In this document: positions 1-64,000 of the stretch, piece by piece
How positions within the stretch are numbered: position 1 is the stretch's first letter
Layout: each line of letters starts with the position of its first letter
Assembly (NCBI GenBank): GCA_024679565.1
Contig: JAIBDD010000007.1
Span: 1-64,000, forward strand
Length of the DNA: 64,000 nt
Direction: 5' to 3'
DNA from: Bacteroidota bacterium
GTDB lineage: Bacteria > Bacteroidota > Bacteroidia > NS11-12g > UBA9320
Made by a program: the position numbers and the translations under genes
The notes under the pieces: generated by a model
Database searches by the model: none
Told to the model about the DNA's origin: nothing
What the model saw: only the letters and a program-made list of their open reading frames with translations

Positions 1-96
1 TAAAAGTTCGATAACAATCTGATTCCCCCTACTGAAACAGAAAATTGGCCCATTTATCGAACCTAGTAAAAGTTCGATAACAGTCTGCTTCCCTCT
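1..96. repeat. 66-bp-period direct repeat with inverted core
   Basis: Bases 1-30 and 67-96 are near-identical (27 of 30 match). Between them, 54-62 (ttatcgaac) is the exact reverse complement of 72-80 and of 6-14. In the reading frame of the downstream secreted protein, the first copy holds a TGA at 20-22 where the second copy has TGC at 86-88. The arrangement resembles the menC insertion at 1761-1843, so it may be a template-switch event or an assembly or amplification artefact at the end of the available sequence. Confidence 0.75.
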
Positions 97-1180
97 AGAT
101 ACGGCACAACGAACAATTCTTGAAAACAGCTTGTCTTCAAAGTTCGGAATAGCTATTCAAAACGACCTGTACACTCATGATGCAAATGGATATGACAATT
201 TCGTCGCTGGTATCGGACGGTCATCCTCTGACCTAAACGACTGTGCAGCAAGTGGTAGCCTTATTCAGTTGTCTAATCCAACAGATTTGGATGCTGGTGA
301 ATATTTACTGTTTGGTTATAACTTAGAAAGCGGAGGAACTACAGAATCAAATCCTGATAGTATTTATAGCCGATGGAATCGTAATCTAAAGTTTGAGGAA
401 ACCGGAGATGTTGGTGCTGTAGACATCATTTTCAACTTAGATCAAGCCGATTTTACGGTAAACGATGAAGATGATCTACACTTAATGATAGATACAGATG
501 GAGATGGCGATATGTCGGATGCACAAATTATTCATGGAACCTACAATAGTACTAGCAATACAGTAACCTACAGCGGCATAGTGGTTAACAACGATGCGCT
601 TTACACGATGGGTTCTCCAACTCCTGCTAACGCTTTACCAGTAGAGTTCCTTTACATAAAAGCAACACAAGAACGTGATGTGAACAAAATTGACTGGGCC
701 ACGGCTATGGAAGAAAACAACAGCCACTTTATTGTACAACGTACACACGATGGGGCAAGTTGGGAATCGCTAACAGAAATTGGTGGCGCTGGATTTTCTT
801 CTAATGTGCTCAAGTATGAGTACATAGATATGAATCCTTATATGGATGTGAACTACTACCGCATCATGCAAGTTGATTATGACGGGAAGTACGATTACTC
901 GGATATCGTTATGGTAAACAGCTTGGTACAACAAGCCGATATTAATCTTAAAGTTTTCCCAAATCCTGCTACAGATAAAGTACAGGTACAATGGGGGGAG
1001 AATGAAGAGACTGGGAAAGTTGTTGTTTTAGGACTCAACGGTAAAGTTGTTGCAGAACAACTTCCAGACCAACACAACAACACTACGATTGATTTAACAT
1101 CAATCAAAGATGGTGTTTACTTCATCCAATTTATTGGAACGACTACAACCAAAACAGAACGACTGGTTGTGCGTCACTAA
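23..1180 (+). CDS. T9SS type A sorting-domain protein, 5' end missing
   Basis: This is the C-terminal part of a large exported protein. The open frame runs from just after TGA 20-22. A TTG at 131 is the first nominal start, but the codons upstream (about 92-130) read LDTAQRTILENSLSSKFG, which matches the pattern of Bacteroidota surface proteins that continue as KYGI..DLY, so translation surely begins outside the window. The middle segment (after LPVEFLYIKA, near 640) is the fibronectin-like region that commonly precedes the sorting domain. The last 75 or so residues form a type A sorting domain (FPNPATDKVQVQW ... GVYFIQF ... RLVVRH). Family knowledge says such proteins cross the outer membrane by T9SS and are cleaved or anchored at the surface. 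Substrate or ligand is unknown. The gene may be interrupted by the repeat at 1-96. Confidence 0.75.
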   Translation, partial: FPLLKQKIGPFIEPSKSSITVCFPLDTAQRTILENSLSSKFGIAIQNDLYTHDANGYDNFVAGIGRSSSDLNDCAASGSLIQLSNPTDLDAGEYLLFGYNLESGGTTESNPDSIYSRWNRNLKFEETGDVGAVDIIFNLDQADFTVNDEDDLHLMIDTDGDGDMSDAQIIHGTYNSTSNTVTYSGIVVNNDALYTMGSPTPANALPVEFLYIKATQERDVNKIDWATAMEENNSHFIVQRTHDGASWESLTEIGGAGFSSNVLKYEYIDMNPYMDVNYYRIMQVDYDGKYDYSDIVMVNSLVQQADINLKVFPNPATDKVQVQWGENEETGKVVVLGLNGKVVAEQLPDQHNNTTIDLTSIKDGVYFIQFIGTTTTKTERLVVRH

Positions 1181-1221
1181 ATTAGAAACTGTTTTTTTAT
1201 TAATCTATTCTATACTTTTTT

Positions 1222-1253
1222 CTCCCGTTGATATTTCAATGGGAGTTTTTTTT
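1222..1253 (+). terminator. Rho-independent terminator
   Basis: The stem ctcccgttga / tcaatgggag (one G-T wobble) closes a short loop and is followed by eight T's on the plus strand. It lies 41 bases after the stop of the T9SS protein and directly before the end of the convergent menC, so it stops plus-strand transcription. Confidence 0.85.
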
Positions 1254-1254
1254 G

Positions 1255-2333
1255 TTAAACGATCTCAGACAGATCCCATTTGGTTTGACCATAATGAATC
1301 GCGCGATTGATTATTTGAAGAGGGCCCTCAATGTTATTGGAATACAAACTGCCAGTGCCCAACCCTTGAGGCATAGTAGTTTCATATTGACTAACCCATT
1401 GTGCAATTGCATTTAATCCGATATTGGATTCTAAGGCAGATGTTGCCCACCAACCCAAACGGTGCTTTTCACATAACTCAATCCATTTGTCTGAAACCTT
1501 AAAACCTCCAATTAAATTCGGTTTTAAAATCAAATACTGAGGTTGGATATGGTTGACCAACGCTTCTCCTTTTTCATACACATCTATACCAATCAGTTCT
1601 TCGTCTAACGCGATATCGATTTTTGAGTCTCGGCACAAACGAGCCATATCGTCCCACTGATTTACGTGTATTGGCTGTTCGATGCTATGTATATCAAACC
1701 GTCTCAATTCCTTCAATTGTATTGCTGCTTCATCGGCTAAAAAGGCACCATTGGCATCTAAACGAATTTCTAGATTAAAGGCGTTATGTATTCGAACATT
1801 ACATAACGAATTTCTAGATTAAAGGCGTTATGTAATGTTCGAATCCGTTCCAAAAACCGACATTCTGCGTCAAAATCATGCTGTCCAACCTTAAACTTAA
1901 TACAGCTGTATCCTTGCCCAATTTTAGCAATGGCTTCATCATACATATCGTCTAAGTCGGCCATCCACACCAAACCATTTATTGGAATCGAATTACCTTG
2001 AACGAATGGTGTATCGAACGGTATTCGTTTGCCACCATTAACTAAGTCTTGCATAGCCGTTTCTAAACCAAAACGAATGGACGGGTATTTAGCTAAGTCG
2101 ATGTCTAGCAAAGATGTGTTTTCGCAGAGCTGCTTGCATACCTCGTTTAGTTTGATGTCGTAGTCATCAACATCATCGATGCTTAACTTGTATAAAGGTG
2201 CTGCCTCTCCAATGCCAGTAACACCATTTTCAGTTAATAGTACATATCGAATATCACGTGTAGTAAAAACATTTCTACTCGTCTTCGCGGCCTTAATAAA
2301 TTGAAGTTTATGATGAACTATGCGGTACTCCAT
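1255..2333 (-). pseudogene. menC: o-succinylbenzoate synthase, frameshifted
   Basis: The gene converts SHCHC to o-succinylbenzoate in menaquinone synthesis. The N-terminal half (1770-2333) carries the muconate-lactonizing/enolase capping region (TGIGEAAPLYKLS) and the catalytic KxK lysine region (SCIKFKVG). The C-terminal half (1255-about 1790) has the metal ligands and second lysine region (LRLDANGAF, IALDEELIG, ILKPNLIGGF) and ends TSALESNIGLNAIAQW. The halves lie in different frames. A 44-bp insertion at 1761-1804 separates them, and removing 44 bases restores one continuous frame of about 344 residues, normal for the family. The ATG at 2333 abuts the menA stop, so the two are translationally linked. 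If the insertion is real, menC is dead here. If it is an artefact, the gene is intact. Confidence 0.88.
1761..1843. repeat. 44-bp duplication with inverted spacer inside menC
   Basis: Bases 1761-1790 and 1805-1834 are an exact 30-bp direct repeat. The 14 bases between them (1791-1804), extended to 1808, are the exact reverse complement of 1826-1843 (18 bp, 17-nt loop). The net insertion is 44 bp, not a multiple of three, and it breaks menC. The pattern fits replication template switching across a small foldback, or a chimera from whole-genome amplification or assembly. Confidence 0.92.
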
Positions 2334-3236
2334 TTATAGAAGAATAAAAGCAACAGTGACGACCATCACAAGAGTGAGTAAAACATGAAACTTGAGCAGC
2401 GCATTATACTTTGATCTATTTTTTGTGGTATTGTCCAGTCCACGTAAACCAATCCAATGGCCAAGGAATAGTAAACCGACTAAGGCGATGAGCAAACCAT
2501 CATGAGCAGTGGAAACACGAACAAAGTAAACGATTAAACCAACGGCCGTTATATTCAAGATCAATTGATACCCCTCAGCTCTTTTTTTACCCAGCTTTGC
2601 AGCCAAAGTGATTTTGCCGTTTTTTCTGTCCCCTTCAATGTCTCTAATGTTGTTGATATTTAAAACACCCGTTGCCAGCAAACCAACACCAGACGCTGGC
2701 CAAATGGATTGGTAAAATCCATGATCAAACTTGAGCACATGAAGATAGTATGTGCCTAATACCGCAACCAACCCAAAGAAGACAAATACCGCCAAATCAC
2801 CCAAGGTGCTGTAGCCATAAGGGTTTTTACCCGCAGTATATTTAATGGCGGCTCCGATACTAACCAAGCCAATAATGAAAAATATCAGAAATTGTATTTC
2901 AATAGAATCCAGGGCCAACCACAGCAACATAATACCACAAACCAAAGTCAAGATTGACGTAATAACCAAGGCATTACACATCTGTATTTCCGAAAGAGCC
3001 CCACTAGCCAGTGCCCTGTCTGTACGTGTTTGGTCGTCGGTTCCTTTTTTAAAGTCACCGTAATCGTTAGCAAAGTTGGAGAGTACCTGTAAAAGTATTG
3101 CTGTTGTTAAGGCAAGAGTTGTTATCCGCCAATCGTGCTCGTAGAAAAAACTTGCCAAAACTGATCCAGTTGAAATGGACGCAATTGCTAACGGCAATGT
3201 TCTTAATCGGGCAGCTTGAACAAAAGCTTTAATCAT
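2334..3236 (-). CDS. menA: 1,4-dihydroxy-2-naphthoate polyprenyltransferase
   Basis: MenA attaches the polyprenyl tail to 1,4-dihydroxy-2-naphthoate, the membrane step of menaquinone synthesis. The 300-residue protein is almost entirely hydrophobic, with about eight or nine membrane segments. It has both aspartate-rich prenyl-diphosphate motifs of the UbiA superfamily: NFANDYGDFKKGTDD near residues 55-70 and NIRDIEGDRKNGK near 195-210. The second form is typical of MenA rather than UbiA. It lies 5 bp after kbl and runs directly into menC (stop codon abutting the menC ATG), so the three form one operon. A respiratory quinone based on menaquinone is expected, as usual for Bacteroidota. Confidence 0.93.
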   Translation of the reverse strand: MIKAFVQAARLRTLPLAIASISTGSVLASFFYEHDWRITTLALTTAILLQVLSNFANDYGDFKKGTDDQTRTDRALASGALSEIQMCNALVITSILTLVCGIMLLWLALDSIEIQFLIFFIIGLVSIGAAIKYTAGKNPYGYSTLGDLAVFVFFGLVAVLGTYYLHVLKFDHGFYQSIWPASGVGLLATGVLNINNIRDIEGDRKNGKITLAAKLGKKRAEGYQLILNITAVGLIVYFVRVSTAHDGLLIALVGLLFLGHWIGLRGLDNTTKNRSKYNALLKFHVLLTLVMVVTVAFILL

Positions 3237-3241
3237 ACAGG

Positions 3242-4432
3242 TTATTTTATCACATCAAGTTCGCGGCCTATTTTTATAAAAGCGTTGATGGCTTTGTCTA
3301 AATGTGATTTGTCGTGCCCTGCAGATACTTGAACCCGAATTCGTGCTTGACCTTTTGGCACTACCGGGAAGTAAAAGCCAATCACGTAGATTCCTTCTTC
3401 GAGTAGTTTTTCAGCAAAAACTTGTGACAACTTTGCATCATACAACATGATTGGTACGATTGGATGCGTTCCAGCTTTAATATCAAATCCCGCTTCAGTC
3501 ATTTTACCTCTGAAGTAATCGGTATTCTCTTCTAGTTTGTCTCGAAGGTCTGTTGTTTGACTTAACATATCCAATACGGCAATACTTGCTCCAACAATGG
3601 AGGGTGCAACAGTATTAGAAAAAAGATACGGTCTAGAACGTTGGCGTAACATATCAATGATTTCCTTTCGGCCGGATGTGAATCCACCTGATGCGCCTCC
3701 AAGCGCCTTGCCAAGCGTACCCGTTATGATATCGATTTTTCCTACAACACCACAGTGCTCATGCGTACCGCGACCGGTTTTACCCATAAACCCACTAGCA
3801 TGACATTCGTCAATCATAATGAGGGCCTTATATTTTTCTGCAAGAGCAACAATCTTATCAAGTTGTGCGATGGTGCCGTCCATAGAGAAAACGCCGTCGG
3901 TAACGATAATCCTATTATTCGCACCTTGGCTTTCTTGAAGACATCGCTCAAGATCGTCCATATTGTTGTGCTCGTATCGATAGCGAGCTGCCTTACATAA
4001 ACGTACTCCATCAATAATGGAGGCATGATTAAGTGCATCGCTTATAATGGCATCATCTTTATTTAACAAAGGTTCAAAAACACCACCGTTTGCATCAAAT
4101 GCCGCAGCATATAAGATAGTATCTTCCGTGCCTAAGAATTCAGAAATTTTTTGCTCAAGTTGTTTGTGTATGTCTTGCGTTCCGCAGATGAACCTTACAG
4201 ACGAAAGGCCATACCCATGCGAGTCAATTGCGTTTTTTGCCGCCTCTGTCACTTGTGGATGAGAAGACAAACCCAAATAATTATTGGCGCAAAAATTAAT
4301 AACAGAATGCCCAGAAGTAAGCGAAATATCTGCAGCCTGTGGCGAATTGATAACACGTTCACTTTTGTATAGTCCCGCTTCCTTAATAGCAGCTAATTCC
4401 TTTTCTAGATGTGGTTTTAAAGTATCAAACAT
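3242..4432 (-). CDS. kbl: Glycine C-acetyltransferase (2-amino-3-ketobutyrate CoA ligase)
   Basis: This is a PLP enzyme of the alpha-oxoamine synthase family. It cleaves 2-amino-3-ketobutyrate with CoA to glycine and acetyl-CoA, the second step of threonine breakdown. At 396 residues it is close to the usual Kbl length. Visible motifs include [15 protein letters not shown] near 45-60, the [14 protein letters not shown] substrate loop, the PLP aspartate region [13 protein letters not shown], and the Schiff-base lysine in [18 protein letters not shown] and serine palmitoyltransferase are relatives, but the N-terminal wording and length favour Kbl. No threonine dehydrogenase lies beside it. Seven bases upstream of the ATG, the minus strand has AAAATTTG (4440-4447), one mismatch from TAnnTTTG, a possible promoter for the kbl-menA-menC operon. 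Confidence 0.93.
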
Positions 4433-4611
4433 TGGATGTCAAATTTTGAACAAATCAACGGTTTTTTTGTTTAAAATGTGCTTTAAGTCTTTGCGATTTG
4501 GTGTTTGATAGGCACAAATCAAATTTTTAGCCTAAAAAACAGGTGTTTTGTCGGTCAAAGCCAACCTTTTGGTCGGTTATTGGTTTGGATAGTATTGGCT
4601 TAAATAAATGT

Positions 4612-4619
4612 TACTTTTG
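4612..4619 (+). promoter_or_regulatory. TAnnTTTG box of ftsH
   Basis: TACTTTTG matches the Bacteroidota -7 consensus exactly and lies 59 nt before the ftsH ATG. A TTTG at 4584-4587 is 24 nt upstream, slightly farther than the usual 19-21, so the -33 element is uncertain. Confidence 0.65.
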
Positions 4620-4678
4620 CCGCGGTTTAAAGGCTTGGTAACATTATTAACCAAAGTCTTAAATTATACATTTTTCGA

Positions 4679-6775
4679 ATGGCAGAAGAAAAGAATAAGA
4701 GACCCAAAATTGTTGTGAAAAAGGATTCCGGCAAACCTGAAAAAAAGGGCGGGCTTCCAAGATTTAGTATGAGTTGGATATACGTGTTAATCGCGATTAT
4801 CCTAATTACTATGTTGTACTTCCCGGGTGGCGGGGAAAACACCTTGCAAACTAGAGAGCTTCACGACATGCTTGAAAACAAGGAGGTCGCAAAAATTGAA
4901 GTTGTAAATGGCACAAAGGCATATATATACCTTACAGATAGTGCAAAAAAATCGGACAAGTACACAAAGGAAAAAAGAGACAAGGGTTTTAAGAAACCCA
5001 TGAATCCTAATGCTGCAGACTATACGATTAAGCAGATTCCTGATTATAAGTCATTCAAAGAAGACGTGGCTTTGGCACAGGAAGGTATTACCAAAGACAA
5101 GCATATCTTTATCGATTCCGTTGAGGAACAGGACTACAGCTTTATTACGAATTGGGTGCTGTTTTTCGCGCTGTTATTTGGCTTTTGGTATCTGATGATG
5201 CGCCGTATGGGCGGTCAAGCAGGTGGTGGAGCAGGACAAATATTTAATATTGGTAAGTCTAAGGCTCAGTTGTTCGACAAGGACACGAAGGTGAATGTAA
5301 CCTTCCAAGATGTGGCTGGTTTAGAAGAAGCGAAAGTTGAGGTAATGGAAATCGTTGATTTCTTAAAAAACCCAAAGAAATATACAGACCTAGGGGGTAA
5401 AATACCTAAAGGAGCATTGCTTGTAGGCCCTCCAGGAACTGGTAAAACGTTATTGGCCAAAGCGGTAGCTGGCGAAGCCAATGTCCCATTTTTCAGTTTG
5501 TCTGGTTCAGATTTCGTAGAAATGTTCGTGGGCGTTGGAGCTTCTAGAGTAAGAGACTTATTCAAGCAAGCAAAAGAGAAAGCGCCATGTATCATTTTTA
5601 TTGATGAAATTGATGCGATTGGCCGTGCAAGAGGGAAAAACGCGATGCAAGGTTCGAATGACGAACGTGAAAACACGTTAAACCAATTGCTAACTGAAAT
5701 GGATGGTTTTGGCACAGATTCGGGTGTTATCATTCTAGCGGCTACAAACCGTGTGGATGTGCTTGATTCAGCGTTGTTGAGAGCGGGTCGTTTTGATCGT
5801 CAGATTTATGCTGACATGCCAGATTTAAATGAACGTCGGGCTATTTTCGATGTGCACTTGAAGCCGTTAAAAATTGAAAAAAATCTTGATCGCGATTTCT
5901 TGGCAAGACAAACTCCTGGTTTTAGTGGAGCTGATATTGCCAATATGTGTAACGAAGCAGCCCTAATAGCTGCACGGAAAAACAAAAAGATTATTGAAAA
6001 ACAAGACTTCTTAGATGCTGTGGATCGTATTATAGGCGGTCTTGAAAAGAAGAATAAAATTATTACGCCAGAGGAGAAACGTTCGGTAGCGGTACACGAA
6101 GCCGGTCATGCAACGGTGAGTTGGTTATGCGAACACGCAAGTCCATTGGTTAAGGTTACTATCGTACCTCGCGGAAGAAGCTTAGGTGCGGCATGGTATT
6201 TACCTGAAGAAAGACAGATTACGACATCTGAGCAAATCCTTGATGAGATGTGTGCTGCGCTAGGTGGTCGTGCTGCAGAATTTGTGACATTTGGAAAGAT
6301 ATCGACTGGGGCGTTGAGTGATTTGGAAAAGGTTACCCGACAAGCCATGGCGATGGTTTCTATCTATGGCTTAAATGAAAAGGTTGGTAATATTTCATAT
6401 TACAATATGAACGAAGGTTTTACCAAACCTTTTAGTGAGCAAACCGCTGCGTTGATGGATGATGAAATCAAAAAGCTGACTGATGAGCAATATCAACGGG
6501 CAATTAAAATATTAACTGACAATAGAGATAAGCTTGATCAATTGGCCGACAAGCTGTTGGAGAAAGAAGTTATCTTCAAGGAGGATTTAGAATCGATTTT
6601 CGGAAAACGTCCTTGGGAGAAAGAGGAGCAAGTGATAGAGGTTAAAGAAGTAAAAACTGAAGAAAAAGAAGTAGAAGCAGAAGACAACGTTGAAGCGGAA
6701 GCGGATAATACTTCGGAGGAATCAACTCAAGACAATTCGTCTACAGAGGAAACGGAAACTACCACAGAAGAATAG
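4679..6775 (+). CDS. ftsH: ATP-dependent zinc metalloprotease FtsH
   Basis: FtsH is a membrane AAA+ protease that unfolds and degrades damaged membrane and short-lived cytosolic proteins. This 698-residue protein shows a first membrane segment near 32-48, a periplasmic domain, and a second segment near 157-174. The AAA module follows, with Walker A GPPGTGKT near 250, Walker B IIFIDEID and the arginine-finger region ([11 protein letters not shown]). The M41 peptidase zinc motif HEAGH is near 473. The C-terminus carries about 55 strongly acidic residues (Glu, Asp, Thr, Ser), longer than in the E. coli enzyme. It is divergent from kbl, has its own promoter box, and is followed by a strong terminator, so it is monocistronic. 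Confidence 0.97.
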
Positions 6776-6801
6776 GTTCCGATTAATAATACTATAAGAC
6801 A

Positions 6802-6831
6802 AAGGAGGTTTCGAAAGAGCCTCCTTTTTTT
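6802..6831 (+). terminator. Rho-independent terminator after ftsH
   Basis: Stem aaggagg / cctcctt (6802-6808 with 6820-6826) around an 11-nt loop, followed by a run of T's up to 6831. The aaggagg arm looks like a Shine-Dalgarno sequence for the ATG at 6832 but is better explained as the terminator stem. Confidence 0.88.
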
Positions 6832-6858
6832 ATGCCGAATCCTATTACATTCGAACTG

Positions 6859-7398
6859 ATGGTTAAACGAATTGGTCGGCTGGTTTTAGGCAAGATGACC
6901 GGAATTTATTTTTTGGTTTTGTTAGCTGTAACGATACTGGGTATGTATGTGGTACCATTAACCTGGTTTATATATCTTGATATTGGCTTAATTCTAGTAT
7001 TTGTGGTATCAATTACCGGACTTATCGCTGGGTTTGTTTTCTCTTTTAGAACCAACACAACGGCATATAACAAGTTCTTAAAATGGGTGTGTAGTATTGT
7101 TTTGGTGATCACGGTTCTGTTCGTATTTATAAGTCATCATGGAGATCGAGTGGGCTCTGAGCTTGAACAACATGGTGTAAAAACGAAAGGCACAATTGTC
7201 GATAAAAACATGCGAACTGGCAGATATGGACCTACTGTTTATAGCTTGACAATTCAGTTTGCTGATGAAAACGAGGTTTCAGAAATCCAGACATGCACTA
7301 CTATAAAATCAATTTTTGACCAGAAGCAATTGCAACAAGAAGTCCCAATAGAATATTCACGTAGGCATCCAGGACTTATTAGATTAATTGGACAATAG
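6859..7398 (+). CDS. Small membrane protein with DUF3592-like C-terminus
   Basis: The protein has 179 residues with three predicted membrane segments in its first 105 residues. A soluble C-terminal domain follows (GVKTKGTIVDKNMRTGRYGPTVYSLTIQF), whose G-x-V, Y-x-v-x-Y/F pattern resembles DUF3592 proteins. Function is unknown. The frame is open from ATG 6832, but that ATG touches the T-run of the ftsH terminator. ATG 6859 has TACATTCG (6846-6853, one mismatch to TAnnTTTG) five bases upstream, matching the leaderless layout of other genes here, so the later start is preferred. It is convergent with the radical SAM gene with only 15 bases between. Confidence 0.65.
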   Translation: MVKRIGRLVLGKMTGIYFLVLLAVTILGMYVVPLTWFIYLDIGLILVFVVSITGLIAGFVFSFRTNTTAYNKFLKWVCSIVLVITVLFVFISHHGDRVGSELEQHGVKTKGTIVDKNMRTGRYGPTVYSLTIQFADENEVSEIQTCTTIKSIFDQKQLQQEVPIEYSRRHPGLIRLIGQ

Positions 7399-7413
7399 TT
7401 AAAAGGTGATCCT

Positions 7414-8451
7414 TTAAATCCCTAAACCCATTTGACCAGTACGACTGAACATAGATTGGTTGAGGGTCAATCTTTCTTTATTCAAGGTATATTTTTTTCG
7501 AGCTAGTTTAATCTGTTGTTTAATCATTTCGGAATAGTTGCCTTCACCCGACATACGGGTCTTAAAGCGATTATCTTTCACATCTCCACCATGACAGTCT
7601 GCTATGTGCATGAGCACTTTTTTCTTGCGATCAGGGAAATGTCGCTCCAGCCAATCGCTAAAAAGTTCTTCTACGCACCCATTTAACCGAACAATCGTAT
7701 AGCTCATAGACGTAGCCCCTGCTGCAGACACTGCCTTGGCCAGGTCCATTATTTCGTGACTGTTTATGGCAGGTATTATCGGAGCCATCATGATGCCAAC
7801 TGGAACTCCAGCACTGGTAAGTTTTTCAATGGCAGCGAGTTTACTTTTTACCGACGCAGTTCGTGGTTCTAAAATACGTCTTAACCCGTCGTCTAAAGAA
7901 GTTATACTGAAAACAACTTGGACGAGGTTGTCTTTGGCCATGGCAGCGAGTATATCCAAATCACGTATCACAAGACTATTTTTTGTTATGATTCCAACAG
8001 GGTTTTTGTGTGTTTGGCACACCTTTAGTAACCCTCGGGTTATTTCTAATTTGCGTTCAATAGGTTGATAACAATCCGTATTTCCACTTAGCATTATAGG
8101 CTCACCTTTCCAACTTCTACTCATAAACTTTTTAGTGAGGAGTTGAGGAGCGTCTTTTTTAACAAGAATGACATTCTCGAAATCAACACCACCACTGTAA
8201 CCCCAAAACTCATGTGTTGGTCTTGCATAGCAGTAGCTGCAACCGTGCTCACAGCCTTGGTACGGATTCATGCTCCACGGCATTGGGATATCCGGACTCA
8301 ACACTTGATTAAGGATGCTCTTAGCTTGAATCTCAATGATTTTCGTTTTGGCTGCTCCCGTATCCTCCAATCGTTCTCCATCATCCGCCACAAACTGGTG
8401 CTTATCGAATTGGTTGTTTGAGTTTATAGAAGTGCCCCTGCCTTTAATCAT
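7414..8451 (-). CDS. PA0069/Rv2578c-type radical SAM protein
   Basis: This radical S-adenosylmethionine protein has 345 residues. The 4Fe-4S motif is CEHGCSYC in NPYQGCEHGCSYCYARPTHE (CxxxCxxC, near residues 67-74). MLSGNTDCYQPIERKL and GIITKNSLVIRDLDIL are typical of the PA0069 family, which is related to spore photoproduct lyase. No substrate is established for the family, and repair or modification of nucleic acid is only a guess. It is transcribed alone on the minus strand, with about 100 bases between it and the end of pbpC. Confidence 0.88.
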   Translation of the reverse strand: MIKGRGTSINSNNQFDKHQFVADDGERLEDTGAAKTKIIEIQAKSILNQVLSPDIPMPWSMNPYQGCEHGCSYCYARPTHEFWGYSGGVDFENVILVKKDAPQLLTKKFMSRSWKGEPIMLSGNTDCYQPIERKLEITRGLLKVCQTHKNPVGIITKNSLVIRDLDILAAMAKDNLVQVVFSITSLDDGLRRILEPRTASVKSKLAAIEKLTSAGVPVGIMMAPIIPAINSHEIMDLAKAVSAAGATSMSYTIVRLNGCVEELFSDWLERHFPDRKKKVLMHIADCHGGDVKDNRFKTRMSGEGNYSEMIKQQIKLARKKYTLNKERLTLNQSMFSRTGQMGLGI

Positions 8452-8552
8452 AAGGCATTTTAAGGTTTACATACCTGTTTGTCAAGTAATTTATGATGGT
8501 ATGGATAAGTTTGAAATTGTAAACAAGTTACAAAGATTAGTACGCTTCTGTC

Positions 8553-10814
8553 TTACAAAACTTTGAAAGACCTAATTATCTCAAAGCCGTTTTCGTCTGT
8601 CACAGTGAGTTTGTGCTGCCCAGCTTTTGGTTGAAAGTCCAATTGATGTACGTCTGTGGTTGTAGCGATAAACTGTTTGTCAACATACCAAAATAGTTCA
8701 GCGTCACCTCGACGATGGACGGCTTCAAAAATGATATTTCCTTTTTTTCCAGACAACAGGGTAGGAATGCGCATAACACTATTTCGTAGCGGATATAATA
8801 CGTCAAGATCTTGTGTGTTTTCCGCACATCCTGCTTTAAATTTCGGAAGAGGTACATACGCTGGATGGTTGGCTTTATAATAACTTTCTGCAGCTGTTGG
8901 AATCACAAACCAGGATTGTGTTTGTGTGTTGTTTGGTGATTCACAGTTGGCAAACACACGTTCGCCAGAGGTTTTTGAAATATGAATTTTTTGATGAAAA
9001 CTACAAGCCGACGAAACCATGCACGGTTTAGGTATATACGATTTGATGCTGGCATCGCAATGTTGGCCAAAACGCTGGCCACTTTGTTTACAGAGTTTTA
9101 CATATTTCATGTCTCTTGTAGGTTTGGTAAACCACTGGTCATTGGGTAAGTGTTGAAAGACTTGGAATAATACAGGTGCAGCTGTGCTACTGCCGGTCAT
9201 GCCAGGAACACCCTCTCCAGAAGCGTTTCCAGCCCAAACGCCTACAACATACTTTTTGGTTACGCCAATTGCCCATGCATCACGAGCTCCAAAGCTTGTT
9301 CCGGTTTTCCAGGCAATTTTTTGTTTGCCATCAAATCGTGTCCAATATTGCTCCACTTTAGGACGATTTACCGAAGACATGGCTTCCAAAACCTCATAAG
9401 CAACAGACGGAGAGAGTCCATCTATTTGTTTTGTGTTTTGGGCAGCAGTAGATAACTTGGCATAGGCATGACTCAAATCCCAAAGATTCGCTTCAGCTCC
9501 ACCCAATACCAGTGCCAGTCCATATTGATTTGCTGGCCGAAATAAAGTCGTCAGACCAAATTCCTTTAAGTTCTGCTTGAATCGTGTAACGCCATAACCA
9601 CTTAATAAGCGCACCGCAGGAATATTAAGCGATCGTGCCAGTGCTTGTGAGGCAGGCACCATCCCGTCGTAAGATTCATCATAGTTCTGTGGAGCGTAGC
9701 CATTTATTCGCGTTGGATAGTCTGCCACTAACATTTGAGGTGTGAGTTGTCCATTTTGCATGGCCTTGGCATATAGAAATGGTTTTAATATACTGCCCGT
9801 ACTTCTTGGAGCTTGTACGATGTCTACATGTCGTTTATCCGTTTCAGAGCATGGAGTGTTTCCCACATAAGCGACTGTTTTGCCTGTTTCTACATCGAGA
9901 ACAAGAACTGCCAGGTTCGCTATTCCTTTATTTACATTTCTGTCGAAATGCCTAGATACAATTGTGTTTACACCAGCTTGAATATTTCTATCTATATCGG
10001 ATTCTATGCGTTGCCCTTTCAGTCCTTGAGCGTTGAGATATGCCATATAATGTGGTGTCATTTGAGGTAATGGTTTAGGCTTTTCGGGCAATGGCTCTGC
10101 AATGGCCGTTTCATATTCCAAATCTGATATATCAAGGTTGTCGTGTAAGCGTTTTAGCAACCTGTTTCGTTTGTTTTTAAGTGCTTTGCGATTTCGAGAT
10201 AGATGGATTAAGGACGGGGCATTAGGGAGAACGGCTAACGTCGCTGATTCGGCCCAAGAAAGCCTATTGGCATCATGACCAAAATACCGCCAGCTTGCAG
10301 CCTCTAGTCCTACAACGTTTCCTCCAAATGGTGCATGACTGGCATGAAGTGCAAGAATTTCATCTTTACTGAATTTAGTTTCCAATCGAACCGCCATCAC
10401 CATTTCTTTTAGCTTGTCAGATAACTTTCGGCCAGTGCGTTTTCTGCTCATCCGAATCACTTGCATCGATAACGTACTGCCACCACTTACCAATCTTTTT
10501 GCGGTGATGTTTTGGATAAACGCACGTCCAAGGGCAAGTACACTGACTCCATGGTGTTTGTCAAATCGGTAGTCTTCAAATTCAATCAAGGCAGTTCTGA
10601 ATTTTAAGGGAATGGTATCTGATTGCGGAAACCGCCATTGACCGTCTGAGGCGATATGAGCCATGAGTAACTGACCATTTACATCCTCAACAACAGTGCT
10701 GTATGATGTGTCAAACAAAGTGTTGGGCAAACAGAATAAGAAATAGACACCAAGCGCAACCAAACCACGTTTAGTCCATTTTTTGATTTTTGGTATTCTT
10801 CGTAATGCAATCAT
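8553..10814 (-). CDS. pbpC: Penicillin-binding protein 1C
   Basis: A bifunctional peptidoglycan synthase of about 753 residues. An N-terminal membrane anchor (about 14-32) is followed by a GT51 glycosyltransferase domain with its catalytic glutamate in EFEDYRF and the GGSTLSMQ motif. The transpeptidase domain has SILK (SxxK), SLN (SxN) and KTGTS (KTG) motifs in the expected order. The tail matches the penicillin-binding C-terminal domain of the 1C class. ATG 10814 is preferred over the TTG six codons upstream, because CAAATATG at 10830-10837 (TAnnTTTG with one mismatch on the minus strand) overlaps that TTG. Many genomes pair pbpC with an alpha-2-macroglobulin gene, but none is present here. 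Confidence 0.93.
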   Translation of the reverse strand: MIALRRIPKIKKWTKRGLVALGVYFLFCLPNTLFDTSYSTVVEDVNGQLLMAHIASDGQWRFPQSDTIPLKFRTALIEFEDYRFDKHHGVSVLALGRAFIQNITAKRLVSGGSTLSMQVIRMSRKRTGRKLSDKLKEMVMAVRLETKFSKDEILALHASHAPFGGNVVGLEAASWRYFGHDANRLSWAESATLAVLPNAPSLIHLSRNRKALKNKRNRLLKRLHDNLDISDLEYETAIAEPLPEKPKPLPQMTPHYMAYLNAQGLKGQRIESDIDRNIQAGVNTIVSRHFDRNVNKGIANLAVLVLDVETGKTVAYVGNTPCSETDKRHVDIVQAPRSTGSILKPFLYAKAMQNGQLTPQMLVADYPTRINGYAPQNYDESYDGMVPASQALARSLNIPAVRLLSGYGVTRFKQNLKEFGLTTLFRPANQYGLALVLGGAEANLWDLSHAYAKLSTAAQNTKQIDGLSPSVAYEVLEAMSSVNRPKVEQYWTRFDGKQKIAWKTGTSFGARDAWAIGVTKKYVVGVWAGNASGEGVPGMTGSSTAAPVLFQVFQHLPNDQWFTKPTRDMKYVKLCKQSGQRFGQHCDASIKSYIPKPCMVSSACSFHQKIHISKTSGERVFANCESPNNTQTQSWFVIPTAAESYYKANHPAYVPLPKFKAGCAENTQDLDVLYPLRNSVMRIPTLLSGKKGNIIFEAVHRRGDAELFWYVDKQFIATTTDVHQLDFQPKAGQHKLTVTDENGFEIIRSFKVL

Positions 10815-10903
10815 ATTTACTCGTAAGTTCAAATATGTTTCAAGGCTTATTATTTGCGAAGGCTAAACTATTATCCGCACTTGGTTGCGGTTTAAGGGTG
10901 CCC

Positions 10904-10911
10904 TATTTTTG
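10904..10911 (+). promoter_or_regulatory. TAnnTTTG box, leaderless start of propeller kinase
   Basis: TATTTTTG ends five bases before the ATG at 10917. A weak -33 candidate (TTGG, 10881-10884) sits 19 nt upstream, the usual spacing. Transcription would begin at or next to the start codon. Confidence 0.7.
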
Positions 10912-10916
10912 ATTAA

Positions 10917-13892
10917 ATGTTTTGGCGCATCTTTTTCTGCTTGATAATTACTGTTTTGGGCTACTTCCAAGTATTCGGTCAGCAAAATTATTTCAAACAT
11001 TTTAGCCTTGAAGAAGGGCTACCACAGTCACAAGTTTTTGATGTTATAAACGACAGTCGTGGATTTATATGGGTTGGAACACGTGGAGGAGGAATTGCTC
11101 GATTTGACGGCAATACATTTAAAACGTACAACACCCAGCAAGGCTTAATAAACAATTTTGTAAACTGTATTTACGAAGACACCAAACAGAATATTTTGGT
11201 GGGAACCCAATCGGGTTTGAGCAGTTTTAATGGAATTGATTTTACGAATTACAAGCTGTCTGAAGAAGGAGATATTCGTGTATTTGCCCTTCACCAAGCC
11301 GACAGTATGCTTCTCATTGGTACATCCAATGGGTTGTATATACTCAACAACGATTCTGTAATTAAAGTCCCCAATCAAGATAAAGAAGATAATTTTTACG
11401 TAACCTCAATTACCAGCTATGGTGCCCACATTTATATGGGGACAAATCGGGGTTTGTACTTGCTTAATCGAGGAAGTTTAGCTCAAGTTCGGTTTATCAG
11501 CAAGGTGGATGGATTGCCCGATAATTACATTCAATGTTTGCTTAATGATAGCAATGGAGTTTGGATAGGGACGTATGGCAAAGGCATAAAATTTTATGAT
11601 GGGGATGATATAACCAACACCACTTTACCCTTACCCTATAACACCATTTGTTACGATTTGATGCGGGATGGTGATGCTCTTTGGATTGCTACCCAAAGCA
11701 ATGGAACACTGGTTGTGGACCTAAAAAACAACAAAATAGATCGTTATAACATCTCTTCTGGGTTAACAAATAACCACGTTAGGAGTATAACATCTGACGC
11801 TTGGGGAAATGTCTGGTTAGGTACTTCAGGTGGAGGGTTGAACCAATATGCGGGTCAACAGTTTATTCATCTAACCAAAAAAGATGGCTTGCCCGATAAT
11901 TACACGTATGCCATTGCGCAAGATAAAAATCGGGCTATCTGGGCTGGAACTGGAAGAAAAGGGGTAGTCAAATTTGACTCGAACACATATACTGTGTACG
12001 GGCAGGATTCTGGCTTTGCTAATACGAAGGTAAAGGCCATTGGGTCTTCTCTAGATGGTAGCATTTGGTTAGGGACAGAAGGAGATGGATTGGCAGTTCG
12101 CAACGATAGCAGCTTCGATTGGTTTACTGTAAAAGATGGACTTTGTGGCAACTACATTAAAGACGTTTTGTGTGTGCGCAAGTCGGATGTTTGGGTGGCT
12201 AGTTTGGATGGCGGTATTTCACATATAACAAGAAACAAAACAGGGTATTCAATAAAAAACTATCGATACCTCACAGCATTACCTTCCAACCGCATACATG
12301 CTTTAGCCTTGTTTAAAAACGACATTTGGTTCGGAACAGAGAGCAAGGGGGTAGGTTTCATTCGCGGCGGTAAAGCCACATTAGAAATCACGGAAAGTCA
12401 ACTCAATTTTCAGAATGTTAGAGCCATACGGACCAACTCAAATGGTATATGGATTGCTACTTCTGGAGGTTTATATAGGTATAATCCTGAAACTAAAATA
12501 CTCATTGAGCCAAGTCAGGGTGTTTTGAAGTCTAATAACCTATACCTCTTAGAATTTGATCAAATCGGGCATTTGTACCTTGGTCACGAACGTGGACTTG
12601 AGAAGCTAACCATAAACGAAACTGGTGATGTCATCGAAATTGAGTTCTTTGGCTCTGCCGATGGTTTTAGCGGAATAGAAACTTGTCAAAACGCTGGGTT
12701 TTGCGATGTTGATGGTAATATGTGGTTTGGTACAATTAAAGGGTTAACAAAGTATAATCCCAACAATGTTCAAACCAGCAACACTAAACCTCGAATTTGG
12801 CTAGATAATGTCGATTTGTTTTATGAAAAACTAGAGCCCAATACATTCAATTTCCAACCCGTTTCATGGAATAACTTAACAACGACCCCAAATTTCCCTC
12901 ACAATCAAAATCACCTCACTTTTGCCTTCTCCGGAATTGATCTGAACAATCCAACCAAATTAAAGTACCAATGGAAACTGGAGGGATTTGATCAAGAATG
13001 GCGGAAACCAACGGAGAAAAAAGACGCGGTTTACTCGAATTTGCCATCAGGTGAATATACGTTGTTGTACAAGGCAATTTCGTCGGATGGTATCGATAGT
13101 GAAACAAAATCGTGGCCATTTGACGTAATGTTGCCATTCTGGAAGACTTGGTGGTTTACCCTTTTGATTTGGTTGATTCCAGCATTAATCCTAGGCTTAC
13201 TTGTTGTCATTTATGTACGACGAATAAAATCCCGAGGGAAACGGGATCGTGAAAAACTGCAGGTAGAAAAGGAACTAATTGAATTAGAACAGAAAGCTTT
13301 ACGGCTGCAAATGAACCCGCATTTCTTGTTTAATGCGCTTAACTCGATACAATCTTTGGTCGCTTTAGAACGGCACCAAGAAGCCAGAAAATATCTTCAA
13401 AAGTTCGCCAAATTGATGCGACTTACGCTTCAAAACTCACGTATAGATGCCATACCCTTGTCGGATGAAATTACGACACTTCGCAATTATATAGAATTGG
13501 AGCAATTCAGCATGAAAGCTCCTTTTACCTACGAGATTTCTCTTGGACCGTCGGTTAATCCAGACAACACGTACATCCCACCAATGATGCTTCAGCCCTT
13601 TGTTGAAAATGCGATCAAACATGGATTGCCAGAAAAAGGTGAACACGGCAAGTTGCTGATTAACTTTCAGATGGACCAACACAAATTGATTTGTACCATA
13701 ACCGACAACGGAATTGGCAGACCTGCTGCAATAGAAAAAGCGAAAGGGAAAAGCAAAAGTCACGAGTCGGCAGCAATACAAGTCATTTCCGACAGGATCA
13801 AAATGCTCAATAAAACCCACGAAGGCAACCGCCTTGAAATTTATGATTTGGAGGAAGGAACGTCAGTAGAGTTATCGCTCGAAATTGTGTGA
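10917..13892 (+). CDS. Two-component propeller sensor histidine kinase (LytS type), orphan
   Basis: A 991-residue membrane sensor. A signal peptide (about 1-21) leads into repeated Reg_prop propeller blades, each with a W-x-G-T-x-G-G-G pattern (GFIWVGTRGGGIARFDG, NVWLGTSGGGLNQYAG, SIWLGTEGDGLAVRN). A Y_Y_Y immunoglobulin-like domain follows (about 660-735), then one membrane segment near 743-767 and a coiled linker. The His_kinase module carries its phospho-accepting histidine in NPHFLFN (near 800) and a HATPase with NAIKHG and DNGIG. The periplasmic part is thought to sense ligands in related proteins, but the signal here is unknown. No response regulator lies next to it. The LytTR regulator beside the second kinase, at 40784, is a possible partner. 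Its TGA touches the stop codon of the convergent gene. Confidence 0.93.
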   Translation: MFWRIFFCLIITVLGYFQVFGQQNYFKHFSLEEGLPQSQVFDVINDSRGFIWVGTRGGGIARFDGNTFKTYNTQQGLINNFVNCIYEDTKQNILVGTQSGLSSFNGIDFTNYKLSEEGDIRVFALHQADSMLLIGTSNGLYILNNDSVIKVPNQDKEDNFYVTSITSYGAHIYMGTNRGLYLLNRGSLAQVRFISKVDGLPDNYIQCLLNDSNGVWIGTYGKGIKFYDGDDITNTTLPLPYNTICYDLMRDGDALWIATQSNGTLVVDLKNNKIDRYNISSGLTNNHVRSITSDAWGNVWLGTSGGGLNQYAGQQFIHLTKKDGLPDNYTYAIAQDKNRAIWAGTGRKGVVKFDSNTYTVYGQDSGFANTKVKAIGSSLDGSIWLGTEGDGLAVRNDSSFDWFTVKDGLCGNYIKDVLCVRKSDVWVASLDGGISHITRNKTGYSIKNYRYLTALPSNRIHALALFKNDIWFGTESKGVGFIRGGKATLEITESQLNFQNVRAIRTNSNGIWIATSGGLYRYNPETKILIEPSQGVLKSNNLYLLEFDQIGHLYLGHERGLEKLTINETGDVIEIEFFGSADGFSGIETCQNAGFCDVDGNMWFGTIKGLTKYNPNNVQTSNTKPRIWLDNVDLFYEKLEPNTFNFQPVSWNNLTTTPNFPHNQNHLTFAFSGIDLNNPTKLKYQWKLEGFDQEWRKPTEKKDAVYSNLPSGEYTLLYKAISSDGIDSETKSWPFDVMLPFWKTWWFTLLIWLIPALILGLLVVIYVRRIKSRGKRDREKLQVEKELIELEQKALRLQMNPHFLFNALNSIQSLVALERHQEARKYLQKFAKLMRLTLQNSRIDAIPLSDEITTLRNYIELEQFSMKAPFTYEISLGPSVNPDNTYIPPMMLQPFVENAIKHGLPEKGEHGKLLINFQMDQHKLICTITDNGIGRPAAIEKAKGKSKSHESAAIQVISDRIKMLNKTHEGNRLEIYDLEEGTSVELSLEIV

Positions 13893-14597
13893 TTAGTCTC
13901 TACTTAAAAAGATTCTGATGATATACCAAAGCAAAAGCATAAAGGATGCAAATAATCCCAATGAAGCCAGTATGTATTGATCTTTGGAATACACATGGAT
14001 CATATTAGACGTTTGGTAAAGAATCGAACCACCGGCTAGCAACACCATAGCACCACTAAACCAAAGACCAAGGTTAAATCCAAATATGATTCCGGCAACG
14101 ATTAAACACATGGCTATTATTCCTCCAATAACAATGATGCTTCTCATAAAGGAAAAATCTTTTTTGGTAATAAAAACAACCGCAGTCAATCCAGCAAACA
14201 AGCCAATGGTAACCAAAAACGCTTGACCAAGTACATTCGGACCGAGTTGTGCAAGTGCGACATACATTAAGGGTACAAAAATGAAAGCTTGTGCTGCTAT
14301 ATAAATGAGAAAGCCAGTGTATTGCTTCATCTTATTTTGCGTTCTGGCAACGATTTTCTCTGCTTGCGTGGTAACCAACATGAACAATCCTAGCACAATT
14401 AACCAAGTATAGCCCGACAACATACTGAGGCCTAATTGCACAATTGCTGGGGTAGACAAGAAAATATATTCCAGGACTAAAAACACCAAGAAAGCTCCTG
14501 CTACATGCCCATAAGTTCGTCGGAAGAACTCGGTTCTTTCATGTAATTCTTCACCGGCAACAACCGGGTAGTCAAGTATTTCGTTAGAATCGATCAT
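13893..14597 (-). CDS. Bax inhibitor-1 / YccA family membrane protein
   Basis: A hydrophobic protein of 234 residues with about seven membrane segments and the family ending (SNMIHVYSKDQYILASLGLFASFMLL, read in parts). BI-1/YccA proteins are proposed pH-sensitive calcium leak channels, and bacterial YccA also modulates FtsH. That link is only general family knowledge. The frame is open to 14630, but ATG 14597 is chosen because a perfect TAnnTTTG box on the minus strand (14612-14619) lies 14 nt upstream of it and inside the longer frame. The stop codon abuts that of the propeller kinase with no space. Confidence 0.9.
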   Translation of the reverse strand: MIDSNEILDYPVVAGEELHERTEFFRRTYGHVAGAFLVFLVLEYIFLSTPAIVQLGLSMLSGYTWLIVLGLFMLVTTQAEKIVARTQNKMKQYTGFLIYIAAQAFIFVPLMYVALAQLGPNVLGQAFLVTIGLFAGLTAVVFITKKDFSFMRSIIVIGGIIAMCLIVAGIIFGFNLGLWFSGAMVLLAGGSILYQTSNMIHVYSKDQYILASLGLFASFMLLLWYIIRIFLSRD

Positions 14598-14611
14598 TTG
14601 ATATTTTTTTT

Positions 14612-14619
14612 CAAAGGTA
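14612..14619 (-). promoter_or_regulatory. TAnnTTTG box of the Bax-inhibitor-like gene
   Basis: The minus strand reads TACCTTTG, 14 nt before ATG 14597. It rules out the more upstream in-frame start at 14630. Confidence 0.65.
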
Positions 14620-14689
14620 ACCTGACCCACATCTTGAACAACGCCTTTTTATAGTAATATTCAGTAACTTGCCTGCTAAAAGATATACT

Positions 14690-15553
14690 GTGAAGATTAA
14701 GATTGGAGGCGTCCCAGAACATTTTAACTACCCGTGGAAACTAGCGATCGAGAATGGGAGTTTCTCGAATATCGGCCTTGATGTCGAATGGTCTGATTGT
14801 GGTGGTGGGACCGGCGAAATGAACAAAAAACTTAGAAGTGGTGAGTTGGATATCGCCGTGGTTTTAACCGAAGGCATTATCACCGACATCATAAATGGCA
14901 ATCCTTCGATGATCGTCCAGAAGTATATTAAATCGCCGTTAATTTGGGGAATACATACAGGGGCCAATTCGAAAGTAAACTCAGAAACCAGCTTCGCCGA
15001 TATCAAGTTTGCCATAAGCCGTCCAGGCAGTGGTTCACAACTTATGGCGAGCGTAGAGGCGAAAAACCGCGGTATAAACTTACAACCCAATCAGTTTGTA
15101 GAAGTTGGCCATATCGATGGTGCGGTAGAAGCACTAAACTCAGGCAAAGCCGATGTTTTGCTTTGGGAAAAATTTACCACAAAGCCGCTGGTAGATGCCA
15201 GACAATTGAAACACATAGGAGATACAGTAACACCTTGGCCATGTTTTATGATTGCAGCGCGACAAGAGCTATTGGTTAAGCATCCTAACATGGTTTGGAA
15301 TCTATTATGGATTATTAGAAAAGTGAGTCGGCATTTTATGAATGAAGAAAATGCTGCACAAACGATTGCAGACAATTATGGACTTAGCCTGCATGATGCG
15401 ACCATGTGGTTCAATAAAACAGAATGGGAGCAAGACATTTTCCTATCCAAAAAGATGTTAAACAATGTGGTAAATACCCTAATTGAGACTGGAATCGTTG
15501 CCAATAAGGTGAGTTCAGAAGATCTGTGTTGGAACCGAACAATGGTCTATTAG
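14690..15553 (+). CDS. Cytoplasmic ABC solute-binding-like protein (NMT1/THI5 fold)
   Basis: About 287 residues with the type 2 periplasmic-binding fold of nitrate/sulfonate/thiamine-precursor binders: IGGVPEHFNYPWKLAIENG at the start, LDVEWSDCGGGTGEMNKKL, DIAVVLTEG, FAISRPGSGSQLMA and EALNSGKADVLLWEKF. Unlike true transport receptors it has no signal peptide, and no permease or ATPase gene is adjacent. It may be a cytosolic sensor or a THI5-like enzyme, which is unproven. The frame can start at TTG 14669, but GTG 14690 (VKIKIGGV) gives the natural start of the fold. Neighbours lie on both sides with no obvious functional link. Confidence 0.82.
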   Translation: MKIKIGGVPEHFNYPWKLAIENGSFSNIGLDVEWSDCGGGTGEMNKKLRSGELDIAVVLTEGIITDIINGNPSMIVQKYIKSPLIWGIHTGANSKVNSETSFADIKFAISRPGSGSQLMASVEAKNRGINLQPNQFVEVGHIDGAVEALNSGKADVLLWEKFTTKPLVDARQLKHIGDTVTPWPCFMIAARQELLVKHPNMVWNLLWIIRKVSRHFMNEENAAQTIADNYGLSLHDATMWFNKTEWEQDIFLSKKMLNNVVNTLIETGIVANKVSSEDLCWNRTMVY

Positions 15554-15607
15554 TCAGAGTGGAAATGAGATAGATTTACCAATTAACCCTAACGGATATA
15601 AACAACC

Positions 15608-16543
15608 ATGAAAGCACTAAAATTATTAATACTGGCAACAGGCATGTTGATGTTCGTTGCATGCGATTATGGGAACGAATCTAACGTTGACGACTACTCC
15701 GTGGATTCTGATGTTGAATTTGAATCAGAGGCTGATCAGGCTTCAGATTACAAGGCTGAAGAAGCGCAAGGCACTTATCGAAATAAGGGAAGTGGAGAAA
15801 CGTTAAAAATTGGACTTGCACGTTTTGTAGACAATGACGTTGATGGAGCGAATAAACCAGCCATGCGCACGAATGACAAAATTATCAAAAAGGGCAGCGT
15901 TGGTGTTAAGGTAAAAGACTACGAGAAGCAACAACATTTCTTTGAAGACCTGATTAGGAAGTATGATGGATACAAATCAAATGAAAATGAACGCCGGGAG
16001 ATATCACGCGTTTCTAATACGATTGAAATAAGATTGCCAAACCAGAATTTCGAGCAGTTTATTGATGCAATATCGAACAGTGATGGCGTTATGCACGTCG
16101 ATTACAAAAGAACCAGCGCCGTAGATGTTGGCGAGGAGTATTTTGATTTAATGACGAGAATTAAAACCAAGAAGGAAGTCGAAAAGCGCTACATAGAAAT
16201 TTTGCGTAAAGCGAATAAAATTACAGACATACTTGCCGTAGAGGACCAGATTCGAGTGATTCGAGAAGAAATAGAATCAAAAGAAGGGAGGCTACGATTT
16301 TTGAAAGACAGGATTTCCTTGAGTACCATTAGTCTTTATGTGTATCAAGAACTAGAATATGATGCCCCGTTGGTAGACAAGCCTACTTTTATGGGCAAGG
16401 TGGCTAAAGCTGCGCATACAGGTTGGAATATGATTTTAAGTTTTCTACTGTTTCTGGTTTATATCTGGCCAATCGTTTTACTATTTATCGTAACGATAGT
16501 GGCTTACAAAAAGCGATGGTTGTTGTTTAAAAACCGAAGATAA
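15608..16543 (+). CDS. DUF4349 lipoprotein
   Basis: A 311-residue envelope protein. The lipobox MFVAC puts the lipidated cysteine at 19. An acidic linker follows, then the DUF4349 core (KIIKKGSVGVKVKDYEK ... YKSNENERREISRVSNTIEIRLP ... DVGEEYFDLMTRIKTKK) with a long coiled-coil stretch near 190-240. A membrane segment (about 275-298) and a basic tail end the protein, the usual arrangement for this family. Having both a lipid anchor and a C-terminal membrane helix suggests it is held at the inner membrane. Function is unknown. ATG 15608 begins the signal peptide directly. Confidence 0.88.
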   Translation: MKALKLLILATGMLMFVACDYGNESNVDDYSVDSDVEFESEADQASDYKAEEAQGTYRNKGSGETLKIGLARFVDNDVDGANKPAMRTNDKIIKKGSVGVKVKDYEKQQHFFEDLIRKYDGYKSNENERREISRVSNTIEIRLPNQNFEQFIDAISNSDGVMHVDYKRTSAVDVGEEYFDLMTRIKTKKEVEKRYIEILRKANKITDILAVEDQIRVIREEIESKEGRLRFLKDRISLSTISLYVYQELEYDAPLVDKPTFMGKVAKAAHTGWNMILSFLLFLVYIWPIVLLFIVTIVAYKKRWLLFKNRR

Positions 16544-16614
16544 CCGTTAGAAGAAGTATATCCCTGGGGGCATAAACACTATTTTCTTCTCCGTTTAATT
16601 TAAGACTGAAGGCC

Positions 16615-16622
16615 TATTTTTG
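16615..16622 (+). promoter_or_regulatory. TAnnTTTG box of the HerA-like ATPase
   Basis: TATTTTTG, 18 nt before ATG 16641. A clear -33 TTTG is not visible. Confidence 0.55.
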
Positions 16623-16640
16623 CATCTTGATTAGGAGTTT

Positions 16641-18161
16641 ATGAGCAATTACGAAGCGTTTCGAGCTGAAATAGAAAAGGGTTATACATTTAAAGGTGAC
16701 AGTGTATTGTTGGGTACCAGCATGTTAGATGGTGGTGCTATCCAGAACTTACCAGTGAAGGCGCCTTTAAAAACCTTTAACCGACATGGGTTAATTGCTG
16801 GTGCTACAGGTACAGGTAAAACCAAAACACTACAAAACTTAGCGGAACGATTATCGGAAAAGGGCGTACCCGTTTTACTCATGGATATCAAGGGGGATTT
16901 GAGTGGATTGACACAAAAGGGTAACGGACATCCGAAGATTGATGAACGTCATGAAATGATTGGCCATCCTTGGGTGCCACGGGCATATCCTACTGAATTG
17001 TTAACGATAAGCGATCAGGAAGGTGTTCGAATGCGTGCAACAATTAGTGAGTTTGGTCCGGTATTGTTATCTAAGATTTTAGGACTAAACGATACACAAG
17101 GCGGTGTGGTGAGTATTTGTTTTAAGTATTGCGACGACAATGCTTTACCGCTGTTAGATATCAAAGATTTCAGAAAAGTACTTCAATACATTGGTGATGA
17201 AGGCAAAAAAGAAATTGAGAAGGACTATGGTTATGTAAGCTCTAGTTCAATTGGCGCAATCATGCGTAAACTTCTAGAAGTTGAAGAGCAATGTGCAGAA
17301 ATGTTTTTTGGTGAACGCAGTTTTGACGTCGATGATTTGATGCGTGTTGATCAAAACGGTATGGGTTTTATCAACGTACTGCGTTTAGACGATATTCAGT
17401 CGAAGCCAAAGTTGTTTTCAACCTTCATGCTTTGTTTACTTGCTGAAATTTATGAAAAGTTACCTGAGCAAGGAGACAAGGACACGCCTGAATTGGTCAT
17501 GTTTATTGACGAAGCCCACTTGATTTTTGACGAGGCAAGCAAGGCATTACTAGATCAGATTGAAACCATCGTAAAATTGATTCGATCTAAGGGAGTCGGC
17601 TTATTTTTTGTAACACAAAATCCTACCGATGTGCCCGATGAAGTGTTAAGCCAGTTGGGGATGAAAATCCAACATGCATTGCGTGCATTTACAGCTAAAG
17701 ATAGAAAAGCGATTAAACTGACGGCCGAAAACTATCCCATAACTGATTTTTATAAGACCGATGAGGTTTTAACTCAATTGGGTATTGGGGAAGCGATAAT
17801 TACCGTGTTGAACGAAAAAGGAATTCCAACCCCGTTGGTTCATACGCTACTGACCGCTCCTTCTTCACGCATGGATGTGATTACAGAGGACGAAAAAGAA
17901 GACGTATTGGCGAAATCCAAATTGATGAAGCGCTATAGTGAAGACATTGATCGAGAGTCTGCTTACGAATTATTGAGCAAGAAGCTTGAACGCATGGAAG
18001 AAAAGGAAGAAGAGGAAGAGGAACAGCGTGAAGCAGGAAAGCGCAAATCAAAATCAAGACGCAGACCGGAAAAATCCACGTTCGAAAAAATCGCAAGTCA
18101 TTCTTTGACTAAAACCATCATGCGCGAGTTTACTCGTGGGTTGTTGGGAATTTTGAAGTGA
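16641..18161 (+). CDS. HerA/YjgR-like ATPase (DUF853)
   Basis: A 506-residue protein of the FtsK-HerA P-loop superfamily. Walker A is GATGTGKTKT (near 53-62). Walker B is LVMFIDEAHLIFDEA (near 285-299). FFVTQNPTDVPDEVLSQLGMKIQHALRAF is the hallmark of YjgR/DUF853. The tail is highly charged (KKLERMEEKEEEEEEQ) and probably coiled-coil. Relatives couple ATP hydrolysis to DNA or protein translocation, but the role of DUF853 proteins has not been established. It appears monocistronic. No NurA nuclease gene adjoins, which argues against the archaeal-type HerA-NurA resection pair. Confidence 0.9.
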   Translation: MSNYEAFRAEIEKGYTFKGDSVLLGTSMLDGGAIQNLPVKAPLKTFNRHGLIAGATGTGKTKTLQNLAERLSEKGVPVLLMDIKGDLSGLTQKGNGHPKIDERHEMIGHPWVPRAYPTELLTISDQEGVRMRATISEFGPVLLSKILGLNDTQGGVVSICFKYCDDNALPLLDIKDFRKVLQYIGDEGKKEIEKDYGYVSSSSIGAIMRKLLEVEEQCAEMFFGERSFDVDDLMRVDQNGMGFINVLRLDDIQSKPKLFSTFMLCLLAEIYEKLPEQGDKDTPELVMFIDEAHLIFDEASKALLDQIETIVKLIRSKGVGLFFVTQNPTDVPDEVLSQLGMKIQHALRAFTAKDRKAIKLTAENYPITDFYKTDEVLTQLGIGEAIITVLNEKGIPTPLVHTLLTAPSSRMDVITEDEKEDVLAKSKLMKRYSEDIDRESAYELLSKKLERMEEKEEEEEEQREAGKRKSKSRRRPEKSTFEKIASHSLTKTIMREFTRGLLGILK

Positions 18162-18173
18162 TACTGGTTAATG

Positions 18174-18235
18174 GGTGAATGTCTGAATGATTGAGGGATT
18201 GAAGGGTTGAATGTCTGAAGGATTGAATGATTGAA
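18174..18235. repeat. Two 31-bp imperfect tandem repeats
   Basis: Two copies of a roughly 31-bp unit (ggtgaatgtctgaatgattg.. and ggttgaatgtctgaaggatt..) fill the gap between two convergent genes. Each copy is itself built from an 8-9 bp gattgaatg-like unit. There is no clear stem-loop and no open frame. It looks like a decayed simple-sequence intergenic repeat. Confidence 0.75.
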
Positions 18236-18258
18236 GTCCAGCCATTAAACATTAAAAA

Positions 18259-18855
18259 TTACCTAAGATCCATCTTAATCTGTTTCCGAATTACCGCCAT
18301 GCCTTCATTAAAGCATGTACGACATCGGGCTTCATAGAGGTCCTTTTCGCCTAGTTCGACGGTTTGTTCGTTGTGTATTTTCTTGAACGTATACCCAGCC
18401 ACACCGCCGCAACGCATGCATATGGCGTGTACCTTTGTCACATACTCTGCCATAGACAACAAAAGAGGCATGGGGCCAAACGGAATTCCTTTAAAGTCCA
18501 TATCAAGTCCAGCCAATATGACTCTTATCTTTTTTTCAGCAAGAAGGTTACATACTTCCGGTAATTGCATATCAAAAAACTGTGCTTCGTCAATACCAAC
18601 TACGTCTGTATTGCCGATATGGTCCAAAATGTCTTTTGAATGCGCTACGGGCATAGAGTCAATTTGATTGTCGTTGTGTGATACAACCTTTTGATAATGG
18701 TATCTTACATCGATTTGAGGCTTAAAAATAAGTACCTTTTGATGAGCAATTTTGGCCCGATTAATTCTTCGTATAAGTTCTTCCGTTTTACCCGAAAACA
18801 TTGATCCACAAATGACCTCAATCCATCCTTTTTCAATCCGTGGTTCAACAAACAT
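18259..18855 (-). CDS. tdk: Thymidine kinase
   Basis: This enzyme phosphorylates thymidine with ATP in pyrimidine salvage. The 198-residue type II thymidine kinase has the P-loop GSMFSGKTEEL near 22-32, Walker B VVGIDEAQFF near 92-101, and the thymidine-binding lasso. The structural zinc site uses paired cysteines in CMRCGG and CRTCF. Length and motif order are normal for bacterial TdK. A TAnnTTTG box on the minus strand 22 nt upstream of the ATG fits this start. Confidence 0.97.
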   Translation of the reverse strand: MFVEPRIEKGWIEVICGSMFSGKTEELIRRINRAKIAHQKVLIFKPQIDVRYHYQKVVSHNDNQIDSMPVAHSKDILDHIGNTDVVGIDEAQFFDMQLPEVCNLLAEKKIRVILAGLDMDFKGIPFGPMPLLLSMAEYVTKVHAICMRCGGVAGYTFKKIHNEQTVELGEKDLYEARCRTCFNEGMAVIRKQIKMDLR

Positions 18856-18877
18856 GACTACGCTTTTTGCTTTCGAG

Positions 18878-18885
18878 CAAATGTA
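18878..18885 (-). promoter_or_regulatory. TAnnTTTG box of tdk
   Basis: The minus strand reads TACATTTG. An ATTG at 18908-18911 (minus strand) 22 nt upstream could be the -33 element. The leader to the ATG would be about 18 nt. Confidence 0.65.
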
Positions 18886-18974
18886 ATGTCTTCTCCATAG
18901 TTTTGTGTCAATTCCTCTGTTCTAAAATTTAATTGACGTGAATAACGTTATCCATAGGCAGACACAAATAAGTC

Positions 18975-18982
18975 TATTTTTG
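18975..18982 (+). promoter_or_regulatory. TAnnTTTG box of the Pro/Glu-rich gene
   Basis: TATTTTTG, 19 nt before ATG 19002, in the divergent gap with tdk. No -33 match is evident. Confidence 0.55.
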
Positions 18983-19001
18983 CTAATTATAAGGTGGTAA
19001 C

Positions 19002-19730
19002 ATGACACGAGAGGAGATACATAACGAAATAGGAAACATCCTTAAATTGATAGAAATCAATAACAACAGAATGTTTTTGAATGATGCTGATTTCGAACTA
19101 GACTTAGAGTTGATGCGAAGTTATGTGGTTCAGCTGTATAAGCTTCACGACCAATTACAGGTAAGTCAACCATCAGAGCTAGAGGCACCAGAACCAAAAG
19201 CTGAACCTGTTGTTATCAAAACAAGTCCAAAACCAAGGCCTAAACCTAAGCATGTTGAGCCACCTGTGGTTGAAGCACCAACACCTATTCCTGAACCAGA
19301 GCCAGAGCCAGAGCCAGAACCAATTGCAGAAGTCGAAATAGCAGTTGAGGAACCCGTGATTGAGGTGGAACCTCCAATTGTTGAGGAAGTAGTAGAAGAG
19401 GCACCAACGGAAAAAGCCAAACCTAAGCCGGAAAGTAAAAAAGCCAAGCCTCCAGTTGTTGCCAATGACGTATATGCGCGACTTAAGAATACCAAACTGG
19501 AAAGCATTAAAAAGGGTATCAGTATCAGCAAGAGATACGAGATTCAAAATGAACTTTTTAGCAACAATCCAGAGGTATACAATGAAGCGATTAAGACCCT
19601 AGACAGTCAAGTGAACTTTGATGATGCCATGAATCACTTAGAAGGTACTTTAATGGCTGAACATGGCTGGGAGGAGGATGACTTCTTGGTTGATGAAATA
19701 AGAATTCTACTTTACCGACGATATGCTTAA
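19002..19730 (+). CDS. Conserved Bacteroidota protein with Pro/Glu-rich linker
   Basis: A 242-residue cytosolic protein of unknown function. Residues 1-58 are helical and charged. A long linker (about 60-150) is rich in Pro, Glu and Val, and includes a run of alternating Pro-Glu encoded by six-base ccagag repeats at about 19293-19320. The last 80 residues (ESIKKGISISKRYEIQNELF ... YNEAIKTLDSQVNFDDAMNHL ... DDFLVDEIRILLYRRY) match the end of a widespread but uncharacterised Bacteroidota family in which a 'gindRf.fi.eLF' phrase recurs. That assignment rests on recall of the pattern, not a search. It is followed 23 bp later by comEC and is probably cotranscribed with it. Confidence 0.75.
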   Translation: MTREEIHNEIGNILKLIEINNNRMFLNDADFELDLELMRSYVVQLYKLHDQLQVSQPSELEAPEPKAEPVVIKTSPKPRPKPKHVEPPVVEAPTPIPEPEPEPEPEPIAEVEIAVEEPVIEVEPPIVEEVVEEAPTEKAKPKPESKKAKPPVVANDVYARLKNTKLESIKKGISISKRYEIQNELFSNNPEVYNEAIKTLDSQVNFDDAMNHLEGTLMAEHGWEEDDFLVDEIRILLYRRYA

Positions 19731-19753
19731 GTCGGGACAGTAAACAAAACTAA

Positions 19754-21649
19754 ATGCCACACAACTTCTGGCGAGAAGCACCATTTGTGCGTCTCATTAT
19801 TCCTTTAGTTTTAGGGATTATAATGCACCGGTTTTTGGGTGGGTGGCATTCTTCAATTCTGTTTGCAATTGTACTCTTGTTTGTTGGTTATCTTGTTTGT
19901 GTATTTTTATTGGACACACGACATAAATTTAGATTCAATGCCCACCTTAGTATTTTAGTAACTGTGTTTATCACGTTATTAAGTTATACGTCAACACACT
20001 TTTATTATCATTTTAATCATTCCAGTTATCTATCTGATCAGGCCAATACCAAAATTCTTTTTCAGGTTACTAACCAGCCAACTCTGGGCGGTAAATTTTA
20101 CAAAACATATGTAAAAGCGCTACAGCAAAATGGTCGCAGAGCGCAGGGTAATGCGGTTATTTTTTTGGAGGTAGGAGAACAAACTCCCCAATACGGCGAT
20201 CAACTCATTGCTGAACTGAACCTAAAACATATTACAAGCCCTAAAAACCCTAAAGAGTTTGATTATCAGCTATATATGCAGAATCGAAACATCCAGTTTC
20301 AAGGCTTTGTAGCCTTTAATCAATGGAGAATAACCAGCAACAAGGGTAATCCAGTAGTTACATATGCGTTTAAAATCAGAGAGAAATGTAAACAGGTTAT
20401 TGAACAAAAGCTAAACAGCACGAAGCACGTAGCGATTCTTCATGCACTTGTTTTGGGTGATAAATCAGGACTTGGAAGTGAGCTAAAACAAACATTTTCG
20501 GAAACAGGGACAATGCATGTTTTGGCCGTTAGTGGTCTTCATATCGGAATCGTATACCTTTTTACAAGCAGCCTATTGGGTTTTTTATTTGTAAAAAAAC
20601 TTAAAACGATAAGGGCTGTTCTTGGACTTTTAGTCATTTGGAGCTTTGCTCTAGTTTCGGGGCTCAGCCCATCTGTTTGCAGGGCGTGTTTTATGTTTTC
20701 CGTCTTGTCTATTGGACTGGAATTAAACCGTGATTCAAACGTTTACAATAGCCTGTGTTTCGCTGGATTTGTTTTACTTGTAGTCAATCCTTTGAACCTG
20801 TTTAACGTTGGTTTTCAATTTTCATTTCTAGCTGTATTAGGGATTGTAACACTGCAAAAGCCTATTCGAAGGGTGGTTAAAACTGAATCATTCGTGCTGG
20901 GCAAAATTGCCGACCTTTCGGCGGTGTCTCTTTCTGCACAACTTGCTACTTTACCGCTCGGGCTTTATTACTTCGGTCAATTTCCTCTACTCTTTTTGGC
21001 ATCAAATCTTTTGGTGATACCAGCAGTCACGATTTTGGTGTACGCCAGTATCTGTCTAATCATCTTTCATGGCATTCCAATAATCGCGGAGGTAATTGTT
21101 AATGTCCTTGAAATATATTTATGGTTTGTAATTCGTATCACAGAAACCATACAAAAGTTTCCCTTCGCCTTGTTGGAAAACGTATCAGTGACGCACATTG
21201 AGCTCGCAGTATTGTTTGGATTGATAGGGAGTATTGGGTCCTATTTCTTAAGGAGGTCAATCAAAGTCTTATACACCTTTGTACTTCTTAGCATAAGTCT
21301 TATAGGAAATCAAGCTATTAGAAGATATGGAAATATGCAATCGACCGAGCTTATCCGTTTTGATATCGCAAAATCAAAATGTTTGGTACTGCGTGACGGG
21401 AACTTAACGTACCTCTTGGCACAGTACAATATGTCTAACAAAAAATGGGTGTTTCATTGCAAACCATACTTACGTTTTAAGGGCGTTGCTGATTTAAACA
21501 TGCCGCAACTGTGCGACGAATCAATTATTGAGGCGGTTTCAATCAACCGGGATTCTTTTACGGTAAACAGAGCGACTTGTTGGATTACGAATAATCCAAA
21601 CGACAGCATTGATGAAGCGAAAACGTTTAAATCGTTACAGCTTCCTTAA
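19754..21649 (+). CDS. comEC: ComEC/Rec2-family DNA uptake channel
   Basis: ComEC forms the inner-membrane channel for single-stranded DNA during natural transformation. This 631-residue protein has an N-terminal hydrophobic segment pair, a DUF4131/OB-like region (about 85-200), and the Competence domain. In that domain HALVLGDKSGLGSELKQTFSETGTMHVLAVSGLHIGIVY is diagnostic (quoted in two parts: HALVLGDKSGL and MHVLAVSGLHIGI). SPSVCRACFMFS and the GFQFSFLAVLGIV segment are also visible. About ten membrane helices are expected. The metallo-beta-lactamase domain present at the C-terminus in Bacillus is missing. Only about 110 residues without its HxHxDH motif follow, so strand degradation would need another nuclease. 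Confidence 0.92.
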   Translation: MPHNFWREAPFVRLIIPLVLGIIMHRFLGGWHSSILFAIVLLFVGYLVCVFLLDTRHKFRFNAHLSILVTVFITLLSYTSTHFYYHFNHSSYLSDQANTKILFQVTNQPTLGGKFYKTYVKALQQNGRRAQGNAVIFLEVGEQTPQYGDQLIAELNLKHITSPKNPKEFDYQLYMQNRNIQFQGFVAFNQWRITSNKGNPVVTYAFKIREKCKQVIEQKLNSTKHVAILHALVLGDKSGLGSELKQTFSETGTMHVLAVSGLHIGIVYLFTSSLLGFLFVKKLKTIRAVLGLLVIWSFALVSGLSPSVCRACFMFSVLSIGLELNRDSNVYNSLCFAGFVLLVVNPLNLFNVGFQFSFLAVLGIVTLQKPIRRVVKTESFVLGKIADLSAVSLSAQLATLPLGLYYFGQFPLLFLASNLLVIPAVTILVYASICLIIFHGIPIIAEVIVNVLEIYLWFVIRITETIQKFPFALLENVSVTHIELAVLFGLIGSIGSYFLRRSIKVLYTFVLLSISLIGNQAIRRYGNMQSTELIRFDIAKSKCLVLRDGNLTYLLAQYNMSNKKWVFHCKPYLRFKGVADLNMPQLCDESIIEAVSINRDSFTVNRATCWITNNPNDSIDEAKTFKSLQLP

Positions 21650-21663
21650 TGGTGCGAAATTAA

Positions 21664-22278
21664 TTAACGTTTGTTTTTCTGTTCAATACCAACAGCCTTT
21701 AGTACGTCCGATACGTTGGTGTACACCCGATAAGGAAAGTCATACGGGAATTCGCAAGAATCGCTAGTGAGGTTATTTCCTTTCACGTCGGTAAATACGT
21801 AAGTTGAATCAACCAGTCGGTCATTGGCATAGTACGTCACAATTTGTTCGATTGCCAAATCGTCGGTACACATACTGTTGTAAAAAGAGGTGTTTCTTTC
21901 AAAGGCAAACGTGCCGCCAGATGTGGTATCAAAGTAATGCGTAAAACCTAGGTCCCAATCACCAGATTGACTGTATGGGTAGGCACCAATACAAACAATA
22001 TGATTACTCTGGGTATACCAAACATTGTATACCTCATCGATGACATCAGGCCATTTGAGGTTTATTACTTCCGTAGGCGTTTCAGCAGTCGGTTCTTTCG
22101 CATAAATCTTTGCCTTAAACAAGCTGCTCATCCTATTGGAATCGATAAACGCTTTTTGTCCACTCAACCGCTCTCTAATGTCTGGTTCGGGTACAAGTTC
22201 TCTAGGTGCATTGGTCGACGAATTCTGCTTACAACCAACAAACAAAGCCACGATACAAAGTATATTAATGAAACGCAT
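21664..22278 (-). CDS. Hypothetical lipoprotein
   Basis: A 204-residue predicted lipoprotein: MRFINILCIVALFVGC places the lipidated cysteine at 16. The mature part contains no recognised domain. It is rich in aromatic residues and has a paired-Cys possibility (CTDD and CEFP). Start ATG 22278 is preferred over the TTG at 22284, which lies inside a perfect minus-strand TAnnTTTG box. The 5' end overlaps the 3' end of the upstream gene by 14 bases, so it is probably expressed both by readthrough and from its own box. Function unknown. Confidence 0.75.
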   Translation of the reverse strand: MRFINILCIVALFVGCKQNSSTNAPRELVPEPDIRERLSGQKAFIDSNRMSSLFKAKIYAKEPTAETPTEVINLKWPDVIDEVYNVWYTQSNHIVCIGAYPYSQSGDWDLGFTHYFDTTSGGTFAFERNTSFYNSMCTDDLAIEQIVTYYANDRLVDSTYVFTDVKGNNLTSDSCEFPYDFPYRVYTNVSDVLKAVGIEQKNKR

Positions 22279-23185
22279 AGTCAAATGTATAATAATGCCT
22301 TAAAATGGCTGTAGGTGTTTGTAACTCAAATGTTTCAGACTGTTTATTCAGTGCTTTTTCAGTTAATAATTGATCTATTTTTTCTGAAATAGGTGTACAC
22401 ATGGAGAATCGATTTTCGTATGAAACGGATTCAAACATCTTAGGAAATGGAAAATCATTTGGGACGACCAATTGCCCTGAATCGGTTACTTCAAAGCCAA
22501 CCTGGTAACTTGGCATTCTTCCTGATTCTGCATTTGATTGGTAGAACGATTGATAGAAACTATCTGGTCCTGAACCAACCCAACTTTTGGACAGTTTATG
22601 ACTTATTACACCATTGGCGAAGTAGGTTTCGCTGGAATAAAAAGGAGCATTTTTCTGTGTAAAAACGACAGAATCATATCCAAAAATCATTGGGTTTACA
22701 TATTTCTTGGAAAGGTAGATGTAACCGCGTTTGTTGCAAAAAGTGGCCTCTTTCAAACCAGATCTATTATACGTCGCATATAACTTGTTTCCTTTTGATA
22801 GCTTGGTAACTCGTTTTTGTACGGTGGTTTCACCCTTATGATTCACAACGTCCATAGCTACAAGTTCCCCTTTGTTATCATACGTATAAGATTCGGATCG
22901 ATATTTAATGCCATCCATATAGTTGTACATAGAGTCCGGCATACCTTTTTTGTTAAACCAATATGTTGCCCATAAGTAGGGTTCTTGTTCAATTGTTGTT
23001 TTGGGCTGATGGCTCGATACTAAAGCTTGATCTGGTAAGGTGTGTTTGGTGATCGATATCTGAAGAATACTGCTATCCTTTATAACCTGCTGGTTTGGAA
23101 GTTTTAGCTGTGCAAATAGATATTCTGGATTGCATAATGCAACTAGGCATAAAATTAGCGACAGTAGAGTTTTGTAATTCAGCAT
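22265..23185 (-). CDS. Hypothetical exported protein
   Basis: A 306-residue protein with a signal peptide (LLSLILCLVALCNPEYLFAQ). The middle (DGIKYRSESYTYDNKGELVAMDVVNHKG, read as short repeats) looks like MORN/YD-type beta-hairpin units: a glycine-containing turn followed by aromatic strands. No catalytic motif is seen. It precedes a lipoprotein gene with overlap, suggesting an envelope-located pair. Function unknown. Confidence 0.72.
   Translation of the reverse strand: MLNYKTLLSLILCLVALCNPEYLFAQLKLPNQQVIKDSSILQISITKHTLPDQALVSSHQPKTTIEQEPYLWATYWFNKKGMPDSMYNYMDGIKYRSESYTYDNKGELVAMDVVNHKGETTVQKRVTKLSKGNKLYATYNRSGLKEATFCNKRGYIYLSKKYVNPMIFGYDSVVFTQKNAPFYSSETYFANGVISHKLSKSWVGSGPDSFYQSFYQSNAESGRMPSYQVGFEVTDSGQLVVPNDFPFPKMFESVSYENRFSMCTPISEKIDQLLTEKALNKQSETFELQTPTAILRHYYTFDYAFH
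22282..22289 (-). promoter_or_regulatory. TAnnTTTG box inside the upstream gene's 3' end
   Basis: The minus strand reads TACATTTG, ending three bases before ATG 22278. It overlaps the last codons of the 22265-23185 gene. The position matches the leaderless pattern, although chance inside coding sequence cannot be excluded. Confidence 0.45.
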
Positions 23186-23195
23186 GGGATATAAA

Positions 23196-23230
23196 AAAAG
23201 GTCACTGGCCTTAAGCCAATGACCTTTTTC
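23196..23230 (-). terminator. Rho-independent terminator
   Basis: Near-perfect 15-bp inverted repeat (aaaaaggtcactggc with gccaatgaccttttt, one C-A mismatch) around cttaa. On the minus strand the stem is followed by seven T's. It lies just after the stop of the 23245-24282 gene and just before the next gene's start. Confidence 0.88.
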
Positions 23231-23244
23231 AATGTGTTTATATT

Positions 23245-24282
23245 TTAGTTTTCAGTAGGTTCTTCTGCGTCGTTCATGGCAACTGGATACGATATTTTAG
23301 TCAGCCATTTAGAGGGATCTTTTTCTGTCATTGGGTCTGTAATATACTCTTCCATAACCGCACCAACCAGTTTCATGTTTTTCTCTTCCATATAAGCACC
23401 AAGCGCGTCATGTGCGCCTTTCATGCTTTCGTCGTAAGCACCAAAATAATCAACGGTCAAATATGTGCCTTCTGGTTGTTCATAGAATTCATAACCTTCT
23501 GGAGCTTCGTCCATAGCTACTGGCATGGCAACAGTTATTTCAGATTCCCCGCTTTCTTCATTCCATGTCCAATATAGTGCTGCAGGAGCGCCGGTCATAT
23601 GGTCTTTACAAAGCGTACCCAATGCTGGCATGTTCGTATCGAAATAGGTTTTCATGTCAGCCATTTGAATCACTTCTTTTTTTCCTACATACTTGCCCGC
23701 TTCGCGTTGTACTTCCTCAACGGTATATACTACTAAGGCTGCTTTTTCTGAAGCTTGCTTTTCTGCAATTCCTTTCAACAATCCTAGTTGTTGTTTGAAC
23801 GCTTCCGTCATCATTTTTTCTGCTCCAAATAAAGCGCCCATCACATTCCAAGGAATTCCTTGCTTTTCATTATACGACATGCTCACTTTTGTTTTACCCT
23901 CTTCTTCAGTAAGCTGCATTTTTGAATTTCCTTCACCAAAGTCATGTTTTACATGATGCTCAAGTAAATGATTTTCCATGTCCGAAGTACTTAAAGTCAT
24001 CGATCCGCTTCCAACTTTTTGATTTCCACTCCATGTCATACTAGATCCTACAGCGCCTGATTCTCCATCAAATGTTACTTTCATGTCAGGGTCTGCCTCA
24101 TACCAAGGAGACCAATTGTCTGCTTTTTCATAGGTGCTAACGTTGTCCCAAACAACAGCAATAGGTGCATCGATGGTTTCTTCCATCGCCACGTTCATTT
24201 CCTTAGGTAAAATTAATGAGGCAATAAGCCAGATGACTACTACTACTAAGAGCAATATGCCAAGAACTTTTAAAACTTTCAT
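23245..24282 (-). CDS. SRPBCC domain fused to GyrI-like domain, membrane-anchored
   Basis: A 345-residue two-domain protein. An N-terminal membrane anchor (MKVLKVLGILLLVVVVIWL) is followed by a START/polyketide-cyclase-like SRPBCC domain (about 25-165; IDAPIAVVWDNVSTYEKADNWSPW, read in parts). A GyrI-like/AraC effector-binding small-molecule domain follows (about 180-335; ADMKTYFDTNMPALGTLCKD, YEFYEQPEGTYLTVDYFG). Both are hydrophobic-ligand folds. This architecture recurs in Bacteroidota, but its ligand is unknown. ATG 24282 is chosen over the frame start at 24327 because it begins the membrane anchor. A terminator follows immediately. Confidence 0.87.
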   Translation of the reverse strand: MKVLKVLGILLLVVVVIWLIASLILPKEMNVAMEETIDAPIAVVWDNVSTYEKADNWSPWYEADPDMKVTFDGESGAVGSSMTWSGNQKVGSGSMTLSTSDMENHLLEHHVKHDFGEGNSKMQLTEEEGKTKVSMSYNEKQGIPWNVMGALFGAEKMMTEAFKQQLGLLKGIAEKQASEKAALVVYTVEEVQREAGKYVGKKEVIQMADMKTYFDTNMPALGTLCKDHMTGAPAALYWTWNEESGESEITVAMPVAMDEAPEGYEFYEQPEGTYLTVDYFGAYDESMKGAHDALGAYMEEKNMKLVGAVMEEYITDPMTEKDPSKWLTKISYPVAMNDAEEPTEN

Positions 24283-24476
24283 AACTGTGATACTATTTGA
24301 TTGTGTGAATATAAATAATTTAATCAAATCGCTACAAATTACGAAGTCCCGCGACCCCTTTATTCAAGCGACTTACAACTACAATGCCACCAGAATTTAA
24401 AAGCTAACTAGTTGGTTTAAAATCATTTAAGTGTCTTGTTTGTGATAAAAACCAGCGATTTACAATACGCTTTACT

Positions 24477-24484
24477 TATTTTTG
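24477..24484 (+). promoter_or_regulatory. TAnnTTTG box, leaderless start
   Basis: TATTTTTG ends six bases before ATG 24491. The nominal TTG start of the frame (24482) overlaps the box itself, so the ATG is the true start. TTTG at 24439-24442 is too far (34 nt) to be a confident -33. Confidence 0.68.
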
Positions 24485-24490
24485 TTTACC

Positions 24491-26728
24491 ATGCTTCGCC
24501 AAAATATTACCACAAAGGCTGTTTGTATACTACTATTCTTGATGGCAAATGCCACTTCGTTTGGGCAATATGCGCGCAATTTTGCAAATAGTAATTATGG
24601 GGGTGTACAAAGTGTTTCTTATAACCCTGCAAACCTTGCAGATAGTCGCTATCGATTCGCATTAACACCTTTATCTGTTTTTGCGGATGTCAATAACAAC
24701 TTTATAAATGTACGTACACCATATACTTATGGGAACGTGTTAAACAACAACGTGTCTTCTGATCTTTTAGACGAAAACGATATTCCAGTTTGGGATAATT
24801 CATTTATGGAAGATAAGTTGAATGGAAATCAGAAACAGGCCTATGTGTCTGCAGAAGTAATGGGTCCGTCTTTTTTACTCGGTCGAGAGGATAAAAGTGG
24901 TATTGCCTTCACTACTAAGACGAGATTTTTTGCCGATATAGACGGATTAAACGAAGATCTGTTAAAAGTTTTTCTGGTTGACTTTGATTCGTCAGCGCCA
25001 GATTTTTCTGTAAAATCTCACCAGTTGCGACTAATGAATAAACCCGGTCTTGAAACAAACCTCGGCTATGGTGCTTTGGCATATCAAGAGTTTGCCTTCA
25101 GTTATGCAAACGTACTACTAGACAAAAAACAGAATTTTATAAAAGGGGGAGCCACTTTAAAATATTTAATTGGCCTTGCTGCAGGATACGCTCGCGTTGA
25201 TGACTTTAATTACGAACTAGTGGGTATCGATTCTCTACGTATCAATTCTGCGAATATTACGGCTGGGTATACCAGCGACCAATATTTTACCACCGACCGC
25301 AGGTTGAATGACTACTTAGGTAAAAACAAACTGGGTAAAGGCATGGGCATTGATATTGGTATTGTATATGAATTTCGACCAGATTTTAAAGCATTCAAAT
25401 ACCGAATGGATCGGAGAAATCATGAAGATAGAACACGGAATAAATACAAATTTAAAATCGGAGCTGCATTGGCAGATTTCGGCTCAATAAAATTCGATAA
25501 CAATCCATATACAAGAGGGCTAAATATCAGCTCAGATGGTGATACCACAGATTGGGCAGATTTCGAAGAAGTGACCCGTTTTAATGGCACAAATGATATT
25601 GACTCGTTTGCCAAAAAATATTTTCATGGAACTACAATCGACAGTTCTTTTTCAGCCAAATTACCGGCAAGCCTGAATTTGAATTTTGACCTTAGCTTAG
25701 ATAACAATTGGTATTTAAGTGGATCTTATGTCCAATCACTTCGCGGTAATAAGGTCAAAGGCGTAAGGAAACAATCTGTAATGGCGGTAGGAGCTCGCTA
25801 TGAAACACGTCGTTTTGAAGTGTCAAGTAGTTTGATTTTTGGGCAATTCTATAACCCGATCTTACTGAGTGCGTTTGTACGCTATGGACCGGTTTATATT
25901 GGCAGTGACAATTTAGGAGGCATTTTCGGTGGTAAGTCAACCAATGGGTACAACGTTTATGCGGGTGTTGCCTTACCGATTTTACACAACAGAATGCCAG
26001 ACAAAGATGGCGATGGTACGAGCGATGCTAAAGACAAATGTCCAGAGATATTTGGAAGCGAATATGCAAAAGGGTGCCCAGATCTAGATGACGATAGAGT
26101 GCCTGATAAAGATGACCATTGCCCAAATATTCCAGGGCTAAAAAATGCAAAAGGGTGCCCCGATGAGGATGGAGATGGGCTAGGAGGTCCAGACGATAAT
26201 TGTCCAACTTTGGCTGGAACAAAAGCGAATCATGGTTGTCCTGATACAGATGGAGACGGTATTCCAGATGACGTAGATGCCTGTATTGATGAATACGGAG
26301 AGAAGGAATACAATGGTTGTCCAAGTATGCCAGAACCAAAAGATACGGTGGTTACGCCAGTTGTTGAACGGGATACGACTCCTATACATAGGGATCCTAA
26401 ACCAGTGGTGACCAAGCCAGTTCCTTCTGGTAAAGATATTACCGTAGCTGATGTTGTTGACCTCATGAACTTTGAAGTCTACGATTATTATCTAATCCTT
26501 GGCGCTTATAAGAATAAGCTGTTGGCCGATGAACTGGTAAAGAAATTGAATCGACAAGCAGGCGTGTTAACCTATATTTATTATGATGACGCCAACCAAA
26601 TGAACTACGTTACGTTTGGTCGAGTCACTTCAAAAGAAAAGGCAAGGGCACAACTTGCAAAACTTCAGAAACCAAGCGTTGATGCGTTGATTAACGGTCA
26701 TGTGTGGTGGAAGAAAGTAATGAAGTAA
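24491..26728 (+). CDS. DUF5723-like outer-membrane protein with thrombospondin type 3 repeats and SPOR-like tail
   Basis: A 745-residue envelope protein. After the signal peptide (about 1-24) comes a long beta-rich region (about 25-490) that starts YARNFANSNYGGVQSVSYNP, as in DUF5723 proteins thought to form outer-membrane barrels. Four to five calcium-binding thrombospondin type 3 repeats follow (about 500-615; DKDGDGTSDAKDKCPEIFGS, DTDGDGIPDDVDACIDEYGE). A Pro/Thr linker leads to a C-terminal domain resembling SPOR (YYLILGAYKNKLLADELVKK ... YVTFGRVTSKEKARAQL), which in other proteins binds denuded peptidoglycan. OmpA-like proteins of the phylum carry the same Ca repeats before an OmpA domain. 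Here SPOR takes that place. Likely role: anchoring the outer membrane to the cell wall (inference). Confidence 0.83.
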   Translation: MLRQNITTKAVCILLFLMANATSFGQYARNFANSNYGGVQSVSYNPANLADSRYRFALTPLSVFADVNNNFINVRTPYTYGNVLNNNVSSDLLDENDIPVWDNSFMEDKLNGNQKQAYVSAEVMGPSFLLGREDKSGIAFTTKTRFFADIDGLNEDLLKVFLVDFDSSAPDFSVKSHQLRLMNKPGLETNLGYGALAYQEFAFSYANVLLDKKQNFIKGGATLKYLIGLAAGYARVDDFNYELVGIDSLRINSANITAGYTSDQYFTTDRRLNDYLGKNKLGKGMGIDIGIVYEFRPDFKAFKYRMDRRNHEDRTRNKYKFKIGAALADFGSIKFDNNPYTRGLNISSDGDTTDWADFEEVTRFNGTNDIDSFAKKYFHGTTIDSSFSAKLPASLNLNFDLSLDNNWYLSGSYVQSLRGNKVKGVRKQSVMAVGARYETRRFEVSSSLIFGQFYNPILLSAFVRYGPVYIGSDNLGGIFGGKSTNGYNVYAGVALPILHNRMPDKDGDGTSDAKDKCPEIFGSEYAKGCPDLDDDRVPDKDDHCPNIPGLKNAKGCPDEDGDGLGGPDDNCPTLAGTKANHGCPDTDGDGIPDDVDACIDEYGEKEYNGCPSMPEPKDTVVTPVVERDTTPIHRDPKPVVTKPVPSGKDITVADVVDLMNFEVYDYYLILGAYKNKLLADELVKKLNRQAGVLTYIYYDDANQMNYVTFGRVTSKEKARAQLAKLQKPSVDALINGHVWWKKVMK

Positions 26729-26805
26729 TTTCATGTCAATACCAGGGTATTGGCGTTACCTCAATACTCTTACGCGTATTGCTTCATTCTTAGTCGCCAA
26801 TCAAA

Positions 26806-26813
26806 TACCTTTG
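26806..26813 (+). promoter_or_regulatory. TAnnTTTG box, leaderless start
   Basis: TACCTTTG ends four bases before ATG 26818. A possible -33 ATTG (26778-26781) is 24 nt upstream, a little long. Confidence 0.68.
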
Positions 26814-26817
26814 CGGC

Positions 26818-27360
26818 ATGAAAATAATTAAGTACGTCTTAATCTTTGTTGGATTTGGCTTGGCAGGAACCATTTTGGCGACCTTTTTTGCACCAAAAAA
26901 TCATATTGTGGTCCACAGTGTGACCATCAATCAACCGCTTGAAGAATGTTGGGACGCTACATTTAATCCATCAATAATTCCAAACTGGCGTGATAATCTA
27001 GACAGTGTAGAAACCGTTTCAGGCGTTTACGACGAATCCGGATATAAAGCTCTTTTTGTATTTAGTGATCAAGAACAAGTGTCAAAACCTTCCTACGAAA
27101 TAGATTCTGTATTTAACCTTGAGTCCGCTACGTCATCAATTGTATTGAACGACAAAATTAGACTTGATACGAAATATGAGTTTTCAGCTGTAGACTCGGC
27201 TTCAACAGAATTAAAAGTAACAACCATATTGACCCCAAGCGGGTGGATGTTTAAAGTCATGTTTGCTGGGTCAGGAAATGGGTTAGAGTTGAAGCGTCAG
27301 GCAGAACTCGATAACTTAAAGAAGTGGTTAGAAAATCAATCTACCACACCAAACCAATAA
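26818..27360 (+). CDS. SRPBCC-family protein, membrane-anchored
   Basis: The 180-residue protein has an N-terminal membrane segment (about 4-24) and one SRPBCC/polyketide-cyclase-like domain (INQPLEECWDATFNPSIIPN ... KVMFAGSGNGLELKRQAELD). Family members bind hydrophobic ligands. No specific function can be given. It is transcribed from its own promoter box 4 nt upstream. Its last 20 bases overlap the 3' end of the opposing DUF456 gene. Confidence 0.8.
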   Translation: MKIIKYVLIFVGFGLAGTILATFFAPKNHIVVHSVTINQPLEECWDATFNPSIIPNWRDNLDSVETVSGVYDESGYKALFVFSDQEQVSKPSYEIDSVFNLESATSSIVLNDKIRLDTKYEFSAVDSASTELKVTTILTPSGWMFKVMFAGSGNGLELKRQAELDNLKKWLENQSTTPNQ

Positions 27361-27829
27361 ACTTTACCCCCACGTATACAACTACGCCCAGTTTAAGAAC
27401 AACACCTCCTACAAATCCGAGGAAAGAACCTATGCCTGATTTAAACGCCGTTTGATTGTCTTGACCTGAAATTAATTCACCAACAATGGCGCCTGCAAAG
27501 GGGCCAACTAAAATGGTTAATGGGCCAAGAATAGGGAAAATAAAGGCGAGAATAAGCCCTATTATACTCCCGCGCTTTCCTGCGTCTGTCCCACCAAATT
27601 TTTTGGTACCCCAAATGGGTAAAAAATAATCAAGTACTGTAACCGCAATAACGATTACCCCAAGCCAAATGAGCATGCTCGTCTCGGGTATTACGTCTTC
27701 TGAACTATGGAACAATAAGCCCAGTAAAGAGAGGAATGCGATAGGTGGCCCAGGTATGATTGGTGCGATACAGCCAACAACGCCTAACAATAAGAAAACA
27801 ATTCCAAGGATGATTAAAACAACGTCCAT
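27341..27829 (-). CDS. DUF456 membrane protein
   Basis: A 162-residue protein made of about four membrane helices with glycine-rich turns (GCIAPIIPGPPIAFLSLLGL, LDYFLPIWGTKKFGGTDAGKRG, GPFAGAIVGELISGQ), which is the DUF456 signature. Family function is unknown, and a small-molecule or ion permease has been guessed from the glycine pattern. Its 3' end overlaps the convergent SRPBCC gene by 20 bp. Confidence 0.9.
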   Translation of the reverse strand: MDVVLIILGIVFLLLGVVGCIAPIIPGPPIAFLSLLGLLFHSSEDVIPETSMLIWLGVIVIAVTVLDYFLPIWGTKKFGGTDAGKRGSIIGLILAFIFPILGPLTILVGPFAGAIVGELISGQDNQTAFKSGIGSFLGFVGGVVLKLGVVVYVGVKFIGLVW

Positions 27830-27905
27830 GTAACAAATATAGAACCGTAACGGCGTGGATAAGGGTGAATTTTACAAAACCAAACAGAAAATCTATAAAC
27901 AAAGG

Positions 27906-27913
27906 TATTTTTG
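27906..27913 (+). promoter_or_regulatory. TAnnTTTG box of the aldolase gene
   Basis: TATTTTTG, 15 nt before ATG 27929. It drives the aldolase-hydratase/decarboxylase pair. No clear -33. Confidence 0.58.
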
Positions 27914-27928
27914 AAGTCGAATTAGATT

Positions 27929-28936
27929 ATGGAGCTATACATTCAAGACGTTACCCTCAGAGACGGGATGCATGCTATTCGGCATCAGTATACCCAACAA
28001 CAAATCAAAGATCTTGCCATTGCACTAGATCGCGCCAAGGTTGATGCTATTGAGATTGCCCACGGCGATGGACTATCTGGAGGTAGCTTTAACTACGGTT
28101 TTGGTGCTCACACAGATGGGGACTGGCTCGAAGGTGTTGCAGAGGAATTAAATCATGCGATGTTAACAACGTTGCTTATCCCCGGAATCGGCACCATTGA
28201 TGATTTAAAAAAGGCGTATGCTTTGGGTGTTAGATCGGTTCGCGTTGCCACACATTGCACCGAAGCAGACATATCGCAACAACACATCGAAGCGGCAAAA
28301 AACATGGGTATGGATGTCGGTGGATTTTTGATGATGTCGCATATGAACACACCTACCAAACTTGCTGAACAAGCAAAATTGATGGAGCAATATGGGGCAG
28401 ACTGTGTTTATGTGACCGATAGTGCAGGGGCATTGTTAATGCATGAGGTGGCTGACAGAATGAAGGCTTTCAAAGACACGTTGGATGAAAAAACCGAGAT
28501 AGGAATACATTGTCACCATAACTTGGGTCTTGGTGTTGCCAATACGATAGTTGCCATGGAACATGGAGCAAAACGACTTGATGCATCGTTGGCAGGAATG
28601 GGTGCTGGTGCAGGTAATTGCCCATTAGAGGTACTCATTGCTGTGTTAAATAAAATGGATGCAAAGCACCATTCAGATTTACATCAATTGATGGATTTAG
28701 CAGACGACGAAATAAGACCACTCCAAACCAGACCTGTTCGCGTAGATCGGGAAACACTGAGTTTGGGTTACGCAGGGGTCTATTCCAGCTTTTTGCTTCA
28801 TAGCGAACGCGCTGCGCAGCGTTATGGCTTAGATACAAGGGATATCTTGGAAGAATTGGGTAAACGAGAAATGGTAGGCGGACAAGAAGACATGATTTTG
28901 GATGTTGCCTTGGATATGAAAAAAAAGAAGAAATGA
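27929..28936 (+). CDS. 4-hydroxy-2-oxovalerate aldolase
   Basis: A DRE-TIM metallolyase that splits 4-hydroxy-2-oxovalerate to pyruvate and acetaldehyde, the last step of the meta-cleavage pathway for aromatics. The 335-residue protein has the catalytic and metal motif [13 protein letters not shown] near 8-20 and the family phrase [18 protein letters not shown] near 42-59. Metal histidines are in [16 protein letters not shown] near 189-204. [19 protein letters not shown] follows. These make MhpE/DmpG/BphI orthology clear. The usual partner acetaldehyde dehydrogenase is not next to it. The next gene starts inside its last four bases (ATGA overlap), so the pair is one operon. Confidence 0.93.
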
Positions 28937-29694
28937 ACAAAGAGTCAATAGCAAAACAATTAGACCATGCTGCAACTTCAGCCGAAGCAGTAGAGCAAAT
29001 TAGTTTAACGCAACAGTTTACAGAAGATGAAGCCTATGAAATTCAGGCCCAGTCTATGGAAGAACGGTACACGCGAGATGACCATTTCGTTGGGTTAAAG
29101 TTGGGCTTTACCAGTTTTGCTAAAATGGAGCAAATGGGAGTGCACGATATGATCTGGGGCCGTTTAACCAAAAATATGTGGATCGAAAATGGTGGAGAGG
29201 TTAGTTTATCTAACTTTATCCATCCGCGAGCAGAACCTGAAATTGCGTTCAAACTAAAGAAAGACCTAGACCGCGAAATTAGTTTAGAAGAGATACCTGA
29301 ATTCATTGATTCATGTTGCACGGCAATAGAAATCATTGACTCGAGATATAAGAATTTTAAGTTTTCACTTGAAGACGTTATTGCAGACAATTGCTCCTCA
29401 ACAGGTTTCATCTTGGGCGACTGGAAGCCACTTCCAGCTAGTCTAAATGATTTGCAGATGTCATTGTCTTTTGACGGTGAGGTGGTAGAATCAGATTCGA
29501 GTAACGCCATTTTGGACAACCCGTATCTGTCTGTGTGCAATGCCTCAAGGTTAGCGGCAAAATACGGACAACTGTTTCCTAAGGGTTCGGTTTTATTAGC
29601 GGGTGCTGCTACTCCTGCTGTTTTTATTAAACCAAATTCTGTGGTTTCGGCTGAGGTTGAAACGTTAGGTGGTGTCTCAGTTAAGGTAGTTTAG
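28933..29694 (+). CDS. 2-oxo-3-hexenedioate decarboxylase / 2-keto-4-pentenoate hydratase
   Basis: A fumarylacetoacetase-fold enzyme of the meta-cleavage pathway, 253 residues. Signature elements are [20 protein letters not shown], the metal-ligand stretch [15 protein letters not shown] near 97-111 and [14 protein letters not shown] near 131-144. The decarboxylase (DmpH/XylI) and hydratase (DmpE/MhpD) subfamilies are very close, and motif reading alone slightly favours the decarboxylase. Either product feeds the aldolase encoded just upstream. In Bacteroidota such pairs occur in 3-hydroxyanthranilate/tryptophan catabolism as well as aromatic degradation, but no upstream enzymes are in this window. 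Confidence 0.87.
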
Positions 29695-29756
29695 ATTTAA
29701 GTACAACACAAAACAAAGTTTGTCGTAAGCGGTTCCATATAAAGATTTCCAATACA

Positions 29757-30878
29757 ATGTTAAAACAGGTTAAAATTAGAAGGAGTATTGTTTTTGGGTT
29801 TATATTGATTGGTGTCACGATACTCGTCTTTAAGAAAATTTCAACTAAGGCTCAGAAGGCCGAAAACAAAACAAGTTTTCAGAAGCTAAGTGTGCAAGCC
29901 GCTCAAGTTAAAAACAGTGATCAAAAGTTATTAATTGATCTAAGTGGTAAACTAGTAGCCAAAAACAGAATTGACATCTTTACGGAAGTAAGTGGGGTAT
30001 TACTTTCAAATAATTTTAGAGAGGGTATTCGGTTTAAAAAAGGTCAAGTTATTGCACGAATTGATAACAGCGAGCTGCGAGCAACAATTAAATCTCAGAA
30101 AAGTGTTTTACTCAATAGCGTTGCTCAAATCTTACCTGATTTAGCTATTGATTTCCCCAATGAACTTGAAAAATGGAAACGTTTTCATTCTGCAATAGAT
30201 TTTGATAATAGCTTACCGGAACTACCAGAGATAAGCAATGAAAAAATAAAAATGTTCGTTTCGAGCCGGAATGTTTTTTCAAACTATTTTAGCATAAAGG
30301 CACAAGAAGTGAGGCTAGCAAAACACGTCATTAAGGCACCTTTTAGTGGGTCTCTAAGTAGCACAGATATTAATCCTGGAACTCTTGTTAGAGCAGGTCA
30401 GCGCATTGGGTCCTATATTCAGCCAAATGCATTTGAATTAGAAGCATCGGTAAGTTTGGATGATTTAAAGTTTATTGATGTTGGAAGAACGGTTATCCTT
30501 ACAAGTTCTGACTATGATAAGTGGGATGGCAAAGTCCTCAGAATTAACGACCAACTCGATCCGTCTACACAAAGTGTTAAAGTTTATGTTGGTGTAAATG
30601 ATGCAACCTTGAAGGAAGGGCAATACCTGACGGCCATTGTTGAGGGGATTACACTAAAGAATGTAGTAGCAATTCCGCGTAGTTTACTGGTAGGAAATGA
30701 TGAAGTCTATGTAATTGAAAATGATTCGGTTTTGATGCGTGAGAAGGTAAATGTCGTGTATAAAGGCACCGAATTTATGTATGTAATGAATCTAGCTGAC
30801 GGAACACAATACTTGAATCAAGTGATTTCTAGCGTGCACGAAGGAATGATTGTTACAGTTTTGAAAAACCAAGAATAA
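29757..30878 (+). CDS. RND efflux periplasmic adaptor subunit
   Basis: A membrane fusion protein of the HlyD/AcrA family, 373 residues. It has an N-terminal membrane anchor (about 9-26), a biotinyl-lipoyl half-motif (VSGVLLSNNFREGIRFKKGQ and its partner APFSGSLSSTDINPGTLVRAGQ), a short helical hairpin, and a beta-barrel domain (FIDVGRTVILTSSDYDKWDG). It bridges the inner-membrane pump and outer-membrane channel encoded next. The helical hairpin is short, as in many Bacteroidota adaptors. First gene of a four-gene operon: the pump follows after one base. Confidence 0.92.
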   Translation: MLKQVKIRRSIVFGFILIGVTILVFKKISTKAQKAENKTSFQKLSVQAAQVKNSDQKLLIDLSGKLVAKNRIDIFTEVSGVLLSNNFREGIRFKKGQVIARIDNSELRATIKSQKSVLLNSVAQILPDLAIDFPNELEKWKRFHSAIDFDNSLPELPEISNEKIKMFVSSRNVFSNYFSIKAQEVRLAKHVIKAPFSGSLSSTDINPGTLVRAGQRIGSYIQPNAFELEASVSLDDLKFIDVGRTVILTSSDYDKWDGKVLRINDQLDPSTQSVKVYVGVNDATLKEGQYLTAIVEGITLKNVVAIPRSLLVGNDEVYVIENDSVLMREKVNVVYKGTEFMYVMNLADGTQYLNQVISSVHEGMIVTVLKNQE

Positions 30879-30879
30879 C

Positions 30880-33800
30880 GTGCGGAAAATCATCTCATTT
30901 TTTATCAAATACCCAATCACGACAAACGTGCTGATGGTATTGATGATCATATTTGGTTTTGCCTCTTATTTCAAATTGAATGCAAGCTTTTTCCCTATTG
31001 TACCCAACCGAATTGTAAACATCCAGCTTGTTTATCCTGGCGCATCACCAGAAGAAATTGAAGAGGGAGTTGTTGTCAAAATTGAAGAAAAATTAAAAGG
31101 TGTTTCAGGTGTTGAGCGTATCACCTCAAAAAGTCAAGAAAACGCCGCAACCATTACAGTTGAAATTGAAAAAGGCTATAAGACGAATATCGCTTTAGAG
31201 GACGTTAAAAATTCGGTAAATGCGATTAACTCCTTTCCTGTAGGCTTAGAAAAACCGATAGTAGTTTTAAAAGAAAACTTAAATGCTACGGCAACGTTTG
31301 CCTTAACGGGTAAAAACATTGACCTAAAAATTCTTAAAGAGTTTGCGAGGCAAGTAGAAACAGACCTTTTAAGCCAAGAAGGTATTTCTAAGGTAGAGCT
31401 AAGCGGTTTCCCTGAAGAGGAAATAGAGGTAGCACTAAGTGAGGATGCTATGCGGGCGTACAACGTCAGTTTTAATCAGATTTCTTCAGCGATAAGCGGG
31501 AGTAACGTTGATATTACCGGAGGCACTATAAAAACAAAGGCAGAAGAATTACTTATTCGAGGACGAAGCAAAGGATACTATGCCAGGGAGCTTGAAAGTA
31601 TAGTTGTTAAAGCTACCAAAGATGGTAAGGTGGTTCGATTGGGTGATCTCGCCGAAGTCAAAGATAGGTGGGCCGATAATCCAAACAAAAGTGTGGTGAA
31701 TAAGGAACGTGGTGTTGAAATTAATGTGAGCAGTACCGATGAGCAAAACTTAATGCAGAATGCGGCTTTTGTTAGAGACTATATCAAAGATTTTAATGCC
31801 GTCAATACGAAAGTAACCGCAACGTTAATTTCCGATAGAAGTGTAACGTTAAATGAGCGTCGAGACCTTCTTATAAAAAATGGAGGTACTGGGATGATTT
31901 TGGTACTTATTTTACTCGCACTATTCCTCAACATCAGAATTGCTTTTTGGGTTGCAGTGGGAATCCCAATATCTTTTTTCGGCATGATCGTTTTGGCCGC
32001 TTATGTGGGTGTTACCATAAACGTAATTTCACTTTTTGGGATGATTATCGTATTGGGTATCTTGGTTGACGACGCTATTGTTATTGCTGAAAATATTTAT
32101 CACCACTACGAAAAAGGGAAGTCTCCATTAAGAGCAGCAATTGATGGAACAATGGAAGTCATTACGGCAGTATTGTCTGCGGTTTTTACTACAATCATTG
32201 CTTTTTCATTCTTCTTTATGGTCGATGGTCGTGCAGGTGATTTTTTCTCAGAGTTAGCCTTTGTTGTGATCGCAACCTTACTCGTTTCTATGATTGAAGC
32301 TTTGATCATTTTACCAAGCCATATGGCACATTCAAAAGCGCTTAAATCAGGTGAAAAGTCAAAGAATAAATTGGAACGTACAACAGATAAGCTAATGTAT
32401 TATTTGCGTGACAAAATTTACGCTCCAGTTCTACGCTATAGTTTAAACAATAAGTTTTTGACCATGGTTGCCGTATTCAGTGCACTTATCATCACAGTAG
32501 GGGCATTTAAAGGAGGCCTTATTAAGGCGACATTTTTCCCATTTATCGAGCGCGACAACATTGATATTTCGTTGACGATGCCGGCAGGAACAAGGCCTGA
32601 AATAACCGAACAGAAGCTAATGCAAATTGAAGATGCAGTAGAAGTGGTAAACGATGATTATGCATCCAAAAGGGAAGATGGTTTAAATATTGTCGACAAT
32701 GTGGTTCGGAAAGTAGGGCCTGGAACCAATGTTGGTGCGGTAAGCATCTCCCTGTTAAAAGGTGAAACACGAGGTATACCGAGTTATCAAATAGAAAATG
32801 AAATAAGGAAAAAAGTAGGGACAATAGCTGGAGCAGAAAAATTGACGTTTGGTGTTGGTAATCCCTTTGGAAAGCCCGTTTCGGTTACGTTGTTGAGTAG
32901 AGACAATGAACAACTATCCTTGGCTAAGACAGAAGTTAAAGCGGCCATGAACAAGTTCTCCGAACTTAAAGACGTTGTTGTCAACGAACAACCCGGTCCA
33001 CAAGAAATTAGACTAGCATTAAAAGAGAAAGCATACCTCCTAGGTCTTTCCGAGTCTAGTATTATGGGACAGATTCGTCAAGGATTTTTTGGACATGAAG
33101 TGCAGCGTTTGCAACGTGGAATTGATGAAGTTAAAGTTTGGGTTCGTTACAACGAGTCTAATAGGGCGTCAATCAAAAATCTAGAGGACATGAGGATCCG
33201 AACACAGACAGGTGAGGAGTATCCATTAAAAGAATTGGCTACATATACAAAACAACGAGGAGTCGTCAATATTAGCCACATAGATGCAAAGCGGGAAGTG
33301 ACCGTTGAGGCCGACGTGATTGGGCCACAGATTAGTGCTCCTGACGTAATTGAAGATTTACGTTTAAACTATGTCACCCAGATTCTGCAGAAGTATCCAT
33401 CGGTTACACCACTGTATGAAGGCCAAAATCGTGAGGCTGCAAAAACTCAAAAATCTGCAAAAACGGCGTTACCTCTTGTTCTAATATTAATCATTTCTTT
33501 GATTGTATTTACGTTCAGAAGCGTTGGGCAGACCTTAGCCATATTTGCGCTTATTCCATTTAGCTTAATTGGTGTTGCTTGGGGCCACTTTTTACACAAC
33601 AATCAGCTCAGTATCTTGTCTTTTTTAGGGATTGTCGCTTTGATTGGGATAATCGTAAATGACTCGTTGGTGTTGGTTACCAAGCTAAACAGTTATTTAA
33701 AGGAAGGAATGAAGTTTAAAGATGCTGTATTTCAGGCGGGATATATGCGGTTTAGAGCAATCTTCTTAACATCTGCCACTACAATTGCTGGTCTTGCTCC

Positions 33801-34032
33801 ATTATTATTTGAAAGAAGTTTCCAAGCACAATTTCTGAAACCAATGGCCATTGCAGTAGCTTATGGAATTGGAATTGCGACTGTGTTAACATTAATCGTG
33901 CTTCCAGTAATCTTATTGGTTTTGAATCACATACGGGTGTGGTGGAGGCATTTTTGGTATGGACAGGAAGTGTCGCACGAATCTGTTGAACCAGCTATTA
34001 GAGAATTAAAAGTAGACAATGAATCAGATTAG
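30880..34032 (+). CDS. RND efflux inner-membrane permease
   Basis: A proton-driven exporter of the HAE/AcrB superfamily, 1050 residues with 12 membrane helices in two halves and two large periplasmic loops. The start region IKYPITTNVLMVLMIIFGFA and the loop opening FPIVPNRIVNIQLVYPGASPEEIEEGV are classic. The proton-relay aspartates sit in GILVDDAIVIAENI (about D396-D397). VNDSLVLVTKL lies in the second half. It starts with GTG 30880, one base after the adaptor. The 3' end overlaps the outer-membrane factor gene by 14 bases. Substrate cannot be told from sequence. The neighbouring catabolic genes make export of a hydrophobic aromatic or lipid plausible only as inference. Confidence 0.95.
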   Translation: MRKIISFFIKYPITTNVLMVLMIIFGFASYFKLNASFFPIVPNRIVNIQLVYPGASPEEIEEGVVVKIEEKLKGVSGVERITSKSQENAATITVEIEKGYKTNIALEDVKNSVNAINSFPVGLEKPIVVLKENLNATATFALTGKNIDLKILKEFARQVETDLLSQEGISKVELSGFPEEEIEVALSEDAMRAYNVSFNQISSAISGSNVDITGGTIKTKAEELLIRGRSKGYYARELESIVVKATKDGKVVRLGDLAEVKDRWADNPNKSVVNKERGVEINVSSTDEQNLMQNAAFVRDYIKDFNAVNTKVTATLISDRSVTLNERRDLLIKNGGTGMILVLILLALFLNIRIAFWVAVGIPISFFGMIVLAAYVGVTINVISLFGMIIVLGILVDDAIVIAENIYHHYEKGKSPLRAAIDGTMEVITAVLSAVFTTIIAFSFFFMVDGRAGDFFSELAFVVIATLLVSMIEALIILPSHMAHSKALKSGEKSKNKLERTTDKLMYYLRDKIYAPVLRYSLNNKFLTMVAVFSALIITVGAFKGGLIKATFFPFIERDNIDISLTMPAGTRPEITEQKLMQIEDAVEVVNDDYASKREDGLNIVDNVVRKVGPGTNVGAVSISLLKGETRGIPSYQIENEIRKKVGTIAGAEKLTFGVGNPFGKPVSVTLLSRDNEQLSLAKTEVKAAMNKFSELKDVVVNEQPGPQEIRLALKEKAYLLGLSESSIMGQIRQGFFGHEVQRLQRGIDEVKVWVRYNESNRASIKNLEDMRIRTQTGEEYPLKELATYTKQRGVVNISHIDAKREVTVEADVIGPQISAPDVIEDLRLNYVTQILQKYPSVTPLYEGQNREAAKTQKSAKTALPLVLILIISLIVFTFRSVGQTLAIFALIPFSLIGVAWGHFLHNNQLSILSFLGIVALIGIIVNDSLVLVTKLNSYLKEGMKFKDAVFQAGYMRFRAIFLTSATTIAGLAPLLFERSFQAQFLKPMAIAVAYGIGIATVLTLIVLPVILLVLNHIRVWWRHFWYGQEVSHESVEPAIRELKVDNESD

Positions 34033-35356
34033 TTTTACCGTTCTGATGTTTATGTTGTGGATACATGTTGATACAGTATCGGCACAAATCACTGAGCGAT
34101 CAGAGAACCAAAATTCTATGTCGATTGAAACCTGTGTGTCAACCGTATTAAGCAACAATTTTGATGTAACCTTGGCAACCTTTGAAAATCAGATTGCTTC
34201 ACAATCTGCGACAAAAGGAAATGCTGGTTTATTACCGAGTATAGGCGTTAATGGCGGGGCGAATTATAGCAACAACAATACGGAACTTAAGTTTGCCGGC
34301 GGCATACCTCCAACAAACGTAGAAGGGGCTCAGTCAACCAGTTTCAACGGATCATTAGGCGTAAACTACACCCTATATAATGGATTTGCGAATGTCAATA
34401 ACTTTGAGAAACTAAGGTATGCCAATGACCTTTCAGAAGCACAGCTGAGGCTAACCATTGAGAGTGCCGTGATTACAACCATTGGTGTATATCTCGATTT
34501 AGCGAAGATTCATGCAGACATCATAGCACTAAAAGAAACCATCGAAATTTCGTTGATTCGACTAAAGCGTGCAGAACTTGCACAGTCATTTGGAAGTGGC
34601 AGTCTTCTAACCATGTCTACGGCAAAAGTTGATTTGAATACCGATAGTGCTAATTTGTTAAATGCCTTAAACAATAAGGGTAATCTGGAGCGCCAATTGA
34701 ATTATTTAATGGGTCAACAAATTACAAATACCATACATATTAACACGGAGGTTAGCGCATTCGATAATATCACATTTGACAACATACTGTCGAAAGCGAA
34801 AAGCAACAACGTAAACTTGGTACTTGCCAGAATCAAAGTCAACGTAGCAGACATTGATAAAAGATTGGCCTCGGCTAATCAATATCCCAAAATTGATTTA
34901 AATGCCAGTTATGGGTTAAATAGCTCACAAAATGGAGCTGGCATCGTTTTAGAACAAAGCAATGTTGGTTTTGCAGGAGGGGTCACGATTAGTATCCCTA
35001 TTTTTTCAGGAGGTCGTACAAAAATTGCTATGGAAAATGCAGCAGTAAAAATGGAGAAAAGTACTGTTGTAAAAGAGCAAAATGTAAGATTGGTAGAGAA
35101 GGAAGTGCATGACTATTGGAGTAGTTATACGTATTTTAAATCCTTGTTATCCATGGAGAAAGAGAACGTGGAAACAGCAGAATTAAATGTACAACGGGCA
35201 AGAGAGCAGTTAAAGCTTGGGCAAATTACTTCTGTAGAATTTAGGCAAGCACAGCTTAATTTGCTGGCATCGAAGAACCGGATAAATTCGGCACAGTTTA
35301 ACCTAAAGAAAGCCGAGTATCAGTTGATAAGATTAAGTGGAGGTCTAGTAAAATGA
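34019..35356 (+). CDS. TolC-family outer-membrane efflux channel
   Basis: The outer-membrane component of the tripartite pump, 445 residues. A signal peptide (about 1-23, ending VSAQ) is followed by two repeats of the OEP helical-barrel fold. Both show the family start phrase (SIETCVSTVLSNNFDVTLAT) and the second-half phrase (ANQYPKIDLNASYGLNSSQN). It ends with the amphipathic helix LNLLASKNRINSAQFNLKKA. No lipobox cysteine, so it is anchored by the barrel alone. ATG 34019 lies inside the end of the pump gene, and its TGA overlaps the ATG of the next gene, showing tight translational coupling. Confidence 0.93.
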   Translation: MNQISFTVLMFMLWIHVDTVSAQITERSENQNSMSIETCVSTVLSNNFDVTLATFENQIASQSATKGNAGLLPSIGVNGGANYSNNNTELKFAGGIPPTNVEGAQSTSFNGSLGVNYTLYNGFANVNNFEKLRYANDLSEAQLRLTIESAVITTIGVYLDLAKIHADIIALKETIEISLIRLKRAELAQSFGSGSLLTMSTAKVDLNTDSANLLNALNNKGNLERQLNYLMGQQITNTIHINTEVSAFDNITFDNILSKAKSNNVNLVLARIKVNVADIDKRLASANQYPKIDLNASYGLNSSQNGAGIVLEQSNVGFAGGVTISIPIFSGGRTKIAMENAAVKMEKSTVVKEQNVRLVEKEVHDYWSSYTYFKSLLSMEKENVETAELNVQRAREQLKLGQITSVEFRQAQLNLLASKNRINSAQFNLKKAEYQLIRLSGGLVK

Positions 35357-35961
35357 AAATAATTTGTGTCGGACGAAATTATCGTAAACATGCCGAGGAG
35401 TTAGGCAACAAGGTGCCAGACGAGCCAGTTTTGTTTATGAAACCAGATTCTGCAATTCTCAGACAACGAGATGCTTTTTATATCCCTGATTTTTCTTCAG
35501 ATGTCCATTATGAAGCAGAAATCGTGGTTAAATTAAACCGACTTGGGAAAAGGATTCAAAGCAAGTTTGCACACAAGTATTATGCGGAGTTTACGGTTGG
35601 TATTGATTTTACGGCTCGCGATGTGCAGGCAAAGTTAAAAGCAAAGGGTTTGCCTTGGGAGAAAGCAAAAGGCTTTGATAGCAGTGCTGTTTGTGGTAAA
35701 TGGTTGCCCGTCGGTGATTATGACATGTCTAATCTGTCATTTGAACTCAAAAAAAATGGGCAGGTCGTTCAAAGCGGTAATACTTCTGAAATGTTGTTTT
35801 CGATAGACGAAATTATTGACTATACGTCTCAGTATTTTACCTTAAAAATTGGCGATCAAATATTTACGGGCACCCCAGAGGGTGTTGGCCCTGTTGCTCA
35901 CGGAGATATTCTTGAGGGATTTGTGGAAGGAACTAAGGTGTTAGAAGTTAAAGTCAAATAG
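35353..35961 (+). CDS. Fumarylacetoacetate hydrolase-family protein (acylpyruvase type)
   Basis: A small single-domain FAH enzyme of 202 residues. MKIICVGRNYRKHAEELGN and EPVLFMKPDSAIL open the fold. Metal ligands lie in VHYEAEIVVKLNR near 57-69, and GIDFTARDVQAKLKAKGLPW and IFTGTPEGVGPV follow. This matches the YcgM/FAHD1 group, which hydrolyses acylpyruvates or decarboxylates oxaloacetate. It overlaps the efflux channel gene by 4 bases (ATGA), so it is the fourth gene of the efflux operon, an unusual place for a catabolic enzyme. Confidence 0.9.
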   Translation: MKIICVGRNYRKHAEELGNKVPDEPVLFMKPDSAILRQRDAFYIPDFSSDVHYEAEIVVKLNRLGKRIQSKFAHKYYAEFTVGIDFTARDVQAKLKAKGLPWEKAKGFDSSAVCGKWLPVGDYDMSNLSFELKKNGQVVQSGNTSEMLFSIDEIIDYTSQYFTLKIGDQIFTGTPEGVGPVAHGDILEGFVEGTKVLEVKVK

Positions 35962-35993
35962 ATTATTTCTGCGGATGGTTCCGTGTCAATTTG

Positions 35994-36001
35994 TATTTTT
36001 G
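35994..36001 (+). promoter_or_regulatory. TAnnTTTG box, leaderless start of monooxygenase
   Basis: TATTTTTG ends five bases before ATG 36007. The longer frame start (GTG 35983) lies upstream of the box and would not be in such a transcript. Confidence 0.65.
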
Positions 36002-36006
36002 ATTTG

Positions 36007-37011
36007 ATGTCCGTTTTAAAGTATTGTACTTCATTTGTTTTTATCTTTTTGGGTTATCTGTCGCTAACAGGGACTGGTATCGAGACCTACTATTTGCTGA
36101 TTTTTAGTTTCGTATGCATACCTCTGTTTGAACTGGTTCTTCCACCATCAAAGTCGTCCAATTCATCAAAAAACCTGGTGCTTTACGATGTAATATTGTA
36201 CCTACTCGCCCCATTGTATATCGCATTGTTTGTGTATTTTTTAATCACCATAGGAGAAGAACACAACACCGCTTCGTTAATTGGGAAAATCACAGCAATG
36301 GGTTTACTGTGTGGGATTTTTGGTATTAATATGGCCCACGAATTAGGCCATAGAAAGAGCAAATTTGATCAATTCTTAGCCCAATTACTCTTGTCCACTA
36401 CACAGTATACGCACTTCTTTATTGAACACAACCGGGGTCATCACAAACGGGTTGGGACATTAGAAGATCCAGCAACTGCAAGAAAAGGGGAAACGGTTTA
36501 TGGTTTTTGGGTACGGGTAATTACTCAATCGTATATGTCGGCTTGGCATTTGGAAAAGAGTCGCCTAAACCGGTTAGGGGGTAACACCTGGTCGATGCAA
36601 AATGCAATGGTTAGGTATGCACTTATTCAAGTTTGCTTGATCGTTGTTGTTGGTATAGCTTTTGGTATTTCTGTTTTAGGAATATACGCCGTGACAAGTC
36701 TATTTGGCATTCTTTTGCTCGAAACCATTAATTATATCGAGCACTACGGATTGACCAGAAAAAAGATATCGAATGCTTCTTACGAACGTGTTCAAGACAT
36801 CCATTCATGGAACGCAGACCACCTTTTAGGACGAACGCTATTATTTGAACTAACAAGACATTCTCATCATCATGCCAATTCACTAATTAAATATCCGCTT
36901 CTTGAAAGCAGAGAAGAAGCATCTCAATTACCTTCAGGCTACCCCGGTATGATGTTGTTATCGCTAATTCCTCCTTTATGGTTTAAGGTAATGCATAAAA
37001 GATTGCCTTAA
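36007..37011 (+). CDS. AlkB-like integral-membrane alkane monooxygenase
   Basis: A di-iron membrane hydroxylase of the fatty-acid desaturase/AlkB superfamily, about 334 residues with six or so membrane helices. The histidine boxes are complete: HELGHRKS, EHNRGHHKRVGT, NYIEHYGL and RHSHHHAN. The second and fourth are the AlkB-type EHxxGHH and RHSxHH. AlkB inserts oxygen at the terminal carbon of alkanes, using rubredoxin and its reductase. Neither electron carrier is encoded nearby. Related Bacteroidota proteins may act on lipids instead. Start ATG 36007 is chosen from the promoter position. The stop overlaps the stop of the convergent acetyltransferase within TTAA. Confidence 0.9.
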   Translation: MSVLKYCTSFVFIFLGYLSLTGTGIETYYLLIFSFVCIPLFELVLPPSKSSNSSKNLVLYDVILYLLAPLYIALFVYFLITIGEEHNTASLIGKITAMGLLCGIFGINMAHELGHRKSKFDQFLAQLLLSTTQYTHFFIEHNRGHHKRVGTLEDPATARKGETVYGFWVRVITQSYMSAWHLEKSRLNRLGGNTWSMQNAMVRYALIQVCLIVVVGIAFGISVLGIYAVTSLFGILLLETINYIEHYGLTRKKISNASYERVQDIHSWNADHLLGRTLLFELTRHSHHHANSLIKYPLLESREEASQLPSGYPGMMLLSLIPPLWFKVMHKRLP

Positions 37012-37508
37012 CTAATTGTTGTCTGTGCATTTTTAATCATGTCATAGCGATGCAGTCCTGGGCCATAGCCATTTTCTGTGATTTGAGTTTTTTGGAAGTC
37101 GAACTTTTCAAAAAACGCAAATGTGTGCTGAGACGTATCCAACTCTATGCGGTAAGACGGGAAAAGGGATTCGATTTGATTGATGCAGTGGCTTACAAGC
37201 TTAGTGCCTAATCCTTGAGATTGGTTTTCTGGATTAATCACAGACCAAGTAAGTCTAGCGGCCGGTTGATTGGAAACAATATAGAAGCCTGCACAACCTA
37301 CAACTTCATAATTGTGAAGGGCCACATAGTAAAAATCGGCCATGGAAGATTTGTACGTTATCGTCCCTGTATCTTGTCCGTTAAGCCATAACTCCATTGA
37401 ACTGCGTTCGTCCCGACTAAAAAATCTTGGACAATTCAAGTCAAATAATTTGAGACATTCGTTTCTATCCGATTTTAAATAACTCCTTATTATTACGTTA
37501 TGAATCAT
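37008..37508 (-). CDS. GNAT-family N-acetyltransferase
   Basis: An acetyl-CoA-dependent acyltransferase of about 166 residues (or 188 if GTG 37574 is used). The start IIRSYLKSDRNECLKLFD, the V-G-C-A-G-F strand and the acetyl-CoA loop QSQGLGTKLVSHC are typical GNAT motifs. The end YELD..HTFAFFEKFDFQKT-like stretch matches the beta-5/alpha-4 region. ATG 37508 gives the canonical fold start. The extra N-terminal residues of the longer form read through a palindromic region and look non-coding. Substrate unknown. Confidence 0.8.
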   Translation of the reverse strand: MIHNVIIRSYLKSDRNECLKLFDLNCPRFFSRDERSSMELWLNGQDTGTITYKSSMADFYYVALHNYEVVGCAGFYIVSNQPAARLTWSVINPENQSQGLGTKLVSHCINQIESLFPSYRIELDTSQHTFAFFEKFDFQKTQITENGYGPGLHRYDMIKNAQTTIS

Positions 37509-37863
37509 TGAAAGGGTATTTACATAATAGGGGCTAAATCCGGACTCATCCGGTGAATAAGAATGCTTATTCACCAGATAGAGCAGAAGTTAAGTGCCGG
37601 ATTGAGTAGTCTCAATAGTATTCAATCACAATAGTATCGGCCTAATCTCCTTATGAAAGGGTATGCAGTTTTAGTTTGGAGAATTTGCCCAAGTGTCTTG
37701 TGCATTGGTTTTAGCGACACAAATGTTTTGATTTTAATTTGGCTCTTGCTGATTATATGATGATTGTATTGATTTATTGAGTTAGTGCGCTATTTGGAGG
37801 ATAAGCGTATAACACTTTCGCTTATTCAATGGAAAAGTCGAAGTGAAACTCATATTCTCGAAG
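37509..37863. other. Divergent intergenic region with nested small inverted repeats
   Basis: This 355-bp stretch upstream of the acetyltransferase and the propeller kinase holds no convincing gene. It contains ccgga-ctca-tccgg (37540-37553), a perfect 9-bp hairpin gtgaataag-aatg-cttattcac (37553-37574), attgag-tagt-ctcaat (37601-37616), and a direct repeat of caatagtat (37613-37621 and 37629-37637). None has a T-run, so they are not terminators. They may be operator sites or remnants. Confidence 0.5.
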
Positions 37864-37871
37864 TAAATTTG
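37864..37871 (+). promoter_or_regulatory. TAnnTTTG box, leaderless GTG start
   Basis: TAAATTTG ends five bases before GTG 37877. It supports GTG as the real start of the kinase although the codon is rare. Confidence 0.62.
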
Positions 37872-37876
37872 GAGAA

Positions 37877-40783
37877 GTGAGGACATTATTCACGTTTTGG
37901 TTATCAATTGTTTTGTACGTTGCACAGGCGCAGCAGCCCTATTTTCAAAAAATTGAAACAGTTAACGGGCTAGCCTCAGACAAAGTGTTTTGCATGTTGC
38001 AAGACCATGAAGGGCATATGTGGTTTGGCACAGATGCTGGCGTTTCAGTCTTTGATGGGTATGATTTTAAGAATTTCGACAACCGGCGTGATTTAACGGC
38101 CAATGAGGTGTTCGACATGTTTCTTGACTCAAAAAACAGGTTGTGGTTCCTGTCTCAAAACGGCGAAATTTCCTATTATAAAGACAGTGCATTATACACG
38201 TCAAAGAATGTAACAGCGCTGGCTGAACTCCAAATAAAGTCTCACCTGACGTCCATTTGGGAATTGCCAAACGGCGATATAGCATTGTCTTCGTTAACCA
38301 GAGGAGTATTTGTACTTGATTCGAATTTTAAAGCAACTCGGTACAACATCCAATCCGTTTATCAGGTATGGACTAACAAAAAAAATGATTTATTGGCACT
38401 TGGTTTAGAAGGGGTTTATCTTTTGAAAGGCGGGGAGGCCATATTAATTGAAAGGTTTCAAAGAGAAGGACATTATGCGCGAACGACCGTGCAAGAGGAT
38501 ACGTGCTACATCGCAGTCGGCGATCAGTTGTTTTATTATACCGACCAGATTCACTTCGTGGGCCGTTTTCCAGATAATGTAGAGGTCACATCACTTTCTA
38601 AAGGGAATAACGGATTGGAAGTGGGCACTAGGACAGGGGCGTATATTCCATTTACCAACTTTCAAGATGCTGATCAAAAAAGGATGCTTGATGGATCTGT
38701 GGTTTCTGCCATTGTTAACGACGATGAAGGTAATCTGTGGATTTCGACCGTTGGAGATGGTGTTTATTTTTCGTCATCTCCTAATACCAAGATTTATACA
38801 ACTAATTCAGGGCTAGCTTTAAACCAAGTTAGTAAGCTATATGATGATGCTTCGGGGTCGATTTGGTTGGGGTATAGAAATGGTAGCTATGGCGTATTTG
38901 AAAATGGAAAAGTAACCAACGACCCTATGGTTACCCCTACAAATGAACCCGTTACACAAATTACACAAAACCCTTTCGGCGACTACCTTGTCTTGTCCAA
39001 AACCTACCTGACGCACATAGACTCGTTTAAAAACAAGAAGTATCTACGCATTCTTCTAAACGACTTATTAATTGATTCGAATTGGGTCACTTTAGCAAGC
39101 AATCGCACCTATAAAATTCCAGAAGAAGCGTTTTATGACGCGATGACTGACGACAGGAATCAACTCGGTATTCTAAATCCCATTTTATTGCAGAACATAA
39201 CTGTTCCGCACAGGACGCTGGTTTTGAGCAAGGATGAAAATGGGAATCTATTCATGGGAACAGATCATGGCCTTTTTGTTGAAAACGAAGGCATATCTAT
39301 TGACCTTGGTAAAAATATAAAGGGTTTACATGCATACATAAACGACATAGTGTTTGATCGACAGCGGAAGTTGATTTACGTCGCCACAAGAGGTGAAGGT
39401 GTTATTGTCATTAAAGGCACGTCGGAGGTGAAGCGGTATACGGTAAATGAGAATCTGTCTTCGAACACATGTGTCGCATTTGATTTAGATCCGTCAGGGC
39501 AATTGTGGATAGGAACAAGCCAAGGGTTGGACCTTATATCGGATGTGTCATTTGATACCTCTGCAATTAGATTTGGCGCCCACATAGGTCTTCGGCCCAC
39601 GACAGTATTTGATGTTGTACGCAGACAAGACGTGGTATATATGGCAACAAATCTTGGGTTGATGAGTTATAATCTTCTGTCAGAACCATTTGTGTCAAAA
39701 CCCATTACTCCCAACATTGTAAGCGTGTCGGTTGGTGGTAGATTGTTTACGACTCGAGACTCAAATTTAGTTCTGAAACACGACGAGAACACCGTTCGAT
39801 TTGATTTTACAACGGTAATGTACAAACACATGCAGCAAGTCGATTACCAATATACACTGGAAGGTTTGCAGGAGACCTGGCATACTACACAAGATAGAGG
39901 CATACAATTTGAAAATTTAAAGCCCGGAACGTATCATTTCAGTTTAAGGGCTAAGCACAAAACAGGTATGATTAGCACACCTGTGTTTTTTGAGTTTACC
40001 GTGCTTAAACCCTTCTGGAGCCTTTGGTGGTTTCGCATCTTGAGTGTTTTACTTGTTTTGGGATCAATCTGGTTGGTTACCAGAAATAGGTTAAAGATGT
40101 GGCGTGAAAAACTAACCTTGGAAAATCGTTTGTCAGAGATAAAAATTGACAAACTGCAATTAGAGAAAGCCTATTTGATTGCGGAGCAAAAAGCCGGGAT
40201 TATGCAGATGAACCCTCACTTCTTGTTCAACTCTTTAAACACCATTAAAGGGTATTATGGCCAAGGAAAAATGAAAGAAGCCAATGGGTTTATTAGTAAA
40301 TTTTCTAAACTCCTAAGGAAGATTCTAGAAAGTAATAAACCGTTAATCCCATTGCAAGATGAGGCAGAGATATTAACGTTATACTTGGAGCTAATGCGTA
40401 ACCGCTACGACCAAGTATTTGATTACGAAATTATTAACTTAGTTGATCAGCAACTTAATATTCAAATACCACCGATGATTTTACAACCCATAATAGAAAA
40501 TGCCGTTATTCATGGAATAGCGCCATTAAACGAAGGGAAAATATCAATAACGTTTGAGCTCTTTGATGGCCACTTGGTATGTAAAATTGTAGATTCCGGA
40601 GTTGGATTTTCTGAAGACGTGCACGACCAGCATAATTCAGTAGCGTTAGAGAATATTAATGATAGGTTAGATATTTTATCAAAACAATATAGTAAGCCAT
40701 GTACTTTGAAGATTTTGAGCCCTGTAAATGGAGGTAAAAATCCTGGAACTGCTGTCATTGTTAAACTACCAATCAACATTTAA
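37877..40783 (+). CDS. Two-component propeller sensor histidine kinase (LytS type)
   Basis: A 968-residue membrane sensor like the one at 10917. It has a signal peptide (about 1-19), propeller blades with W-x-G-T (HMWFGTDAGVSVFDGYDF, NLWISTVGDGVYF, QLWIGTSQGLDLI) and a Y_Y_Y domain near 640-705. One membrane segment lies near 715-737. The His_kinase module has its histidine in NPHFLFN near 779 and ATP-binding NAVIHG and DSGVG. The propeller repeats are less regular than in the other kinase. The response regulator starts directly after its stop codon, so this is a matched pair in one operon. Signal unknown. Confidence 0.93.
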   Translation: MRTLFTFWLSIVLYVAQAQQPYFQKIETVNGLASDKVFCMLQDHEGHMWFGTDAGVSVFDGYDFKNFDNRRDLTANEVFDMFLDSKNRLWFLSQNGEISYYKDSALYTSKNVTALAELQIKSHLTSIWELPNGDIALSSLTRGVFVLDSNFKATRYNIQSVYQVWTNKKNDLLALGLEGVYLLKGGEAILIERFQREGHYARTTVQEDTCYIAVGDQLFYYTDQIHFVGRFPDNVEVTSLSKGNNGLEVGTRTGAYIPFTNFQDADQKRMLDGSVVSAIVNDDEGNLWISTVGDGVYFSSSPNTKIYTTNSGLALNQVSKLYDDASGSIWLGYRNGSYGVFENGKVTNDPMVTPTNEPVTQITQNPFGDYLVLSKTYLTHIDSFKNKKYLRILLNDLLIDSNWVTLASNRTYKIPEEAFYDAMTDDRNQLGILNPILLQNITVPHRTLVLSKDENGNLFMGTDHGLFVENEGISIDLGKNIKGLHAYINDIVFDRQRKLIYVATRGEGVIVIKGTSEVKRYTVNENLSSNTCVAFDLDPSGQLWIGTSQGLDLISDVSFDTSAIRFGAHIGLRPTTVFDVVRRQDVVYMATNLGLMSYNLLSEPFVSKPITPNIVSVSVGGRLFTTRDSNLVLKHDENTVRFDFTTVMYKHMQQVDYQYTLEGLQETWHTTQDRGIQFENLKPGTYHFSLRAKHKTGMISTPVFFEFTVLKPFWSLWWFRILSVLLVLGSIWLVTRNRLKMWREKLTLENRLSEIKIDKLQLEKAYLIAEQKAGIMQMNPHFLFNSLNTIKGYYGQGKMKEANGFISKFSKLLRKILESNKPLIPLQDEAEILTLYLELMRNRYDQVFDYEIINLVDQQLNIQIPPMILQPIIENAVIHGIAPLNEGKISITFELFDGHLVCKIVDSGVGFSEDVHDQHNSVALENINDRLDILSKQYSKPCTLKILSPVNGGKNPGTAVIVKLPINI

Positions 40784-41536
40784 ATGAGAGCAGTAATTAT
40801 TGACGACGAAAAACAAGCCATTGCCTCTTTACAGATGGAATTGGCTGAGGTTCGACCAAAAGTCGAAATAATTGGAACGGCTAATTCAGTCGAATCAGGA
40901 CTGAAGCTTTTGGCCAAAATGACACCAGATGTCCTGTTTCTTGATATTCGTTTAAAAGACGGACTGGGCTTCGATTTACTTACGGCCTTAACGAATTTTG
41001 GTACGTTTCGTGTTGTGTTTACTACTGCATATGATCAATATGCTTTAAAAGCTTTTAAACATGGTGTTTTTGACTATTTATTGAAACCTGTTGATCAAGA
41101 TGATTTACAATCTACAGTTAACCGTATATTGTCAGATTCATCAAAAGGAAGCTTCAAATTACCCCAAGAGCAAATAGATCACATCATCAAATTGCCAAGT
41201 ACGATTTCGGCAGGAGCTAAAATTGCATTGAACACTACAGATGGTATTTATCTAAAAAAAATAGAAGATATCATACATATTCAAGCTTACGGAAACTATA
41301 CCAAGTTATTCTTAAAAGAGGTGGAAACACCCATGGTTATTTCCAAAACACTTAAGGACTTTGAGCATGTATTAAAGCCGGCTAGGTTTGTTAGAATCCA
41401 TACGTCCCACTTGATAAATTTGGCGCACTTGGATAGTTTTCACAACAAAAGTGGTGGCTATGTTGTGATGTCCAACGGTATAAACCTACCGGTATCAGAA
41501 AGAAAGAAATCTAACTTGATGGCCGCTATTAAATAG
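40784..41536 (+). CDS. LytTR-family response regulator
   Basis: The cognate regulator of the upstream kinase, 250 residues. The receiver domain has its acidic pocket in VIIDDEKQA, the phosphorylated aspartate in LFLDIRLKDGLGF (near 53), threonine in VFTTAYDQYALKAF and lysine in YLLKPVDQDD (near 102). The LytTR DNA-binding domain covers about 140-245 (KIEDIIHIQAYGNYTKLFL, RFVRIHTSHLINLAHLD). Such regulators bind short direct repeats upstream of targets. The start ATG immediately follows the kinase TAA. It ends one base from the convergent HIRAN gene. Confidence 0.95.
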   Translation: MRAVIIDDEKQAIASLQMELAEVRPKVEIIGTANSVESGLKLLAKMTPDVLFLDIRLKDGLGFDLLTALTNFGTFRVVFTTAYDQYALKAFKHGVFDYLLKPVDQDDLQSTVNRILSDSSKGSFKLPQEQIDHIIKLPSTISAGAKIALNTTDGIYLKKIEDIIHIQAYGNYTKLFLKEVETPMVISKTLKDFEHVLKPARFVRIHTSHLINLAHLDSFHNKSGGYVVMSNGINLPVSERKKSNLMAAIK

Positions 41537-41537
41537 G

Positions 41538-42005
41538 TTAAGCGCTCTGATAAACCTTTCTCATTTCTGTTTTTTGCTGAGGAACGAACTTGGAAGATAC
41601 ACTGGGTAGGGCCACAACAATATCTGTAAATATCACCACAGACAACGCATGTTGCGGGTTCGCTTGTTGGTCTATTTGGCCTATATAGGCATGCATTGAA
41701 ATTCCGGAGTCAAGTAAATTCGCAATAACAATATTTTCTGTTGTGGGTAGATAGCCAATTTTGACTCCTTTCCAGAAAACGCCTACAGCGAAAAAATCAT
41801 GCGGGTTGTCGTTCTCACGTTCTAAGGTAAGTTTATCTCCTGAGCAAAGTAACTCTTTCAAATCAACATAACCATAATGCATAATGGAGCGTAAAAAACC
41901 ATTGTACACACGAACGGGTTCATTTTTAACACGAGCCAAACCATTTGGCATTACAACACCTGCAGCGCCCAATCCGAGCTTGTTCATTAATTCTGTTTGT
42001 TTCAT
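41538..42005 (-). CDS. HIRAN-domain protein
   Basis: A 155-residue protein that consists of little more than a HIRAN domain. The signature is KLTLERENDNPHDFFAVGVF and GVKIGYLPTTENIVIANLLD (near 70-125). HIRAN recognises single-stranded 3' DNA ends in eukaryotic HLTF and often occurs fused to helicases. As a stand-alone domain in bacteria its job is not known, and DNA repair or phage defence has been proposed. It follows the small unknown gene by 15 bp on the same strand, divergent from a WYL regulator, so the three probably form one module. Confidence 0.83.
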   Translation of the reverse strand: MKQTELMNKLGLGAAGVVMPNGLARVKNEPVRVYNGFLRSIMHYGYVDLKELLCSGDKLTLERENDNPHDFFAVGVFWKGVKIGYLPTTENIVIANLLDSGISMHAYIGQIDQQANPQHALSVVIFTDIVVALPSVSSKFVPQQKTEMRKVYQSA

Positions 42006-42020
42006 TTTAATCGTTTTATT

Positions 42021-42401
42021 TTATCCTAATAATTCTTGTATATCCTCTTTAAGGCAGCTTCTCCAAAATGGACGAATGCAGTTTCTCCAAAACTTCTTAC
42101 TTGCGATAGATAATTCTCTAAGCTCATTTTTTAGTTCTAAAAGAATGAATGAACTCACTTTAGGGTGGATGAAAAATGGTTTCATATTCCACCAACCTGG
42201 ATAGTTTTGTTTAATATACGTCCAAGTTTCAGCCCAGGAGTTAAATACAGGGAACGAAAGCTCCAAGTAATCGTAAACATTCTCCGAAGTGTCAAGCATG
42301 TATACAAATTCACCATTGGCATCTCGGTGGCGGTTAACGGCAATAGAAAATTCTGATGATCCTGCCTCAAAAAATCTTTGTTTATAAATTCTGTCTTCCA
42401 T
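42021..42401 (-). CDS. Hypothetical protein, partner of the HIRAN gene
   Basis: A 126-residue soluble protein with no recognised domain. It is rich in aromatic residues: YDYLELSFPVFNSWAETWTY, YPGWWNMKPFFIHP and KKFWRNCIRPFWRSCL. It has two cysteines near the end. It looks folded and real by codon use and by tight spacing to the HIRAN gene. It is the first gene of the minus-strand pair and starts 83 bp from the divergent WYL gene. Function unknown. Confidence 0.72.
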   Translation of the reverse strand: MEDRIYKQRFFEAGSSEFSIAVNRHRDANGEFVYMLDTSENVYDYLELSFPVFNSWAETWTYIKQNYPGWWNMKPFFIHPKVSSFILLELKNELRELSIASKKFWRNCIRPFWRSCLKEDIQELLG

Positions 42402-42437
42402 AATTCTTTAATTTTGATTCAAACAAACAACACCACA

Positions 42438-42456
42438 ATGCAGCCTATTTGCATTA
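42438..42456. promoter_or_regulatory. Inverted repeat, possible WYL operator
   Basis: aatgca and tgcatt form a perfect 6-bp inverted repeat with a 7-nt spacer, centred in the 83-bp gap between the divergent WYL and HIRAN-cassette genes. Its position would suit an autoregulatory operator. Confidence 0.4.
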
Positions 42457-42484
42457 ATGGAAAAAGATGAAATAAATTTTCACT

Positions 42485-43489
42485 ATGCCTTCAAATAAGG
42501 AAGCACTTGTACGGTATCGGGCAATAAATAGATGTTTGATAAACAATAATATTGCTACAAAGCAAGTGTTGATTAGCGCGTGTACCGAGGCGGTTGGTGC
42601 TTTAGTGTCGTGGCGCACTATTGCAGGCGATATCAATGCTATGCGGAATAATGCACAACTCGGTTATATGGCCCCCATCGAGAATGTTAAAGGCGAAGGT
42701 TACCGCTATGCCGACAAAGCATATTCCATTGATCAAATCCCGCTACAAAAAGAAGAGCTGACGGCAATTGCTTTTGCGGCCAATGTATTAAAACAATACA
42801 GCCAAGTGGGTTTGTTCTCGACCTTTTCTGAGGCAGTTGAAAAACTGAGCGACAAGGTAGAGCTGCATGTGAAGCAGAATGATACTACAGCACTTGGAAA
42901 TATCATTGAGTTTGAAAAAAGTACAACAGATGGAGGAAGCCGACACATTAATGCACTGCTTCAACATATAAGACAAGAAACAACCGTAACTATAGAGTAC
43001 AATTCGTTCAGTTCTAACTCGGTAAAAACACATACGATTCATCCTTATTTTTTGAAAGAATATAGGAACAGGTGGTACATGATAGGTTATCACGAAACCT
43101 ACCAAAGTTTACGAACACTAGCACTTGAAAGGATGATTCGGATAGAGCCCGATTATGCTACGGCTTACAGGGTTAGTGACTTTAATGTTCAGGCGTATTA
43201 TAAGGACGCAGTAGGGGTTAGCATTACTTCTGAAGACCCGATTCGAATTATTTTTGAATTGTCACCAAGGGAGTATCAGTATATAGAAAGTCAACCCATT
43301 CATTCAAGTCAGAAATGTATTTCCAAAAAGGAAAAAGTGGTGACCGTCGAGCTTAACGCGATACTGAATTATGAATTACAAAGTACACTCCTTTCAATGG
43401 GTTCTAACATCAAAATTATCGAACCTTTAAGCTTGAAAGACTTTTTATATAAAGAAGCAATGAAGATTGTGGAGTACTATAAGGCTTAG
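42485..43489 (+). CDS. WYL-domain transcriptional regulator
   Basis: A 334-residue ligand-responsive regulator. The N-terminal winged-helix region spans about 1-75 (LVRYRAINRCLINNNIATKQ). The WYL domain follows (TTVTIEYNSFSSNSVKTHTI, HPYFLKEYRNRWYMIGYHE, LRTLALERMIRI; about 165-230), and a WCX-type C-terminal dimerisation domain (about 245-330). WYL proteins sense nucleic-acid or nucleotide signals and control DNA-damage and phage-defence genes in several systems (family knowledge). Divergent placement next to the HIRAN pair suggests it controls them. Confidence 0.88.
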   Translation: MPSNKEALVRYRAINRCLINNNIATKQVLISACTEAVGALVSWRTIAGDINAMRNNAQLGYMAPIENVKGEGYRYADKAYSIDQIPLQKEELTAIAFAANVLKQYSQVGLFSTFSEAVEKLSDKVELHVKQNDTTALGNIIEFEKSTTDGGSRHINALLQHIRQETTVTIEYNSFSSNSVKTHTIHPYFLKEYRNRWYMIGYHETYQSLRTLALERMIRIEPDYATAYRVSDFNVQAYYKDAVGVSITSEDPIRIIFELSPREYQYIESQPIHSSQKCISKKEKVVTVELNAILNYELQSTLLSMGSNIKIIEPLSLKDFLYKEAMKIVEYYKA

Positions 43490-43537
43490 GGTTAATCAAA
43501 ATAACATATCTTCGAGTAACGGAAACGAAGTAAGAAA

Positions 43538-44515
43538 ATGGGGTCAAAACGTTTTATTCCAGTGATTCTTTTTTTAGGGGTGCTGGTTGCTGGATCATAT
43601 TATTACCTATGTCAAATAAAACAGGTTTGTGGAGATTTTTCTCTGAATCTCACTGACAATCCTAAAAATCCAGGTGCTGAGGAAGAACCCTTCCGACCAC
43701 TAAGCTTTCAGTTTAATTCTGCCGATCCAATTATAGGGGATCAGTTCAATGACATTCGTGATGAGTTACTTTCTAAAGTTGGAGAAACAGATACTTTAGT
43801 GGTGAACGGGATGTATTTTGGCAATGAACAAAATGGCAACGATTTAGCTCAAGAACGAGCAGATAATGTTAAGTCGCTTCTTGAAGACCACATCGATATT
43901 ACTAGGTTGCAAACGCATGTAAACTTTGATGGGATGACTTCTGCGGACGATAAAACAAGTCTCGAAGCAGTTAAATTCACCATTGTATCTAGCGGGTTAT
44001 CAGATGACCTGACAGATGATGATGAAGAATTAGCGGATGAATCGGATTATGAAACAACGGATGAATGGGTGAATGAATCAGACGACATAGACGATGCCGT
44101 AGAATCAGGGGTTGCAGATAACGTAACGGAAGAGAATACAAACCAAGAGGCAACAGGATCTTTCGTTGGCGACATTGATAATAGGGCCACAATTTATTTC
44201 CCAAAAGGGTCAATCAAGAAAAATATTACCCCAGAGTTGAGATCATATGTTGATGGATTAGTGGCTTTAATGAAACGAGACCCTAATGTTAAGGTCTATG
44301 TGGTGGGGCATTCTGATGACGAAGGTGACCAAGGAGAGGATCATCAACTTGGTAGAAGAAGAGCTTGGGTTGTGAAAAAAATGATTTGGGATCGAGGTGT
44401 TAACCCGATGCGAATAATTACAAGCTCCAAAGGGGAAGCTGAACCACGCAACGGAAGCGACTCAGATGTTGGACATGCATACAATCGTAGAGTTGAAATA
44501 ATAATCAATAGGTAA
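43538..44515 (+). CDS. OmpA-domain envelope protein
   Basis: A 325-residue protein with an N-terminal hydrophobic anchor (about 5-24, containing Cys in YYYLC). A first OmpA-like/BON-like folded region spans about 50-145 (TLVVNGMYFGNEQNGNDLAQ). A very acidic linker follows (DDDEELADESDYETTDEW), then a C-terminal OmpA peptidoglycan-binding domain (about 215-325; IYFPKGSIKKNITPELRSYV, VVGHSDDEGDQGEDHQLG, RIITSSKGEAEP). The arginine and aspartate of the DAP-binding pocket appear present. TATCTTCG at 43507-43514 (one mismatch from TAnnTTTG) may be its promoter. Its TAA overlaps the next start. Confidence 0.82.
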   Translation: MGSKRFIPVILFLGVLVAGSYYYLCQIKQVCGDFSLNLTDNPKNPGAEEEPFRPLSFQFNSADPIIGDQFNDIRDELLSKVGETDTLVVNGMYFGNEQNGNDLAQERADNVKSLLEDHIDITRLQTHVNFDGMTSADDKTSLEAVKFTIVSSGLSDDLTDDDEELADESDYETTDEWVNESDDIDDAVESGVADNVTEENTNQEATGSFVGDIDNRATIYFPKGSIKKNITPELRSYVDGLVALMKRDPNVKVYVVGHSDDEGDQGEDHQLGRRRAWVVKKMIWDRGVNPMRIITSSKGEAEPRNGSDSDVGHAYNRRVEIIINR

Positions 44516-45354
44516 TGATACTTTTAGACATATTTGGACAGAATCCAATTCAAGGGCCAGGTACTGGAACCTTCGCAGAGCACTTAATCGAAATAATCCT
44601 CATGTTGGTTATTGCCTTTTTATTGGGCTGGTGGCTCGGACGGATAACGGTCAATAAATGGAGGAAGAGGTACAAAGAAACCGAAGCGGAATTACAGTTA
44701 CTCAAGGCGGAGTCGCTTGGTGTAGAAGATCGCAAATTGGAAATCTCAACGTTAAGCGAGAAGGTCAAAATCCTAGAGGATAAGAATAGCAGACTTAGAA
44801 TGGAATCTGTAAAACCGGCCTCAACGCAATCTACTTCAGTATTAGAAGCCAAGCTGCAAACTCAAGATCAATTGATAAATCAGCTTAGGAAAGAGCTAGA
44901 CCTAAGTAAAATGCGTGAAGCCGATTTCAATACTTCCTTATCGGCAGCAAAAGTGATCGCTGAAGAGAAACGAGCTGTTACAAAAAATGAATCCAATAAA
45001 AAATCAAAAGAAAGTACATCGGTAATTGCCGCGACTAGTGCCCCTAAAGAAAAGGCTAAAACCAAATCCAAAGCGAAGGCTAAAGCAAAGACGGGAAAAG
45101 GCGATGATTTGAAAAAAATAGAAGGCGTTGGGCCAAAGATTGAGCAACTGCTTAATGCCGACGGCGTCAATACCTATAAAGACGTGATTGGTTCTGGTGC
45201 TGAAAAGATCAAAGAAATTTTGATGAAAGCAGGGCCACAATACAAAGTGCACGACCCAAGTACTTGGGGTGAGCAATCGAAGCTTGCCATGGAAGAAAAA
45301 TGGGACCAACTTCATGAGATGCAGGCCCAATTAAAAGGAGGAAAAAAGGTTTAG
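44515..45354 (+). CDS. Membrane-anchored coiled-coil protein with C-terminal helix-hairpin-helix
   Basis: A 279-residue protein. An N-terminal membrane helix (about 20-45, LIEIILMLVIAFLLGWWLG) leads to a long coiled coil (about 55-145), then a Lys/Ala-rich basic stretch (KEKAKTKSKAKAKAKTGKGD). The C-terminal helix-hairpin-helix-like domain reads KKIEGVGPKIEQLLNADGVN with HDPSTWGEQSKLAMEEKWDQ. That last domain is a common stand-alone Bacteroidota and cyanobacterial module whose function is unclear. HhH domains usually contact DNA or proteins. It overlaps the OmpA gene by one base (TAATG), so both act in one operon. Confidence 0.8.
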   Translation: MILLDIFGQNPIQGPGTGTFAEHLIEIILMLVIAFLLGWWLGRITVNKWRKRYKETEAELQLLKAESLGVEDRKLEISTLSEKVKILEDKNSRLRMESVKPASTQSTSVLEAKLQTQDQLINQLRKELDLSKMREADFNTSLSAAKVIAEEKRAVTKNESNKKSKESTSVIAATSAPKEKAKTKSKAKAKAKTGKGDDLKKIEGVGPKIEQLLNADGVNTYKDVIGSGAEKIKEILMKAGPQYKVHDPSTWGEQSKLAMEEKWDQLHEMQAQLKGGKKV

Positions 45355-45449
45355 TTAAAAGGCAAATACACCACTTTTATATCCTTTTTTTATTCAACCT
45401 TGTTTACATAACCAATTATGCCCAATTTTGAGGCTATTACATCAATTTT

Positions 45450-48400
45450 ATGATTAAGAAAGGCTTATTAGCTTTGGCTGCCATGATTATTTCATGTGCG
45501 GCGATAGCGCAAGATACAACCTGGGTAAATACCCTAAACTTTAGCGATATTACAAAACGGCGAGGGACATTTCAATTTCCCGAAGGCAAAACCTATCGCA
45601 AGATCAATATGCATTATACGCTGAAATGTGATCCGCAAACAACGCGAGATAATTTCAACTGTGGAGAATGGGATTATTTATCTTATGTAATTGTCCATGA
45701 CAGTACTGGCCGAATTGATAGTAATGAGTACGAGCATTCAAATTTCTTGATTGGTGATTTAGCCCCAACCACGTACAACCATATCACAACGCCAGTTTCA
45801 GACACATTCTATAAGTACAACAGATTTCGTGTAGTGTCTGGTGTTACCTCTGCAGATTCTGTCGTAATAGGAACAGGGTCAACGTTTACATCACAGATTG
45901 TTGAAGAAAATAGAATTCAGTTTTTGTATACGGCAAACGAGCTGACCATGGCCGGATTGCAACCTGGAGATATTACGGCACTATCCATGTACGTGACACA
46001 ACGCGTTGGGACAATAGAAAATTTTAAAATACGTATCGCACAAACACCACTTACGAGTTTGTCACGTATGGTCGAAACCGGTTTCAACTCGGTATATGAA
46101 GGAGAATGGACGTACGGACCTGGCAAAGCTAGACTACAAGCCATCGAGCCTCTTTCTTGGGACGGGGCGTCAAATATTGTAGTAGAATTTAGTAGACCTC
46201 AGTTCTTAACCACTGGCGTATTAGGTGTAGAAAGTGACCCGTCCATTATCACAGGCATTCAGGAAAAAGGAATGGATCACTATTACGAAATGGGCCCGGA
46301 TAATTTTATGGCTGTAGAATCTGCCAATACTGTGTTTAAAGACGTTGATTCCGCTATTTCGATTAGTTTTTGGGCTAAAGGTGACGCGTCACTGCCTAAG
46401 AATACATCTGTCTTAGAGGGTAAAGACAAAGACGGAAAAAGGATAATCAATATTCATTTCCCTTGGTCAAATGGGCAGGTGTATTGGGATGCCGGAAACG
46501 CTTCAGGATATGATAGAATAAACAAAGCGGCAAACGCAAACATTTACAAAAACAGCTGGAATCACTGGGTTTTTACAAAAAATGCAAGAACAGGGGTGAT
46601 GAATATTTACCTAAACGGAAGCTTGTGGCATACTGGCACGGCTAAAAATAGAAATCTTGGAGAAATTACGCAGTTCAGGGTAGGGAAAGGCATTAAAAAT
46701 TATCAATATGCTGGAGCCATTGATCGGTTAAGTATATGGAATTCAGAGTTGTCTGCAACTCAAGCCAAAGACCTAACAACCAAAGACATTGAAATGTCGC
46801 AGCCTAATTTTTCTGATCTAATTTGTGCTTTCTCCTTTGAGAAATATGCCAATAAAGCCATTATGGAATCCGATTTTGATGCCAATATTACGGCTCAGTT
46901 TAAAGGGTTAACGATGGTGAAGCAATATGCTTCTTCCGCTTGGTTTAATACACAAACGATATCAGACAGGCCAAAAATTGAGTTCGTTTCAGCAGTTCAA
47001 ACATCTACCTTAGATTCGACGTTAGTGTCAGACGTTGTATCACGTTGGCATATATACGTTGACGAATTTAACGATGCTACCGATGTAACAAAACAATCAG
47101 GAGTGCTTGAGACCTATGCCGGAGACTTTGTTTACAGCTATAACCCAGATGGAACGAAAAAAGACTCTACTGCAATTTCTGGAACGCAAACGCTCAATCA
47201 AACCTTAAGAAAGTATTATGTGCCTTATGAAGTGATCAACAATGTGGAGATTGCAAGATACATAACACCTTATGGTATTGGTTTAGACTTGGGCCCAGAA
47301 GGATTTAAATGGATTTATGACGTTACCGATTATGCCTCGTTGCTTGAAGGTCAGGTAACCTTTACGGCTGGAAATCAACAAGAACTTATCGACTTACGAT
47401 TCGAAATGATTGAGGGAACACCTGTGAGAGACTTAAAAGAAATTTCATACTACATTAATCGGGAAAGTCGGTCTTACAGAAGTATTGCTGATGATATAAA
47501 CTTTCAGAATAAGGAAATTTCCATACATCCTGAGGCCAAAACACACAAACTGGTTACACGTATTACAGGCCATGGGCATAACACCGACGACAATACCAAG
47601 CCTCACTGCTGTGAGTGGGCAGACAAACAGCATTATATAAAAATTGATGGGAAAGATGCCTTACAATGGGATATCTGGGCAGATGATAAATGTGCCCTTA
47701 ATCCAGTATTTGACCAAGGCGGAAACTGGGCTCCACCTCGTGCGGGTTGGTGTCCTGCAGCTCCTGTTGACGATTATAACTTTGACATTACATCGTTTGT
47801 AACTGGTAATAAAGTTTCTCTGGATTATGACATTGAGCCAGTTCCGGTTAATAACCTTGGACAAGGTGGAGGAAACTACGTAGTTTCTATGCACTTGATG
47901 CAATACGGTGAGTATAATTTTGAAAACGACGCAACGGTTGAGGAAATAATCAGCCCGAACAATTGGGAGTATTACTTGCGTATGAATCCAACATGCGGAG
48001 AGCCAAAAATTCAGGTGCGTAACACGGGTAAAAATGTAATTAAGGAGCTTGGACTACGATATGGGGTAGTTGGCGGTAACCCAATTACGTACTACTGGAA
48101 AGATTCCCTTTTACCAGATGAGTCAAAAGTGGTAGACTTACCCTTTGCAATTTGGGATTACATCACACCAGAAACTGGAAATAAGTTTTATGCCGAGGTA
48201 TTTAGTGTGAACAAGGTGCCTGATGAGTATGCTGAGAATAATAGAGCCGAATCAACCTTTGAGATACCTAAAATGGCACCAAAAACATTTACGGTGTATT
48301 TTAGAAATAACAGCATTGCGGATGCGACGCTTCAAATATTTGATGATGGCGGCAAGGTGGTATATGAGCAACTCACAGCACCAGCTGGCCAATTAATCAA

Positions 48401-48866
48401 AGAAGACATCACGTTAAATAGAGGTTGTTACAAGCTGGTTTGTGAAACAGAGAATCAATTTGGGTTGTTTTACCCACTAATACCAGAAATTGGTTCTGGG
48501 TTACTTCGTTTAATCAAAACTGGAACTAGCTTTAATCAAAGTTTTAATCCAGATTTTGGCAAAAGCGTTGAATACTATTTTACTGTTGGTCACACACTTT
48601 CTGAGGAAGAGGTTGTTAGCACACCTTGGAAAATCTACCCAAATCCAAGCACGGGTTTAGTTACTTTACAAACCAATGCAGGGTCAGAAGGAAATAACTT
48701 TACCCTGAAAGCTTCAAATATGACTGGTCAGATGGTCCGTGCAATTAGTGGTAAGGTACAAGGCGGTTTAATCCAACTCGATTTACAAGACCAAGTGCCT
48801 GGACTATACGTCTTAGAGCTTATTGAGAATAATAAGAAAACAACGTTTAAGATTGCAATTCAATAA
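45450..48866 (+). CDS. PNGase F-related T9SS protein with LamG domain
   Basis: A 1138-residue secreted protein. A signal peptide (about 1-20, ending AIAQ) is followed by an N-terminal domain like that of peptide-N-glycosidase F (KCDPQTTRDNFNCGEWDYLS). A LamG/concanavalin-like insertion spans about 293-437 (ISISFWAKGDASLP, WNHWVFTKNARTGVMNIYLN). A second PNGase F-like region holds DGKDALQWDIWADDKCALNP. A type A sorting domain occupies the last 80 residues (WKIYPNPSTGLVTLQTNAGS). PNGase F removes N-glycans from proteins. Whether the catalytic residues are intact cannot be judged here. Exported by T9SS, it probably acts on polymers outside the cell. Confidence 0.85.
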   Translation: MIKKGLLALAAMIISCAAIAQDTTWVNTLNFSDITKRRGTFQFPEGKTYRKINMHYTLKCDPQTTRDNFNCGEWDYLSYVIVHDSTGRIDSNEYEHSNFLIGDLAPTTYNHITTPVSDTFYKYNRFRVVSGVTSADSVVIGTGSTFTSQIVEENRIQFLYTANELTMAGLQPGDITALSMYVTQRVGTIENFKIRIAQTPLTSLSRMVETGFNSVYEGEWTYGPGKARLQAIEPLSWDGASNIVVEFSRPQFLTTGVLGVESDPSIITGIQEKGMDHYYEMGPDNFMAVESANTVFKDVDSAISISFWAKGDASLPKNTSVLEGKDKDGKRIINIHFPWSNGQVYWDAGNASGYDRINKAANANIYKNSWNHWVFTKNARTGVMNIYLNGSLWHTGTAKNRNLGEITQFRVGKGIKNYQYAGAIDRLSIWNSELSATQAKDLTTKDIEMSQPNFSDLICAFSFEKYANKAIMESDFDANITAQFKGLTMVKQYASSAWFNTQTISDRPKIEFVSAVQTSTLDSTLVSDVVSRWHIYVDEFNDATDVTKQSGVLETYAGDFVYSYNPDGTKKDSTAISGTQTLNQTLRKYYVPYEVINNVEIARYITPYGIGLDLGPEGFKWIYDVTDYASLLEGQVTFTAGNQQELIDLRFEMIEGTPVRDLKEISYYINRESRSYRSIADDINFQNKEISIHPEAKTHKLVTRITGHGHNTDDNTKPHCCEWADKQHYIKIDGKDALQWDIWADDKCALNPVFDQGGNWAPPRAGWCPAAPVDDYNFDITSFVTGNKVSLDYDIEPVPVNNLGQGGGNYVVSMHLMQYGEYNFENDATVEEIISPNNWEYYLRMNPTCGEPKIQVRNTGKNVIKELGLRYGVVGGNPITYYWKDSLLPDESKVVDLPFAIWDYITPETGNKFYAEVFSVNKVPDEYAENNRAESTFEIPKMAPKTFTVYFRNNSIADATLQIFDDGGKVVYEQLTAPAGQLIKEDITLNRGCYKLVCETENQFGLFYPLIPEIGSGLLRLIKTGTSFNQSFNPDFGKSVEYYFTVGHTLSEEEVVSTPWKIYPNPSTGLVTLQTNAGSEGNNFTLKASNMTGQMVRAISGKVQGGLIQLDLQDQVPGLYVLELIENNKKTTFKIAIQ

Positions 48867-48868
48867 CC

Positions 48869-49615
48869 TTGAAGGAAGGAAAGAACTTATATTTTGCTTC
48901 TGACTTCCATCTTGGAATCCCAGATTATGAAACAAGCTTAGTTCGTGAGAAAAAAATCATAGACTGGCTTGAGTATGTGGCCCCCAACGCCGAAAAGATA
49001 TTTCTGATGGGCGACATTTTCGACTTTTGGTACGAGTATAAAAAAGTTGTGCCTAAAGGCTTTGTTAGGCTGCAGGGTAAGATTGCCGCGCTTGTAGATA
49101 GCGGCATAGAGATTTACTTTTTTAAGGGCAACCACGATATGTGGATGTTTAACTATTTTCAACAAGAACTTGGGGTCAAATTGATTTCCGACGAATTGGA
49201 GTTTGAAGCCAACGGAAAAAAATTCTACCTACATCATGGAGATGGACTTGGAGATGGTGACTATAGTTATAAATTCTTAAAAAGGATATTCAGAAATCCG
49301 ATTTGTATTTGGTTATTCGGCGTTTTACCTAACAGGGTAGGTTTAGGAATTGCCCATTATTTTTCATCCAAGAGTAGGCTAGCCAATTCTGCCTATGATG
49401 AAACGTATCATGAAGGTTCGGAATGGTTGTTGCAATTCTGTAATAAGAAGATTCAAACGAAGGCATTTGATTATATGATCTTTGGCCATCGCCACTTGCC
49501 GTTAAACATTAACTTGGACAATGGCGGGAAGTACATTAACTTAGGCGAATGGCTGCATCATTGCACGTACGCCATGTTTGATGGTACAACTGTAACACTT
49601 GAGAAATTTAAGTAA
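48869..49615 (+). CDS. lpxH: UDP-2,3-diacylglucosamine diphosphatase
   Basis: LpxH hydrolyses UDP-2,3-diacylglucosamine to lipid X in lipid A synthesis. The 248-residue calcineurin-like phosphoesterase shows the full metal-binding series: ASDFHLG, GDIFDFW, KGNHDMW, HHGDGLGDGD and FGHRHLPL. Length and motifs match the Bacteroidota form, which is often annotated only as metallophosphoesterase. It uses a TTG start two bases after the PNGase gene stop. No better start is seen. It overlaps the next gene by 17 bases, so at least three genes are cotranscribed. Confidence 0.9.
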   Translation: MKEGKNLYFASDFHLGIPDYETSLVREKKIIDWLEYVAPNAEKIFLMGDIFDFWYEYKKVVPKGFVRLQGKIAALVDSGIEIYFFKGNHDMWMFNYFQQELGVKLISDELEFEANGKKFYLHHGDGLGDGDYSYKFLKRIFRNPICIWLFGVLPNRVGLGIAHYFSSKSRLANSAYDETYHEGSEWLLQFCNKKIQTKAFDYMIFGHRHLPLNINLDNGGKYINLGEWLHHCTYAMFDGTTVTLEKFK

Positions 49616-50411
49616 ATATTTAAAGCTATTTGGCCTTGCAATGTTCACGATTGCATTGATGTCAACCATTGGTGTACGTAGTGTAAACTCAACAACCGAA
49701 TCAATACCATTTTCTGGCAAGTTCTTTACGACCGATAATTTGGGCAATGTGTTTTTAGTTCAATCAGATAACTCGATTGAAAAGTATGGAGCTGACGGCA
49801 ATCGTGTTGCCGTTGTAAACTTTAAAATCTACGGTAGTTTAAGTCAACTTGATGTGACTAATCCGTTTGAAATCTATTGTTATTATGCAGATCAGCAGGT
49901 ACTACTCATTTTGGATAATTTACTCAATGTAAGAGCAGAAATTGACATGACAGATGTTAGTACCGGTGAGGTTTCAGCTGCTGCACGATCATTCGATAAT
50001 GGGATATGGTACTTTGATGCAAGCAGTATGAAATTGCTAAAAGCGACGAAAAATTTGGCGACTCAAATAGAAGGTGTTCCGATGGGTACTTGGACTAAAG
50101 ACGTATGGAAGCCAACGCAATTGTTGGATAACGAAAAGAACATTTTTGTGCATGATTCGGCGAACGGGATATGCTTGTTTGACGTGTTTGGTAATTACTA
50201 CAAATCCATAGAGATAAAAGGGTTACTTGATTTTCAAGTAAAGAAGAACAAAATTATTTATTTCGAAAAACCGCATCTGGTGAGCTACGACTATACCTTT
50301 TTTGAAAGCGACACAACCTATATCGACTCGTTGGCTAAAATGGTGAGAACAAATAATGGGAAAATATATAGCTGGGTTGCAGACAGCATACAAATAATAT
50401 CAAGAGAATAA
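49599..50411 (+). CDS. Hypothetical exported protein, propeller-like
   Basis: A 270-residue protein with an N-terminal hydrophobic segment (about 9-27; signal peptide or anchor). After it come repeats of strand-turn-strand such as TTDNLGNVFLVQSDNSIEKY, IYCYYADQQVLLILDNLLNV and SANGICLFDVFGNYYKSIEI, resembling a small beta-propeller. The pattern is common in uncharacterised Bacteroidota proteins located next to lpxH-like genes, though that recollection is unverified. Start TTG 49599 overlaps lpxH. ATG 49641 is possible but would trim the signal segment. Confidence 0.68.
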   Translation: MRNLSKYLKLFGLAMFTIALMSTIGVRSVNSTTESIPFSGKFFTTDNLGNVFLVQSDNSIEKYGADGNRVAVVNFKIYGSLSQLDVTNPFEIYCYYADQQVLLILDNLLNVRAEIDMTDVSTGEVSAAARSFDNGIWYFDASSMKLLKATKNLATQIEGVPMGTWTKDVWKPTQLLDNEKNIFVHDSANGICLFDVFGNYYKSIEIKGLLDFQVKKNKIIYFEKPHLVSYDYTFFESDTTYIDSLAKMVRTNNGKIYSWVADSIQIISRE

Positions 50412-50413
50412 AT

Positions 50414-50809
50414 ATGCCGAAGGATTTTAAAAAGTACTACGTTGTTAAAGCGCCACCTAGTGAAATATACATGGCGTTAACCAATGCAAAAAGTATAACG
50501 CTATGGACAGACGATGAAACTGAAATGGGTACAGAACCAAATACCGAGTTTAGCCTTTGGGGTGGAAGTATTTGTGGTATGAATTTGGAGTTTGAAGAAA
50601 ATCGAAAAATTGTCCAGGAATGGTATTTTGGCAAACAAGAAGAAAAATCAATTGTAACGATCATTCTGCATCCTCATAAAAAGGGTACGTCAGTTGAGTT
50701 AAAGCACACAAATATACCCGATGCCGAGTATGAAGAATTTACTGATGGTTGGGATCATGCGTATTTTTCTCAAGTCAAGGAGTTTGTAGAAGAAGATGGT
50801 TTGGATTAG
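50414..50809 (+). CDS. AHSA1/SRPBCC-domain protein
   Basis: A 131-residue single-domain protein of the activator-of-Hsp90-ATPase-1 START-like family: YYVVKAPPSEIYMALTNAKS, ITLWTDDETEMG, REWYF-like phrase QEWYFGKQEEKSI, and the C-terminal helix GWDHAYFSQVKEFVEED. It lies two bases after the preceding gene. The fold binds small hydrophobic molecules or chaperones. No specific role can be assigned. Confidence 0.87.
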   Translation: MPKDFKKYYVVKAPPSEIYMALTNAKSITLWTDDETEMGTEPNTEFSLWGGSICGMNLEFEENRKIVQEWYFGKQEEKSIVTIILHPHKKGTSVELKHTNIPDAEYEEFTDGWDHAYFSQVKEFVEEDGLD

Positions 50810-50889
50810 GTTTTCCTAAGTCTGATCATAAAAAATCAACCAATAAAAGATATAACCTACGGGGTGCAACGAGGCGAAGGTTGTTTCAC

Positions 50890-51687
50890 CTACAACTTGG
50901 CGTCAAATGGATTAGCCAATCCAGAATAATCAGTTAAGTCAACCTTAAGAGAACCCACCCATATATCCGTTTTTACCCTAATGGGTAAGCGGTTTTTATC
51001 GTCGCTAACCCAGATGGTCATATCATCTTCGTCTTTAAAAACACGATCAACAACCAATTGAGGACGTAATTTGATACACCGCACTTTCCCAAAATCACTT
51101 TTGATGGTTTCAATACCCATATATTTGAATTTGAGGTTATATATTTTTTGATCTAAGTATATGTCTAATGGATACGTTTTACCAACGTATGCGTCGCTAA
51201 AGTCAATAGTTCTGGCATAATAAGTACCACTCACAATGTCTTGCACATATTCAGGCATTTCCATGTTTTTCTTTAAACCCCTAAGCGATTTCCCTTCATG
51301 ATCATAATAAACCAAATCCGTGTCGGTGTATTTATCTTCTTGAACGGTTTTGAAATATTTGAGCGGCGCAATACCTGTTGTATCTAAATACGACTCGAAT
51401 CGGTCTCTAACCGTATACATCCAATCAAATGATTTATTTGTTTTTCCTTTAGCTACAATGTGGTATGTCGGACGTTTACCGACAGATACGGTTGTGTCAT
51501 CCACTTTCATGGTAATACGCGCGGCATTTAACCAACCATAATGCACCCGATACGTAAGTGCTTCTCCAAAACCAAAGGCCTTATTATTTTGCTGTCTGAA
51601 CTGAAATGCTGCATTTTCCTTCTGCGTAAAGCTGAAGTTGAGCATGACAATGAGTGTAAGCGCTATGTATTTGATATTTGTTTTCAT
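50890..51687 (-). CDS. DUF3108 exported protein
   Basis: The 265-residue protein has a signal peptide (about 1-18) and the DUF3108 domain (FGEALTYRVHYGWLNAARIT, YTVRDRFESYLDTTGIAPLK, VRCIKLRPQLVVDRVFKDED, DKNRLPIRVKTDIWVGSLKV). This is a LolA/LolB-like beta-barrel half found in many Bacteroidota and Proteobacteria, function unknown but probably periplasmic. ATG 51687 is chosen over TTG 51696. Plus-strand gene 50414-50809 ends 80 bp away in a convergent arrangement. Confidence 0.9.
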   Translation of the reverse strand: MKTNIKYIALTLIVMLNFSFTQKENAAFQFRQQNNKAFGFGEALTYRVHYGWLNAARITMKVDDTTVSVGKRPTYHIVAKGKTNKSFDWMYTVRDRFESYLDTTGIAPLKYFKTVQEDKYTDTDLVYYDHEGKSLRGLKKNMEMPEYVQDIVSGTYYARTIDFSDAYVGKTYPLDIYLDQKIYNLKFKYMGIETIKSDFGKVRCIKLRPQLVVDRVFKDEDDMTIWVSDDKNRLPIRVKTDIWVGSLKVDLTDYSGLANPFDAKL

Positions 51688-51850
51688 AAGGGTCAAATAA
51701 TTTCACTCAACCAATTCAAATCACGTTCCAGATATGTATCCTATAACGAAATTCGAAGATAATGAATCCAACCAATAGGTAGGTCAAAATACTTGTAATC
51801 TTCAGATAATCAAATGATTATATTATACAAAAAAATGAACCACTTACCCC

Positions 51851-51858
51851 TATATTTG
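51851..51858 (+). promoter_or_regulatory. TAnnTTTG box, leaderless start
   Basis: TATATTTG ends five bases before ATG 51864 and two before GTG 51861. This spacing favours the ATG. It serves the outer-membrane protein gene and the small gene after it. Confidence 0.65.
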
Positions 51859-51863
51859 TCGTG

Positions 51864-52979
51864 ATGGTAAGTCGAATACAACATTTTTTACTTGCGTGTT
51901 TATGCTGTTCATTGTCTACAATTACATACGGTCAATGGGATAATTCGTTTTTTGATGTAGACCGATCGGATACTCAAGTTGGTTTGGTGCAACTCAATGT
52001 GGAGAATCTGGGGTATTTCAGAAATACAGAATATAAATCTCGCATAGATCAAGGGCGTACGTTATTTGGATACCAGATGTGGCCAGAGTTGACATTGCAA
52101 TCATCCGAAAAACTTCAAGTATCGCTTGGGCTTTTTGTGCAGCAAGATTTTGGAGCGGATGAGGCGATTACTAATCAACCAACCTTTAGTTTTCAATACA
52201 AACATAAAGGTCATTTCTTACGTTTTGGGACCTTGATTGGCGCCATGCAGCATCAGTTGGTAGAACCGTTATTCGATCCTGAACGAATCATTGAAAACCG
52301 ACTAGAAAATGGCTTCCAGTACAAACGATTTGGCAAAACGCTAGATGCAGAACTTTGGGTGGATTGGCGTAAAATGATCTATCAGAACAGTCCATTCCGT
52401 GAAGAGTTTACATCGGGTGTGCGGGTTGAACCTAAGAAAAGTTTCGGCAATCACGTCATTTCTCTTCCAATAACAGCTTTGTCTTTTCACAAGGGTGGAG
52501 AGATAGACACGTCTCACATGCCAACCATTAGCAATTTCAATTTTGATTATGGTTTCCGGTATCGACAGGTTAAAAAAGGTGGATTTCTGGATTCTATAGA
52601 TCTACAACTGCATGCCCTATACTATGAAGATATATCTACAGAACAGGTCAATTATATTGATGGCCTTGGGCAATACGCATCACTTGCGTTTTATGCGAAG
52701 GGCTTTGGGTTGATGTTGAATTACTACGATGCACATCAGTTTCACAACCCCATGGGCGACGTTGCTTATAGGTCGGTATCAGCAAGAAATTCAACTTACA
52801 TATTTGACTATAGAAAATTAGCTATGGTTCGCGCACAATGGCAAACACAAATCGCTTCTGACTTCAACTTTATGATTCGAGCTAATTTAATGCGAAATTT
52901 AAAATCAGATGTTACCGATGTAGTTGCCGAGTTCTATTTTAGATGGACACCGCGTTTCGATTTGTTTAAAATAAATTGA
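51864..52979 (+). CDS. Hypothetical outer-membrane beta-barrel protein
   Basis: About 371 residues with a signal peptide (ending ITYGQ, about 23). The rest is beta-rich with alternating polar and hydrophobic strands (LEWVDWR-like pieces such as LDAELWVDWRKMIYQNSPF) and ends VVAEFYFRWTPRFDLF, so the last residues are aromatic, typical of outer-membrane barrels. No named family is recognised. A one-base gap links it to the next gene, suggesting cotranscription. Confidence 0.7.
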   Translation: MVSRIQHFLLACLCCSLSTITYGQWDNSFFDVDRSDTQVGLVQLNVENLGYFRNTEYKSRIDQGRTLFGYQMWPELTLQSSEKLQVSLGLFVQQDFGADEAITNQPTFSFQYKHKGHFLRFGTLIGAMQHQLVEPLFDPERIIENRLENGFQYKRFGKTLDAELWVDWRKMIYQNSPFREEFTSGVRVEPKKSFGNHVISLPITALSFHKGGEIDTSHMPTISNFNFDYGFRYRQVKKGGFLDSIDLQLHALYYEDISTEQVNYIDGLGQYASLAFYAKGFGLMLNYYDAHQFHNPMGDVAYRSVSARNSTYIFDYRKLAMVRAQWQTQIASDFNFMIRANLMRNLKSDVTDVVAEFYFRWTPRFDLFKIN

Positions 52980-52980
52980 G

Positions 52981-53334
52981 ATGAGTAACATCGACACCTA
53001 TGCGCAATTAGAACTGCACAACGACCTCCTACAAGCGGTTATAGATCAAGTTAACAAGGATTTTGGCTCATCCGAAATTGAGTTAAAATGGGATGCTGAT
53101 AGCAGCAATCCATTTAATGAATTTGTGTCGCAAGCCGAAAGCATCGTAGAACACTTATTACTGACCAATACGACATTTTTAAAATCTGCGCTGTATCGCA
53201 TGGATGTGTTTGAGTCAAAATTGAGAATGGCGTGGACTTTAGATCACAAAGACCAAGTGAAACGAGTAACTGAATTAATTCTCAACCGAGCCTTACAAAA
53301 GGTGTTAACGCGCAGAATGTATAAACAGAAATGA
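52981..53334 (+). CDS. Hypothetical helical protein
   Basis: A 117-residue, probably all-helical cytosolic protein (YAQLELHNDLLQAVIDQVNK, EFVSQAESIVEHLLLTNTTF, ELILNRALQKVLTRRM). No family is recognised. It starts one base after the outer-membrane protein gene stop, so it belongs to that operon. Its tail is basic. Function unknown. Confidence 0.72.
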   Translation: MSNIDTYAQLELHNDLLQAVIDQVNKDFGSSEIELKWDADSSNPFNEFVSQAESIVEHLLLTNTTFLKSALYRMDVFESKLRMAWTLDHKDQVKRVTELILNRALQKVLTRRMYKQK

Positions 53335-53392
53335 CTTCTGCGTCACAATAAGACATTTAAAATTGGTGTAAATTGCGCATCAAAATTACAGT

Positions 53393-53944
53393 ATGAAAAA
53401 ATTTTTTGGACTTTTATTGATTACAAGCTTAATCTTAGCTGTAGGCTGTAAAGATGACGAAGGTGAAACACCTACGACAAAAGAAAAAACAAAAACTGAT
53501 TTGGCGACTGAAGGAGAATGGAGAATAAATGGCGGAACTATAGTTCCATCCATAACCATTGACATCATGGGTAACGTTATAACGGTTGATGACTTCTGGG
53601 ATTTGTTAGCATACCAAGGTGGTGGTACAGTTCAAGATTGTGATAAAGATAATTTGATGTTTTTACACACTGATTCGACTGTATTGCTAGACGAAGGCCC
53701 AACGAAGTGCGATATGAATGACCCTCAGTCTGAAGATGGAGGTTTATGGTATTTTGTCGAAAACGAAACAAAAATGAAATTCAGTAGCTTTCCATTTGAT
53801 CCAACTGGCGCACCACAAACACTTGACATAGAAACATTAACCGCAAGTAATTTAGATTTACATATGGTATATGAATTTGTTGATCCAATAAAGGGAGACA
53901 CAACAGACCACGTAATCAAAATTAATTACGTCAATACCAAATAG
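53393..53944 (+). CDS. Hypothetical lipoprotein
   Basis: A 183-residue lipoprotein. ILAVGC places the lipidated cysteine at 19. The mature part reads DLATEGEWRINGGTIVPSIT then DCDKDNLMFLHTDSTVLLDE, similar in pattern to the lipocalin-like calycin domains of Bacteroidota lipoproteins. Its TAG shares bases with the start of the next gene (GTG 53944), coupling the two. Function unknown. Confidence 0.78.
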   Translation: MKKFFGLLLITSLILAVGCKDDEGETPTTKEKTKTDLATEGEWRINGGTIVPSITIDIMGNVITVDDFWDLLAYQGGGTVQDCDKDNLMFLHTDSTVLLDEGPTKCDMNDPQSEDGGLWYFVENETKMKFSSFPFDPTGAPQTLDIETLTASNLDLHMVYEFVDPIKGDTTDHVIKINYVNTK

Positions 53945-54279
53945 TGATTGTTTATCATAACGCTCGATGCAGCAAAAGCCGGGAAGCCTGTGCATTGCTT
54001 AATGAAGCAGGGCATACCTATGAGGTTGTCGATTATTTAAAAAACCCTCTTTCTGAACTTGAATTGACCGAATTGATTAAAAAGTTAGGTATCGAACCAT
54101 ACGATTTAATTCGCAAGGGTGAGCAAGTGTATAAGAAGAATTACAGCGATAAAAATGCAAATCGGGTCAATTGGATTAAAGCGATGGTTAAATATCCAAT
54201 ATTGATGGAACGCCCAATTGTTGTTTCTGGTGATAAGGCTGTAATTGGTCGTCCGCCTACTTTGGTTTTAGACCTTTAG
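53944..54279 (+). CDS. arsC: ArsC/Spx-family arsenate reductase
   Basis: A thioredoxin-fold reductase, 111 residues. The catalytic cysteine is in HNARCSKSREACALL (near 8). The supporting arginines are in LIRKGEQVY, ILMERPIVV and VIGRPPTLV, as in the glutaredoxin-linked ArsC class. It begins with GTG overlapping the previous stop. No other ars genes adjoin, so a general thiol role is possible. The stop overlaps that of the convergent gene (TTAG). Confidence 0.88.
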   Translation: MIVYHNARCSKSREACALLNEAGHTYEVVDYLKNPLSELELTELIKKLGIEPYDLIRKGEQVYKKNYSDKNANRVNWIKAMVKYPILMERPIVVSGDKAVIGRPPTLVLDL

Positions 54280-55133
54280 TCCTTCCAACGTTTTAAACTG
54301 TTTGGAGGAAACGTCCACTCTGGAGTAGTTAGCGACTCTCCGTCTTTAATCGCATACCACGGACTTAATTCCGAATCTTTAGGGTTATTTAATATGTGTA
54401 TACTTTGCGCTGGCATGTAGCTTTGAGACAATAAAAATCGTTTGTTCCCAAGACTATCCACAGCAACGTCCATTACCGTTACGGCATGACCATACGGATT
54501 ACCAGTTTGGTGAAATACGTGACCAGGTTCGATGTCAATTGCGGCTACCTGTTCAACCTCTTTGCTCATAGATTGGGTGCCACAATAGGAAAAAACAAGG
54601 TTCATGTATTTTCTAAAGTTCGCGTGTGACGTATCCTTTTTTGCAGCCTTTACCCAGGTGACATTGCTCCCGCTAATTTTGGCTCGATAGCCTTCAGTGT
54701 ATTTACTCCATTTGGCCAAATGACCACTTGTGAAGTGGAATTGAATTTTGTCGTACTCCCCACTTTCGAAAAGATATTCCGCTCTCAGTCGCATGGTTGC
54801 GTCAGCACATTGCTGTAGATCTCGATTCCCCACATCTATGTCAATTACGGCATACTGAGCTTCTTGATTGTATTTGAGTTGACCATTATATAGGTATACC
54901 TTGTTGTCCTTTTTAAGCGACAAGTTTCTCAAGTATCCTCCAATACTCATGCTATCAATTGAATGTCGAACGAATCCATCAGGAGTTGGAATTTGTCCAA
55001 CTGAATTTATTTCCACAACGGTATCAACTGCAGCGATTGCGGAGTCAGTTGATTGGGCCGTGCAGTTTGTGAGAAAGAGAACTAGTATACTGCTAGTTAT
55101 TAGGGAGTTAAATGTTTTTGGTGAGAAACGCAT
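54276..55133 (-). CDS. DUF4846 lipoprotein
   Basis: A 285-residue lipoprotein (lipobox LTNC, cysteine at 24) with the DUF4846 domain: TPDGFVRHSIDSMSIGGYLR, QYAVIDIDVGNRDLQQCADA, LRAEYLFESGEYDKIQFHFT, HFTSGHLAKWSKYTEGYR, IEPGHVFHQTGNPYGHAVTV and LLSQSYMPAQSIHILNNP. Family function is unknown. It is common in Bacteroidota. Its stop codon shares bases with the arsC stop. The 173-bp gap upstream before the next gene shows no other gene. Confidence 0.9.
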   Translation of the reverse strand: MRFSPKTFNSLITSSILVLFLTNCTAQSTDSAIAAVDTVVEINSVGQIPTPDGFVRHSIDSMSIGGYLRNLSLKKDNKVYLYNGQLKYNQEAQYAVIDIDVGNRDLQQCADATMRLRAEYLFESGEYDKIQFHFTSGHLAKWSKYTEGYRAKISGSNVTWVKAAKKDTSHANFRKYMNLVFSYCGTQSMSKEVEQVAAIDIEPGHVFHQTGNPYGHAVTVMDVAVDSLGNKRFLLSQSYMPAQSIHILNNPKDSELSPWYAIKDGESLTTPEWTFPPNSLKRWKD

Positions 55134-55306
55134 ATGTACAATGTAAACGCCACGTTTAAGTTAAGTAGTATGTAACCTTGGTCTTTTACTTTCTCTGCTA
55201 TACACGTATTATTCGGAGTTGATAAAAACAATATGCATCCAGGTAAGATTTGTATAACATTGCAGGGAACACTTTTTGATATTCATATTGTGAGAATCAT
55301 TATTTC

Positions 55307-58216
55307 ATGATAAAACACTTCATCATTCGTAAGGTCATCATAATTGCATTACTACTGGTTTATGCAGCTGGTTATGCGCCTAATCCGGAAAACTATGCTT
55401 CCGATTGGGTGGACAATACATTCGACGCAATGACAGTCGATGAGCGTATTGCTCAACTTATGATGATTGAAGTTCGCACGAGTTATGGTAAAGCACATTT
55501 AGATAAAGTGCGGTCGGATATCAATAAATATAAAGTAGGGGGCGTTATCTTTTTTAAGGGTGACCCACTTACAGAAGTACGCTTGACAAATGAATTCCAA
55601 GCGATGTCTAAAACGCCTTTACTTGTTGCTATAGATGGAGAATGGGGTTTGGCCATGCGGTTAAGCAACACAACTTCATTTCCGTATCAGATGGGTTTAG
55701 GTGGAATTGTAGATAATTCCATCATTTACGAGATGGGTCGTGAAATCGGACGTCAGTGCAAACGCATGGGAATTCATGTAAACTTTGCGCCTGTAATTGA
55801 TGTAAACAATAATCCCAATAACCCAGTGATCAACTATCGATCATTTGGAGAAGACAAAAAGAATGTTGCAGAAAAGGGGTGGGCATATGCCAGTGGTATG
55901 CAACGCGAAAATGTTATGGCGTGTGCCAAGCATTTTCCAGGTCATGGTGATACTGACGTAGATTCTCACAAAGATTTGCCAGTCATTAATCATTCTCGAG
56001 AAAGATTGGACTCCATTGAACTTTACCCTTTTAGGTCTTTGATAGACAGTGGCGTGATGAGCGTTATGACGGCGCATTTGTACATTCCTGCTATAGACCC
56101 TACACCAAATACAGCGATCTCCATTTCACCGATTGGTATAAATGGATTGTTACGCAAGGAATTAGGATTTAACGGACTTGCGTTTACAGATGCACTGAAT
56201 ATGCAAGGTGTAGCAAAATTCCATCAGCCAGGGGAACTGGAACTAAAAGCACTAAAAGCAGGGAACGATATCTTGCTTGCCCCGGGTAACATACCTAGAG
56301 CCATCGAATTAATTAAAGCAGCCGTAAAAAGCGGTGCGTTAACACAAGCTTATGTTGACGAAAAAGTACGTAAGGTGTTAAGAGCAAAGTATTGGGCTGG
56401 ATTGAACGATTATACACCACTGTCAGAGGAAAATTTAATAGAAGAATTAAACTCTTCTTATGCGAATTTCTTACTGAATAAGTTGATTGAAAAGCAGTTG
56501 TGTGTTGTTCAAGACAAAGACGACTTATTACCGCTTAAACTAAACAGTAAGAAGAAAATAGCCACGTTGTCTATTGGAGGTGCGGTGAACAATGATTTTC
56601 AAAAAACCTTTGATCACTACCAAAAAGCGACACACTTACATCTTCCGAAAGCGATTTCATCGGCACAGGTTGCCAGTGTAGCCAAAACATATGCCGACTA
56701 TGATGTTGTAGTTGTAACACTCCATAAAACCAGCAAATACCCGAGAAATAATTTTGGTGTAGATATGTCAACAGCCCGTTTCGTAAAGGCGTTGAATAAG
56801 GTTAAGAAGTGCATTTTTGTTGATTTTGGAAACCCGTATAACCTTAAGTTTTTTGATGGGATGAACACCGTTGTAATGGCCTATCAAGATGACAAAGTGA
56901 ACCAAGTTAAAGCGGCTCAAATGCTGTTTGGGGCAATTCCAGCTGATGCGTTTTTACCGGTGTCTGTAACACAAAACTTTAAACTGTTTAATCAGAAAGT
57001 GGTAGAAGATTCTAAACTGCTGCAGTATGGTGAACCAAATGAGGTCGCTCTCAATCAAGACAAGCTTTCGAAGATAGATAGTATAGCAAAAGACGCCATT
57101 GCCAAAGGAGCAACTCCTGGCTGTCAGGTGTTGGTTGCACGATATGGCAAGGTGGTTTATCAAAAATCGTTTGGGAAACATACATACAGTGAACGGCGTC
57201 GGGTGAATAATGACGATTTATATGATTTAGCATCCTTAACCAAGGTAAATGCCACCACACTTTCCATCATGAAACTGGTGGAAGACTCTGTAATAAAACT
57301 TTCGGATCCACTGTCGAAGTACCTCGAAAATCTGGATACGACAAACAAGCAAGACATAACCCTAAAACAAGTCCTCACCCATTCAGCGGGTCTCAAAAGT
57401 TGGATACCATTTTATCGGGTTACCACAGAAGATCCATTGGTTTATGACACTACTTTTTCTCATATCGCTTCTGACAAGTTTTGTATAAAAGTGTCGGATG
57501 ATTTGTACATGTGTCGTGAATTTCAATCGGTCATTTTTGGAACCATCTACGACTCTGATGTAAAACAACCAGGTCATTACAAATACAGTGATTTAGGTAT
57601 GATTTTGATGCGTTACTTGATCGAACAAGTTACCCATACAACACTAGATCGATTTGTCGATAGCGTTTTTTACCAACCTATGGGGTTACGAACAATGACG
57701 TACAATCCATTAACGAAATTTGGTAAGTCCGAAATTGTACCAACAGAGGACAATGCAGATTTTAGAAAAAGCTTAATCCATGGTTACGTGCACGATCCAG
57801 CAGCAGCAATGCTTGGCGGCGTTTCAGGGCATGCAGGATTGTTTTCTAATAGTGCTGATGTCGCGGCAATTTTGCAAATGTTGATGAACGGTGGTTTTTA
57901 TAACGGCAAGCGATTTTTGGCTCCAGAAACCATCAATAGATTTACCAAGTATCAATACATAAATTCTCGTAGAGGAATCGGTTTTGATAAACCTGAGCCA
58001 AACTCAAGGAAGGTAAATCCCGTATCTGATTACGCTTCAGGCAAAACGTTCGGACATAGTGGGTTTACAGGCACACAAATGTGGGCCGATCCAGAAAATG
58101 GCATAGTATATGTCTTTCTATCAAACAGGGTGTTCCCGAATGCTGATAACAAAAAGCTGATCAGCATGAGTGTACGCACTAAAATTATGGATGTGATTTA
58201 CGAATCAATGGAGTGA
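55307..58216 (+). CDS. NagZ-like glycoside hydrolase family 3 fused to a serine beta-lactamase domain
   Basis: A 969-residue two-enzyme protein. A signal peptide (about 1-22) precedes a GH3 domain (about 35-590): ACAKHFPGHGDTDVDSHKDL carries the His-Asp acid-base dyad of NagZ, and FTDALNMQGV holds the nucleophile aspartate near 297. A beta-lactamase/class C-like domain (about 600-965) follows, with YDLASLTKVNATT (SxxK near 643), YKYSDLGMILM (YxD in place of YxN) and KTFGHSGFTGT (HSG in place of KTG). Such fusions occur in Bacteroidota and probably act on muropeptides in the periplasm: GlcNAc removal and D-Ala or ester hydrolysis. That pairing is inference. Confidence 0.92.
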   Translation: MIKHFIIRKVIIIALLLVYAAGYAPNPENYASDWVDNTFDAMTVDERIAQLMMIEVRTSYGKAHLDKVRSDINKYKVGGVIFFKGDPLTEVRLTNEFQAMSKTPLLVAIDGEWGLAMRLSNTTSFPYQMGLGGIVDNSIIYEMGREIGRQCKRMGIHVNFAPVIDVNNNPNNPVINYRSFGEDKKNVAEKGWAYASGMQRENVMACAKHFPGHGDTDVDSHKDLPVINHSRERLDSIELYPFRSLIDSGVMSVMTAHLYIPAIDPTPNTAISISPIGINGLLRKELGFNGLAFTDALNMQGVAKFHQPGELELKALKAGNDILLAPGNIPRAIELIKAAVKSGALTQAYVDEKVRKVLRAKYWAGLNDYTPLSEENLIEELNSSYANFLLNKLIEKQLCVVQDKDDLLPLKLNSKKKIATLSIGGAVNNDFQKTFDHYQKATHLHLPKAISSAQVASVAKTYADYDVVVVTLHKTSKYPRNNFGVDMSTARFVKALNKVKKCIFVDFGNPYNLKFFDGMNTVVMAYQDDKVNQVKAAQMLFGAIPADAFLPVSVTQNFKLFNQKVVEDSKLLQYGEPNEVALNQDKLSKIDSIAKDAIAKGATPGCQVLVARYGKVVYQKSFGKHTYSERRRVNNDDLYDLASLTKVNATTLSIMKLVEDSVIKLSDPLSKYLENLDTTNKQDITLKQVLTHSAGLKSWIPFYRVTTEDPLVYDTTFSHIASDKFCIKVSDDLYMCREFQSVIFGTIYDSDVKQPGHYKYSDLGMILMRYLIEQVTHTTLDRFVDSVFYQPMGLRTMTYNPLTKFGKSEIVPTEDNADFRKSLIHGYVHDPAAAMLGGVSGHAGLFSNSADVAAILQMLMNGGFYNGKRFLAPETINRFTKYQYINSRRGIGFDKPEPNSRKVNPVSDYASGKTFGHSGFTGTQMWADPENGIVYVFLSNRVFPNADNKKLISMSVRTKIMDVIYESME

Positions 58217-58271
58217 TTCGGTACATTTGAAGCTGTAGTCCATCCAATTGTCTAATTCAAAATATATTTAA

Positions 58272-59009
58272 ATGAAAAAGTGGAGTCTAATCTTAGGGTT
58301 AACCATCACCCTTACATCTTGTGATACCTTATTGCAAGTTCTTGGTACAGCTAACGAAGTATTAAGCGAAACTGGTGGTATTACAGAAGGAGAAGCAGCA
58401 GATGGCTTAAAACAAGCTTTAACAAAGGGTGTAGGCAGCGGTACTGATTTTCTTGGAAAAACAGATGGATTCTTGAAGAATGCGGCGTACAAAATTTTGA
58501 TGCCAAAAGAAGTACGTGATGTGGAACAAAAGATAAGAGGAAATGTAGCTGCAAATTTAATTGCGGGCAAACACCTGGATAACTTGGTGACGGCAATGAA
58601 TAGAGGTGCTGAAGGTGCTATGGCAGAGGCCAAGCCCATTTTTGTTAATGCCATCAAACAAATGACAATTAAAGATGCCATCAATATTGTGACAGGTGGT
58701 GATGGTGCAGCAACCAATTATTTAAAAAGCGCTACCAGTGCTCAACTCAAAGAAAAATTCTTACCGATTATCAAGAATTCCTTAGACAAGGTAAACGCGA
58801 ATGATATTTGGACTCCTGTATCGAAGGGGTACAATGTTGTAACCGGGAAAAGTGTTACAACAGACCTTAACGAATATGTAACGGAGAACGCTATGACGGC
58901 GTTGTTTTCTGAGATTAAAAGTCAGGAAGATAAGATTCGATCAAACCCAGTTGAACGTACTACGGAGATTCTTAAAAAAGTATTCGCTTACGCGGATTCA
59001 AATAAGTAA
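58272..59009 (+). CDS. DUF4197 lipoprotein
   Basis: The 245-residue lipoprotein (TLTSC, cysteine at 17) is mostly helical with the DUF4197 core: EGEAADGLKQALTKGVGSGT, AYKILMPKEVRDVEQKIRGN, NRGAEGAMAEAKPIFVNAIK, DAINIVTGGDGAATNYLKSA and ATSAQLKEKFLPIIKNSLDK. Function unknown. It is followed by a strong terminator. Confidence 0.92.
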   Translation: MKKWSLILGLTITLTSCDTLLQVLGTANEVLSETGGITEGEAADGLKQALTKGVGSGTDFLGKTDGFLKNAAYKILMPKEVRDVEQKIRGNVAANLIAGKHLDNLVTAMNRGAEGAMAEAKPIFVNAIKQMTIKDAINIVTGGDGAATNYLKSATSAQLKEKFLPIIKNSLDKVNANDIWTPVSKGYNVVTGKSVTTDLNEYVTENAMTALFSEIKSQEDKIRSNPVERTTEILKKVFAYADSNK

Positions 59010-59025
59010 AGAAATATAATTTCAG

Positions 59026-59059
59026 AAAGTGCGATTCGCTTGCCGAATCGCACTTTTTT
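59026..59059 (+). terminator. Rho-independent terminator
   Basis: A perfect 13-bp stem (aaagtgcgattcg with cgaatcgcacttt, loop cttgc) followed by six T's on the plus strand. It stops the DUF4197 transcript. It also overlaps the stop codon of the convergent gene, so it may act on both strands, though T's on the minus side are few. Confidence 0.93.
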
Positions 59060-61007
59060 AATATCGTTTTTTCAGTAACAAGTTTCCTTTCTTATCAAAG
59101 GTTTTCCAGGTTCCTTTTTTGCGCCCCATTTTGTATTTACCGGTTAGGCGTTTGCTACCGTTTTGGTAGTATTCCACATACGAACCATGCAGCACACCGT
59201 GCTTGGTGTCTGCCTTTATCTGTAGTTTTTCAGATCCTGGGAATTGCTTTTTATATACCCCATCTTCAATCCACTCTAACACAAATGTTGAACTATTAAT
59301 GTCGCGGTCTGAGGCATACAGTCGATACAGTTTTTCAAACTCATCTTCCTCGATGGTTTCTGTACTTTCAGGTTCCGAAGCCTTGCGCAGCAAAGCTCGT
59401 GTTACGAAGCCATTACCATCACCAATTAAATTTAAGCCAAAACTTTCAAATGATTCAAAGTAAGGTTTGCTCTTCTGAAGTGATTTTTTTGATTCCGAAT
59501 CCAAGAGAGGAAGAAGAACAGGATATAAATTTGGCACGGAAACATAAACGTTGACACTGCTCTTATCGTGTTGCTCCGAATAGTTTTGATAATTCGGTGA
59601 AGTCTCTAAACAACGCTGATTTTCGTAGTCTTCAATAAGTCCAATAAGCGTATATGGACTGTTCGAAAACACCACGTAGTCTTCCAAAATGGTATAATAG
59701 GGTTTTGTAATTGTATTAAACTTGTTACCAAATAGTAGCTTAAATAAGCCCTTTATTTCTAGATACTGTATTTGGTAATTGCGATACTCAATTTGCTTAA
59801 ATAATGCCGGCGTTCTTTTCTTTACTTGTTCAGCAACAAAATGAAGACGTTCTTTAGCATCAGTGATGTCATTCGCTTTTATCAGCACAACGGCATTTTC
59901 CTTTGTGTTATAGGCTAGGTTTTTTCGCAATTGAGCAATAGATATTTCATCACCTATCCAATGGAGTAAATCTCTTTCTACAGAAACCCCAAGCACGGCT
60001 TCCAGCTGCAAAATTTGTTTGGTGTATTGCCCATAGGCAGATTCTTGTTTTAGGTATGTTTCGAGGTTAGATCTCAATGCATCAAAAGAGGCAAAATTGA
60101 AACTCATCGACCAAGCGGTTCGGTTCGACAATACCTTTCCGACCTCATTCACACTTTCTCCTGATTGTGTGAAGGCCTTTACATAAGAGCTTTGAGCACT
60201 ATCAATAGACGCATATCCTTCAACCTGCCAGTAATCAGCATCTACGGTAAAATCAAAGCTGCTGGATTGAAGTTGTTTGGTTATTGTAGTTAACCCACCT
60301 AAATCATCCTGAAAATAACAGTTCAGTAAATTTCCAATTTGATGGTATGGTAAGTAGAAACGGAAAAGGCCATTTTGAGAAACCGACTTAAATGTAGATT
60401 CAAACTGCACTGTGGCATCAATCGATTTGTGTGAAGCTACAGTCTGTAAAGACTGTGTTAAGATGTCCTTAGAATAGGAGCAGATCAATTGGTTATCTAT
60501 ATGAGCGAAGTACATGGACTCCCCAATGTTGTCAGTTGCTTGAAATACCGTTAGTGATTCGATGGACAATTCAGAGCACGTATAACCAGATGACTTTAGA
60601 ACCTGTTTCAAACCAAGGAGCAATAATGATTTTTTGGCTTTAGGACTTACACCTGCAACAAAAAGAAAATCATACTCTTTGGTACCAATAGCATGCGCCG
60701 ATATAAGTAAAGGTCTACCATCAAACCAGTCAAATATTTTACGGTTATCAGAAATTAGGGTGTCTAGATAATCGGCGTCATCCGTTAAATCAGCCATCAC
60801 TGGATGATGTTTAAGAATTTGCCAAATTTCGGTATCGCTAAAAGCTGTCCAATTGGCTATTGGATCTTTGGTCTCCAAAACGTACAGCGCGTTTTCTGGA
60901 ATCAATTTGAAACCATCAAGCACCTTGGTCTGGTTAGCTTGAAAGTATAGCCATGTTCCTCCTATTAGCACCAAAGGGAGAATAAACAGGAGATACTTTT
61001 TTTTCAT
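59058..61007 (-). CDS. DUF3352-like membrane protein with C-terminal MORN-type repeats
   Basis: A protein of about 649 residues. An N-terminal anchor (about 4-24, MKKKYLLFILPLVLIGG) is followed by a long region opening FKLIPENALYVLETKDPIAN, the DUF3352-type phrase for a putative peptidase-inhibitor-like or chaperone fold. The last 60 residues (HGVLHGSYVEYYQNGSKRLT, GKYKMGRKKGTWKTFDKKGN) are MORN-like beta-hairpins, common in Bacteroidota. Function unknown, probably periplasm-facing. Start ATG 61007 is preferred over TTG 61025. On the minus strand TACTTTTC (61015-61022, one mismatch) lies seven bases upstream. Confidence 0.78.
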   Translation of the reverse strand: MKKKYLLFILPLVLIGGTWLYFQANQTKVLDGFKLIPENALYVLETKDPIANWTAFSDTEIWQILKHHPVMADLTDDADYLDTLISDNRKIFDWFDGRPLLISAHAIGTKEYDFLFVAGVSPKAKKSLLLLGLKQVLKSSGYTCSELSIESLTVFQATDNIGESMYFAHIDNQLICSYSKDILTQSLQTVASHKSIDATVQFESTFKSVSQNGLFRFYLPYHQIGNLLNCYFQDDLGGLTTITKQLQSSSFDFTVDADYWQVEGYASIDSAQSSYVKAFTQSGESVNEVGKVLSNRTAWSMSFNFASFDALRSNLETYLKQESAYGQYTKQILQLEAVLGVSVERDLLHWIGDEISIAQLRKNLAYNTKENAVVLIKANDITDAKERLHFVAEQVKKRTPALFKQIEYRNYQIQYLEIKGLFKLLFGNKFNTITKPYYTILEDYVVFSNSPYTLIGLIEDYENQRCLETSPNYQNYSEQHDKSSVNVYVSVPNLYPVLLPLLDSESKKSLQKSKPYFESFESFGLNLIGDGNGFVTRALLRKASEPESTETIEEDEFEKLYRLYASDRDINSSTFVLEWIEDGVYKKQFPGSEKLQIKADTKHGVLHGSYVEYYQNGSKRLTGKYKMGRKKGTWKTFDKKGNLLLKKRY

Positions 61008-61104
61008 TTCGACGGAAAAGTACAAAAGAAGTTAAACTTTAACGTAGAAGACATTTTAGGCCGAAACTAATTACAGCCATTGCTGTTAATATTACGAACA
61101 AACT

Positions 61105-61112
61105 TAATTTCG
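61105..61112 (+). promoter_or_regulatory. Near-consensus TAnnTTTG box, possible leaderless GTG start
   Basis: TAATTTCG (one mismatch) ends four bases before GTG 61117. ATTG at 61079-61082 is 22 nt upstream. It would drive the operon that contains the Mrp/ApbC and NifU-like genes. Confidence 0.45.
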
Positions 61113-61116
61113 CGGA

Positions 61117-61425
61117 GTGAAAAAGTATTGGGAACGACTTAAAGCAAAATGGGGTATTGAAACCGATCGAAGGATGGTGGTTATTTTTATCGTATTTGCC
61201 ATTACAGGAAGTGCTACGTTATTTGTTCGAAAGGCACTATTCAGTGCGTTTAATATAGATATAGATCACAAAGTGCTTGCAATCATTGTGAAGTGGGTGT
61301 CCATCTATTTCATCTATCAGATTATGTTGTTTATTATTGGAACTATCTTCAAAGAAGGAAAGTTCTTTTGGTGGTTCATAAAGAAAATGAACTTGAGAAT
61401 GATTGGTAAAAAACCTACAAAATGA
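61117..61425 (+). CDS. DUF6787-like small membrane protein
   Basis: A 102-residue protein: a basic start (YWERLKAKWGIETDRRM), then two to three membrane segments (MVVIFIVFAITGSATLFV, HKVLAIIVKWVSIYFIYQIM) and a basic end. It resembles the small Bacteroidota membrane family now called DUF6787 (recalled, not searched). It starts with GTG and overlaps the next gene by four bases. Its constant place beside mrp suggests a linked role, but none is known. Confidence 0.75.
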   Translation: MKKYWERLKAKWGIETDRRMVVIFIVFAITGSATLFVRKALFSAFNIDIDHKVLAIIVKWVSIYFIYQIMLFIIGTIFKEGKFFWWFIKKMNLRMIGKKPTK

Positions 61426-62483
61426 GTGTTACAAAAGAGGCAATATTAGCGGCTTTAAGTCATGTTGATGATCCGGATTTGAAAAAGGATTTGGTCACGT
61501 TAAACATGATAAAGAATATACAGGTTGAAGATACAAAGGTTCAATTTGACGTAGAGTTAACTACTCCTGCATGTCCAATGAAAGACATGATACAAAATGC
61601 ATGCGTAAACGCGGTTCAACATTTTGTGTCAAAAGATCTTGAAGTTACGCCTAATATGACCAGCAGAGTGACTACTAACCGTCAAGAAAAAGAAGTGCTA
61701 CCAGGGGTTAAAAATATAATCGCAGTGGCCAGCGGAAAAGGGGGCGTTGGAAAGTCTACAGTTGCTGTAAACTTAGCGCGAAGTTTGGCCGATTCAGGGG
61801 CATCTGTTGGCATTTTAGATGCAGATATCTATGGGCCAAGTTTACCTACAATGTTTGGCTTGCAAGGTGAGAAACCGGGTCAGGTAGAAGGTAAAATGGA
61901 ACCACTGGTTAAGGATGGAATCAAAGTAATTTCAATTGGCTTTTTGGTCGATGAAAATCAGGCCATCGTTTGGCGAGGTCCTATGGCGTCTTCCGCAATA
62001 AAACAGTTCACAACAGACGTGAATTGGGGCGAACTAGATTATTTGATATTGGATTTACCTCCGGGTACTGGAGACATACACTTAACCATTGCGAAGCAAG
62101 TTCCGGTAAGCGGGTCAGTAATTGTTACAACACCTCAGTCGGTGGCGCTAGCTGACTGTAAAAAGGCAGTTAATATGTTCCTGAACCCTAACATTAATGT
62201 GCCGGTATTTGGTATCGTAGAAAACATGAGCTATTTCAGCCCAGAAGATCAACCAGATAAACGCTATTATCTGTTTGGTAAAGATGGTGGTAAAGAAATA
62301 GCCGAGCAGTTTAATCTACCTCTATTGGGTCAGATACCACTTGTTGAATCAATTCGTACTTCAGGAGACAATGGAACGGCCATTGAAAAAACGGAAACAG
62401 TAAAGGCCGCATATGATCAATTAGCAGGGGAATTGGCACGCCAAGTGGCCATTACAAACAGTGTTGCCAGTTTATCAAATTAA
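61422..62483 (+). CDS. apbC: Mrp/NBP35-family iron-sulfur carrier ATPase (ApbC)
   Basis: A P-loop scaffold that delivers Fe-S clusters, 353 residues. The N-terminal DUF59/MIP18 domain (about 1-90) has TTPACPMKDMI. Then come the deviant Walker A GKGGVGKST near 106-114, DADIYGPSLPTM and LPPGTGDIHLT. The usual CxxC that bridges a cluster between subunits is absent: the equivalent stretch reads ENMSYFSPEDQPDKRYYLFG. To my knowledge this is common in Bacteroidota. It is cotranscribed with a NifU-type protein that does have CxxC. Confidence 0.95.
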   Translation: MSVTKEAILAALSHVDDPDLKKDLVTLNMIKNIQVEDTKVQFDVELTTPACPMKDMIQNACVNAVQHFVSKDLEVTPNMTSRVTTNRQEKEVLPGVKNIIAVASGKGGVGKSTVAVNLARSLADSGASVGILDADIYGPSLPTMFGLQGEKPGQVEGKMEPLVKDGIKVISIGFLVDENQAIVWRGPMASSAIKQFTTDVNWGELDYLILDLPPGTGDIHLTIAKQVPVSGSVIVTTPQSVALADCKKAVNMFLNPNINVPVFGIVENMSYFSPEDQPDKRYYLFGKDGGKEIAEQFNLPLLGQIPLVESIRTSGDNGTAIEKTETVKAAYDQLAGELARQVAITNSVASLSN

Positions 62484-62511
62484 CGTAACTTCGAACTATA
62501 ATAAAGTGATC

Positions 62512-62745
62512 GTGAATAACGAAATACAAGCTAAAATTGAGGAGGCTCTGAATAACATTAGACCCTTTTTGAAAGCCGATGGTGGCGATGTTGAGTTGAT
62601 TAGCGTTGACAATGATATCGTAAAACTACGTTTGTTAGGAGCTTGTAGTAGTTGTGAAATAAGTCATATTACGATGAAGGCTGGAATTGAAGAGAGCATT
62701 CGTCGAATTTACCCTGAGGTAAAAGAAGTTGTAGCAGAGGCATAA
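62512..62745 (+). CDS. NifU C-terminal-domain Fe-S scaffold
   Basis: A small Fe-S scaffold of about 77 residues: IRPFLKADGGDVELISVDND and the cluster-binding LGACSSCEISHITMKAGIEE (CxxC). The frame is open from 62461, but the first part overlaps apbC and does not look like the family. GTG 62512 gives NNEIQAKIEEALNNI, the normal N-terminus. GTG 62506 is equally possible. It probably supplies clusters to, or receives them from, the upstream carrier. Confidence 0.87.
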   Translation: MNNEIQAKIEEALNNIRPFLKADGGDVELISVDNDIVKLRLLGACSSCEISHITMKAGIEESIRRIYPEVKEVVAEA

Positions 62746-62749
62746 TTCT

Positions 62750-63640
62750 ATGTCTTCCGACAGCCGTAACCTGCGTATTTCAGATCTAGAAATAGTAGAA
62801 TTTATCAATTGTTTTAGTGTCCTTGTAGTATTAGGCTCTGTATCTACGTCCTATTTCTTTGGCCAAATTTACAAAGCCCAATTGGGGTACTCTTTTTATT
62901 GGTTGTTGGCTTCTACCATTTGGATAATATACACCTTAGACCATGTGCTTGATGGATTGAAGCATAAGGAGCAATCTGTTTCCATACGTCATTACATACA
63001 TTTTAAATATAGAAAAACAATTCTTCCGACACTGGCCGCACTATCCATTTTTAACGCCTATATCGCATTTGTATTTTTACCTACGGCCTTGTTGAAAGCA
63101 GGGGTTGTATTGGCTTTTAGCGTGTTGGTTTATTTTTTGGTGGTGCATTTCCTAAAAACTAAAAACATCACGATTCCAAAGGAATTGATGGTTTCAGTAA
63201 TCGTTGCTTGCGGAATGGTCGTTTTACCTGGTGTAGCAGGGGATATGAAGTTCAACGGAGAAGCGATGTTGATGGTGCTGTCTTTATCGCTGGTTAACTT
63301 TACCAATCTACTACTTTTTTCGTATCACGATTATGCCAATGACATAAAAAACGGTTTGGAGTCGGCCGCTACTCAATGGGGCTTAGATCGAACTAGGGAA
63401 GTAATCATGTATGCACTGGCTAGCGCATTTATTTGTTTTACCATTTGGACATTCTTCATTGTCAGTCCAATCAAACTCCCGATAAGCATTGCCTTGCTCA
63501 TCATGTTCAATGTTCTTTTGGTTATTTATATTCAGGAAGACCGATTTGCAGAAGAGGAGAAATATCGATTCTGGGGCGATGTTATTTTTATAGTGCCAGG
63601 TCTTGTTTGGTTGCTATTTCAACAAACAAGTTTCTTCTAG
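62750..63640 (+). CDS. UbiA-superfamily-like membrane protein
   Basis: A 296-residue protein with about eight membrane helices. Two aspartate-containing motifs lie where UbiA prenyltransferases have them: IIYTLDHVLDGLKHKEQ near 63-80 and FSYHDYANDIKNGLESAATQ near 190-210. The pattern NxxxDxxxD is altered (TLDHVLDG), so enzymatic identity is uncertain. It starts five bases after the NifU-like gene and ends one base from galE on the other strand. Confidence 0.72.
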   Translation: MSSDSRNLRISDLEIVEFINCFSVLVVLGSVSTSYFFGQIYKAQLGYSFYWLLASTIWIIYTLDHVLDGLKHKEQSVSIRHYIHFKYRKTILPTLAALSIFNAYIAFVFLPTALLKAGVVLAFSVLVYFLVVHFLKTKNITIPKELMVSVIVACGMVVLPGVAGDMKFNGEAMLMVLSLSLVNFTNLLLFSYHDYANDIKNGLESAATQWGLDRTREVIMYALASAFICFTIWTFFIVSPIKLPISIALLIMFNVLLVIYIQEDRFAEEEKYRFWGDVIFIVPGLVWLLFQQTSFF

Positions 63641-63641
63641 A

Positions 63642-64000
63642 TTATAAAGTTTGTTGCCAAGCCCAGGCAGAACGCATCATTTCATCAAGCGTTATTTCCG
63701 TTTCCCAACCCAATACATGTTTAGCTTTTGAGGCATCAGCCCATATTTGCTCTACATCTCCTTGTCGACGAGGGCCATAGGTGTAATTCAATGTCAAGTC
63801 GTTAACACGTTCGAAGGTCTCGACTACTTCCTTAACCGATTGGCCAATACCCGTGCCTAAATTAAACACATCTAAAGATATTGAATTTGCGTTTGCATAA
63901 TCAATCGCCTTAACGTGCGCTTTTGCAAGGTCTACAACGTGAATAAAGTCTCTGATGTTAGTGCCGTCAGGGGTGTTGTAATCATTCCCGAAGATGGTCA
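63642..64000 (-). CDS. galE: UDP-glucose 4-epimerase, C-terminal part
   Basis: The gene runs off the right edge. The visible 119 or so residues read TIFGNDYNTPDGTNIRDFIH, VVDLAKAHVKAIDY, FNLGTGIGQSVKEVVETFER, YGPRRQGDVEQIWADASKA and LGWETEITLDEMMRSAWAWQ, the signature C-terminal half of GalE (GDYxTxDGTxxRDYIHVxDLA, RRxGD, LGW). The enzyme interconverts UDP-glucose and UDP-galactose. The N-terminal NAD-binding half lies outside. Confidence 0.95.
   Translation of the reverse strand, partial: TIFGNDYNTPDGTNIRDFIHVVDLAKAHVKAIDYANANSISLDVFNLGTGIGQSVKEVVETFERVNDLTLNYTYGPRRQGDVEQIWADASKAKHVLGWETEITLDEMMRSAWAWQQTL

Follow-up and report, generated by a model that had tools for sequence, protein, structure and literature searches.

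The menC gene of a Bacteroidota bacterium (assembly GCA_024679565.1) is interrupted by a 44-bp insertion in which a direct repeat, an inverted copy and a second direct repeat follow one another, and a single excursion of the replicating strand to a second template and back suffices to reproduce it from the uninterrupted gene. We slightly favour a mutation that occurred in a cell over an artefact, and we lean, with little more than even confidence, towards one recent replication error by template switching at a quasipalindrome or foldback. The window, i.e. the whole stretch of DNA that was analysed, comprises the first 64,000 nucleotides of the contig carrying menC. The relevant features are the following:

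1255..1760, minus strand: 3' part of menC, in a different frame from the start codon; enolase C-terminal-like domain (PF13378, above cut-off)
1761..1790, no strand: direct repeat, copy 1, 30 bp
1770..2333, minus strand: 5' part of menC as found, an open frame of 187 aa (Pfam MenC_N PF21508, E 5.6e-9)
1790..1808, no strand: putative inverted copy from the switch, 19 bp, 14 bp of them between the direct repeats (four-point solution)
1790..1844, minus strand: transcript hairpin with a perfect stem of 19 bp, a 2x2 internal loop, 3 bp and a 7-nt loop
1805..1834, no strand: direct repeat, copy 2, 30 bp, same bases as copy 1
1826..1844, no strand: source arm, the exact reverse complement of 1790-1808
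2334..3236, minus strand: menA, intact, directly upstream of menC (TIGR00751, 221.9 bits, cut-off 102.15)

On the plus strand, the two direct repeats are identical at 30 of 30 positions with a spacing of 44 bp, which bears out the exact repeat reported by the first-pass annotation of this DNA. The 18-bp inverted match that it placed at 1791-1808 and 1826-1843 is also exact and stops one base short of the perfect arms, which are 19 bp long. The 19-base inverted copy consists of the 14 inter-repeat bases together with one base before and four bases after them. When imperfect pairing is included, the arms extend to 1790-1813 and 1821-1844, with 22 of 24 positions matched and two mismatches. Folding of a 96-nt RNA stretch including the hairpin gave -29.4 kcal/mol (z -5.4).

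As found, menC (1255-2333, minus strand) starts at position 2333 and stops after 187 codons, of which 176 are native and 11 are out of frame. When the flanks of the insertion are joined, a single frame of 1035 bp encoding 344 aa plus stop is obtained; thus, the earlier claim that the 44 bp shift menC and that their deletion restores the frame holds exactly. The joined frame shows full-length homology to o-succinylbenzoate synthase (MenC, PDB 2pge; E 2.5e-82), and its matches to the E. coli entries for this enzyme are weaker. The separate halves score below the whole-protein cut-offs of TIGR01927 and other menC models, and an intact relative (L014) likewise lies just under the TIGR01927 cut-off. 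The 3' part is homologous to the C-terminal half of the MenC proteins that relatives encode in a single ORF, and neither half carries a further lesion. The 187-aa product retains the KxK of KFKVG and lacks the DANG, EQP, DEE and LKP segments, in which proteins of the enolase superfamily carry the residues that bind the metal as well as the second lysine of catalysis. Since most catalytic residues sit in the 3' part and these segments are lost, the product should be inactive, and we infer a null allele of MenC.

The consequences for the cell depend on the rest of the pathway to menaquinone, also known as vitamin K2. MenF-like (contig C14), MenD (C36), MenB (C9) and MenA (window 2334-3236) proteins are encoded with scores above the curated cut-offs, and a MenE-like gene (C26) is present with a score below its cut-off. 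The first-pass annotation had named the search for a second menC as a check; none was found in the 2.65-Mb assembly, which is 91% complete, so that a copy could lie in the missing part. The assembly therefore contains no intact open MenC frame, as the only copy ends at the 187-aa stop. A candidate on contig C6 was rejected because it showed only enolase-like similarity, below the cut-off, within a 434-aa frame. Moreover, no member of the MqnA or MqnD families of the futalosine route was found in the assembly. The genome also contains two genes for heme-copper oxidase subunit I. With no second MenC, no MqnA or MqnD and the other Men genes retained, the gene content predicts that the allele should block menaquinone synthesis, in agreement with what had been proposed for the case that the insertion is real.

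Relatives reveal the state of the site before the insertion. Relatives that cover it, whose relationship ranges from genus to order level, carry both halves in one ORF without an insertion. The closest ones (L003 and L004), which are metagenome-assembled genomes (MAGs) of uncultured Bacteroidia, share 70-72% and 76-78% identity with the two menC halves without breaks, and nine residues lie between the matched halves, exactly as in the joined sequence. The frame comparison with relatives covers the genes near menC, and menA, a 396-aa ORF and a 698-aa ORF (4679-6775) each aligned as one frame. Judged from these alignments, the empty site is ancestral and the insertion derived. Because the rest of menC is without any other lesion, the insertion is recent or was made in vitro.

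The ancestral sequence in gene direction is ATTCGAACATTACATAACGCCTTTAATCTAGAAATTCGTTTAGATG. From this empty site, one four-point switch, out and back, reproduces the derived sequence exactly. Enumeration of the switch points yielded 10 equivalent solutions with an inverted copy of 14-19 nt, and the junctions are ambiguous (microhomology) by 4 bp where the strand switches out and by 1 bp where it switches back. According to the proposed mechanism, the growing strand, moving in gene direction, would have reached ...AAATTCGTT, and its 3' CGTT would have annealed to an AACG some 20 nt upstream, either on its own or on the sister strand. Then, 14-19 nt (ATGTAATGTTCGAAT) would have been copied backwards, up to ...GTTCGAAT, before the strand moved back to its original template and synthesis resumed at ACATAACG. 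The return may have been aided by the palindrome TTCGAA that ends the inverted copy; the new 3' end TTCGAAT could pair with TTCGAA of the template if three template bases were looped out. The outcome would be a very small inverted triplication that puts menC out of frame. The starting inverted repeat comprised 4 bp plus 3 bp past a 2-bp mismatch, and the derived sequence has gained a new stem of 19 bp. The fold-back priming match (CGTT/AACG) is 4 bp long, and it carries little weight by itself because a 4-bp match located 10-44 nt upstream occurs at 13% of genome positions; matches of at least 7 of 9 occur at 1.5%. The suggestion that a fork had switched templates across a foldback is thus strongly supported by the exact four-point solution and the empty sites of the relatives.

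The same architecture suggests how the insertion could be lost. Replication slippage between the 30-bp direct repeats that flank the hairpin should remove it precisely, and for this reason the allele is probably transient and revertible rather than a stable loss. A real allele of this form is expected to be unstable, in keeping with a recent origin.

Several described processes resemble the menC case, a very small instance of a class of mutation that is already known. Small inverted triplications (SIT; DUP/INV/DUP) are known from FEN1 mutants of yeast and from human cancers, with medians of 148/160/148 bp and 6-bp junctions, and SITs on plasmids in E. coli are precisely eliminated, for which slippage across the hairpin has been proposed (PMC13334657). 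The menC insertion shares with SITs the direct-inverted-direct order, the short spacer, junction microhomology, the capacity to form a hairpin and the expected precise loss by slippage. In contrast to SITs, it measures only 30/19/30 bp, has junction matches of 4 bp and 1 bp, and lies in a bacterial draft genome. Template switching at quasipalindromes is established in E. coli by the thyA hotspot and lacZ QP reporters (PMC7202029). In these events, too, a strand folds back within the molecule, copies the opposite strand and returns to the template; however, their classical outcome is that small mismatches in a quasipalindrome already present are corrected, whereas menC gained a new stem. Furthermore, four-point short-range template switches have been inferred in RNA genes and great-ape genomes (PMC8794818; PMC7954356) and proposed to contribute to RNA-gene evolution (PMC8794818). 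They also generate a new perfect hairpin in one event by inverted copying between four points, but the menC event disrupts a protein-coding gene.

To assess how unusual the pattern is, 2,645,629 of the 2,645,846 genome bases were scanned for direct repeats of at least 14 bp combined with an inverted match anchored in the spacer and 12 bp or longer, and a filter against self-palindromes was applied to the matches. The menC site was the sole direct-inverted-direct match that survived the filter; four further rows of the initial scan were discarded, as they were palindromes counted as their own partner. No such match occurred in two Markov-simulated genomes of the same size and composition (3-base context). 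With laxer thresholds, just a repeat cluster on contig C7 and one pair on C41 appeared beside the menC site. The pattern is far above chance, and its uniqueness in the genome counts against a systematic artefact.

The first-pass annotation had left the choice between a mutation and a chimera from amplification or assembly. This choice can be narrowed: each of the two new junctions is already unique at a word length of 12 and stays so for longer words, which makes an assembly-graph error from normal reads unlikely and implies that the junctions exist in at least some sequenced molecules. We consider it quite possible, at somewhat less than an even chance, that the same foldback switch happened in vitro during whole-genome amplification, end repair or library PCR, that a chimeric product was taken up into the consensus, possibly in a stretch of low depth, and that menC is intact in the organism. 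It is implausible that a population consensus has lost a single-copy gene of an otherwise retained pathway, and a null allele as consensus is surprising because the gene should be essential here. In addition, the genome is probably a MAG, as the assembly, which is fragmented into 54 contigs and 91% complete, gave no match to 16S, and its closest relatives are MAGs. A missing 16S gene is usual for short-read drafts. Contig C50, described below, has an end that resembles a foldback chimera. Fold-back or inverted chimeras are documented for multiple displacement amplification (MDA; PMC1855051) and for sonicated or enzyme-cut libraries (PMC10908179), and they resemble the menC case in that inverted copying is primed by a few complementary bases. 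However, MDA chimeras mainly consist of two segments joined once, in inverted orientation in 85% of cases (PMC1855051), and such foldback chimeras mostly arise by single switches without return and appear as low-frequency reads, whereas the menC event returned to the same template. Being a minority, chimeric reads would have had to outvote the normal reads inside a contig of 104,588 bases, although the insertion lies only 1.7 kb from the contig end. The C50 case also differs in being single-sided and located at a contig end. A literature search on metagenome artefacts found nothing. An event in the cell is favoured by the double switch that leads back to the template first used, the uniqueness of the pattern, its place within a contig and the presence of the junctions in sequenced molecules.

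Two further explanations accept the insertion as real and assign it a role. A common reversible on/off allele, by which natural populations would mix MenC+ and MenC- cells and precise deletion would restore menC, seems very unlikely. The direct repeats and the hairpin have the right form, and E. coli does lose such structures precisely. Small-colony variants that are auxotrophic for menaquinone provide a parallel. However, the insertion would seldom be re-made after its loss, which describes a one-way revertible mutation rather than a switch, and its absence from relatives gives no sign of selection. It is still harder to believe that ribosomes hop over the 44-nt insert between identical codons of the repeat copies, assisted by the hairpin, so that MenC is still made. 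A 44-nt hop between any matching codons would yield exactly the full protein, and the RNA hairpin is strong, but 11 sense codons precede the stop, no take-off stop adjoins a matched codon and relatives do not conserve the insert. Bypassing of the T4 gene 60 type is characterised by conservation of the insert, codons for take-off and landing, and a stop that adjoins, a combination not seen in menC. Moreover, a template switch accounts for the repeats without any function.

If the replication error in a cell is real, menC offers a base-resolved bacterial example of a direct-inverted-direct switch, far smaller than the published SITs and located in a core respiratory gene, and reversion of the allele is testable. 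If it is an artefact, it shows that foldback chimeras in public draft genomes can pass for gene loss, and that auxotrophy should not be deduced from one broken pathway gene in a draft of this kind.

Some contig ends of the assembly also show peculiar structures. The last 330 bases of contig C50 contain a perfect 35-bp foldback with a 14-nt loop (C50:19124-19451, L101). Through this foldback, the start of an FAD-oxidoreductase gene is fused to a frame similar to DUF7486, and the FAD-oxidoreductase ORF is thereby truncated. The DUF7486 fragment has a GC content of 52%, compared with 39.5% for the genome, and the family was detected in 1 of 147 other sampled Bacteroidota genomes; a tblastn search of the tail protein against plasmids gave no match. 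The end of C50 is probably chimeric and its tail may be foreign, in which case foldback chimeras did reach this assembly. Contig C6 (1-700, L055) was likewise considered as a foreign tail, which was rejected: read by eye, the contig apparently starts inside a 23S rRNA gene that is followed by 5S rRNA. At the start of the menC contig, units of 66 bp (window 1-88 and contig C3:19307-19425, L048) interrupt a gene of about 660 aa, which is one ORF in L003 and L004. The units are flanked by CTCTA on both sides, two of the three visible units contain an in-frame TGA, and the contig breaks at them. One unit recurs in genome G001 (L211) with 89% identity, and a piece of about 32 bp recurs in several relatives and resembles the end of a mobile element. 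Finally, 14-bp tandem repeats (GTTAATTGTTAATC; ATTGATAGTTGATC) lie at or near the contig ends at C8:6-90 and C44:45660-45790.
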